From Desulfobaccales bacterium (GTDB taxonomy: Bacteria; Desulfobacterota; Desulfobaccia; Desulfobaccales; 0-14-0-80-60-11), in assembly GCA_030694005.1 (NCBI GenBank), contig JAUXZG010000138.1, forward strand, positions 1 to 38,785: a stretch of 38,785 nucleotides of DNA, given 5' to 3'. Below are positions 1-38,785 of the stretch, one piece after another. The position numbers were made by a program, and so were the translations under genes. How positions within the stretch are numbered: the first letter of the stretch is position 1; each line of letters begins with the position of its first letter. The notes below the pieces were generated by a model that worked only from the letters and a program-made list of their open reading frames with translations, did no database searches and was not told where the DNA came from.

Positions 1-1650
1 GCGGGCGACCGCCTCACCCTGTCCGGGGCCATCAAGAACCCCCAGGGCAAGGGCGTTAAAGAGGTGGAAGTGGAAGTGCTGGTGAACGGCCAGCCGGTCA
101 AGCCGGTGGGAGACGGGGACGGGGTGGCCAGCGCCGGCAAACAGGGGACCTTTGTGGCGGACTTGCAATTGCCCGCCGGCACCCTGCCCGCCGCCAGGGT
201 GGAAGTCAAGGCCTTCAAACCTTGCTGGCGGCCCCTGGCCCCCACCCCGGTCCAGGTGATTGAGGCCGGGGTTGACCAGGCCGGCAACCGCCTGTTTCAG
301 GCCGCGCAAAATTTCACCATCTCGCGCCAGATCACCCCGGCCTTTTGGATCGCCAGCCTCATCCTGCTGTTGGTGTACCTGATCATCGCCTTTGAGTGGA
401 TGCACCGCACCCTGGCAGCTTTCCTGGGCGCGGCCATCATCCTTTTCATAACTTATACCTTGGGCACCTTTGACAAGGCGTATTTCATCCTCTCCTTCCC
501 AGACGCCATGAGCGCCATCGACATGAATGTCATCTTCCTGCTCATGGGTATGATGATCTTCGTGGGGGTGATGAAAAAGACCGGCATGTTCCAGTGGCTG
601 GCCTACAAGGCCTATGCCGCGGCCAAGGGCAATGTCTTCGTTTTGTCTTTTTTCCTCCAGATCCTGACGGCGGTGGTCTCGGCCTTCCTGGACAACGTCA
701 CCACCATGCTGCTGGTGATCCCGGTGACCATCGAGATTGCGGTGACCCTGAAGATCAACCCCTTGACTCTGCTGATTCCGGAGGCCTTCGCCTCCAATGT
801 GGGCGGCACCGCCACTTTGATCGGCGACCCGCCCAACATCCTCATCGGCTCCTATTCCGGCCTCACCTTCATGCAGTTTGCCAAGCACCTGTCCCTGGTG
901 TGCACGGTGTGCGCCATCGTCTCCGGCTTTTTCTTCCTGTGGTGGCATAAGAAAGAATACCAGAAGGCCGATGTCAAGGATGTGCCCCGCATGATTGAGT
1001 TTTTAAGAGAGCAATACAAAATCACCAACAAAAAATTGATGTACATGGGCCTGGCCACCCTGGGGTTCACCATCTTCCTGTTTATCGTCCACGGCATGCT
1101 GCACATGGCCCCCGCCATTGCCGCGCTTATCGGTTCCCTGACGCTGGTGGCCATCGCCCGGGTGGACATCGTGGAGTTGCTGGAAAAAGAGGTGGAATGG
1201 CCCACCCTGGTCTTTTTCATCGGCCTGTTCATGGTCATCGCCGGGGCCGAGGAAGCGGGCTTGATTCAGATGATCGCCGAGTTTGTGCGGGATGTTTCCC
1301 AGGGCAACCTGGTAGTGGCGGTGGTCATGATCCTCTGGGTGTCGGCCATCGCCTCGGCCTTCATCGACAACATCCCCTTCACCGCCACCATGCTGCCCAT
1401 CGTCGCCTTCTTGAACCAGTCCATGGGAGTCCCCAACGATGTGCTGTGGTGGTCCCTGTCCCTGGGGGCCTGCCTGGGCGGCAACGGCACCATGATCGGC
1501 GCCTCGGCCAACGTGGTCACCGTGGGCCTGGCGGAAAAAGCCGGGTACCGCGTGAGCTTCATGGACTATATGAAGGAATGCTGGTGGCCCATGATGATCA
1601 TCGTCACCATCTCTATGTTCTACCTGCTGGCCTTCGAGATGCCGAAGTAG
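1..1650 (+). CDS. ArsB/NhaD-type membrane permease with extracytoplasmic N-terminal domain (5' partial)
   Basis: An ion or organic-anion permease of the ArsB/NhaD/SLC13 superfamily, located in the inner membrane. The reading frame is open to the first base of the window, so the true start lies upstream and the apparent GTG at 64 is not a real start. About the first 110 visible residues are non-membrane and beta-rich, resembling an Ig-like or carboxypeptidase-regulatory-like domain. The first hydrophobic helix begins near ITPAFWIASLILLLVYLI. Two inverted-repeat signature regions typical of the superfamily are visible: FLDNVTTMLLVIPV followed by GGTATLIGDPPNILIGS, and later FIDNIPFTATMLPIV followed by GGNGTMIGASANVV. 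The substrate cannot be read from the sequence; arsenite, Na+/H+, sulfate and dicarboxylates are all known in this superfamily. A Usp/TSUP operon converges on it from the other strand across a strong terminator. Confidence 0.85.
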   Translation, partial: AGDRLTLSGAIKNPQGKGVKEVEVEVLVNGQPVKPVGDGDGVASAGKQGTFVADLQLPAGTLPAARVEVKAFKPCWRPLAPTPVQVIEAGVDQAGNRLFQAAQNFTISRQITPAFWIASLILLLVYLIIAFEWMHRTLAAFLGAAIILFITYTLGTFDKAYFILSFPDAMSAIDMNVIFLLMGMMIFVGVMKKTGMFQWLAYKAYAAAKGNVFVLSFFLQILTAVVSAFLDNVTTMLLVIPVTIEIAVTLKINPLTLLIPEAFASNVGGTATLIGDPPNILIGSYSGLTFMQFAKHLSLVCTVCAIVSGFFFLWWHKKEYQKADVKDVPRMIEFLREQYKITNKKLMYMGLATLGFTIFLFIVHGMLHMAPAIAALIGSLTLVAIARVDIVELLEKEVEWPTLVFFIGLFMVIAGAEEAGLIQMIAEFVRDVSQGNLVVAVVMILWVSAIASAFIDNIPFTATMLPIVAFLNQSMGVPNDVLWWSLSLGACLGGNGTMIGASANVVTVGLAEKAGYRVSFMDYMKECWWPMMIIVTISMFYLLAFEMPK

Positions 1651-1665
1651 GAGGTGCAGGTTTTT

Positions 1666-1708
1666 GGGGGAGGGCCGGGGGAGCGGTGGCTCCCCCGCCT
1701 TCCCCGGC
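1666..1708. repeat. GC-rich intergenic palindrome, GGGGGAGG family (degenerate copy)
   Basis: The arms GGGGGAGGGCCGGGGGAG and CTCCCCCGCCTTCCCCGGCC face each other around a short core just after the permease stop codon. It belongs to the dispersed palindrome family described at 1731-1795, but its core is different and its arms are imperfect. Confidence 0.5.
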
Positions 1709-1730
1709 CTATTTATTTACTTAAGGGCTT

Positions 1731-1795
1731 GGGGGAGGGGGTAAGGGCCAGTGGCACAGGCGTCTCGCCTGTGGAAGCCCTTAGCCCCCTCCCCC
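1731..1795. repeat. GC-rich palindromic repeat, GGGGGAGG family, CACAGGCG core
   Basis: A 65-bp palindrome with outer arms GGGGGAGGGGG and CCCCCTCCCCC and an inner stem ACAGGCG/CGCCTGT. Its reverse complement matches the copy at 38602-38667 almost base for base, so these are two inverted copies of one element about 37 kb apart. Confidence 0.85.
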
Positions 1796-1807
1796 ACATT
1801 CTCCAAA

Positions 1808-1846
1808 CCAAAAGGGCGGCCCTAAGGGGGCCGCCCTTTTGGTTTT
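1808..1846. terminator. Bidirectional intrinsic terminator between convergent genes
   Basis: A perfect 15-bp stem (CCAAAAGGGCGGCCC at 1808-1822 and its complement at 1828-1842) with a 5-nt loop, followed by TTTT on the plus strand. It lies between the permease (plus) and the uspA operon (minus) and can serve both. Confidence 0.85.
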
Positions 1847-1867
1847 ATGATGAACTCTCCCTGGCCT

Positions 1868-2287
1868 TTATTCCGGGGTTTTCACAACGAGGACGGAGCA
1901 GGGGGAGTAGGTGACCACCGTGGAGGCGGTGCTCCCCAGGAAGAAGCGGGTCTTGCCGGCCAGGCCGCGGCTGCCGATAACGATGAGGTCAGCCTTCACG
2001 TCCTTGGCCACCTTGACGATTTCATCCGCGGGGGAAACCCCGGTGGCCAGGAGGACCTCCGGGGTCACCCCTTTTTCCTGGGCCTGGGCCTTGGCTTGGT
2101 CCAGGGCCTTTTCCGCCAGGGCCTTCATCTTTTCCGCGATATACTGCCCCTCCTCCAGCTCGGGGACTTGTATGCCCACCGACACCAGTACTAGCGAGGA
2201 GGGAGGCTGGGACTTGATCAGGTCACAGGCGGTCTCCACGGCCTTCAAAGAGTAGGCCGAACCATCCACGGGTACGAGAATTTTCAT
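1868..2287 (-). CDS. Universal stress protein, single UspA domain
   Basis: A 139-residue single-domain UspA protein, cytoplasmic, probably binding ATP. The N-terminal strand MKILVPVDGS and the C-terminal nucleotide motif G-x2-G-x9-G-S (GSRGLAGKTRFFLGS) are intact. The ATG at 2287 is preceded by a strong GGAGGAG ribosome-binding site. It is the last gene of a minus-strand operon after the TSUP permease (18-bp gap) and the small membrane protein, and ends at the terminator at 1808-1846. Usp proteins commonly accompany transporters and may regulate them; that role here is inference. It is shorter than, and clearly distinct from, the two tandem-domain Usp proteins at 8974 and 10105. Confidence 0.92.
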   Translation of the reverse strand: MKILVPVDGSAYSLKAVETACDLIKSQPPSSLVLVSVGIQVPELEEGQYIAEKMKALAEKALDQAKAQAQEKGVTPEVLLATGVSPADEIVKVAKDVKADLIVIGSRGLAGKTRFFLGSTASTVVTYSPCSVLVVKTPE

Positions 2288-2305
2288 GTCTTTGCTCCTC
2301 CCTGG

Positions 2306-3325
2306 CTATAGGTGGCCGGCCTTCTCGGCCTTCTCTTTCACGAACCCCCGCCACAGCTTGACCATGATCACCGCACACATTCCTAAGGCGGCGCACATGA
2401 CCACCCAGGCGGCGGTGGTGGTCAGGTTGAACTGCTTCAAGGCCACCGACAGGCCCGCCAGGAGGATCATGATGGCGAACAGCAGGCGGATGCCGTAGCC
2501 CCGCACGTACTTGACCGCGGTGACACCGATCTGGGCCCCGATGGCGGCGCCGATGAGCATGAGGATGGCGGCGATGATCTCCACCCGGCCCTTGATGCCA
2601 TAGGTGAAGCAGCCGTAAGCGCCGGAGAAGAGGACGGAGAAAAGGTCAGTGCCTACGGCGATGGCCGTGGGACAGCCGATAAGATAGATGAGGGCCGGCA
2701 TGCGGATGAAGCCGCCGCCCACGCCTAAAAAGCCGGACAGCCAGCCGGTGAAGAGAAATACCCCGGTCACCGTCCAAAAGGAAATGGTAATCCCTGAGGC
2801 CGGGAAGTGGATCATGGGGGGCAGGTTCCAGGCCTTGCGGGGCGGAGTCGGCGCCCCGGTCCGGGCCGCCGCCTGCTTGGCCGCCTGGGCCGCGGCGCGC
2901 TTATCCTTGGTCAGGTAATCGTACATCATGTAGATGCCCAGCCCAAAGAGCAGGAACATATAAGTGTAGCGCACGATGGGGCCGGCCAGACCTATGCGGG
3001 TGAGCCACATGACGTTTTGGGCGCCGATCTCCACCCCGATGACTGAGCCGACAATGGACAAAAGTCCCAGCTTCATATCCACATTGCCCATTTTGCGGTG
3101 CTTGGCGGTGGCCACGATGGACTTGCCGAAGATGTGGGCCAGGTCGGTGCCGATGGCATAGGCCATGGGAAAGCCGAAGATGTTCAAAGCCGGGGTGACC
3201 ACCCAGGCCCCGCCGACGCCGAAGAAACCGCCCAGCACCCCCACGGAAAAGCCGATAGCCACCAGGATGAGGGCGTTAAACTGCATTTCGGCAATGGGCA
3301 TATATACATTGAACATGTCAAACAT
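2306..3325 (-). CDS. TauE/SafE (TSUP) family anion permease
   Basis: A 339-residue multi-spanning inner-membrane permease of the TSUP family, whose members move sulfite, sulfoacetate, taurine-derived anions or other small organic anions. The two homologous halves are visible, each with the glycine-rich start of the repeat: GVLGGFFGVGGAWVVTPAL near residue 30 and GFLGVGGGFIRMPALIYL in the second half. Each is followed by an AIGTDLAHI or AVGTDLFSV segment. A hydrophilic Ala/Lys/Arg-rich loop separates the halves. The ATG at 3325 has a GGGAGGAA ribosome-binding site 8 nt upstream. It lies between a 94-residue membrane protein and a Usp gene in one operon. A second TSUP gene of different sequence lies at 7460, so the window holds two such modules. 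Substrate not determinable; a sulfur oxyanion is a reasonable guess for a sulfate reducer. Confidence 0.9.
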   Translation of the reverse strand: MFDMFNVYMPIAEMQFNALILVAIGFSVGVLGGFFGVGGAWVVTPALNIFGFPMAYAIGTDLAHIFGKSIVATAKHRKMGNVDMKLGLLSIVGSVIGVEIGAQNVMWLTRIGLAGPIVRYTYMFLLFGLGIYMMYDYLTKDKRAAAQAAKQAAARTGAPTPPRKAWNLPPMIHFPASGITISFWTVTGVFLFTGWLSGFLGVGGGFIRMPALIYLIGCPTAIAVGTDLFSVLFSGAYGCFTYGIKGRVEIIAAILMLIGAAIGAQIGVTAVKYVRGYGIRLLFAIMILLAGLSVALKQFNLTTTAAWVVMCAALGMCAVIMVKLWRGFVKEKAEKAGHL

Positions 3326-3349
3326 ACCGCAGTTCCTCCCGTCCGGGTG

Positions 3350-3634
3350 CTATTCGTGGTGTTCGATCTTGCTGACTTCCATGCCGATCATCTTCAGGAA
3401 GATATCGGTCACCAGGGCGATGAGCATACCCATCACGCCCATGAGCACCGTGACGATGATGGCATACAGCCACATGTTCTCGTTGTACCACTTGGCGAAG
3501 AAGTAATTGACGCCGGTAAGGTTGGCGAGGTTCAACTTCTTTTCCAGCGCTTCGGCCTTCTCCGCCGCGGCCCAGACCAGGGCGGGCATGGTCAGTAAGC
3601 AGAAATTAAAGATGATGACCACTAGCCTTTTCAA
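3350..3634 (-). CDS. Small membrane protein with signal peptide, first gene of TSUP operon
   Basis: A 94-residue protein that I cannot assign to a named family with confidence. It has an N-terminal signal-like segment (VVIIFNFCLLTMPALVWAAA), a short charged stretch rich in Ala, Glu and Lys, and one strong transmembrane helix (LYAIIVTVLMGVMGMLIALV), ending in a charged tail. The start is a TTG at 3634, supported by the strong ribosome-binding site GGGAGGTG 8 nt upstream; no ATG fits. The stop lies 24 bp before the TSUP permease start. Small proteins of this type accompany TauE/SafE genes in sulfate reducers such as Desulfovibrio (from memory), so an accessory subunit of the permease is likely but unproven. 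Confidence 0.75.
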   Translation of the reverse strand: MKRLVVIIFNFCLLTMPALVWAAAEKAEALEKKLNLANLTGVNYFFAKWYNENMWLYAIIVTVLMGVMGMLIALVTDIFLKMIGMEVSKIEHHE

Positions 3635-3678
3635 GGTCTTTCACCTCCCTTCCCAAAGTTAAAATATTAATAAATTTG

Positions 3679-3700
3679 TGGCATTGTCTTGATGCTGCCA
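3679..3700. promoter_or_regulatory. Inverted repeat TGGCA-N12-TGCCA
   Basis: A dyad TGGCA...TGCCA flanked by AAATTT on both sides, about 45 bp upstream of the TTG start of the TSUP operon. It could be an operator or a sequence with RNA structure. No regulator is identified. Confidence 0.4.
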
Positions 3701-3733
3701 AAAATTTGGTATTCTAAAAAGGAAACTATCATT

Positions 3734-3773
3734 TGGTTTAGCACAGGCAATGGCTAAACCAGGACTGGTTAGC
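3734..3773. promoter_or_regulatory. Inverted repeat TGGTTTAGC-N10-GCTAAACCA plus a third half-site
   Basis: A perfect 9-bp inverted repeat (3734-3742 and 3753-3761), followed 4 bp later by TGGTTAGC (3766-3773), a near-copy of the first half. Three spaced half-sites are typical of an operator. It lies about 100 bp upstream of the TSUP operon start. The cognate regulator is not known. Confidence 0.5.
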
Positions 3774-3913
3774 AGTGCCAGCGTCTTAACGGCCCGGAAA
3801 AAATTTAAAAATCGGTTTAAGGAAATCATCTTCTTTGTCATTCTCTCAGAACATGTCAAGATTATTTCCGGCTTGAAAAGGGCTGGCCCGTCAATTCTCT
3901 GGTTTTCCCCTAA

Positions 3914-3931
3914 TTAAAGAATTATCTTTAA
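3914..3931. promoter_or_regulatory. Palindrome TTAAAGA-ATTA-TCTTTAA
   Basis: A perfect 7-bp inverted repeat with a 4-bp spacer in the divergent control region, 33 bp upstream of the Rex box. Possible operator; weak on its own because the sequence is AT-rich. Confidence 0.3.
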
Positions 3932-3963
3932 AAATAAGGGTGAAAATTAATCAATATTTAGAA

Positions 3964-3981
3964 TTGTGAAAGTTTTCACAA
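3964..3981. promoter_or_regulatory. Rex operator (TTGTGAAA-N2-TTTCACAA)
   Basis: A perfect 8-bp palindrome that matches the known Rex-box consensus TTGTGAANNNNTTCACAA at every defined position. It overlaps a possible -35/spacer region (TTGTGA at 3964-3969, 17 bp, ATTAAT at 3987-3992), so a bound repressor would block polymerase. The gene it precedes starts at 4066. A rex gene lies in the same window at 29553-30200. The match is seen directly; binding is inferred. Confidence 0.8.
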
Positions 3982-4065
3982 ATTTCATTAATAATTTCTT
4001 TGCCCGGCAAAAAATTATTATCCCAAGAGGCTAAAGTCAAGGTAAATTTTCACCAGGAAATTTTT

Positions 4066-6639
4066 ATGGGCCTGTTTGATTTCTTCCGCCGAAAAAAGAA
4101 ACCTGCCCCGCCGGCGCCTTCTTTGAAAGAGATCTGGCGAGGTTTCCAGCGAGTGCTCTCGGGCAATAACGAAGCCCTGGTGCTGATGGGGGACCTCGAG
4201 GAAAAGCTTTTGGGCCATGACGGCTTCGACCTGCATTACCTGCGCTCTCGTATCGACCTCCTGGACGGGCATCTGGCCGACCTGGTGTCAGCCCTGCAAG
4301 CGATTTCCGGCAGCCGCTGGCCGGAGTTGGAGAACGCCAGGGGCAGGATCAAAGAAGCAATCCATCAGCGGCTGGCAGAAAGACCGCCGTGCCCGGACAG
4401 TCCCCTTTTGGTGCGCCTGGAAGAAGCCACGCCGGAGCTAATGCCCGCCTTGGGCGGCAAGGCCGGCAACCTGGTGCGGGTCAAGAATCAATTGCACCTG
4501 CCCGTGCCTGACGGGGTGGTGGCCACCCTCGCCGCCTACAGGCTGTTCATGGAGCAGGAGCACCCGTCAGAGCCTGGCACCCTGCTGGAGCGGTTGAGCC
4601 GGAGGCTGGCGGTTTTGGACTTGGCGGACGAAACTCTCGTGGAGAAGACCTCTCGGGAGTTGCAGGCCATGGTGTTGGCCCAACCGGTTCCCGAAGAGTT
4701 GGCCGGCGCTCTGGTGGCCGAGGCCCGCCGGTTGGCCGGCCCCGAGGGCCGGGGGTTGGCGGTGCGCAGCAGCGGGGCCCGGGAGGATATTGCCGCCACC
4801 TTTGCGGGCCAGTATGAGAGTTATCTGGGAGTGGCTCCTAACGAAGTGCCGGAGCGCTGGCGCCAGGTGGTGGCCAGCCAGTTCGGGGAACGGGCCCTGA
4901 TCTACTTCAAAATCCAGGGGCTGCTCCTGGAGGAAGCCGCCATGGGGGTTCTGATCCAGCGCCTGGTGGAGGCCAGGGCCGCCGGAGTGATGTTCACTAC
5001 CGACCCGGAAAGCGGCGATAGCAACCACATGGTAATCAGCGCGGTGTGGGGCTTGGCTGCCGACCTGATGGGCGGCCAGGTGAGCGCCGATGAATATCTG
5101 GTGGCCAAAGACCGCGGGCGGCTGCTTAAGGCCAGTTACGGTTGTAAAGATCACCGCCTGGTGTTCCAGGACGGCCGCTTAATTAGACAAGCAGTGGAAC
5201 CTGAACTGGTGGAGGCCCCGGCCCTGGACCCTGGCGACCTGGAACAGCTGGCCGCCTTCGCCCGCATCCTGGAGAATTATTGCGGCTGCCCCCATGATGT
5301 GGAGTGGGTCAAGGACCTTAAGGGGCAGATTTACCTGGTGCAATCTCGCCATCTAAACCTGGCCGGCGACCGGGTCCCTCTCGGCGCGGACATGGCCGGG
5401 GCAGTGAGTGGGGCCAAGGTCCTTCTGGAGGGGGGCCGCGTCGGCTCCCAGGGGGTGGCGGCCGGACCGGTCTTCCGGCTCTATGACGGCCGCAATTTGG
5501 CCGATGTCCCCGCCGGAGTGGTCCTGGTAGCCCCTCGCACTACCCCGAAACTCGCGCCGGTGCTGCCCCGCATCGCCGCCATTGTTACTGACGTGGGCTC
5601 AGCCACCGGCCACCTGGCCCTGGTGGCCCGGGAGTACGGGGTGCCTGCCCTGGTTGATACCTTAAAGGCCGGCGAGCTTCTTACGGAGGGCCAGGAAGTG
5701 ACGGTGGACGCCTTCCACGGCAAGGTTTACCTAGGCCGGGTGGAGGAGTTGCTGCGCTACCAGAGGCGGCCTACCCTGCATCTGCTCAACTCGCCCCTTC
5801 ACGAGAAACTGCGGGCCGTGGTGGACCTCATCGCCCCCCTCAACCTGGTGGACCGGCGCAGTTCCCAGTTCCGCCCGGAGAATTGCCGCACTTACCATGA
5901 TGTTACCCGCTTTGCCCACGAAAAAGCCATCCAGGTGATGTTCGGCCTTATGGACTCAGTGGAGCAAGGCCGGGTGCCGGCCTTAAGGCTCCTGAAACTT
6001 AAGACCTCTTTGCCCCTCAACCTGCACCTGGTGGACTTGGGGGACGGTCTGGCCAGCCATGAAACCCCGGTGCCGCCCGAGGATATCCTCTCCGTGCCCA
6101 TGCGGGCCTTATGGCGCGGCATCAGCCATCCCGGGATTTCCTGGGCCGGTCCGGTGCCGGTGAATCTGGGGGGGTTTTTGCAGGTCCTGGGACAGACGGC
6201 CATCAGGCCGCCGGAAAGGTTCTGGGACAAGACCTACGCCATCGTGGCCGCCAACTTTGTCAACTATGCCTGCCGCCTGGGTTACCACTTCCAAAGCGTG
6301 GACTCCTATTGCGGGCCGGTGGCCGCGGACAACTACATCAACTTTGCCTTTAAAGGAGGAGCCGCGGACGAGACCCGGCGTATCCGGCGGATCAGGCTCA
6401 TCGCCTATGTTCTGGAAAAAATAGGCTTTGAGGTGGAAATCCATTTGGACGTGATCCGGGCCCGGTTCCGCAAGCGGCCCGCCGCGGAAACCGAAGAAAG
6501 GCTGGATCTGGTGGGCCGCCTCATGGCCTACGTGCGGCAGATGGACATGGTCATGTCCGACGACGACATTCCCCTGGTCCTGGCGGACCGTTTCCTGGCC
6601 GGCCACTACGACCGCCCCGGGGAGGAAAGGGGGGAGTAG
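4066..6639 (+). CDS. PEP-synthase/PPDK-like phosphotransferase with unusual C-terminal domain
   Basis: An 857-residue protein related to the first two domains of PEP synthase and pyruvate phosphate dikinase. Residues about 125-430 form the ATP-binding PPDK_N module (GGKAGNLVRVKN near 130; LAVRSSGAREDIAATF near 231; GVMFTTDPESG near 307). Residues about 455-560 form the swivelling phosphohistidine domain; DVGSATGHLALVAREYG places the phospho-acceptor at about His516. The TIM-barrel PEP/pyruvate domain is not recognisable. It is replaced by roughly 290 residues with no motif I know, so this is not a standard PEP synthase. The start is placed at ATG 4066, with AGGAAA 7 nt upstream, rather than at the TTG at 4000, whose extra residues look non-coding. 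A Rex box upstream suggests redox control. The acceptor substrate is unknown. Confidence 0.8.
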   Translation: MGLFDFFRRKKKPAPPAPSLKEIWRGFQRVLSGNNEALVLMGDLEEKLLGHDGFDLHYLRSRIDLLDGHLADLVSALQAISGSRWPELENARGRIKEAIHQRLAERPPCPDSPLLVRLEEATPELMPALGGKAGNLVRVKNQLHLPVPDGVVATLAAYRLFMEQEHPSEPGTLLERLSRRLAVLDLADETLVEKTSRELQAMVLAQPVPEELAGALVAEARRLAGPEGRGLAVRSSGAREDIAATFAGQYESYLGVAPNEVPERWRQVVASQFGERALIYFKIQGLLLEEAAMGVLIQRLVEARAAGVMFTTDPESGDSNHMVISAVWGLAADLMGGQVSADEYLVAKDRGRLLKASYGCKDHRLVFQDGRLIRQAVEPELVEAPALDPGDLEQLAAFARILENYCGCPHDVEWVKDLKGQIYLVQSRHLNLAGDRVPLGADMAGAVSGAKVLLEGGRVGSQGVAAGPVFRLYDGRNLADVPAGVVLVAPRTTPKLAPVLPRIAAIVTDVGSATGHLALVAREYGVPALVDTLKAGELLTEGQEVTVDAFHGKVYLGRVEELLRYQRRPTLHLLNSPLHEKLRAVVDLIAPLNLVDRRSSQFRPENCRTYHDVTRFAHEKAIQVMFGLMDSVEQGRVPALRLLKLKTSLPLNLHLVDLGDGLASHETPVPPEDILSVPMRALWRGISHPGISWAGPVPVNLGGFLQVLGQTAIRPPERFWDKTYAIVAANFVNYACRLGYHFQSVDSYCGPVAADNYINFAFKGGAADETRRIRRIRLIAYVLEKIGFEVEIHLDVIRARFRKRPAAETEERLDLVGRLMAYVRQMDMVMSDDDIPLVLADRFLAGHYDRPGEERGE

Positions 6640-6651
6640 GAACTGGTATTT

Positions 6652-6696
6652 GGGGGAGGGAGCCAGGGGTCGCAGACCCACTTACATTCCTCCCCC
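6652..6696. repeat. GC-rich palindromic repeat, GGGGGAGG family, TCGCAGACCC core
   Basis: Arms GGGGGAGGGAGCCAGGGG and CCTCCCCC enclose the core TCGCAGACCCACTTACA. The same core occurs at 16090-16133, and related cores occur in reverse orientation at 19087-19132 and 29444-29487. Confidence 0.8.
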
Positions 6697-6751
6697 GAAC
6701 CCACACCCCCACACCCCCACAACCTCTTTTAAAATAGGAGGAACCGCCGTT

Positions 6752-7117
6752 ATGCTGGTCAGTTACCAGGAAAAAGTAAGAATAACCAAAGATAATCTAG
6801 CCCAGACGTTAGAGGCCATGAATATTGCCGCGTTGGCTCAGGCAAAGGAGATTGAACGGCTGCTGTCGGAAAGGGGCGAAATTGTCGTCTCTCATTATGC
6901 CTTTGTCGCGTCGCCGGGAAATCAACGGGGTGAGTTGACGGTATTTCACGACCTGAGCCGGGGGGCCATTTGCTTGAGCGAGGCTGGCGAGAACCGATGG
7001 GGCGATTGGGATGAAACCTATGAAATTCTGACCCTGGACGATGGGGAAAAGTATTATTGTGACGGCAAACCGGTTTACGGGGGTGACGATGGCTCCTGCA
7101 GCCTGGGCAATATTTAG
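6752..7117 (+). CDS. Conserved-looking small hypothetical protein (121 aa)
   Basis: I do not recognise this family. The protein is 121 residues, soluble, with no signal peptide or membrane helix. The N-terminal third is helical (MLVSYQEKVRITKDNLAQTL and on), and the rest is acidic with several Gly/Asp/Tyr-rich turns (NRWGDWDETYEI, DDGEKYYCDGKPVYGGDDG) that look like beta structure. The ATG at 6752 is chosen because AGGAGG lies 9 nt upstream; the frame extends back to 6650, but only through the palindromic repeat at 6652-6696. It follows the PEP-synthase-like gene by 112 bp and could be cotranscribed with it, although the palindrome may act as a partial terminator. Confidence 0.6.
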   Translation: MLVSYQEKVRITKDNLAQTLEAMNIAALAQAKEIERLLSERGEIVVSHYAFVASPGNQRGELTVFHDLSRGAICLSEAGENRWGDWDETYEILTLDDGEKYYCDGKPVYGGDDGSCSLGNI

Positions 7118-7459
7118 CCACGGCAAGAATTGTCAGGTATTATACCGTTTTCCTGTAGGAGCGCTAGTGTCGTGTCCCTGGAATAACTTAACAATTTGAA
7201 ATTCATTTTGTTCCCTCCCCCTTGATGGGGGAGGGTTAGGGTGGGGGTGAAATTATCTTGTGATCCCGCTAGGTTTCCCCCTCCCCCCAACCCCCTCCCA
7301 CCAGGGGAGGGGGAGTTTTAAGGCCAAGATTTAATGAAAGGTATTGCTGGGACATAAAACAAGGTGTGCGCCCCAAGAGGGCGGACACGCAGGTCCGCCT
7401 CTACATCATTTGTTTAATTTCAATGGAAAAAGGGTATTAGCGGTCCTGGGAGGGCCATT
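7118..7459. other. Gene-free gap filled by repeats
   Basis: No coding frame is supported here. The gap holds an inverted-repeat-bounded element (7173-7354) and a short hairpin GGCGGAC/GTCCGCC at 7380-7399, just before the TSUP gene. Confidence 0.7.
7173..7354. mobile_element. MITE-like element with 13-bp imperfect terminal inverted repeats
   Basis: The ends TGTCCCTGGAATA (7173-7185) and TATTGCTGGGACA (7342-7354) are inverted copies with two mismatches. The 182-bp interior holds C/G-rich hairpins (CCCTCCCCC...GGGGGAGGG and CCCCCTCCCC...GGGGAGGGGG) and no gene. It looks like a small non-autonomous element, or one inserted with a composite hairpin inside. Confidence 0.5.
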
Positions 7460-8446
7460 TTGGGTAAGCGCCCCGGCAATCCCCTCCTCGCCAGCAAGGC
7501 CATTATTCTGACCGGCGGCCTGATGCTCTGCCTAGTGGGGCTTACGGAAACGGCCTGGGGGGCGGCGGGGGCGGCCGCGGCCACTGCCCCGGGCGGGGCT
7601 ACCCCGTGGTGGGTCTGGGCTTTGGTACTCCTGGGGTTTTCCTTTCTGGTGGGGATCTTATCCCTGCTGGGGGGCATGGGCGGCGGCACCCTGTTCGTGT
7701 CCATCATCGGCGGCTTCCTGCCCTTTCACCTGGACTTTGTGCGCTGCGCTTCCCTTTTGGTGGCTCTCTGCGGGGCCCTGTCCGCCGGGCCCGGCCTGCT
7801 ACGTTTCGGCATGGGAGACCTGCGCCTGTCCTTGCCCGCGGCCTTGATGACCTCCAGCGGCGCCATCTTAGGGGCTATGATTGGCCTAAGGCTCCCCACG
7901 CATATCGTCCAGGTGGCCTTGGGTTTCACCCTTTTGGGGGTTGTGGTTCTCCTGTTGAGGGCCAGAAGGGCGGAATATCCCGAAGTGAAGGAGCCGGATG
8001 CCTTATCCGCTCTTCTGGGGATTCACGGCATCTATCTTGACCGGGCCACCGAGGAGGAGGTTTCCTGGAAGGTGCACCGCACCCCGGTGGCCCTGCTGTT
8101 GTTTTTGCTCATCGGTATCATGGCCGGGGTCTTCGGCATCGGGGCCGGCTGGGCCAACGTTACGGTCCTCAACCTGATCATGGGCGCCCCCATAAAGGTG
8201 GCCGTGGGCACCAGCAAGCTTATCATCTGCCTGACCAACACCAGCGCGGCCTGGATTTACCTCCACAGCGGCGCGGTGTTGCTGGTGATCGTGGTGCCCT
8301 CCATCATCGGCATGATGCTGGGCAGTTGGGCCGGGGTTAACATTTTGGTCCGGATTGCCCCCATCAGACTGCGGTATATCGTCATCGCCCTGCTGTTATT
8401 TGCGGGCATCAGGTCCCTGTTAAAGGGGTTAGGGATCTGGAATTAA
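7460..8446 (+). CDS. TauE/SafE (TSUP) family anion permease, second copy
   Basis: A 328-residue inner-membrane permease of the TSUP family, diverged from the one at 2306. It begins with a hydrophobic signal-like segment (AIILTGGLMLCLVGLTETAW), an Ala/Gly-rich periplasmic-looking stretch, and then the first repeat with the motif LLGGMGGGTLFVSIIGGFLP. A hydrophilic loop of about 50 residues (ARRAEYPEVKEPDALS and on) precedes the second half, which carries IMAGVFGIGAGWANV and APIKVAVGTSKLIICLTN. The TTG start at 7460 is supported by GGGAGGG 5 nt upstream; an ATG at 7523 is possible but would cut the first hydrophobic segment. It heads a plus-strand set with a small membrane protein and two Usp genes, matching the minus-strand module at 1868-3634. 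Substrate unknown. Confidence 0.88.
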   Translation: MGKRPGNPLLASKAIILTGGLMLCLVGLTETAWGAAGAAAATAPGGATPWWVWALVLLGFSFLVGILSLLGGMGGGTLFVSIIGGFLPFHLDFVRCASLLVALCGALSAGPGLLRFGMGDLRLSLPAALMTSSGAILGAMIGLRLPTHIVQVALGFTLLGVVVLLLRARRAEYPEVKEPDALSALLGIHGIYLDRATEEEVSWKVHRTPVALLLFLLIGIMAGVFGIGAGWANVTVLNLIMGAPIKVAVGTSKLIICLTNTSAAWIYLHSGAVLLVIVVPSIIGMMLGSWAGVNILVRIAPIRLRYIVIALLLFAGIRSLLKGLGIWN

Positions 8447-8452
8447 TCCTGG

Positions 8453-8532
8453 GGGGAAAAGGGAAAAAGGATAAATAATAAAGAATGTTTCATTTATTAC
8501 CCTTTCGCCTTTTGCCCTTTAAGCTTTTCCCC
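8453..8532. repeat. Long imperfect inverted repeat between TSUP and small membrane gene
   Basis: GGGGAAAAG (8453-8461) pairs with CTTTTCCCC (8524-8532), and further purine/pyrimidine-rich blocks pair imperfectly inside. It may act as a partial terminator or mRNA-stabilising structure between the two genes. Confidence 0.45.
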
Positions 8533-8558
8533 ATGGTAAACTAAAGGGAAGGCTGGCT

Positions 8559-8972
8559 ATGAGCGAAATGCAGAAATTCGATATCCAGTTATTCTATGCC
8601 AGGGTCATCGACCGGGCGGCCAAATTGGGTTTCCTCTTGCTGCTCTTGACTTTTTCCATCTATATGGGCGGGATTCTCACCCCTTATGTGCCCCTGGAAG
8701 ATCTGCCCCAATATTGGAGCCGGCCGGCATCTCTTTATCTGGAGGCAAACCGGATCCAGACAGGCTGGGGCTGGGTGGCCGAGTTGCACCACGGGGATAT
8801 GCTTAACTTTTTCCCCATCGCCATCCTGGCGGGGGTCACCATTTTCGGGTACCTCTGCTTGGTCTGTAAATTATTGCGTAACCGTGAGGTTATCTTGGGA
8901 ATGATAGTTATCTTTCAAGTCATGGTGTTAATCCTGGCAGCTTCCGGGATTTTGAGAACAGGAGGGCATTGA
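8559..8972 (+). CDS. Small integral membrane protein next to TSUP permease (DUF1634-like)
   Basis: A 137-residue protein with three clear membrane helices: about residues 22-42 (AAKLGFLLLLLTFSIYMGGI), 83-103 (NFFPIAILAGVTIFGYLCLV) and 113-132 (LGMIVIFQVMVLILAASGIL). A hydrophilic loop of about 35 residues sits between the first two. Size, topology and position right after a TauE/SafE gene match the DUF1634 family, which is known for this pairing; the assignment rests on context and topology, not on a clear motif. The ATG at 8559 has a GGGAAGG site upstream. Its stop overlaps the start area of the next Usp gene (1-bp gap), so the two are probably translated together. Likely an accessory partner of the permease. 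Confidence 0.65.
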   Translation: MSEMQKFDIQLFYARVIDRAAKLGFLLLLLTFSIYMGGILTPYVPLEDLPQYWSRPASLYLEANRIQTGWGWVAELHHGDMLNFFPIAILAGVTIFGYLCLVCKLLRNREVILGMIVIFQVMVLILAASGILRTGGH

Positions 8973-8973
8973 C

Positions 8974-9816
8974 ATGGAGCAAACGCCCATCTGTCCCGCC
9001 CGACTGGAAAAACTCCTGGTCTGTACCGACGGTTCTGCCGACAGCCAGGGGGCGTTGAGCGGCACCCTGGCCCTGGCCCAGTCGTGCGGCAGCAAAATCT
9101 TTGCTTTACAGGTGCTGGAATTTAACCCGGAACTGGAGGCTCAAGCGCCGGAGTTTATCGCTCAGCGGGAAGCGAAAGTGCACGATTACCTGAAAATGTG
9201 CAAGGCCGAGGCCGAAAAACTGGAGGTCCCCATCGAGACCCGGGTGCGCCGCAGCGAGGCCGCGTATGTGGGCATCGTGGAAGAGGCCGAAAAGATCAAG
9301 CCCGACCTCATCATCATGGGCCGCCGGGGCCGGGGCCGGCTGTTTCGGTTGATGATGGGCAATGTCACCGCCCGGGTCATCGGCTACAGCCCTTTTAATG
9401 TCCTGGTGGTTCCTAAAGGCGTGCTCCTGGAATTTAAAAGAATTCTCATCGCCAGCGACGGCTCCCCGCACAGCTACGCGGCCTGGGATGAGGCGCTGTT
9501 TATGACCCAACGGGTGGGGGCGGACCTCATCGCCCTGTCCGTGGCCCGGGATGAACGGGACCTGCCCACCGCCCAGGCCATCGTTGGGCGCCTGCAGAAA
9601 GAAGCGGCCTCCCAGGGGATAAAGGTGAAAGCCCTGGTGCTCGAGGGGCGTCCCTTTGAGGCTATCGTCCAGGCGGCCCGGGATGAAAAGGTGGACCTAA
9701 TCGTCATGGGAACCCTGGGGATGACCGAACTGAAGTCGCTCCTCATGGGGAGCACCACCGAACGGGTCATAGCCCAGGCCCCATGCTCGGTAATGGTGGT
9801 TAAACGGTTGATGTAG
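8974..9816 (+). CDS. Tandem-domain universal stress protein
   Basis: A 280-residue cytoplasmic protein with two UspA domains, about residues 10-145 and 148-280. Domain 1 starts LEKLLVCTDGSADSQGA and carries GRRGRGRLFRLMMGN, a G-x2-G-x9-G motif with Asn where Ser or Thr is usual. Domain 2 starts FKRILIASDGSPHSYAAW and carries GTLGMTELKSLLMGS, a complete motif. Both domains could bind nucleotide, domain 1 less surely. The ATG at 8974 has GGAGGG 8 nt upstream and lies directly after the small membrane gene. It is a close paralogue of the Usp protein at 10105; a repeat-filled gap separates the two. Confidence 0.92.
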   Translation: MEQTPICPARLEKLLVCTDGSADSQGALSGTLALAQSCGSKIFALQVLEFNPELEAQAPEFIAQREAKVHDYLKMCKAEAEKLEVPIETRVRRSEAAYVGIVEEAEKIKPDLIIMGRRGRGRLFRLMMGNVTARVIGYSPFNVLVVPKGVLLEFKRILIASDGSPHSYAAWDEALFMTQRVGADLIALSVARDERDLPTAQAIVGRLQKEAASQGIKVKALVLEGRPFEAIVQAARDEKVDLIVMGTLGMTELKSLLMGSTTERVIAQAPCSVMVVKRLM

Positions 9817-9879
9817 GGGTTAATTGCATAAGTTAGCGAAAGAAAAATGCTTAATCGTTCACTGAAAATGGGGCTTAAA

Positions 9880-9965
9880 GTCCCCCTTTCATAAAGGGGG
9901 ATTTAGGGGGATTTTTAAGGGGTTATCATAAAATCCCCCCTGCCCCCCTTTAGAAAAGGGGGGTA
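9880..9965. repeat. Intergenic C/G-rich palindromic repeat (TCCCCCTTT...AAAGGGGGA type)
   Basis: Two hairpins, one at 9881-9901 (TCCCCCTT/AAGGGGGA) and one around 9940-9963 (CCCCCCTTT/AAAGGGGGG). Together they form an imperfect larger palindrome with AAATCCCCC-type arms. Repeats of this type are common in intergenic DNA of several proteobacterial groups. It separates the two tandem Usp genes. Confidence 0.6.
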
Positions 9966-10030
9966 AAGAAGTCCGCTTTCAAATGTAACGTTAAATATTA
10001 AACATACCACTAGGCTGGGGTAATCTCGGG

Positions 10031-10068
10031 TGAGGACCAGGGGCCTGCGGCCCTTAGCCCCCTCCCCC
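10031..10068. repeat. Partial GGGGGAGG-family palindrome
   Basis: The right half of the family: a GGGGCCTGCGGCCC core with the tail TTAGCCCCCTCCCCC, as in the copy at 1731-1795. The left arm is degenerate (GAGGACCAGGGG). It lies directly upstream of the second tandem Usp gene. Confidence 0.5.
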
Positions 10069-10104
10069 AAACATCCATCTACCTCAAAACGGGAGGTCAT
10101 GGAG

Positions 10105-10953
10105 ATGGTGGCAAAGCCGGTTTGTCCTGGTGAGTGGGACCGGTTGTTGGTCTGCACTGACGGTTCCCCGGAGAGTCAAGGGGCGGTGGCCGAGGCCCTG
10201 GCTCTGGGTCGCTTATGCGGCAGCCAGGTTTATGTTTTGCAAGTACTGGAGATTATACCGGAATTTGAGGCGGTGGCCCCGGACCTCATGGTGCGTCTGG
10301 AAGAAGAGATCCGCTCCCAGCTTCAGGCCTTAAAAGCCGAGGCCGCCAAAATGGCAGTGTCCCTTACGACCCTGGTGCGGCGCAGCGTCTCGGTCTTCAG
10401 CGCCATCCTGGAGGAGGCGGCAGAGATTCGGCCGGCCATGATCATTATGGGCCGTTACGGGCGCACCGGTTTGACCCGGCTCCTCATGGGCAGCGTCACC
10501 GCCCGGGTCATAGGCCACAGTCCGGTAAATGTCCTGGTGGTGCCCCGACAGGCCATCGTGGCCTTTGGCAGGATCCTGGTGGCCAGCGATGGGTCTCCTT
10601 ACAGCCTCGCAGCCTGGGAGGAGGCCCTTTCCATGGCCAAAAAGGCGGACAGCGTCTTGTTTGCCATCTCCGTCGCCCAGGAGGAAGGGGATCTCCCCCA
10701 GGCCCAGAAGATTGTTCACCAATTGCTGGCCGCTGCCAACCGGGAAGGTGTCCCCCTTCAAGGCCTGGTGCCCACAGGGCAGCAGATAGGTGACGCCATC
10801 GTCCAGGCGGCCCTGAGAAATGAGGTGGACCTGATCATCCTGGGCAGCCACGGCCGCACCGGCCTTACCCGGCTGCTCATGGGCAGCGTCACCGAAAGGG
10901 TTATCGGCCATGCCCCCCAACCCGTGCTGGTGGTGAAGAGAGGGATGAAGTGA
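10105..10953 (+). CDS. Tandem-domain universal stress protein, second paralogue
   Basis: A 282-residue protein with two UspA domains, clearly paralogous to the one at 8974 (shared openings LLVCTDGSPESQGA and LVRRS, and the same domain spacing). Both nucleotide motifs are complete: GRYGRTGLTRLLMGS in domain 1 and GSHGRTGLTRLLMGS in domain 2, each followed by VT(A/E)RVIGH. The start is set at ATG 10105, 8 nt after GGGAGG; the ATG at 10099 lies only 2 nt from that site, and the longer frame from 10030 runs through a palindromic repeat. A recent duplication of the upstream gene is the simplest explanation. Confidence 0.92.
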   Translation: MVAKPVCPGEWDRLLVCTDGSPESQGAVAEALALGRLCGSQVYVLQVLEIIPEFEAVAPDLMVRLEEEIRSQLQALKAEAAKMAVSLTTLVRRSVSVFSAILEEAAEIRPAMIIMGRYGRTGLTRLLMGSVTARVIGHSPVNVLVVPRQAIVAFGRILVASDGSPYSLAAWEEALSMAKKADSVLFAISVAQEEGDLPQAQKIVHQLLAAANREGVPLQGLVPTGQQIGDAIVQAALRNEVDLIILGSHGRTGLTRLLMGSVTERVIGHAPQPVLVVKRGMK

Positions 10954-10956
10954 GTT

Positions 10957-11003
10957 GGGGGAGGACGGGGGAACACCTACAAAAATTCCCCCGGCCCTCC
11001 CCT
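10957..11003. terminator. GGGGGAGG-family palindrome acting as terminator between convergent genes
   Basis: Arms GGGGGAGGACGGGGGAA and TTCCCCCGGCCCTCCCC form a long hairpin between the stop of the second tandem Usp gene and the stop of the thioesterase gene. No U-tract follows, so it may be a repeat copy used as a barrier rather than a true intrinsic terminator. Confidence 0.5.
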
Positions 11004-11012
11004 CAAAGCCAT

Positions 11013-11450
11013 CTACCTTTCCAACGCCTCTTTGAGCCGCGCCGGCAGTTCTTGGGCGTGCCAGGTAGAGTCGATGGCCACCAGGTGGGCCGTGCCTTCG
11101 GCCAGCAGTTCCCGGCCGGTTTCGGGATAAAATTCAAAACGGAAGATCACCGCTTTAGGCCGCAATTCCTGGATGCGGGTCTCGACCAGGAGAATATCCC
11201 CGTATCTGGCCGGGCGCTTAAAGCGGCACCAGGCCTCCACGATGGGCAGCCCGAACCCTTCCCTCACATTGCGGAAGGTCTCTTGAGGGTTTAGACCCAC
11301 GGCCCGCAAAAACTCCTCGATGGCCCGGTGGCAATAACGGAAGTAGCTGACGAAATAGACGATGCCGTAGGGGTCGGTGTCGCCGAAGCGCACCCGCACT
11401 TGCGTGCGGTGTACCCCATCTTTCAGGTCGGGGTTGGGCGGCCTAGTCAT
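11013..11450 (-). CDS. YbgC/4HBT-family acyl-CoA thioesterase
   Basis: A 145-residue hotdog-fold thioesterase of the 4-hydroxybenzoyl-CoA/YbgC type, cytoplasmic, hydrolysing short acyl-CoA esters. The family signature is intact near the N-terminus: RVRFGDTDPYGIVYFVSYFR, with the catalytic Asp at about residue 26, followed by the helix RAIEEFLRAVG. The central strand EAWCRFKRPARYGDILLVET is also typical. Length matches the family. The ATG at 11450 has a GGGGG stretch upstream, a modest ribosome-binding site. It is a single minus-strand gene convergent with the second tandem Usp gene and divergent from the carboxyltransferase genes. Substrate unknown; proximity to acyl-CoA carboxyl transfer genes may be coincidental. 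Confidence 0.88.
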   Translation of the reverse strand: MTRPPNPDLKDGVHRTQVRVRFGDTDPYGIVYFVSYFRYCHRAIEEFLRAVGLNPQETFRNVREGFGLPIVEAWCRFKRPARYGDILLVETRIQELRPKAVIFRFEFYPETGRELLAEGTAHLVAIDSTWHAQELPARLKEALER

Positions 11451-11501
11451 TTTAACCCCCTTGGCTTTGGGATAGCGGGGGAGGGGGCTAAGGGTTTTTT
11501 T

Positions 11502-11732
11502 AGCTGTCAGCGGTCAGCTTTCAGCAGTCAGCTTTTTACATTATTTAACTAATGATGGGTCTCTCAATTAATATGATTTGTTTTTAGGTCACTGTCATTC
11601 TGAACGGAGCGCCGCGGAGTGAAGAATCTAGATTCTTCGCTTCGCTCAGAATGACATTTTACAGACATATTAATTATGGAACGCATCAATAGTAAATGTT
11701 TTTTAAAAGCTGATATCTGATCGCTGACAGCC
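11502..11732. repeat. Inverted GCTGA-heptamer element, copy 1
   Basis: The left arm at 11502-11533 is a string of 7-bp units (AGCTGTCAGCGGTCAGC, then TTTCAGCAGTCAGC). The right arm at 11708-11732 has the same units inverted (AGCTGATATCTGATCGCTGACAGC). Two further copies lie at 13523-13663 and 13932-14102. Confidence 0.75.
11594..11655. mobile_element. GTCATTCTGA palindromic element nested in the heptamer element
   Basis: The ends GTCATTCTGA and TCAGAATGAC are perfect inverted repeats around GAAGAATCTAGATTCTTCGC. A related element lies at 35171-35241. It sits between the two arms of heptamer element copy 1. Confidence 0.7.
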
Positions 11733-11823
11733 AATCTCCCCCAGCCCTCCCTCTCAAATCACTATCCCCTATTATATTGGCCGGCGTATGTCTGGGGAAG
11801 GGAAATTTTTCACCTGAATTGGG

Positions 11824-11852
11824 TTGACATGGACCAAAAAAGAAAATAATCT
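11824..11852 (+). promoter_or_regulatory. Sigma70-like promoter for the carboxyltransferase genes
   Basis: A perfect -35 box TTGACA (11824-11829), a 17-bp spacer and TAATCT (11847-11852) as a weaker -10. The predicted start near 11859 would give a leader of about 108 nt before ATG 11968. Confidence 0.6.
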
Positions 11853-11873
11853 CCTCTAGTCGCGAGAAACTCA

Positions 11874-11943
11874 CCTCAAGCCGTTCCCACAAGCTGCGCC
11901 CATTGAGACCCCCACACGTCTCGGGAATGACATGAGGTAACGG
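11874..11943 (+). promoter_or_regulatory. Potential structured 5' leader of the carboxyltransferase mRNA
   Basis: Three nested complementary pairs: CCTCA (11874-11878) with TGAGG (11933-11937), TTCCC (11884-11888) with GGGAA (11923-11927), and GAGAC (11905-11909) with GTCTC (11918-11922). CCGTT (11881-11885) can instead pair with AACGG (11939-11943). It matches no riboswitch class I can recall. Confidence 0.35.
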
Positions 11944-11967
11944 GTTATGCTTAAAAAGGAGTAACTT

Positions 11968-13521
11968 ATGAAGACCGTGGCCCAAAAGATCCAGGAGTTG
12001 AAGGAGAAAGAGGCCCAAATCAAGGCCATGGGGGGACCCAAGGCCATTGACAAACAGCATCAGAGCGGCAAACTCACGGCTCGGGAGCGCCTGGATCTTT
12101 TCTTCGACCCCGGGACCTTTAGGGAGACCGATCTTTTCGTCACGCACCGCTGTGTCAATTTCGGCATGGAAAAGATAGAGATTCCCGCGGACGGGGTGGT
12201 CACCGGGTTCGGCCGGGTGAACGGCCGCCCAGTATTCGCTTTCTCCCAGGACTTTACCTCCCGGGCCGGCTCTTTGGGAGAAATGCATTCCAAGAAAATC
12301 TGCAAGGTAATGGACCTGGCGCTCAAGGCCGGGGTCCCCTTCGTTGGCTTCAACGATTCCGGCGGGGCCCGCATTCAGGAAGGGGTGGATTCCCTGTCGG
12401 GGTACGGCCAAATCTTCTATCGCAACGCCATCGCTTCCGGGGTCATCCCCCAGATCTCGGCCATCATGGGTCCCACGGCTGGAGGCGCGGTGTACTCGCC
12501 GGCCATGACCGACTTTGTCTTCATGGTGAAAAACACCAGCTACATGTTTATCACCGGGCCGGATGTGATCAAGAGCGTCACGGGCGAAGAGATTACCTTC
12601 GAGGACCTGGGCGGGGCCCTGGCCCACAACATGAAAAGCGGGGTGGCGCAGTTCGCCTGCGAATCCGACGCAGACGCCATTGAGCAGATCAAGCGGCTGT
12701 TGAGTTTCCTGCCCAACAACAACATGGAAGACCCGCCCCTCAGCCCTTGCGCCGACCCGGCCAACCGGGAAGACCCGGTCCTGGACAGCATCGTGCCGGA
12801 CAGTCCCCGGGCCTCTTATGACATGAAGGATGTGATTCGGGCCGTGGTGGATGAGGGCGATTTTTTTGAGTCCCATGCCCTCTTCGCCCAGAACATGGTA
12901 GTGGGCCTCGCCCGTTTAAACGGCCGGAGCGTAGGCATCATCGCCAACCAGCCCAAGGTGCTGGCCGGGTGTCTGGATGTGGACGCGGCGGACAAAGCCA
13001 CCCGCTTCATCCGCTTCTGCGACGCCTTCAACGTGCCGCTGCTGACCATCGCTGATGTGCCGGGCTATTTGCCGGGGAGCGACCAGGAGTGGCGGGGCAT
13101 CATCCGCCACGGGGCCAAGCTTTTGTGGTGCTATTCCGAAGCCACGGTGCCCAAGCTGACCCTGATCACCCGCAAGGACTACGGCGGCTCCTATCTGGCC
13201 ATGTGTTCCCGGGACCTGGGGGCAGATATGGTGATCGCCTGGCCCACCGCCGAGATCGCCGTCATGGGCGCGGAAGGCGCGGCCAATGTGATTTTCCGCA
13301 AAGAGATCAAGGAGGCCGCGGACCCGGCCGCCAAGCGCCAGGAGATCATCGATAATTACGAGAACCTGCTCTACAACCCCTATATCGCTGCGTCCCGGGG
13401 TTTTGTGGACCAGGTGATCCTGCCCCGGGAGACCCGCCCCCGGCTCATCGAGGCCTTTGAGACCATGTGCACCAAGCGGGAAAGCCTGCCAGCCAAAAAG
13501 CACGGCAATATCCCGGTGTAG
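11968..13521 (+). CDS. Acyl-CoA carboxyltransferase, PCC-beta / methylmalonyl-CoA decarboxylase alpha / transcarboxylase 12S type
   Basis: A 517-residue carboxyltransferase that moves a carboxyl group between biotin and propionyl-CoA, forming or consuming (S)-methylmalonyl-CoA; cytoplasmic or membrane-associated complex. The N-half has GGPKAIDKQHQSGKLTARER, the acyl-CoA oxyanion region FVGFNDSGGARIQEG and MGPTAGGAVYSPAMTDF. The C-half has the biotin-side region VPGYLPGSDQEWRGIIRHG and RKDYGGSYLAMCSRDLGAD. Length is right for the family. The start has AAGGAG 7 nt upstream. Downstream lie a 68-residue subunit-like protein and a 5S-like protein with a biotin domain; no biotin carboxylase or membrane decarboxylase beta subunit is nearby. 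This favours a methylmalonyl-CoA:pyruvate transcarboxylase, but a carboxylase using distant subunits cannot be excluded. Confidence 0.9.
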   Translation: MKTVAQKIQELKEKEAQIKAMGGPKAIDKQHQSGKLTARERLDLFFDPGTFRETDLFVTHRCVNFGMEKIEIPADGVVTGFGRVNGRPVFAFSQDFTSRAGSLGEMHSKKICKVMDLALKAGVPFVGFNDSGGARIQEGVDSLSGYGQIFYRNAIASGVIPQISAIMGPTAGGAVYSPAMTDFVFMVKNTSYMFITGPDVIKSVTGEEITFEDLGGALAHNMKSGVAQFACESDADAIEQIKRLLSFLPNNNMEDPPLSPCADPANREDPVLDSIVPDSPRASYDMKDVIRAVVDEGDFFESHALFAQNMVVGLARLNGRSVGIIANQPKVLAGCLDVDAADKATRFIRFCDAFNVPLLTIADVPGYLPGSDQEWRGIIRHGAKLLWCYSEATVPKLTLITRKDYGGSYLAMCSRDLGADMVIAWPTAEIAVMGAEGAANVIFRKEIKEAADPAAKRQEIIDNYENLLYNPYIAASRGFVDQVILPRETRPRLIEAFETMCTKRESLPAKKHGNIPV

Positions 13522-13522
13522 T

Positions 13523-13663
13523 AGCGGTCAGCTATCAGCAGTCAGCGATCAGCCAAAGATTAAAAGCTCAAAGAAATGCATCATTGAGAAATTGAGGTCA
13601 GCTATTATTGACGGTTTTTTTGCTTTTGCTTTTGCTTTAGCTGAAAGCTGACCGCTGACAGCT
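13523..13663. repeat. Inverted GCTGA-heptamer element, copy 2
   Basis: Left arm AGCGGTCAGCTATCAGCAGT (13523 on) and right arm AGCTGAAAGCTGACCGCTGA (13639 on), inverted around about 85 bp of AT-rich DNA. It lies between the carboxyltransferase gene and the small subunit gene, so it would form a long hairpin in their shared mRNA. Confidence 0.75.
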
Positions 13664-13726
13664 TAACCTGACGATTGATCGCAGGTCTAACGGATGACCC
13701 GCGGTAAGGCAAGAGGAGAGGACAAC

Positions 13727-13933
13727 GTGAAATCAATCAAACCCCAGGTGCTGGCTGCCATCAGCGGGGCCGTCCAGGCCTACCTGGCCGCCGAAGAGGA
13801 GGCCCTCCAGGCCGCGGCCTTTTCTCTGGCGGCCGCCGCTTCTTTCGGCCCGCCGCCCAACCTCTGGGGCCTGGCCGGCCGCCAGGGGGCCATGCAACTT
13901 CGCGTCTTGATGCAACGCCGCAGCTTGAGATAG
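13727..13933 (+). CDS. Small protein resembling the C-terminal part of decarboxylase delta/epsilon (OadG/MmdE-like) subunits
   Basis: A 68-residue protein between two carboxyltransferase genes. It has an N-terminal helix KPQVLAAISGAVQAYLAAEE, an Ala-rich middle, and a C-terminal motif LWGLAGRQGAMQLRVLMQRR. A W-x-(L/A)-x-GRQ-x2-M-x-R pattern after such a helix recalls the conserved end of the small delta/epsilon subunits of methylmalonyl-CoA and oxaloacetate decarboxylases, which assemble the complex; this is from memory and only moderately sure. No membrane anchor is present, unlike full delta subunits. The GTG start at 13727 is chosen because AGGAGAGG lies 7 nt upstream. It is flanked on both sides by heptamer repeat elements. 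Confidence 0.65.
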   Translation: MKSIKPQVLAAISGAVQAYLAAEEEALQAAAFSLAAAASFGPPPNLWGLAGRQGAMQLRVLMQRRSLR

Positions 13934-14102
13934 CTGTCAGCGGTCAGCAATCAGCTATCAGCAAATAAAGACAAACTATCGGCGGTCAGCTAGCGGCTTT
14001 CAACAAAATGAATCATGGCAAGAGTTGCCAAAAAAAACATGCCTGAGCAATTTATCTTAATTAAGGTTTTGCTGAAAGCTGACTGCTGAAAGCTGAACGC
14101 TA
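13932..14102. repeat. Inverted GCTGA-heptamer element, copy 3
   Basis: Left arm AGCTGTCAGCGGTCAGCAAT (13932 on), then a second block GGCGGTCAGCTAGCGG (13981 on), and inverted right arm GCTGAAAGCTGACTGCTGAA (14071 on). It separates the small subunit gene from the biotin-protein gene, and its right arm ends 5 bp before the AAAGGAG ribosome-binding site. Confidence 0.75.
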
Positions 14103-14113
14103 AAGGAGTATTT

Positions 14114-16075
14114 ATGGCCGGGAAAAACCCCATTAAATTCACGGACACCACCTTTCGGGATGGTCATCAATCCCTGTTGGCCACCCGCTTCCGCACCGAG
14201 GACATTCTGCCCTTCATGGAACGCATGGACCAGGTGGGCTTTTGGGCCATAGAGGTCTGGGGCGGCGCCACCTTTGACACCACCCACCGTTTCCTGGGAG
14301 ATGACCCCTGGGAGCGCATCCGCACCATCAAGAGCAAGCTCAAGAAGACCCACACCATGATGCTCTTAAGGGGTCAGAACCTGGTGGGGTATCGCAACTA
14401 CGCCGACGATGTCACCTACGCCTTTGTCCGTCACGCCGCGGAGCAGGGGGTGGACATCTTTAGGGTGTTCGACGCCTTGAACGACCAGCGCAACTGGGTG
14501 ACCGCGGTGAAGGCCATCATGGACGCCAAGAAGGCCGGGCTCATGGCTCATTTCCAGGCCGCGGTGTGTTTCTCCCTGACCCAGCAGCGCATGGGCGGCG
14601 AGGTCTTCAACCTGAAATACTATGTGGACTTTGCCAAGCGGGCCGTGGACATGGGAGCCGACTCCTTCTGTCTCAAGGACATGGCCGGCATGGTCTCCCC
14701 CAATGACGCCTATGCCATCATCAAGGCCTTGAAGGAAACCATCAAGATTCCGGTGGAATTTCACACGCACTACACCAGCGGCCAGGGGTCCATGTCCTAC
14801 TTGAAGGCTATTGAGGCCGGGGTGGATGTGGTGGACACCTGCCTGTCGCCTTTTGCCCTGCGCACCTCCCAGCCGGCCATAGAGCCTATCCTGGTGACGG
14901 TGAAACAGACGGACCGGGAATCTCCCCTTGATCTGGCCGCCTTGATCGAAATCGGCCAGGACCTGGAAAAAGTGGCGGTGAAGTACCGTGACCTGCTGGA
15001 CACCAGCAAAATGGCGCCCATCGATGCCGGAGTGCTGCTCCACCAGATTCCCGGGGGTATGTATTCCAACCTGGTGAACCAGCTCAGGGAAGCCGGCGCC
15101 CTGGACCGCATGCTGGAGGTGATGGCGGAGCTGCCCCTGACCCGCAAAGAACTGGGCTATCCGCCCCTGGTGACCCCCACCAGCCAGATCGTCGGCATCC
15201 AGGCGGTCTTTAATGTCCTGTTCGGGCGCTACCAGCAGATTCCCGGGGAGGTCAAGGGCCTGGCTTACGGCCTCTACGGCAAGACCCCGGCGCCCATGGA
15301 CCCCAAGGTGCAAAAGAAGATCCTCAAAGGCTATGAACGGGGCGAAAAGCCCATCACCTGCCGGGCTGCGGATGTCCTGGAACCGGAACTGGAAAAGGCC
15401 AAAGAAGCCACCAAGGGATTGGCCAAGGACATGGGCGATGTCCTGGTCTATGCCTTGTATCCCACCACCGGCATGCGCTTTCTCAAGTGGAAGTACGGCC
15501 TGGAAGAGGTGCCCCAAGAGGTCAAGGCCAAGAGCCTGGAGCAGGTCAAACTGGAAGACGATGTTTATCTCACCATTAAGCAGGAGAAGCTGTTCCAAAA
15601 GGTGAAGGACTACCTGGAGCGCCTGGAACTGCCCGCGCCGGGAAAGGGCCCGGGCCTGCGCACCTTCAATGTCTTTGTGGACGGGCAGTATTATGAGGTG
15701 GAGGTGGAGTGCACCTCGGGCGCGCCGGTCCTCACCAGCGTGACGCCGGCGGCGGTGACCGCCGCCCCCCGGCCGGCGATAGCCGCGCCCAAACCCGCGG
15801 CCGCGCCGGTTGCCGCGCCCAAACCCGCGGCCGCGCCGGCGGAAGCCCTGGCGGCCGGGGAGGTGCCTTTACGGGCCCCCATGCCCGGCATGATCATCAG
15901 CTACAGCGTCAAGGTGGGGGATAAAGTCAACACCGGCGATTTGGTCTGCATCCTGGAAGCCATGAAGATGCAGAACAGCCTGCCCGCCCCGGCGGGAGGC
16001 GTGGTCAAGGCCATCAACTTCGAACCCGGCGCCTCCGTGGCCAAAGACGCGGTGATTATGGTGATCGGCAAGTAA
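14114..16075 (+). CDS. Pyruvate/oxaloacetate carboxyltransferase with C-terminal biotin domain (transcarboxylase 5S + 1.3S, OadA/PycB type)
   Basis: A 653-residue protein. The N-terminal DRE-TIM barrel (about residues 5-290) carries TDTTFRDGHQSLLATR, the metal and carboxyl-lysine sites FCLKDMAGM (Lys188) and HTHYTSG (His217, His219), and RVFDALND. The conserved carboxylase domain follows to about residue 520. Then come an Ala/Pro linker containing two copies of AAPKPAAAPVA-like sequence and a biotinyl domain with EAMKM, the biotinylated Lys at about 618. It transfers carboxyl between pyruvate or oxaloacetate and biotin. Start ATG has AAAGGAG 7 nt upstream. Together with the propionyl-CoA-type carboxyltransferase upstream it has every catalytic part of a transcarboxylase in two proteins. 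Alternatives are PycB of a two-subunit pyruvate carboxylase or the oxaloacetate decarboxylase alpha chain; no partner subunit for either is in the window. Confidence 0.9.
   Translation: MAGKNPIKFTDTTFRDGHQSLLATRFRTEDILPFMERMDQVGFWAIEVWGGATFDTTHRFLGDDPWERIRTIKSKLKKTHTMMLLRGQNLVGYRNYADDVTYAFVRHAAEQGVDIFRVFDALNDQRNWVTAVKAIMDAKKAGLMAHFQAAVCFSLTQQRMGGEVFNLKYYVDFAKRAVDMGADSFCLKDMAGMVSPNDAYAIIKALKETIKIPVEFHTHYTSGQGSMSYLKAIEAGVDVVDTCLSPFALRTSQPAIEPILVTVKQTDRESPLDLAALIEIGQDLEKVAVKYRDLLDTSKMAPIDAGVLLHQIPGGMYSNLVNQLREAGALDRMLEVMAELPLTRKELGYPPLVTPTSQIVGIQAVFNVLFGRYQQIPGEVKGLAYGLYGKTPAPMDPKVQKKILKGYERGEKPITCRAADVLEPELEKAKEATKGLAKDMGDVLVYALYPTTGMRFLKWKYGLEEVPQEVKAKSLEQVKLEDDVYLTIKQEKLFQKVKDYLERLELPAPGKGPGLRTFNVFVDGQYYEVEVECTSGAPVLTSVTPAAVTAAPRPAIAAPKPAAAPVAAPKPAAAPAEALAAGEVPLRAPMPGMIISYSVKVGDKVNTGDLVCILEAMKMQNSLPAPAGGVVKAINFEPGASVAKDAVIMVIGK
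15787..15843 (+). repeat. Tandem repeat in the Ala/Pro linker of the biotin protein
   Basis: GCGCCCAAACCCGCGGCCGC occurs twice in direct tandem with a period of about 30 bp. It encodes two copies of APKPAAAPVA in the flexible arm before the biotinyl domain. The arm length could vary between strains by slippage. Confidence 0.8.
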
Positions 16076-16089
16076 AGATTGACGGAGTA

Positions 16090-16133
16090 GGGGAGGGGGC
16101 CAGGGGTCGCAGACCCACTTACAATCCTCCCCT
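16090..16133. repeat. GC-rich palindromic repeat, TCGCAGACCC core
   Basis: Arms GGGGAGGGGGCCAGGGG and ATCCTCCCC enclose TCGCAGACCCACTTACA, identical in its core to the copy at 6652-6696. It lies just after the stop of the biotin protein and may serve as its transcription end. Confidence 0.8.
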
Positions 16134-16301
16134 ACCACCCCTCCCCCAACCCCTTAAGTTTTAAATTCTTTTTTCCTCCCTAAAAATTCTTCTTTCTGAC
16201 CTTTTTTATCTTCCTAAACTTCCGGGGCCTTAACCTTTTTCACCCGGCCCAGGTCTATAAAAGAAAAGAAGAAAGCAAACCTTTTTGGGGAGGATCGGGT
16301 C

Positions 16302-16661
16302 ATGAATAAATGGCAACGCCTGTTTGGCAGGAAGAGAGCGCCGCGGCTCCTGGTGGCACTGCTGCTGGCCTTGAGTTTTTTAACGGGATGCGCTAGCCAA
16401 AATCCCTACATGTACACGGGTGCGGGTCTGGGTGCGGCCCTGGGGGCCGGCCTGGGGGCCGCCATCAATAATCGCAATCCCTGGAAGGGTGCGGCTATCG
16501 GCGGTTTGCTGGGCGCCGCTGGGGGTGGCGTGGCCGGGGAAGTCTACGGTCGATCGAATCCCTCTCCCCAGCGCCAGGGCTATTATTATCCGCCTAATTA
16601 TAGTCCGCCTCAGCAACCTGGCTATAGCTACGCGCCGCCGCCCAACCAAAGTTATAATTGA
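16302..16661 (+). CDS. Glycine-zipper outer-membrane lipoprotein (Pcp/OmpA-linker type)
   Basis: A 119-residue lipoprotein. The N-terminal signal (RLLVALLLALSFLTGC) ends in the lipobox LTGC, so the mature protein starts at a lipidated Cys. Next comes a glycine-zipper segment with GxxxG spacing (GAGLGAALGAGLGAAINNR, then KGAAIGGLLGAAGGGVAGE), which can pack in or against a membrane. The tail is rich in Pro, Tyr, Gln and Asn. ATG 16302 has GGGGAGG upstream and a TATAAA-like -10 element at 16256-16261. The next gene is a paralogue 25 bp downstream, so the pair arose by tandem duplication. Exact role unknown; such proteins are usually envelope-associated. Confidence 0.8.
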   Translation: MNKWQRLFGRKRAPRLLVALLLALSFLTGCASQNPYMYTGAGLGAALGAGLGAAINNRNPWKGAAIGGLLGAAGGGVAGEVYGRSNPSPQRQGYYYPPNYSPPQQPGYSYAPPPNQSYN

Positions 16662-16686
16662 AGGCAACCTTTCTTAAGGGGGGGAA

Positions 16687-17151
16687 ATGGTCGTGAACAA
16701 ATGGCCTGGAATAATCGTGGTGCTCACGGCGCTGAGTCTGATGGTGGGCTGCGCTGCCAATCCGTACACTTACACCGGCGCGGCCCTGGGGGGAGGGATC
16801 GGCGCCATCAGCGGAGCCGCCATTGATGGTAGAAACCCCTGGCGGGGCGCGGCCATCGGCGGTTTGCTGGGCGGGGTCCTGGGGGGCGTGACCGGGGAGG
16901 CCATGCGGCAGAGCCGGGCTGCTCAGCCGCCGCCGCAGGGTTATTACTACCAGCCGGCCCCACCAGGTTATAGCGCTCCTCCGCCGGGCCCCAACTACGG
17001 GTACAACGCCCCGGCGCCGGTTTCGCCCCCGGCCCCTGGTCCCAGGTATGGCCATGGTTCTTCGCCGCCGCCGGAATACTACCGCGAGAATCAACCGCCC
17101 CAGATTTACGGCAGCCGGACGCCCACGATTTATGCCCCGTATTATTACTAA
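16687..17151 (+). CDS. Glycine-zipper lipoprotein, tandem paralogue
   Basis: A 154-residue paralogue of the preceding lipoprotein with the same plan: signal and lipobox (LSLMVGC), the shared NPYTYTGAALGGGIGA opening, glycine zipper (RGAAIGGLLGGVLGGVTGE) and a longer Pro/Tyr/Gly-rich tail with several YYY and PPPG-type runs. The start could be ATG 16687 or GTG 16693; the latter gives MNKW like the paralogue (MNKW) and better spacing to the GGGGGGG site, so it is at least as likely. Probably cotranscribed with the upstream copy. Confidence 0.78.
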   Translation: MVVNKWPGIIVVLTALSLMVGCAANPYTYTGAALGGGIGAISGAAIDGRNPWRGAAIGGLLGGVLGGVTGEAMRQSRAAQPPPQGYYYQPAPPGYSAPPPGPNYGYNAPAPVSPPAPGPRYGHGSSPPPEYYRENQPPQIYGSRTPTIYAPYYY

Positions 17152-17153
17152 TA

Positions 17154-17260
17154 GTTGCCGCCTGCTCTCCGGCAACCATGACAAAAACCTGCCCCTTCCC
17201 CTGGCGCGCCAGGGGCGGGGAAACGATGAACAGGTAAAGGCCCGGCGAGCCGTGCCTTTA
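17154..17260. repeat. Cluster of three hairpins after the lipoprotein pair
   Basis: GTTGCCG/CGGCAAC (17154-17176), the perfect palindrome CCCCTGGCGCGCCAGGGG (17198-17215) and TAAAGGC/GCCTTTA (17235-17260). These can end transcription of the lipoprotein genes, though none has a U-tract. Confidence 0.5.
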
Positions 17261-17377
17261 CAAATCCGCTTTTATCCCACCCCGCCGCTTCGGGAAAATT
17301 AGTTAGCACCAGCCGCCCTGGCCATGGTAAGATCCAACCCGGCCACTGGCCACTAATCGCTAACCCCCGGAAATAAC

Positions 17378-18349
17378 TTGGCCGACCCGATATTGTTCCA
17401 GGAAATTCTCCTGGCCGCCGTGGACCTTAAGGACCACGCCTTTGTGGTCCCCTCCGGCCTCGATTTTGAGCGGCTGATCACCTCCATGGGGGAGGTTGGC
17501 CTGCTGGCCCCGCCCTGGCTGCGGGCCCGCCCTGAGAACCGCTGGCAGGTGGTGGCGGGCTTCAAACGCCTCCTGGCGGCGGCCCAGCTGGGCTGGGAGC
17601 GGGTCCCGGCCCGAATCCTGCCGGCCTCGGCGCCGGATTCCCACTGTCTGTTGGTGGCCCTCTACGACAACGCCTTCACCCGGGGGTTTAACCTGCTGGA
17701 GATGGCCTTTTTCGCCACCCGGCTACTGGCTTACTGGGACCGGCAGACGGTGGCGGCCAAATTTCTGCCTTATCTGGGCCTGCCCCCCTCACCGGCCCAC
17801 CTGGACAGGCTGGTCGCGGTTTTTTCCCTAGAGCCTCCTCTGAAAGAATTGGCGGCCCAGGGCCGCCTGGCCCTGACGGCCGGGGCTTTCCTGGCGGGGT
17901 GGGACCCTAAGGATCGCGCTGCCGTATTGCCCTACCTGGAAGAGCTCCCTTTTAGCCAGAGCAAGCAGGAGGAATTTTTGGAGGGCCTGGACCTGCTGGC
18001 CCGCCGGGAAGGCGCCGCTCGCCGGGAGATTCTCTCCCGTGAGGAACTTAAGCAATATTTGGTTGATAAGGGCAGCACTCCCCAGGAGAGGGCCGAGGCG
18101 GTGCGGCGTCAACTCAAGCGCTGGGTTTATCCCAGCCTCAGCGCGGCCCAGGACGCCTTTGGGGCTCTCCTGCACCGGCTGGGTCTCAGGAATCATCCCC
18201 GCCTCCGCCTCCAGCCGCCCCCTGCCTTTGAAGGCCCCGACTTCCATCTGGAAATCAAATTTCGGGATGCGCCGGAGCTTAAAAATCTCCTGGAAGAACT
18301 CACCCGCCTGGTCCAACAGGAAGAATTTTCCAAACTGACCCGTCTTTAG
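17378..18349 (+). CDS. ParB-N-domain-like protein, non-partition type
   Basis: A 323-residue protein whose first 120 residues resemble the ParB/Spo0J N-terminal domain: an opening LIxSMxxVGLLxPPxL pattern (LITSMGEVGLLAPPWL), then VVAGFKRLLAAAQLG-WERVPARIL, and a DNAFTRGFNLLEMAFF segment matching the conserved DN...R..N..E box. The rest is helical with charged stretches and no HTH that I can name. The usual ParA partner and parS sites are not seen. The TTG at 17378 starts the frame but has no good ribosome-binding site, so the start is uncertain. Family placement is moderately confident; function unknown, perhaps a nucleotide-binding DNA-associated regulator. Confidence 0.6.
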   Translation: MADPILFQEILLAAVDLKDHAFVVPSGLDFERLITSMGEVGLLAPPWLRARPENRWQVVAGFKRLLAAAQLGWERVPARILPASAPDSHCLLVALYDNAFTRGFNLLEMAFFATRLLAYWDRQTVAAKFLPYLGLPPSPAHLDRLVAVFSLEPPLKELAAQGRLALTAGAFLAGWDPKDRAAVLPYLEELPFSQSKQEEFLEGLDLLARREGAARREILSREELKQYLVDKGSTPQERAEAVRRQLKRWVYPSLSAAQDAFGALLHRLGLRNHPRLRLQPPPAFEGPDFHLEIKFRDAPELKNLLEELTRLVQQEEFSKLTRL

Positions 18350-18470
18350 GCTTCCCTTGACTCGCGCCGATATAGCCTTAACTTACGGTTAAGCATGGAA
18401 TATTGGTTGCTGAAAGTGCGGTCTGATTTTATCGGCCCCAACGAGGCCATTAGCTTTTCAGAAGAGATGT

Positions 18471-18540
18471 GGCCGCAGGCTTTAGCCTGGGCCAAAAAGC
18501 CAAGGGGAGAAGAAGCAGCGCGGGCTAAAGCCTGCGGCTA
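18471..18540. repeat. Palindromic GCCGCAGGCTTTAGCC element
   Basis: GGCCGCAGGCTTTAGCCTGG (18471 on) faces GCGGGCTAAAGCCTGCGGC (ending 18538), separated by about 32 bp. A half copy, GTAGCCGCAGGCTTTAGCCT, lies at 22374-22396. It fills the gap between the ParB-like gene and the coiled-coil gene. Confidence 0.7.
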
Positions 18541-18626
18541 CGATAAATATCCCGGCGATAGTCACATAATCTAGGCCCCAACTTTATCTTTTATTGACCT
18601 AAAAAAGTTTTTAGGGAGGCTGAAAC

Positions 18627-18917
18627 ATGGACAAGAAGGAAAAATATTTGCAAGCCCTTGAAGATAAACTGGAAAAGTTAAAGGGCGGTATTGAGCAACT
18701 GCAAGCCAAGGCTTCCCAAGTGGGGGCGGACGCCAGGGCGGAATTAGAAAAGCGTTTAAAAGAGTTGTCTGATAAGCAGGAAGCTGCTCGCCAGAAGTTG
18801 CAGGAACTTAAAGGAGCCGGCGCCGAAAAGATGGAAGCCCTCAAAACCCGGGCCGAAAAGGTCTGGGGTGACCTGGAAAGCGCGGTGGGCCGGGTAAAGT
18901 CTAAATTTAAAAAATAG
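18627..18917 (+). CDS. Small coiled-coil protein
   Basis: A 96-residue, highly charged (Lys/Glu/Ala-rich) protein predicted to be almost entirely helical coiled coil: heptad-like LEDKLEKLKGGIEQLQAK, then LEKRLKELSDKQEAARQKLQ and ALKTRAEKVWGDLESAVGR. No signal, membrane segment or Cys. This style occurs in stress-related and phasin-like helical proteins, but no specific family is claimed. ATG 18627 has AGGGAGG 8 nt upstream, a strong site. A palindrome copy and a long hairpin follow its stop. Confidence 0.75.
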   Translation: MDKKEKYLQALEDKLEKLKGGIEQLQAKASQVGADARAELEKRLKELSDKQEAARQKLQELKGAGAEKMEALKTRAEKVWGDLESAVGRVKSKFKK

Positions 18918-18943
18918 AGTAGTGCTCTTTCCGGAAATTTTTT

Positions 18944-18983
18944 GGGGGGAGGGCCAGGGACCTGAGATCCCTGCCCTCCCCCC
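18944..18983. repeat. GC-rich palindromic repeat, GGGACCTGAGATCCC core
   Basis: Arms GGGGGGAGGGCCAGGGA and TCCCTGCCCTCCCCCC with core CCTGAGA; member of the GGGGGAGG family, directly after the coiled-coil gene. Confidence 0.75.
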
Positions 18984-19002
18984 AACCCCCCCTCCCAACC
19001 CG

Positions 19003-19067
19003 CTTAAGTTGGCCTAAGAAGGCGGGGCCTTTAGCCCCGCCTTCTTAGGCCTAAATCTAAACTTAAG
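19003..19067. terminator. Long perfect hairpin (18-bp stem)
   Basis: GGCCTAAGAAGGCGGGGC (19011-19028) pairs exactly with 19034-19051 around the loop CTTTA. CTTAAGTT (19003-19010) and AACTTAAG (19060-19067) extend the pairing beyond a short bulge. It probably ends transcription of the coiled-coil gene, though no U-tract follows. Confidence 0.6.
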
Positions 19068-19086
19068 GGATTGGGGGTGGGGGCTT

Positions 19087-19132
19087 GGGGGAGGATTGTA
19101 AGTGGGCCCACCGGCCCTTAGCCTCCTCCCCC
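19087..19132. repeat. GC-rich palindromic repeat, inverted TTGTAAGTGGG core
   Basis: GGGGGAGGATTGTAAGTGGG and GGCCCTTAGCCTCCTCCCCC: the reverse-complement form of the CCCACTTACAAT core at 6652 and 16090. It lies 28 bp before the DUF255 gene start. Confidence 0.8.
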
Positions 19133-19160
19133 AAATAACTCTTTCCAAAGGGATCCTCTC

Positions 19161-21234
19161 ATGGAGCAGCAGCGCCGGCCCAATCGGTTGGCCCAGGCCA
19201 CCAGCCCCTATCTGCGGCAGCATGCCCATAACCCGGTGGATTGGTATCCCTGGAGCCCGGAGGCCCTGGAAACGGCTCGCCGGGAAGACAAGCCCATTTT
19301 CTTGAGCATCGGCTACTCCACCTGTCACTGGTGCCATGTTATGGCCCATGAATGCTTTGAAAACCCGGCCATCGCGGCGCTGATGAACGAACATTTCATC
19401 AACATCAAGCTGGACCGGGAAGAACGGCCGGACCTGGATGAGACCTACATGAACGTGGTGCAGCTCCTTACGGGTCGAGGCGGCTGGCCTTTGAGCGTGT
19501 TTCTCACCCCGGACTTAAAACCTTTTTATGGGGGCACCTATTTCCCGCCGGAAGACCGGGCCGGGTTGCCGGGCTTTTCCCGCCTGCTGTTGGCCATGAG
19601 CCAGGCTTACCGGAAGAATCAGGAGCAGATCGCCGCGCTCTCCGGCAAGCTGCTTTCGCAACTGCAGATTATGGGGGAGATGCCGGGGACTGCTGGGGAA
19701 CCTGATCCAGAGCAGGTGAGCCAGGCGGCGCAGCGCCTGCTGGCGGATATTGACCCCCAGCACGGCGGCTTGGGCAGCGCCCCCAAATTCCCCCGTTCCC
19801 TGGAACTGGGGTTTTTGCTCCATTATTATCGCTTTTGGGGCGAGGCCCAGGCCCTGGAAAAACTGGCCTTCACCCTGGAGAAAATGGCCCGGGGCGGCAT
19901 ATACGACCAGTTGGGGGGCGGCTTCCACCGCTATACCGTGGACGCCGCCTGGGTGGTGCCTCACTTTGAAAAGATGCTCTATGACAACGCCCTGCTGGCG
20001 CCCCTTTACCTGGCTCTTTATCAACTTACCGGCAGCCCTCTGGCCCGGCGCATTGCTGGTGAGACCCTGGACTTTGTCCTGCGTGATATGCACGCCCCCC
20101 AGGGCGGCTTCTATGCTGCCTGGGACGCCGACAGCGAGGGTGAAGAAGGGAAGTATTATGTCTGGAGTCTGGCGGAGGTTGAGAAGATTGTCGGCCCAGG
20201 GGGCGCCCCTAATGGTCGCGGCTCTGGGGATGACCCGGGAGGGGAATTTTGAAGGGCAAAATGTCTTAACCCGGCCATTTTCCAGGGATGAATTGGCGGC
20301 GCGGTTTTCCTTGACTCCGGATCGGGTGGGCCAGACTTGGGAGGAGGGTTTTAACCGTATGCGCCAGGCCCGGGCGGGACGAGTGCCGCCCCATCGGGAT
20401 GAAAAGGTCATCGTCTCCTGGAGCTCCCTGATGATCTCGGCCCTGGCCCAGGGAGCCCAGGTATTGGGGGATAAAGGCTATTATGCCGCGGCGGCCCAGG
20501 CGGCCCGGTTTATTCTTGGGGAGATGTTTAAAGAGGACCAGCTCTTCAGGATCTGGTCCGCGGGCCGGGTGGCAGTGCCCGGCTTTTCGGAGGATTACGC
20601 CTGCTTAGCCCACGCCTTGCTGGATCTTTTTGAGACCGATTTTGACCCGGCCTGGCTCACCGCGGCCAGGCACCTGGCGGCTTTGCTGGAGGATAAGTTT
20701 CTGGATGCCGGCGACGGCACTTATTTCTATGTGGCCCGGGATCAAGACACGCCCCTGGTCCGGTCCAAGAGCGCCTTTGATCAGACCATTCCCTCGGGCA
20801 ATTCCCTGGCCGCCCGGGTGTGTTTGAGACTTTACCGGCTTACCGAAGAGCCGCGTTATCAAAAACGGGCCTTAACTACTCTCCGCCGTTTCCAGAGCCA
20901 GGCCCAGGAAAATCCCTTCGCCTTTGCCCACCTGTGGACGGCGCAGACCCTTTACCTGGCCCCGCCCCTGGATCTCACCCTGGTGGGGGACCCCCAGCAG
21001 CCGCGGCTTAAAGAAATGCTGCAAGTGGTTTATCGCTATTTTCTGCCGGAAAGACGCTTACTGGTGAAAGACCCGGCGAATTGCGCCGCCCTGGAGGAAT
21101 TGTGCCCGGCAGCCCGCACTTACGCGCCCGTAGGAGAAGGGCCGACGGCCTATATCTGCCACGACTTCACCTGTCGGCCCCCCATCACCGATCCCCAGAC
21201 CCTGGCCGCGCAACTTGAGGAGCTAATGAGTTGA
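19161..21234 (+). pseudogene. DUF255/YyaL thioredoxin-domain protein (SPATA20-like), frameshifted
   Basis: Two overlapping frames together encode one protein of about 690 residues. The first frame (19161 to about 20200) has the DUF255 thioredoxin-like domain: [20 protein letters not shown], the CxxC pair [16 protein letters not shown] (Cys55, Cys58), [13 protein letters not shown], and the glycosidase-like (alpha/alpha)6 part up to [20 protein letters not shown]. The second frame takes over with [16 protein letters not shown] and runs to the normal C-terminal end at 21234. The switch occurs around the G5 run at 20199-20203, consistent with one inserted base (or two lost). This is either a real inactivating mutation or a sequencing error at a homopolymer. 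No ribosomal slippage signal is evident. ATG 19161; the ribosome-binding site is weak (AAAGGGATCC). Biochemical role of the family is poorly defined. Confidence 0.85.
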
Positions 21235-21236
21235 GA

Positions 21237-21277
21237 TTTTTGGAGGGAGGCCCTGGGGCCCTTAACCCCTTCCCCCA
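21237..21277. repeat. Degenerate GGGGGAGG-family palindrome
   Basis: TTTTTGGAGGGAGGCCCTGGGGC facing CCCTTAACCCCTTCCCCC; a weakly paired copy between the DUF255 gene and the winged-helix gene. Confidence 0.4.
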
Positions 21278-21283
21278 TAACTC

Positions 21284-21312
21284 TTGTCCCCCAACCATTT
21301 TTGTCTTATAAT
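21284..21312 (+). promoter_or_regulatory. Sigma70 promoter TTGTCC-N17-TATAAT
   Basis: A perfect -10 box TATAAT (21307-21312) with TTGTCC (21284-21289) at the ideal 17-bp spacing. The start of transcription near 21319 lies downstream of the TTG at 21301, so translation must begin at ATG 21343. Confidence 0.75.
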
Positions 21313-21342
21313 TCGGCCAAAAGGTGCCAGGGAGGCGCCCGG

Positions 21343-22101
21343 ATGGATCGCCAGGGCTCATTGAAGTTGGTGCGCGGTTTGACGCGGCCGGTGGTGGAGC
21401 TTTTCTGTCCTGACCAGCTGGACAGTTTCGAGGATGACTTTGCCGCTTTTGCCCTGACCGGCGGGGTACCGCAAGTTTCAGAAGGGACCGCCTTTTTGAG
21501 ACCTGGCCCTCAGGGACTGGACACCACCCTGGTGGCCGGCATGTTTTTCCAGGTGCTGGTGGAAGCTCAGAAATTGCCGGCGGGCACTCCGGAGCGGGTC
21601 TCTTTTGTGCGCAAAGAGGCCAAGAACTTCCTGGTGAAACATCTGGCCGGAGAGATTACCCTATCCCAGTTCTACCGTCTCTTGACTCTCATCGAGGAGA
21701 ATGTCCATAATTATTTTGAATGCCTGGGGGGTGACTGGCTCGGCCATCGGGCCAGGCCGCCAAAGGACACCCTGACCCAGCCCCGGTCTCTGACGGAGCC
21801 TATCAAGGGAGAGGAGCTACGCCAGGCCCTGGCGAAACAGGACCTGCCCGTAAAAGGGAGGCGCATCACCTCTGAGGGCCTGTTGACCTTCCTTAACTCT
21901 ACGGCAGGGCGGTGGTTCAGGGTGCTGGATCTGGAAGGGCACTTTAAGGTGAACAAAAAGACCGCCTGGACCTATTTAAACCTGCTTCTCAAGGCCGGCA
22001 TTCTGGCGCACAACGGCGAAAAGGCCAACCGGGCGCGCTATGCCTTGGCCGGGGCCTTCCAGCCAGCAAATTTAAGCCCCCGATTTTCACCTAAAATTTG
22101 A
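21343..22101 (+). CDS. Putative winged-helix DNA-binding protein
   Basis: A 252-residue protein of unknown family. The N-terminal half is helical and acidic (VVELFCPDQLDSFEDDFAAF, then a FLVKHLAGEITLSQFYRLLT segment). The last 75 residues look like a winged helix: EGLLTFLNSTAGRWFRVLDL, HFKVNKKTAWTYLNLLLKAG as recognition helix region, and ILAHNGEKANRARYALAG as the wing. This suggests a transcription regulator or a DNA-associated protein. The ATG at 21343 has GGGAGG about 8 nt upstream and lies just downstream of the promoter at 21284-21312. It is transcribed alone; the following 580 bp hold only repeats. Target unknown. Confidence 0.65.
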   Translation: MDRQGSLKLVRGLTRPVVELFCPDQLDSFEDDFAAFALTGGVPQVSEGTAFLRPGPQGLDTTLVAGMFFQVLVEAQKLPAGTPERVSFVRKEAKNFLVKHLAGEITLSQFYRLLTLIEENVHNYFECLGGDWLGHRARPPKDTLTQPRSLTEPIKGEELRQALAKQDLPVKGRRITSEGLLTFLNSTAGRWFRVLDLEGHFKVNKKTAWTYLNLLLKAGILAHNGEKANRARYALAGAFQPANLSPRFSPKI

Positions 22102-22204
22102 CTTAAGGGCCGCACCCGGGTGAGTCGTCCCCAAAGGGCGAAAAGATCCCCCCCCAGAGACCACCTAGGAATTTCTTTTACTTGCCCCCGGTACTTATGC
22201 AAAG

Positions 22205-22347
22205 TTGAGACCTCTGAAAAATGACCTGAAAGAATATTGGTGGCGGGCACGGAGGCCTGCCCCACCAGAAAGATCAAGGCGGTGGGGCGGCCGTCTCTGG
22301 CCGCCACCCAGAGCAATTACCTAAAAATAGGTTTTTTTCAGACCTCT
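22205..22347. repeat. Inverted-repeat element with two inner hairpins
   Basis: The ends TGAGACCTCTGAAAAA and TTTTTTTCAGACCTCTT are imperfectly inverted. Inside are two hairpins: GGTGGCGGGC/GCCTGCCCCACC (22239-22266) and GGTGGGGCGGCC/GGCCGCCACC (22281-22308). Looks like a small non-autonomous element. Confidence 0.45.
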
Positions 22348-22373
22348 TAAGTTGCCATCAAACGGATATTTTG

Positions 22374-22396
22374 GTAGCCGCAGGCTTTAGCCTGCG
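22374..22396. repeat. Half copy of the GCCGCAGGCTTTAGCC element
   Basis: GTAGCCGCAGGCTTTAGCCT followed by GCG; matches one arm of the element at 18471-18540. Confidence 0.6.
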
Positions 22397-22410
22397 CAGG
22401 TGGTCAGAGT

Positions 22411-22484
22411 TGTAGGGGCGGGGTTTCCCCGCCCCAAATCGGCCGCGGCCGGATGATCTCAGGACGGGGAGACCCCGCCCCTAC
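22411..22484. repeat. GTAGGGGCGGGG palindromic element
   Basis: GTAGGGGCGGGGTTTCCCCG and GACGGGGAGACCCCGCCCCTAC form the two inverted arms, each of which also contains its own short hairpin. A repeat type widespread in environmental bacteria. Confidence 0.65.
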
Positions 22485-22728
22485 GAAGGAAATTTGTGGG
22501 CGAGCGTCGAACCGGCATATTACCTTTATGATTGCCACCTGGTATTTCCAAGCACTTCAAAAAAGCCTTTCTCTAGTCTGGCGCTAAAAAATATGGCAAA
22601 AAGTGCCGGGAGAGGATATTTTTAAAAGTTGGGAATAATTAACCCAGGGCCTTAAACCGGCCCGTCTAACTTACCAGCGAAGGGTGGCCCGGTTTATTCA
22701 TTCCCCGCCCCAGCAAGGAACGGAACCC

Positions 22729-22992
22729 ATGTCCAGAGGAAAAGAACGCCCCAATCGGGGGTTGAAATTAGAGATCAAGGTTATCCCCGCAAAATATTTG
22801 GACCTGCCCCTGGCGGAGATCGCCCAGTTAATGGGGAATGGCTCCCTGCTGTGGCCGGGCGGGGCCGGCCGGGCTCAGGGGCTAAAATTTGTCACTTATG
22901 ACATCAAGAAGAAACGGGGCCGCAAACCCAAGGCTTTAACGAAGTCGGCCCGGCCGGCGGTCCCCGGTTCTGCCGATAAGACCTCAACTTGA
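22729..22992 (+). CDS. Small basic protein with AT-hook-like tail
   Basis: An 87-residue protein that I cannot assign. The N-terminal part ([20 protein letters not shown]) looks like a short beta/alpha segment. The C-terminal third is very basic and contains [10 protein letters not shown], which has the RGRKP core of an AT-hook, suggesting weak DNA or RNA binding. No membrane segment. The ATG at 22729 is preferred over the GTG at 22684, with AAGGAACGGAA upstream. It lies 49 bp before uvrA on the same strand and may be cotranscribed with it; a role in DNA repair would be guesswork. Confidence 0.5.
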
Positions 22993-23041
22993 TCGTCCCC
23001 CCTGACACCGGTGACCGGTGGGCCTGCTGCCACAAAAAGTG

Positions 23042-25855
<2,814 letters not shown>

Positions 25856-25875
25856 TTTTCGGTTTTCGGTATTTT

Positions 25876-27345
25876 TTAGGGGAATTTCCCTGCCGTTATT
25901 AATTTTTCTAGACCATCAATAACTTCTTTTTCAATCTGATTTGCCTCTTCCTTTTTCTCAAATGCTTGTTCTACGAGGGTACCGATGCGCTGTTGAACCT
26001 CCAATGGCGCATTAGGAACCCAAACTTCAGCAGCATCATTTTCGGTTAGTTCGTCCACAACGCCGCCATAAATCTTGCTGGTCAATTGATGCTGGCCATA
26101 AGGGGTTGATAGAAATGCAGCGAGATAGCCCGGATGCGTATTTAACAGATTAGCAATAATTCTTAAGATATGCTGTGATGCTGCCCAGCCATCCATTGCG
26201 GTTGGCGCTAATGCGATGCGCCCGATAGTGCCTGAACATGTTATCAGCAACCAGCCTTTATTAATTATCCAGGGAGATAAGTTAGGATGTGCCCGCCGAG
26301 AAAGATATTTTAGGTCATAGGGTTTCATCATCGGAAGGTGGGAGCCTTGCAGAAAAGGTATCCCATGCTCGGGGGAGACATATATACGCCTGAAGCGTGG
26401 GGGAATCAATATGTGCTCTGTCAGATCCGTATCCCCTAATTGCTTCAGCAAATACTTTCCCGTGCGCAATTGTTCAATTGCGGTCTTAGCTATTGGGAAA
26501 TGAAACGATGCGTCGAAGCGTCCATCAAGTTCAGAAGCTTTAAGGAGGAAACTCTTAGGCTTAGTAACACCACCAAAATAAGAGACCTGGGAATCATCAA
26601 ATCGTTGCAAGCCTAATTCCGCATGTAATAGTTCATCAGCTCGGTCAAGTAATTCATTGGCTTCATCCCTGAGATAATAAGCCTTCGTGATTTTCTTATG
26701 AATGGCCTGTTGCTTATCATCGGGCAAAAGGGGTACCGGAATTTTCTCTAGATGGGAGGGTTCAAGATGTGAAATAGTCCCCCCATACTCTTCTTTAAGC
26801 ATCAGAGCTTGCCCTAACCATGTAGATAGAAAAGCATAAATAAAACCGGCGGGCAGAGAAGGAATAATCCGGATTAAATCATGGGTCAGGAAATATGGCT
26901 CCATTCTCTTGGTCACAAGGACGCACCTGCCAAGGGTGCCGGAACATGAGACCAGAATCCACCCTGCTTTTGCAAAATAGCGTTCGGCTGGGGATGGAGC
27001 CTTATCACGGGCAATCCAACGATTGCTTTGCAATCGAAACATAAATGTTTCTGAGGCACTCAGGTAGGGATACCCAATATCAGGGTTTGAAGTATAAATC
27101 CGTTTAAAACGGTATAAATTATAGATTTCCTGGGATACATCAGGATTGCCCAGATTTTTTAACTGGAATCCTGATTCCTCTAATAGATGTCGAGCCCTAA
27201 CAGCTTCATCAGCATGGAAAGATGCATCCAGCCTTAAATCACCCTCAGAGAGCCAATGTGCATGAACCGAAAAAGAGCAGACTTTGGACTCAGAGACGGG
27301 TAATGTCTCAGCGGGGGGTGATGTTAATACTTCTCTTTTAACCAT
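25876..27345 (-). CDS. hsdS: Type I-like DNA specificity subunit (HsdS/BcgI-B type)
   Basis: A 489-residue specificity subunit with two target-recognition domains separated by helical spacers, reading the DNA site for the methylase encoded upstream. The two halves are repeats: first AKAGWILVSCSGTLGRCVLV and FLSTWLGQALMLKEEYGGTI, second INKGWLLITCSGTIGRIALA and FLSTPYGQHQLTSKIYGGVV. Each half ends in a coiled helix (EANELLDRADELLHAELG; EEANQIEKEVIDGLEKLI). The start is ATG 27345, not the frame start at 27378: a full AGGAGGTGA site lies 5 nt upstream and overlaps the TGA of the methylase gene, so translation is coupled. Base composition is more AT-rich than in the neighbouring genes, suggesting acquisition by transfer. 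No separate hsdR is present. Confidence 0.9.
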   Translation of the reverse strand: MVKREVLTSPPAETLPVSESKVCSFSVHAHWLSEGDLRLDASFHADEAVRARHLLEESGFQLKNLGNPDVSQEIYNLYRFKRIYTSNPDIGYPYLSASETFMFRLQSNRWIARDKAPSPAERYFAKAGWILVSCSGTLGRCVLVTKRMEPYFLTHDLIRIIPSLPAGFIYAFLSTWLGQALMLKEEYGGTISHLEPSHLEKIPVPLLPDDKQQAIHKKITKAYYLRDEANELLDRADELLHAELGLQRFDDSQVSYFGGVTKPKSFLLKASELDGRFDASFHFPIAKTAIEQLRTGKYLLKQLGDTDLTEHILIPPRFRRIYVSPEHGIPFLQGSHLPMMKPYDLKYLSRRAHPNLSPWIINKGWLLITCSGTIGRIALAPTAMDGWAASQHILRIIANLLNTHPGYLAAFLSTPYGQHQLTSKIYGGVVDELTENDAAEVWVPNAPLEVQQRIGTLVEQAFEKKEEANQIEKEVIDGLEKLITAGKFP

Positions 27346-27350
27346 CACTA

Positions 27351-27359
27351 TCACCTCCT
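27351..27359 (-). promoter_or_regulatory. Shine-Dalgarno AGGAGGTGA overlapping the methylase stop
   Basis: The site contains the stop codon TGA of the methylase gene itself and sets the start of hsdS at 27345, implying coupled translation and fixed stoichiometry of the two subunits. Confidence 0.85.
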
Positions 27360-29279
27360 GGCCGAATCCTGCCACCATTTCTGGAATAGCCCGGCTACCA
27401 GAGACACATCATCATCCCGAACCCGGCGAAGCTCCCGTTTTTGTTCGACTACCTTAACCCCGTCTGGTGTCCGCCTGATGGTGGGGATGGTCATTTCTTG
27501 CTCAATAATCTCCCCCTCAGGGGTTCGAATCCATAAATCATTACCCCGGCGGTCGTAGCCCATAGTTTGACACAGGGCCATAAAGACTTCATAATTTTCA
27601 AGCTGTCGGGCGGCTTCTTCAAGGCGAATTTTTTCCTCCGGTTTCTTCCTTAAAACTAAGACACTCGTTTGAGTCCCGGTGCCCCCGAATGCCAGAAAGG
27701 TTTCTACGGGTAAATCAATGCTGGAGATAATCTCACAGCGCTTTAAAATCCATCGCCTGATAAAAACCAAACCAGGGTTGCTCAGTATGCTATCAGGGAG
27801 AACAATGGCCAGCCGTCCACCCGGCTTAAAAAACTGAAGGCATCGTTCAATAAATAATTGCTCAGGCGGCATGGCTCCCCGAGGGGCATTGGCCCCAAAA
27901 CGGGTAAGCTCAAATTGGTCTAAAATATGGGGGTCATCTACCACTAACCCAGGCCCAGCGCCGAAAGGCGGATTGGTGAGCACAATGTCGAAAGCACCCA
28001 GCGGAATTTTGGCTTTAACATCATCCCGCCACTCCCCAGGAGGAAGAAGAGAGTTAGCCTGGAAGACATTGGTGCTGCCATTCCCGTGCATGACTAAATT
28101 CATTTGGGCGGCTCGCACCAGGTCAGGATTAATGTCTATGCCAAATAAATTGAGGTCACAGCATTCTTTTAACCTTCCAGGGGTCCATTTCTGAGCTTCA
28201 GCTTCAGATTTCCATTTTAATTTTTCTTGGTCAGAGATGAGGTTTCGCCAATGGTTTACGGTGGTTCGTAGAAACCCCCCTGTCCCACATGCTGGGTCAA
28301 GCACCCTTAATCCCAGCCAGCGGTCTTTGGGATAGGAAGAGAAGACCATCTCAACTGCCATTCGACAGATATTGGGAGGAGTAAAAAACTCGCCCCGTGC
28401 CCCACGCAAATTTTCTCGGACTATTTCCTGATAGGCTTCTCCCTTAATATCGGCTGCGGTTTGCAATAAAGAATATCGGCGTAGCTCACTCACGATATAG
28501 GCGAGAACCCGGTTATCAAGTTTAATTCGGTCGTGCTCACCAAAGATATAAGGGTAGCGCCTTTCAACTTCGCCGAATAAATCAGTTATCCGCTTATGGA
28601 GGCGGCGTTGGCCGACTTCTGAGCGTCGTTCTTCAGTTGTAACATCAAAGCGCATCTCACCTTCTGTGTTTTGCTCGTCATAAACCTTACAGAAAATCAA
28701 TTTAAGGAGTTCATGAAAGGCTTGGTCTTTTGGGAGGCCCTGATTAGCGTAAATATAATTGTGGCAACGCCTGAAGACATCCCGCAAGCCTTCGGCGGGA
28801 AATAATTGGTCAAAGGTGATACGGGGAGGTTGGGTCTTCCCGTAAGGCGGAATATCGGCAATGTCAACTGCCCGCCGTTCCCCTTCCTCAAGGGTCATTT
28901 CATATGCCTGTAATTCAGAGCCTACCCATAACCCCCACTTCCCGTTGGGAGAAGCGGCGAGGTAGGACTTTAATTGGTCAACTCCGTTATCCCGGTCGGT
29001 AGGTTTGACCTCTTGAGCTTTAGTCTCGGCAATAATCTTAATTGTCTCTTGAGAATGAGTTTCATTGGGGGTAAAAATTGCGATGTCAGCCCGCTTTCTT
29101 GCCCGCCCCACGGAGATGCGAAATTCAAGCTCAATATCTTCCCTTGGATAGCCGTATTCCTCAACGAGGCTACGGGCTACACGCTGGCGAACATTCTCCT
29201 CAGGGGTATCATTTCGCAGTTTTCCCGTGATGTAGCAGCGGATTTTCCCCGCCGGTATAAAAGCTATTTCGCTGCTCAT
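27351..29279 (-). CDS. N6-adenine DNA methylase with N-terminal HSDR_N-like nuclease domain
   Basis: A 642-residue protein joining two functions. Residues about 20-130 resemble the N-terminal nuclease domain of type I restriction subunits: TPEENVRQRVARSLVEEYGY, RADIAIF (Asp65) and IIAETKAQ (Glu85, Lys87), which fit a PD-(D/E)xK site. Residues about 165-590 are an HsdM-type methylase: ARGEFFTPPNICRMAVEM, SAM motif LDPACGTGGFL (about 327-337) and catalytic NPPF (about 436-439). With the specificity subunit immediately downstream, the pair could both cut and methylate, as in BcgI-type systems; alternatively the nuclease fold only aids DNA binding and an HsdR lies elsewhere. ATG 29279 is preferred to GTG 29288 because AGGGTG lies 6 nt before it. 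AT-richer than its surroundings. Confidence 0.88.
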   Translation of the reverse strand: MSSEIAFIPAGKIRCYITGKLRNDTPEENVRQRVARSLVEEYGYPREDIELEFRISVGRARKRADIAIFTPNETHSQETIKIIAETKAQEVKPTDRDNGVDQLKSYLAASPNGKWGLWVGSELQAYEMTLEEGERRAVDIADIPPYGKTQPPRITFDQLFPAEGLRDVFRRCHNYIYANQGLPKDQAFHELLKLIFCKVYDEQNTEGEMRFDVTTEERRSEVGQRRLHKRITDLFGEVERRYPYIFGEHDRIKLDNRVLAYIVSELRRYSLLQTAADIKGEAYQEIVRENLRGARGEFFTPPNICRMAVEMVFSSYPKDRWLGLRVLDPACGTGGFLRTTVNHWRNLISDQEKLKWKSEAEAQKWTPGRLKECCDLNLFGIDINPDLVRAAQMNLVMHGNGSTNVFQANSLLPPGEWRDDVKAKIPLGAFDIVLTNPPFGAGPGLVVDDPHILDQFELTRFGANAPRGAMPPEQLFIERCLQFFKPGGRLAIVLPDSILSNPGLVFIRRWILKRCEIISSIDLPVETFLAFGGTGTQTSVLVLRKKPEEKIRLEEAARQLENYEVFMALCQTMGYDRRGNDLWIRTPEGEIIEQEMTIPTIRRTPDGVKVVEQKRELRRVRDDDVSLVAGLFQKWWQDSARR

Positions 29280-29443
29280 AGAGATCACCCTTCTTGCTCC
29301 CTTTTCGGTTTAACTGGAAAGTAAGTGCATAATAATAAAAAACTGTAATTTTTGACAGGGAATTAGGAGGGGAGTTTGAGGGGAAGGCGGGGCCTGTGGC
29401 CCTGCCTACCCCAAAAAACTTATGCGGGTTGGGAGGGGGGTGT

Positions 29444-29487
29444 GGGGGGAGATTGTAAGCGGACCTCAGGTCCCTGGCCCTTCCCCC
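29444..29487. repeat. GC-rich palindromic repeat, inverted TTGTAAGCGGACC core
   Basis: GGGGGGAGATTGTAAGCGGA facing TCCCTGGCCCTTCCCCC, with the inner pair GGACCT/AGGTCC. Variant of the core at 19087-19132. It lies between the methylase promoter region and the rex terminator. Confidence 0.75.
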
Positions 29488-29493
29488 ACAAAG

Positions 29494-29535
29494 AAAAAAG
29501 GGGGCTGGGGAACGAAGTTCCCCAGCCCCCTTTTT
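29494..29535 (-). terminator. Intrinsic terminator of rex
   Basis: A perfect 14-bp stem (GGGGGCTGGGGAAC at 29500-29513, complement at 29517-29530) with a 3-nt loop, flanked by six A's and five T's, so on the minus strand a U6 tract follows. It can work in both directions. Confidence 0.9.
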
Positions 29536-29552
29536 AATAATTCTTAATCCCC

Positions 29553-30200
29553 CTACCCCTCGGCCATGGTGAGGTTGTAGGCCAGGTTGTCCAGTTTGAC
29601 GGTGAAGTCCACGTTCTCCACGGCGGTGCCTTCGGGCAGTTGCAGTTGGATGGGGGCAAAATTGAGGATGGCCTTGACCCCAGAGTTAATCAGGCGCAGG
29701 GCGGCCATTTGTGCCTTGGCCGCCGGGGTGGCAATCACCCCGATCTCCACGCCTTTCTCCTTGACCACCTGGTCCAGCTCATCCATGTGGTGGATGATCT
29801 GGCCGCTGGGCAGCCGGCGGCCTACCTTGGCCGGGTCCACATCAAAGACCGCCACGAATTCATAGCCCTGGCGGATAAAATTCTGGTGCGCCGACAGGGC
29901 CGAGCCCAAATTGCCGATGCCGATCAGGGCCATCTTCCAGATTTTATTTAGCCCCAAGATGCGTTTGATCTCGAAGAGCAGTTCCTTGACGAAGTAACCC
30001 ACCCCCCGGATGCCGAACTCGCCGAAGTAAGCCAGGTCCTTGCGAATCTGGGCCGGATTGATGCCGCATTTCTGGGCCAGCTTGTCGGAGGCGATGATCT
30101 TTACGCCCTCCTGGACCATGGCCTCCAGGTACCTGGAATAGATGGACAAGCGGGTGATGGTGGCGGTGGGAATCTTGGAGAATTTCATCGCCGAGCGCAT
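29553..30200 (-). CDS. rex: Redox-sensing transcriptional repressor Rex
   Basis: A 215-residue repressor that binds DNA when NADH is low and is released by NADH. The N-terminal winged helix (about residues 8-80) carries IPTATITRLSIYSRYLEAM and KCGINPAQIRKDLAYFG, the recognition region. The C-terminal Rossmann domain has GIGNLGSAL (about 94-102), then the family's FDVDPAKVG and GVIATPAAKAQ segments. Length is normal. ATG 30200 has GGAGAT 6 nt upstream; ATG 30188 is an alternative. It lies downstream of the F0 ATP-synthase genes but is separated from them by a terminator (30255-30282) and its own promoter. An exact Rex operator at 3964-3981 gives one likely target in the window, and a degenerate one overlaps its own promoter. 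Confidence 0.95.
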   Translation of the reverse strand: MRSAMKFSKIPTATITRLSIYSRYLEAMVQEGVKIIASDKLAQKCGINPAQIRKDLAYFGEFGIRGVGYFVKELLFEIKRILGLNKIWKMALIGIGNLGSALSAHQNFIRQGYEFVAVFDVDPAKVGRRLPSGQIIHHMDELDQVVKEKGVEIGVIATPAAKAQMAALRLINSGVKAILNFAPIQLQLPEGTAVENVDFTVKLDNLAYNLTMAEG

Positions 30201-30225
30201 TACTTATCTCCGGAGAGAGGGAAGA

Positions 30226-30243
30226 AAGCGAATATTTTCACAA
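30226..30243. promoter_or_regulatory. Degenerate Rex-box-like site upstream of rex
   Basis: Read on the minus strand, TTGTGAAAATATTCGCTT keeps a perfect left half of the Rex consensus but a poor right half. It lies between the likely -35 and -10 boxes of rex, so weak autoregulation is possible. Confidence 0.4.
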
Positions 30244-30256
30244 ACATACAGTTCAA
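30229..30256 (-). promoter_or_regulatory. Possible rex promoter TTGAAC-N16-TATTCG
   Basis: On the minus strand TTGAAC (30256-30251) and TATTCG (30234-30229) are spaced 16 bp, about 30 bp before the ATG. The -35 overlaps the U-tract of the upstream atpE terminator. The -10 is weak. Confidence 0.4.
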
Positions 30257-30282
30257 AAAAGGGGGGGTATGACTACCCCCCC
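30255..30282 (-). terminator. Intrinsic terminator after atpE
   Basis: On the minus strand a 9-bp stem (GGGGGGGTA/TACCCCCCC) with loop of 4 is followed by TTTTTT. It ends the F0 operon 16 bp after the atpE stop codon and before rex. Confidence 0.85.
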
Positions 30283-30297
30283 TAAAAGAATTGCCGA

Positions 30298-30702
<405 letters not shown>

Positions 30703-30733
30703 TTAGATATGTGAAGTGGCCTTCTTCCAAAAT

Positions 30734-31411
30734 TTAGTGGGCGTGCTCCATGGACCCGGCAAAATACATCATGGAAAGGAGCGTGAACACAAAGGCCTGC
30801 ACCACGCTGGTGAACACCGCCAGGAACATCATGGGCAGCGGGGCCAGGAACATGCCGGCCAGGAACAACAGGATGGTCAAGACCAGATCTTCCCCCATGA
30901 TATTGCCGAAAAGACGCAAGGTCAGGGAGAGAACCCGGGCGAAGTGGCCGATGACCTCGATGGGGAAGAACAACGGCGCCAGGGCCGGGATGGGCCCCAG
31001 AAAATGCTTGACGTATTTGGCGCCATGATACTTGAGGCCCAGGTAATGGGTATATACGAAGGTGCACAGGGCCAGGGACAGCGTGGTGTTGATATTGGCC
31101 GTGGGGGAAAAGAAACCAGGCAGCAGGCCGACCAGGTTACAGAACATAATGAACAAAAATACCGTGGCAATGTAAGGGAAAAAGGCGCGGCCTTCTTCGC
31201 CGGTGATGTCCACCATAAATTCTTCCAGGCCGTTCACGACCAGTTCGAAGACATTCTGGGCGCCCGCGGGCACTAACGATATCTTGCGGCCGGCCAGCAG
31301 GCCCAATCCAAGCAGGAGGAGCATGATGAGCCAGGCGTAACTGACATGTGGGGGGATATGGAGCTTGAAGTGCTCAAAGATTAGATCAAGAAAGAGAATG
31401 GGATGTTCCAT
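30734..31411 (-). CDS. atpB: ATP synthase F0 subunit a
   Basis: The stator channel subunit of the F1F0 ATP synthase in the inner membrane. 225 residues with five to six helices; the essential Arg lies in LSLTLRLFGNIMGED (Arg166), the hallmark of the family, and the last helix ends VVQAFVFTLLSMMYFAGSM. The ATG at 31411 lies within the end of atpI (26-bp overlap), so the two are translationally linked; AGGAGG lies 12 nt upstream, a long spacing. F1 genes and subunits b and delta are not in the window, so the ATP-synthase genes are split into at least two clusters, as in many members of this group. Confidence 0.95.
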   Translation of the reverse strand: MEHPILFLDLIFEHFKLHIPPHVSYAWLIMLLLLGLGLLAGRKISLVPAGAQNVFELVVNGLEEFMVDITGEEGRAFFPYIATVFLFIMFCNLVGLLPGFFSPTANINTTLSLALCTFVYTHYLGLKYHGAKYVKHFLGPIPALAPLFFPIEVIGHFARVLSLTLRLFGNIMGEDLVLTILLFLAGMFLAPLPMMFLAVFTSVVQAFVFTLLSMMYFAGSMEHAH

Positions 31412-31817
31412 GGGACGGGTTTGCCTCCTTATTCTTAAGCTTGAGCAATTCGTTGATGCCGGCCAGGATCAGGGTGATAACCACGGTGGACAGCCCCACC
31501 AGCAGCCCGAAGATATTGACCCAGCCGTGACGGACTAGCAGATAAATGATGACCACCAACGCCGCGAACCGCAACAGTTGCCTGGCGGCGAAAAAGGCCT
31601 GGGCCTGGCCTTTAACCTCTTCGGGATTAGCCCCGACCCGTTCCAGGGTGCCTTTCAAGGTGCGATGGAGCAGATGAAAGTTGATTACCGCCACCAGGCC
31701 GCCCACCAGCACTCCCAAAGCAAATTCCCAGCCCTGCCAGAGGAAGGCGGCCGCCACCAGCAGCGCCAAAACCACCAGGTTGGCTATCTTCAGGTGGCGG
31801 GGGGACATCAAATCCAT
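31386..31817 (-). CDS. atpI: ATP synthase subunit I (AtpI)
   Basis: A 143-residue membrane protein with four helices (LVVLALLVAAAFLW, FALGVLVGGLVAVINF, LLRFAALVVIIYLLV, LLVGLSTVVITLILAGI) of the ATP-synthase I family, which helps assemble the c-ring. Family placement rests on topology and on its place between atpZ and atpB. ATG 31817 has GAGGGG upstream; a second ATG lies three codons later. The 3' end overlaps the atpB start by 26 bp. Confidence 0.82.
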   Translation of the reverse strand: MDLMSPRHLKIANLVVLALLVAAAFLWQGWEFALGVLVGGLVAVINFHLLHRTLKGTLERVGANPEEVKGQAQAFFAARQLLRFAALVVIIYLLVRHGWVNIFGLLVGLSTVVITLILAGINELLKLKNKEANPSHGTSHSLS

Positions 31818-31824
31818 GCGCCCC

Positions 31825-32049
31825 TCACTTCAGCTTCTTGCCCATGGTATAGACATTGCGGAAGCCAGCGATAATCCCCAGAATCAAGCCAACAATTTTG
31901 AAAACATATTTGGTGCCGAAATAGTTATCCAGGAGGTAGCCCAGAAACGCGCCGAGAAAGATGGCAATCACCAGAGACATGCCGATGGCGCTGGCCCGGT
32001 AACCTCCTGAAAATAGTTCCTTTAAAAACTTCTTGGTATCTTCCTTCAA
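31825..32049 (-). CDS. atpZ: AtpZ-type small F0 accessory protein
   Basis: A 74-residue protein with two membrane helices (AIGMSLVIAIFLGAFLGYLL and FKIVGLILGIIAGFRNVY) of the AtpZ/AtpI family, which is typically the first gene of F0 clusters and has been linked to Mg2+/Ca2+ transport or ring assembly. The start is a TTG at 32049, preceded by GGAAGG 6 nt upstream; no ATG precedes it in frame. It is followed after 7 bp by atpI. A likely promoter lies at 32106-32134. Confidence 0.82.
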   Translation of the reverse strand: MKEDTKKFLKELFSGGYRASAIGMSLVIAIFLGAFLGYLLDNYFGTKYVFKIVGLILGIIAGFRNVYTMGKKLK

Positions 32050-32105
32050 CGGCTGCCTTCCTGGTTTATCGCCTCCAGGAGAAAATGATTCTTTTCACAT
32101 GTGCC

Positions 32106-32134
32106 TCTCTATCATACCCCTAGAACTTAGTCAA
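32106..32134 (-). promoter_or_regulatory. Possible promoter of the F0 operon (TTGACT-N17-TAGAGA)
   Basis: On the minus strand TTGACT (32134-32129) and TAGAGA (32111-32106) are 17 bp apart. The -35 matches consensus in five of six bases; the -10 is weak. It would give a leader of about 50 nt before atpZ. Confidence 0.45.
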
Positions 32135-32279
32135 TAATTTTTGGCATAAGGGAGAGAGAAAAACTATTACCTGATTATGCTTTAATTTCTATGGCTTATT
32201 CTGAAAAAGCCGCATACTCCATTACCGGTTATCAGGTTTTAAGCTCAGGGCGGAGACGTAAAATTTGTGCTTTTTTTCC

Positions 32280-34763
32280 CTAAGTCGCCTCGCTGGTGGA
32301 GATCTTTTGGGGTTCCTTATAGGCGTGAAGCTCCACTACAAAGGTAGTGCCCTTAGGTCCGGTCTGCTCCACATAAATCCGTCCCTGGTGTTTTTGGATA
32401 ATGCCGTAACTGATGGACAGCCCTAAGCCCACGCCCTGCCCCACTTCCTTGGTGGTAAAAAAGGGATCGAAGAGACGGCTGAGGTAAGTTTCCGGGATTC
32501 CAGGGCCGGTGTCCTTAAAGCGGAGGTCCACTCGCTCTCCCTCCATGGCCACCGAGGTGGCCACGGTCAGCCGCCCTTCCCCCTTCATGACTTCCCCCCC
32601 GTTCATCAACAGGTTGATAAAAACTTGCTCCAATCGGTTTTTGTCTCCCAGGATAGGGGGGAGTTGGGGCTCAAAGTTCCGCACTAACTGGATATTTTGA
32701 AATAACAGGTGGTTCTCCACCAGAGAGAGCACCTCTTCCAACAGGGCGTTGATATTCATGGGCACCATTTTGGAGGGCATATGGCGGGAGAACTCCAGCA
32801 AGCCCTGAACGATCTCCTTACAGCGGGTGGCCTCTCGCACGATCTTCTCCACCTGGAGCCGTTCCGGCCGTTCCTGGTCCAGGTCCTCTAAAAGGAGATA
32901 GCTGTAAACCAGGATGCCCCCCAGGGGATTATTTATTTCATGGGCAACGCCGGCGGCCAGTTGCCCCAGGGCGGCCAGTCTTTCCGTGCGGGTCAACTGT
33001 TCCTCCAGGTGCTTCTTGTGGGTAATATCCCGGATATGGGTCTGGATGGCGGGTTGGCCTTCATAAGTGGTGGGAAAGGACACCACTTCAGTATCAAATT
33101 TGCTGCCGTCCCTTTTGACCCCTTTCATTTCAAAGATTCGTGGCCGGGAAGCGCCCTGGAGTATTTGGGACAGACGCCGGGTGGCCGCCTGACGATACGG
33201 CAGGTCCACAAACTTAAGGAGCGAGCGGCCCAGCATCTCCTGGGGGTTATGATAGGCGAACATCTCCAGACAGGCCCGGTTTACATAAAGGAGCTTCATG
33301 GCGCTATGCAGGGCAATACCGTCTAAGGAGGTTTCCACCAGGCGCCGGAATTTTTCTTCGGAATCCTTGAGTTCCCGGGCCAACCGTTCTCGATCGGTCA
33401 TGTCCAAAATGGCTTGCACCGCTCCCTGAATACGGCCTTCCTCGTCATAAATGGGGGAGGCGGTATGATAAAAATACCGCTCCCGGCCCCTAAAATTAGG
33501 GAAATACTCATAAGCCTCATAGGCCCCCGGGAGGTTGGGGGACTGCTTCAGATTTTTATCCCCGAAATATTTCTCCAGGGCCTTGATGTTCTGTTCCACC
33601 ACCAGAGAAGCCATGCTGGGCCGCTCATGGGAGTAGAACGGCAGCCAGTAGCGATAGGTCCCTACCATTTCGTGCCGAGAGAACCCGGTCAGCTCCTCGC
33701 AGGCCCGGTTCCAGTAGCTGATGCGGTGACTGCGGTCGATGACAAAGGTAGGGACCGGCATCCCCTCCAGGATCCCCTCGGTGGTCTTTTTCTCCCGCAA
33801 AAGTTCCCATTCACTGCGTTTTCGTTGGGTAATGTTCTTAACAATGCCCTCGTAACCGCTGATGCGGCCTTCTTTGTCCCGGCGCACAATGCCGGTGAGC
33901 AAGACGGACACCGCCCGGCCCCCCTGGGTGTCCAGGGTCAATTCCAGGTCCCGCACAAAGTCCTCTACCTCCACTTTGAGTTGGAAGCGGGCCCAATCCT
34001 GGGGGTCCTGGAAGATCTCCCGAATATGGGGTAAGTCCAGGGCTGCGGATTTGTTGGCAAACCCCAAGAGTTCCACCCCCGCCGGATTAAGGTCCAAAAG
34101 ACGCCCTTCTCGGTCGCTGACGAAGATCATGTCCTTGGAACCCTCAAAGATCCGCCGGTAACGCCGCTCCGACCTTTTTAGCTCGTGATACAAGCGGGCG
34201 TTTTCGATGGCCAGACCGATCTGGTTGCCCAGGATGCCGAGGAAATCACGATGACGCTTGGCGGACAGGAAAGTTTTAGGGGTGCCGGAGGCCAGATTGA
34301 GAAAGCCGGTGAGGTCTTCCCGATATTTCAAGGGAATGCTGGCCACCGCCCGGAACCGTTTATCATGCCGGATCACTTCCGTGAAGGTGGAAGAGAAAAG
34401 CCGGGGATCTTGGTGGATGTCCCTGATGATCAAAGGTTGGCTGATGTCGGCCAGGTTCGGCCCGATGATGCCCTCCAGTTTACCGTCGGAGAGCTGCTCC
34501 AGATATTCCCGGTAAAACCCCCGGGAGGCGGCATAAGTCAGTCGTTGCTTAACCCGGTCCCAAAGGAGCAATAACCCGGCTTCAATCTGGAAGAACTCCA
34601 GGACAGTGCTCAGGACCTCATTGATGATTTCCTGCAGGTCCAGGGTGTGGGCGGTAATAGTGGCTATCTTGTTAAAAAGATGAAGCTCCCGGCGCTGTTC
34701 CTTGTCCTCCGGCTCTTGCCGATGGGGACCTGCCGCCGCTTCCACGACTGCCTGCTCTGCCAT
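32280..34763 (-). CDS. Orphan sensor histidine kinase, GAF-PAS-PAS-PAS-HisKA-HATPase
   Basis: An 827-residue, probably cytoplasmic two-component sensor kinase; no membrane helix is visible. Order: GAF-type sensor (about 40-190, LDLQEIINEVLSTVLEFFQI), PAS 1 (about 200-320), PAS 2 (about 330-460), PAS 3 (about 470-590), then the HisKA dimerisation helix with the phospho-acceptor His608 in AAGVAHEINNPLGGI, and the HATPase domain with N box NLLMNGGEVM (about 717-726), G1 DTGPGIP (751 on) and G2 GVGLGLS (777 on). The N box has Gly-Gly where Ala-x is common. No response regulator gene is adjacent. ATG 34763 is the only sensible start; ribosome-binding site weak. Signal unknown; soluble PAS/GAF arrays often sense redox or small ligands. 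Confidence 0.9.
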   Translation of the reverse strand: MAEQAVVEAAAGPHRQEPEDKEQRRELHLFNKIATITAHTLDLQEIINEVLSTVLEFFQIEAGLLLLWDRVKQRLTYAASRGFYREYLEQLSDGKLEGIIGPNLADISQPLIIRDIHQDPRLFSSTFTEVIRHDKRFRAVASIPLKYREDLTGFLNLASGTPKTFLSAKRHRDFLGILGNQIGLAIENARLYHELKRSERRYRRIFEGSKDMIFVSDREGRLLDLNPAGVELLGFANKSAALDLPHIREIFQDPQDWARFQLKVEVEDFVRDLELTLDTQGGRAVSVLLTGIVRRDKEGRISGYEGIVKNITQRKRSEWELLREKKTTEGILEGMPVPTFVIDRSHRISYWNRACEELTGFSRHEMVGTYRYWLPFYSHERPSMASLVVEQNIKALEKYFGDKNLKQSPNLPGAYEAYEYFPNFRGRERYFYHTASPIYDEEGRIQGAVQAILDMTDRERLARELKDSEEKFRRLVETSLDGIALHSAMKLLYVNRACLEMFAYHNPQEMLGRSLLKFVDLPYRQAATRRLSQILQGASRPRIFEMKGVKRDGSKFDTEVVSFPTTYEGQPAIQTHIRDITHKKHLEEQLTRTERLAALGQLAAGVAHEINNPLGGILVYSYLLLEDLDQERPERLQVEKIVREATRCKEIVQGLLEFSRHMPSKMVPMNINALLEEVLSLVENHLLFQNIQLVRNFEPQLPPILGDKNRLEQVFINLLMNGGEVMKGEGRLTVATSVAMEGERVDLRFKDTGPGIPETYLSRLFDPFFTTKEVGQGVGLGLSISYGIIQKHQGRIYVEQTGPKGTTFVVELHAYKEPQKISTSEAT

Positions 34764-35079
34764 GGTTCGCCTCTATATGGATGTTGGGTGGGGGGGTCAG
34801 GGAGTTTTGGTCGGGGCTTGCGGCCCGGTCGCCAAGCCCCGCCAACCATGGATGGTAAGCATGGCAGGAGAAGCCCTTGGCCTTCTTTTCCCCCGCAGAA
34901 ATACGGGTTGGTGTTGGGGTTCAGCGGCGCTAAGGGGTGGGCCGCGCCCGGCGCGCCCGGCCACCCAACTATTCCTTCAAAACTTAATATTTTGGTCGAA
35001 AAACTTTGGTTTCTGCAATCATATCAAAATTACCAACAGGTTGTGGGAAAAAAGCCATTGGGCTAGAAAGGGGAGGGGA

Positions 35080-35128
35080 GTTGGGGGAAGCCGGGGAACC
35101 CCTTACCAAAAATCCCCCCGGCCCTCTC
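35080..35128. repeat. GGGGGAGG-family palindrome, GGGGAACCCC core
   Basis: GTTGGGGGAAGCCGGGGAA facing TCCCCCCGGCCCTCTCC; imperfect arms similar to the copy at 10957-11003. Confidence 0.55.
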
Positions 35129-35170
35129 CATAGATTTGAGACTGTTGCAAATAGTCGCCTTTTCATGCTT

Positions 35171-35241
35171 GTCAGCCTGAGCCGAAGGCGAAGGGTCTAG
35201 TTTTTCTAGATTCTTCGCCGCCTTTGGCGGCTCAGAATGAC
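35171..35241. mobile_element. GTCA-CTGAG palindromic element, second copy
   Basis: GTCAGCCTGAGCCGAAGGCG and CGCCTTTGGCGGCTCAGAATGAC form inverted arms around GGGTCTAGTTTTTCTAGATTC. It shares the AGAATC...GATTCTTCG interior and TCAGAATGAC end with 11594-11655. Confidence 0.7.
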
Positions 35242-35300
35242 AGAAAGTGGGTTTCGGAAAGTAATTGCAACAGTCTCAGATTGCCTGGTCACCGTCCTGA

Positions 35301-35912
35301 TCAGCCGGGATCAGAGGTGAAGCGGAGCGCCAGTTGGGGCCAGAGGCGGGAGGTGCGGCAGCGGGCCGCCAGGATAATGGCCTTGAGCTGCTCCAGGGCC
35401 TGGGGAAAATCGTCGTTAATCACTAAAAAGTCGTAACAGTGAACTTCCTTAAGCTCGGCCTCGCCTTGCTGTAAGCGGCGCTTAAGCTCCGCCGGTTCCA
35501 GAGGCCCCCGGGCCTGCAAGCGCTGCTGCAAGGCCCCGGGGCCGGGCGGCAGGATAAAAATATAGGTCCCCTGGGGAAACTCATTTTTGAGGGCCCGGGC
35601 TCCCCGGGAGTCCAGATCGAAAACCAGATCGGCTCCGGTCTCAATGGTCTGGTTTACCCAGTCCCGGGAGGTGCCGTAACCATAGCCGAACTGCTCCACC
35701 CATTCCACCAGGGCCCCTTGATCCCGCAGGCGCTGAAACTCAGCCGGGGTGACAAAGAAGTAATCTTTTCCCTCAATCTCTCCAGGCCGGGGGGGGCGAG
35801 TGGTATAGGAGATGGAAAACTGGAGCCGGGGGTCCGCAGCCAGCAAGGCTTGCAGCAGGGTAGTCTTGCCCGTCCCGCTAGGGGCGGTGATGACGAAGAT
35901 CTCTCCGGGCAC
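35301..35912 (-). CDS. gmk: Guanylate kinase
   Basis: Converts GMP and ATP to GDP and ADP; cytoplasmic, essential nucleotide metabolism. 203 residues, normal length. P-loop APSGTGKTTLLQALL at the N-terminus, the GMP-binding region SISYTTRPPRPGEIEGKDYF and the LVEWVEQFGYGYGTSRDWV segment are all present. DLDSRGARALK stands where DIDWQGA(R/K) is usual, a mild variant. The GTG start at 35912 follows the remA stop codon with no gap (TAAGTG), so the two are coupled. It is the last gene of the DUF4416-yicC-remA-gmk operon; rpoZ, which often follows, is not found. Confidence 0.95.
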   Translation of the reverse strand: MPGEIFVITAPSGTGKTTLLQALLAADPRLQFSISYTTRPPRPGEIEGKDYFFVTPAEFQRLRDQGALVEWVEQFGYGYGTSRDWVNQTIETGADLVFDLDSRGARALKNEFPQGTYIFILPPGPGALQQRLQARGPLEPAELKRRLQQGEAELKEVHCYDFLVINDDFPQALEQLKAIILAARCRTSRLWPQLALRFTSDPG

Positions 35913-36194
35913 TTAACCGGCCTTCTCTAACATCTCCGGCCGCGGTGGCCCATGGTTGCCGATCAAGCGCTGGGAAAGGGTCTCGGCATGCACCGCCGAA
36001 AGGATGACATGATTGCTGTCGGTGATAATGATGGAGCGGGTCTTGCGCCCGTGGGTGGCATCAATGAGGCGCTGGCTGTTGCGGGCCTCCTCGCGCAGGC
36101 GCTTGCTGGGAGCGGAGACGGGCATCACCACCGCCACCACCCGACTGGAAATCACGGTATTGCCGAAGCCAATGTTGACCAAGCGCCCTTTCAT
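35913..36194 (-). CDS. RemA/DUF370-family regulatory protein
   Basis: A 93-residue protein of the RemA (YlzA, DUF370) family. In Bacillus RemA is a DNA-binding activator of matrix genes; in other phyla the role is unknown, but the gene sits between yicC and gmk very widely. The family core is clear: [39 protein letters not shown] and [22 protein letters not shown] 36194 has AGGGGGG upstream. Downstream gmk starts directly after its stop codon; yicC ends 18 bp upstream. Confidence 0.92.
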
Positions 36195-36212
36195 GGTTCC
36201 CCCCTGTAGATA

Positions 36213-37097
36213 TTACTCAATGTTCTGGACTTGTTCTCTCAGGCGCTCCAGCGTGCCCTTGACCTCCAGGACCGCCTGGGTGATGGTCAGATCGCCGGCC
36301 TTAGCCCCGATGGTATTGATCTCCCGAAGCATTTCCTGGAGGAGAAATTCCTGTTTCCGTCCCACCGGGGTGGGACTTTCCAAGGTTTGTTGGAACTGGG
36401 AGAGATGGCTTTCCAGACGGGTCAGCTCCTCGGACACATCCCGGCGGTCCGCCATGAGAGCCACTTCCTGGGCCAGACGATTTTCGTCCACCGGGCTCGC
36501 CTCTTGAAGCAGTTCCGCCAGGCGAGCCGTTACCTTCTCCCGCCATAGTTGGGGAAGATGGGGAGCCTGGGCGGCGATACGGTCCATTTCCTGGCGGATC
36601 ACCTTGAGGTGTCCGGCCAGGTCCTCGGCCAGGGCCGCCCCCTCGGTAAGGCGCATCTCGTCTAAAACGGACAGGGCCTGAATCAACGCCGGGGAGACCA
36701 TGGCCCAGATTTCTTCCAGATCCTGACTCTCCCCCTCTTTGGCCACGATCAGGTCGGAAAAACGCAGGTAATGATCTAACCGCAAGGGCTCCGGGACCTC
36801 GGCGGCGGCTTGAAGTTCCTGCAAGATAGTCCGGACCGCCCCCACCAGGTTCTGATCCAGCCTTAAGGTCAGGGATTTATCGCCCTGGCCCTCCCAGGTA
36901 AGCTGCATCTCCACCCGGCCCCGAGAGATCCTGCCTTTAATAAGTTTGCGGAGCCGGTCTTCCAGCCCCCAAAGGCGCTTGGGCAGGTTTAAGGACATCT
37001 CTAAGAAGCGGTGATTGAGGCTGCGGAACTCCACCACCCATTTCTGGTTCGGGGTCTCCACCTCCCCTCGGCCGTAAGCGGTCATGCTTTTGATCAT
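36213..37097 (-). CDS. YicC/YloC-family endoribonuclease
   Basis: A 294-residue protein of the YicC family, members of which were recently shown to be endoribonucleases. The N-terminal signature MIKSMTAYGRGEVETPNQKW, then EFRSLNHRFLEMSLNLPKRL and GRISRGRVEMQL are present, as is the conserved C-terminal part (KVGR-like PTPVGRKQEFLLQEMLREIN, followed by EVKGTLERLREQVQNIE). The ATG at 37097 overlaps the stop codon of DUF4416 (ATGA), showing coupled translation. Length is normal. Confidence 0.94.
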   Translation of the reverse strand: MIKSMTAYGRGEVETPNQKWVVEFRSLNHRFLEMSLNLPKRLWGLEDRLRKLIKGRISRGRVEMQLTWEGQGDKSLTLRLDQNLVGAVRTILQELQAAAEVPEPLRLDHYLRFSDLIVAKEGESQDLEEIWAMVSPALIQALSVLDEMRLTEGAALAEDLAGHLKVIRQEMDRIAAQAPHLPQLWREKVTARLAELLQEASPVDENRLAQEVALMADRRDVSEELTRLESHLSQFQQTLESPTPVGRKQEFLLQEMLREINTIGAKAGDLTITQAVLEVKGTLERLREQVQNIE

Positions 37098-37639
37098 GGG
37101 CTGGACCCATTAGGTAAGACCTTGAGCTGCCATAGATACTTCCGGCGCACCTGACCCAAAAGGGCCGGCAAATCCCCGTGGGCATAATCCGGATAGCTCC
37201 AGGGCAGGGGCTGAAACTCCCCTTTAGAATAGACCAGAGTCAGGTCGCCAAAAATGCCTTGATCTAGATAGAGGCGGTGGGTGTAATTCTTGCCCGTGGC
37301 CAATACCAGCCTCTCTTTGGCCACATAACCCGGGTCCAGGTTGATCACCCTGCGGCCTCCCAGACTAAACTCTTCTTCCAGACCATTGGTAAAAGACTTC
37401 CAGCTCGGCAGTTGGCCCGGGTCGGCCAGGTGGAGGAAGGCCACCAGACGGCGCCCCAGGTTGGGGCCCATCTCCGGGTCGTAATAATGGGTAGCGGTGA
37501 AGGGCCACCAGGGGCCCACCAGGTCCGGCGGGCCGAAATACTCAGCCAAGCGCGCCATCACCGCCTGGGTCAGATCATCTCGGGCCAGAAGTAGGCTAAT
37601 CACTGGTTTAACCGGCAGCGGTAAGCCCGGCTGGCTCAT
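37094..37639 (-). CDS. DUF4416-family protein
   Basis: A 181-residue protein matching DUF4416, a family common in this bacterial group and usually located before yicC. Visible landmarks are the early LLLARDDLTQAVMARLAEYF, the PFTATHYYDPEMGPNLGRRL segment, RVINLDPGYVAKERLVLATG and the HRLYLDQGIFGDLTL stretch. Function unknown. The start is ATG 37639, with AGGAGGGGGAG upstream and only about 20 nt after the predicted transcription start; the longer frame from 37705 would begin upstream of it. First gene of the operon leading to gmk. Confidence 0.85.
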   Translation of the reverse strand: MSQPGLPLPVKPVISLLLARDDLTQAVMARLAEYFGPPDLVGPWWPFTATHYYDPEMGPNLGRRLVAFLHLADPGQLPSWKSFTNGLEEEFSLGGRRVINLDPGYVAKERLVLATGKNYTHRLYLDQGIFGDLTLVYSKGEFQPLPWSYPDYAHGDLPALLGQVRRKYLWQLKVLPNGSSP

Positions 37640-37664
37640 CTCCCCCTCCTCAACGACGCCTCTA

Positions 37665-37693
37665 ATTCTATGGCAGGGCCGGGGATAAGGCAA
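37665..37693 (-). promoter_or_regulatory. Promoter of the DUF4416-yicC-remA-gmk operon
   Basis: On the minus strand TTGCCT (37693-37688), a 17-bp spacer and TAGAAT (37670-37665), five of six in the -10. The transcription start falls near 37658. Confidence 0.6.
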
Positions 37694-37763
37694 TGGAAAA
37701 ATCATGTGAAAGTTGGCTCAATTCCTGGACTTGAGAGGTTTAGAAGACATTGTGGGAAGAATC

Positions 37764-37818
37764 GGAGTTCGGCAACAGGCGTCAGGCGCCGCAGCCCCCT
37801 GACCCCTGCCGCAACTCC
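37764..37818. repeat. Palindrome upstream of queE
   Basis: GGAGTTCGGCA faces TGCCGCAACTCC, with inner pair GTCAGG/CCTGAC around CGCCGCAGCCC. The core resembles the TCGCAGACCC cores of the dispersed palindrome family, but the arms differ. Confidence 0.5.
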
Positions 37819-37933
37819 CTTCCTTAACCTCCTGCTACCCGAGGGTTGCTTTAATCCTGCCGGCAATAGATAATAGAAGCCGTGAGGCTGTGGTCCTTAC
37901 GGCAAAAATATATTTCTCAATGCATCCCAGCCT

Positions 37934-38575
37934 ATGTCCGTTAAAGTCTGCGAGACCTTTTACAGCATTCTGGGGGAATCCACCTTCATGGGGCAGCCGG
38001 CGTTTTTTATCCGGCTGACGGGTTGTAACCTGCGTTGTCGCTACTGTGACACCCCTTACGCTTATGAGGGGGGGAGCCAAATGTCGCTGGCGGCGTTGGT
38101 GAAAGCCGCCCTCACCTTTCCTGGCCGACTGGCGCTGGTGACCGGCGGCGAACCCTTGCTGCAGGCCGAAACCCTGCCGCTCCTGTCCCGCCTGGCTGAG
38201 GCCGGTCTTACAGTGCTGCTGGAGACCAACGGCTCCTTGCCCATCGCCGGCATAGACCCCCGGGTGCATCGCATCCTGGATGTGAAGTGCCCCGGCAGTG
38301 GCATGGCTGAACATAACCTTTGGGATAATCTCGGGCTTTTAACCCCCTTAGATGAGATAAAGTTCGTAGTCTCGGACCACGCCGATTTCGCCTGGGCTTT
38401 GGAAGTAATCAGAGAATATCATCTGGCCGAACGCCTGCCGCTGCTCATTTCTCCGGTATTCGGCCAAGTTCCGGCCCAGGAGGCCGCGGCCTGGATCCTC
38501 AAAAGCCGCCTCCCCTTACGACTCAATGTGCAACTGCATAAATATATCTGGGGCCCGGAGACCCGGGGCGTATGA
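37934..38575 (+). CDS. queE: 7-carboxy-7-deazaguanine synthase QueE
   Basis: A radical SAM enzyme of queuosine (7-deazaguanine) synthesis; it turns 6-carboxytetrahydropterin into 7-carboxy-7-deazaguanine. 213 residues. The CX3CX2C iron-sulfur motif is intact (CNLRCRYCDTPYA, Cys31, Cys35, Cys38), as are TGGEPLL and ETNGSLP, and the end VQLHKYIWGPETRGV is typical. The ATG at 37934 lacks a strong ribosome-binding site. The stop overlaps the ATG of the next gene (ATGA), so it is coupled to queC. Confidence 0.95.
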   Translation: MSVKVCETFYSILGESTFMGQPAFFIRLTGCNLRCRYCDTPYAYEGGSQMSLAALVKAALTFPGRLALVTGGEPLLQAETLPLLSRLAEAGLTVLLETNGSLPIAGIDPRVHRILDVKCPGSGMAEHNLWDNLGLLTPLDEIKFVVSDHADFAWALEVIREYHLAERLPLLISPVFGQVPAQEAAAWILKSRLPLRLNVQLHKYIWGPETRGV

Positions 38576-38785
38576 CTAAAGCGGTTTTGGAAAGGATGTT
38601 TGGGGGAGGGGGCCAGGGGCTTCCACAGGCGGGGACGCCTGTGCCACTGGCCCCTGCCCCCTCCCCCAATCCCCCTCCCCTCAACTCAGCCTCAGCCAAG
38701 CCCCTGGCGGTGGTGTTGTTGAGTGGGGGGTTGGACAGTTGTGTGGCCGCGGCGGTGGCCCGTCAGAGTTTTGAGTTGGCCCTGT
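38572..38785 (+). CDS. queC: 7-cyano-7-deazaguanine synthase QueC, 3' truncated, with repeat-derived N-terminal extension
   Basis: The next step of queuosine synthesis: ATP-dependent conversion of 7-carboxy-7-deazaguanine to preQ0. The window ends inside it. The PP-loop VVLLSGGLDSCVAAAVA is clear. The frame opens at ATG 38572, which overlaps the queE stop (ATGA) and begins MTKAVLERMFGGGG, but the conserved part normally starts within a few residues of the protein's N-terminus. The 40 or so residues between are encoded by the palindromic repeat at 38602-38667 (Gly/Pro/Ala-rich). Either the extension is translated or initiation happens later, at a GTG or TTG near 38713. Confidence 0.85.
   Translation, partial: MTKAVLERMFGGGGQGLPQAGTPVPLAPAPSPNPPPLNSASAKPLAVVLLSGGLDSCVAAAVARQSFELAL
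38602..38667. repeat. GC-rich palindromic repeat inside the queC 5' coding frame
   Basis: GGGGGAGGGGGCCAGGGGC faces GGCCCCTGCCCCCTCCCCC, core ACAGGCG-GGGA-CGCCTGT. Its reverse complement matches 1731-1795 nearly throughout. The frame is open through it. Confidence 0.85.

Follow-up and report, generated by a model that had tools for sequence, protein, structure and literature searches.

A putative two-gene restriction-modification enzyme of the BcgI/BsaXI kind in a Desulfobaccales genome

Organization of the locus

The window (the whole 38,785-nucleotide stretch of contig JAUXZG010000138.1, from a Desulfobaccales draft genome) contains two adjacent genes on the minus strand, coding for a protein that we call M and for a specificity subunit, S (Table 1). 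M has a composite layout, in which an N-terminal PD-(D/E)xK nuclease domain is followed by a helical connector, an N6-adenine methyltransferase domain and a C-terminal helix. The first-pass annotation of this DNA had already placed an N6-adenine methylase behind an HSDR_N-like domain, and both domains score above the Pfam cut-offs in M (HSDR_N_2, 69 bits for a cut-off of 25; N6_Mtase, 98 bits for one of 20.4). Translation of M most likely begins at the ATG at 29279, about 8 nt downstream of AAGAAGGG, and this ribosome site encloses the GTG at 29288. Pfam detected no helicase or translocase domain in either M or S, and a search of the genome gave no second relative of M.

The second gene was correctly described at the outset as a two-repeat specificity subunit, since two regions of S match Methylase_S (64 bits, Pfam cut-off 22) and the protein contains an internal repeat. 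Its annotated start is the ATG at 27378 (ORF 25876-27378), overlapping M. The ATG at 27345 is preferable, giving a protein of 489 aa and having AGGAGG 8 nt ahead. The position of this AGGAGG at the TGA stop of M, together with the ATG at 27345, indicates that S is translationally coupled to M, as had been proposed, with the start of S now refined.

Table 1. Features of the M and S locus, in coordinates of the window.
Feature	Position	Strand	Evidence
Inserted stretch between convergent uvrA and rex	25856..29552		Gap in relatives, GC profile
Specificity subunit S, 489 aa, two target-recognition repeats	25876..27345	minus	Methylase_S, NCBIfam MAD5, internal repeat
AGGAGG ribosome site directly before the TGA stop of M	27346..27360	minus	Read from sequence
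RM subunit M, 642 aa	27351..29279	minus	Pfam HSDR_N_2 and N6_Mtase; AlphaFold; BsaXI as top full-model fold match
N6-adenine methyltransferase domain of M	27625..28454	minus	N6_Mtase, 98 bits; motif I DPACGTGGFL, motif IV NPPF
Nuclease domain of M, about residues 27-150	28830..29201	minus	Core E27, D65, E85, K87, Q102

Fold and active site of the nuclease domain

We have modelled the N-terminal domain with AlphaFold (residues 1-161, 16 sequences; pLDDT 91). The model consists of a helix (26-40), three strands (49-57, 60-69 and 80-86), a second helix (93-109) and a last strand (115-119), and this predicted order (helix-strand-strand-strand-helix-strand) is that of the PD-(D/E)xK fold. Asp65, Glu85 and Lys87 had been assigned to PD-(D/E)xK positions from the letters alone; the residues are exact, and the remaining motif positions are E27 and Q102. 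In the model E27 belongs to the first helix and Q102 to the second, and D65 and E85/K87 lie on or at neighbouring strands, so that structure prediction returned both the fold and the expected Asp/Glu/Lys arrangement. When this domain was compared with the PDB by Foldseek, the type IIB enzyme BsaXI was the top match (E 8.5e-5) and the only one below 0.001, followed by a Vibrio HsdR fragment and then by Cas4.

BsaXI (RM + S; PDB 8w0p, 8w2p and 8w2q) has the same arrangement as M and S, namely a nuclease, connector and methylase in one chain and a separate S, and it is the best PDB match to M by both fold and sequence. The model of full-length M (pLDDT 73, i.e., moderate confidence) matched BsaXI with an E value of 2.9e-22 over about 620 columns, with type I HsdM next (5.5e-11), and phmmer gave 113 bits for BsaXI versus 66 for type I HsdM. 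D65, E85 and K87 of M align in register with the catalytic D90, E105 and K107 of BsaXI, the profile score of the N-terminal domain being weak when taken alone (E 0.054) and its identity to that of BsaXI about 20%. In BsaXI, replacement of D90, E105, K107 or E73 by alanine abolished cleavage (PMC11997821). All five core residues of M are invariant in 19 aligned N-terminal domains that are 31-77% identical to its own, and by this conservation the PD-(D/E)xK site is intact. A paper on a Campylobacter 'HsdR N-terminal domain' was also considered and set aside, as it concerns another protein.

Distribution and acquisition of the pair

The core clade comprises 35 stand-alone loci, from Chloroflexota, Bacillota, Methanobacteriota, plasmids and viral contigs. 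Every one of them has homologues of both M and S, and any other gene family occurs in three of them at most. Relatives of M are found in Chloroflexota, Bacillota, cyanobacteria and Methanobrevibacter (Methanobacteriota), in viral contigs, and on plasmids of Tessaracoccus, Paenarthrobacter and Skermanella, where they are annotated as 'N-6 DNA methylase'. The pair also appears in the Mycobacterium prophage prophiGD51-2. The closest M (locus L001, 79% identical) comes from a contig titled Dehalococcoidia and has different neighbours; for the L001 pair the identities are 69-79%.

At our locus the genes uvrA and rex are separated by 3.7 kb, while in four other members of the family (G008, G001, G011 and G004) they are likewise convergent, lie some 0.25-0.6 kb apart and have no pair between them. 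The GC content of the M and S stretch is also lower, ~45-49% (about 47%) versus 53-65% (about 58%) in most of the flanking 500-bp windows. The short gap in the relatives, the lower GC and the different neighbourhood of the closest M taken together indicate that the pair was horizontally acquired and inserted as a unit.

Some copies are broken, although they are outnumbered by the intact ones. In G004 (L038:7188-10064) M begins near residue 234, lacking nuclease and connector, and is followed by two half-length S genes; no convincing nuclease remnant was found beside this truncated gene. The Methanobrevibacter copy of M is frameshifted between the nuclease and methylase domains (L010:9974-11787), and insertion elements apparently interrupt two cyanobacterial M genes (L011 and L012) and a Bacillota S gene (L105:11293-12473). 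Half-length S subunits with one repeat were seen at L004:11925-12971, L005:11934-12698, L113, L125 and L127, and in three viral contigs the half-length S precedes M rather than following it.

Retention and loss of the nuclease site

Methylation-associated defence (MADS) is a multi-gene phage-defence system. Its MAD2 protein is homologous to M over the full length and its MAD5 to S, which passes the NCBIfam MAD5 model (406 bits, cut-off 400); M matches the MAD2 model end to end with 590 bits, below the cut-off of 720. MADS has in addition the MAD6 kinase, MAD7 and further genes, whereas the neighbours of M and S are uvrA and rex. Operons with a MAD6-type kinase and MAD7-like genes were identified in G063, G403, G313, G505 and G443 and on Piscinibacter, Hymenobacter and Bacteroides plasmids; the curated names MAD2, MAD6 and MAD7 were confirmed on example MADS proteins.

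We have aligned 63 M proteins, 52 from outside MADS-type clusters (35 of the core clade, M included, and 17 more distant) and 11 MAD2 proteins from nine MADS-type loci. Most of the homologue searches used methylase peptides or the MAD2 model and were therefore not tuned to nuclease residues, although one of the six peptides in one search contained E27/E28. The set E27/D65/E85/K87/Q102 is complete in 52/52 proteins outside MADS-type clusters, at identities down to ~30%, and in 0/11 MAD2 proteins. In the latter E27 is replaced by K or L, E85 by I, L, V, S or Q, and Q102 by D, P, E, V, A or S, so that the nuclease site intact in M is dead in MAD2. As an internal control, the MAD2 proteins mostly keep the structural residues Q32, G116 and W118 as well as methylase motifs I and IV. 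Across all homologues motif I varies slightly and motif IV is conserved, except in a second MAD2 adjacent to the first at two loci (L067:6358-8391 and L099:9689-11713), which has NPWF at motif IV and CSCGTGTFL or CASGTGTFL at motif I; by these motifs the second copy is perhaps a double pseudo-enzyme partner.

The mean ratio of N-terminal to methylase identity is 0.96 for stand-alone pairs and 0.77 for MADS, so that the two domains keep the same evolutionary pace in the former but not in the latter. Between M and its closest relative, nonsynonymous divergence amounts to 0.133 in the N-terminal domain and 0.123 in the methylase, with synonymous sites saturated. By these values the nuclease domain is constrained as strongly as the methylase.

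In a tree of the methylase domain only, ten MAD2 proteins form one clade (99/98) and M falls among the stand-alone pairs. The eleventh MAD2, from viral contig L129, is placed outside the main clade with weak support, and a single clade is not rejected (p-AU 0.41). A double loss of the nuclease site in MADS, which the placement of L129 would suggest, is thus only a possibility. Judging by this tree, the 63 proteins are not independent cases, and the contrast of 52 versus 11 represents one or two events in evolution. Read with that in mind, the core residues kept outside MADS and lost within it indicate that the nuclease is retained where it is the sole candidate effector and was lost where other effectors took over. 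We regard this relation to MAD2/MAD5 as the best evidence that the nuclease of M matters.

Mode of action and alternative readings

M and S combine nuclease and methylase in one chain, an intact PD-(D/E)xK site and a separate two-TRD S, with no HsdR. We consider it quite probable that they make up a BcgI/BsaXI-like restriction-modification enzyme of type II (multi-subunit type IIG/IIB) that is complete in itself, with cleavage as a prediction. This had been the main proposal of the first-pass annotation, and it is now strengthened by the fold, the alignment with the BsaXI active site, the 35 loci that share these two genes only and the lack of a genomic hsdR (see below). By their description, BcgI, BaeI, CspCI and others also consist of two genes, RM and S, without hsdR (PMC3874165). 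Enzymes of this group have a 2RM:1S composition, methylate both strands and cleave the DNA to either side of a bipartite site (PMC3874165). Along these lines, two M chains would join one S as (RM)2S, and the two TRDs of S would recognise a bipartite site, at which the gamma-type methylase would place an N6-methyl group on one adenine per half-site. At an unmodified site the N-terminal PD-(D/E)xK domains would cut at a fixed distance with Mg2+ and without ATP-driven translocation, probably once two complexes meet. We infer cleavage by M and S in this way, and likewise their stoichiometry, cut position, recognition sequence and part in phage defence. Since two-sided cleavage is what defines type IIB, the firm part of our claim is limited to the pair probably working like a BcgI-type enzyme.

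M and S also resemble HsdM and HsdS, the gamma-type N6 methylase and two-TRD S of type I systems (EcoKI, StySJI-like), and a type I system whose HsdR gene lies elsewhere in the genome or is missing from the assembly has therefore to be weighed. Type I HsdM has no N-terminal nuclease, whereas M already carries one, and type I systems need an HsdR with nuclease and translocase. We have searched the genome, a 2.62 Mb draft that is 94.7% complete and thus some 5% short, with the profiles PF04313, PF04851 and PF18766. Neither HSDR_N nor SWI2_SNF2 was found, and ResIII was limited to UvrB, Mfd, PriA, a DEAD helicase and one sub-threshold match, none of them HsdR-like. The initial remark that no hsdR lies near the pair can consequently be extended to the whole of this draft. 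SWI2_SNF2 is absent as well from the genomes of L001 and L008, and the neighbourhoods of the 35 loci have no hsdR in common. A type I system is thus very unlikely, and the type I variant offered in the first-pass annotation as an alternative, for which there is neither a helicase/translocase domain nor a partner, finds no support. Hardly more credible is that the pair is what remains of a MADS operon stripped of its other genes. The scores against the MAD5 and MAD2 models would agree with such an origin, but it was rejected by the intact nuclease core of M, by its place among stand-alone pairs in the methylase tree and by the genome, where a kinase query retrieved no MADS kinase and, at best, a generic 35-bit kinase match.

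Two other possibilities concern the activity itself, and we hold both to be improbable. In one of them M and S would be a solitary methyltransferase that only methylates, the nuclease-like domain being structural or regulatory. The existing annotation and PADLOC (MTase_II, 452 bits) call M a methylase, and the fact that MADS keeps the domain without its active site makes a non-catalytic role conceivable, but the catalytic positions are invariant throughout the stand-alone proteins and are lost precisely where other effectors are present. In the other, the domain of M would cut, not as type IIB but as a one-sided or nicking type IIG enzyme or a modification-dependent nuclease. Cut geometry is not something that sequence can reveal, and M is minimal at 642 aa, lacking what makes the BsaXI RM longer (916 aa, including knob and paddle). 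Against this, separate two-TRD S subunits accompany two-sided BcgI-like enzymes in the described cases (PMC3874165).

Implications and variation among MADS clusters

As a BcgI/BsaXI-like enzyme the pair is probably ordinary in kind and mis-annotated in databases as a lone methylase. A whole family that is currently listed as lone methylases, with members in bacteria, archaea, plasmids and prophages, would then probably consist of complete restriction enzymes and, with two easily cloned genes per system, could be a source of new specificities. What adds interest to M and S is the sister lineage that lost its nuclease inside MADS. We lean towards the view that MADS arose from a stand-alone BcgI-like enzyme, with MAD2 as a pseudo-nuclease, restriction passed on to a kinase/ATPase module and the M and S components acting as a methylating self/non-self sensor; the pairs annotated as 'N-6 DNA methylase + S' would be the living active form. 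The contrast with MADS lends itself directly to testing how a restriction enzyme may become the sensing part of a larger defence system.

The MADS-type clusters themselves vary in composition. In L129 (2555-13918) the first gene matches MAD6 in part, scores as DptF-like and has no match to a kinase model; it is followed by a MAD7-like gene, an M whose nuclease site is dead, then S and a large gene, and the cluster is a kinase-less MADS-like variant. The slot between MAD2 and MAD5 contains either an AAA protein and a small protein or one gene of ~370 aa (L080:11953-13934, L068:12540-14530, L067:8379-9488 and L069:8195-9319), and it is empty in L082 and L083.
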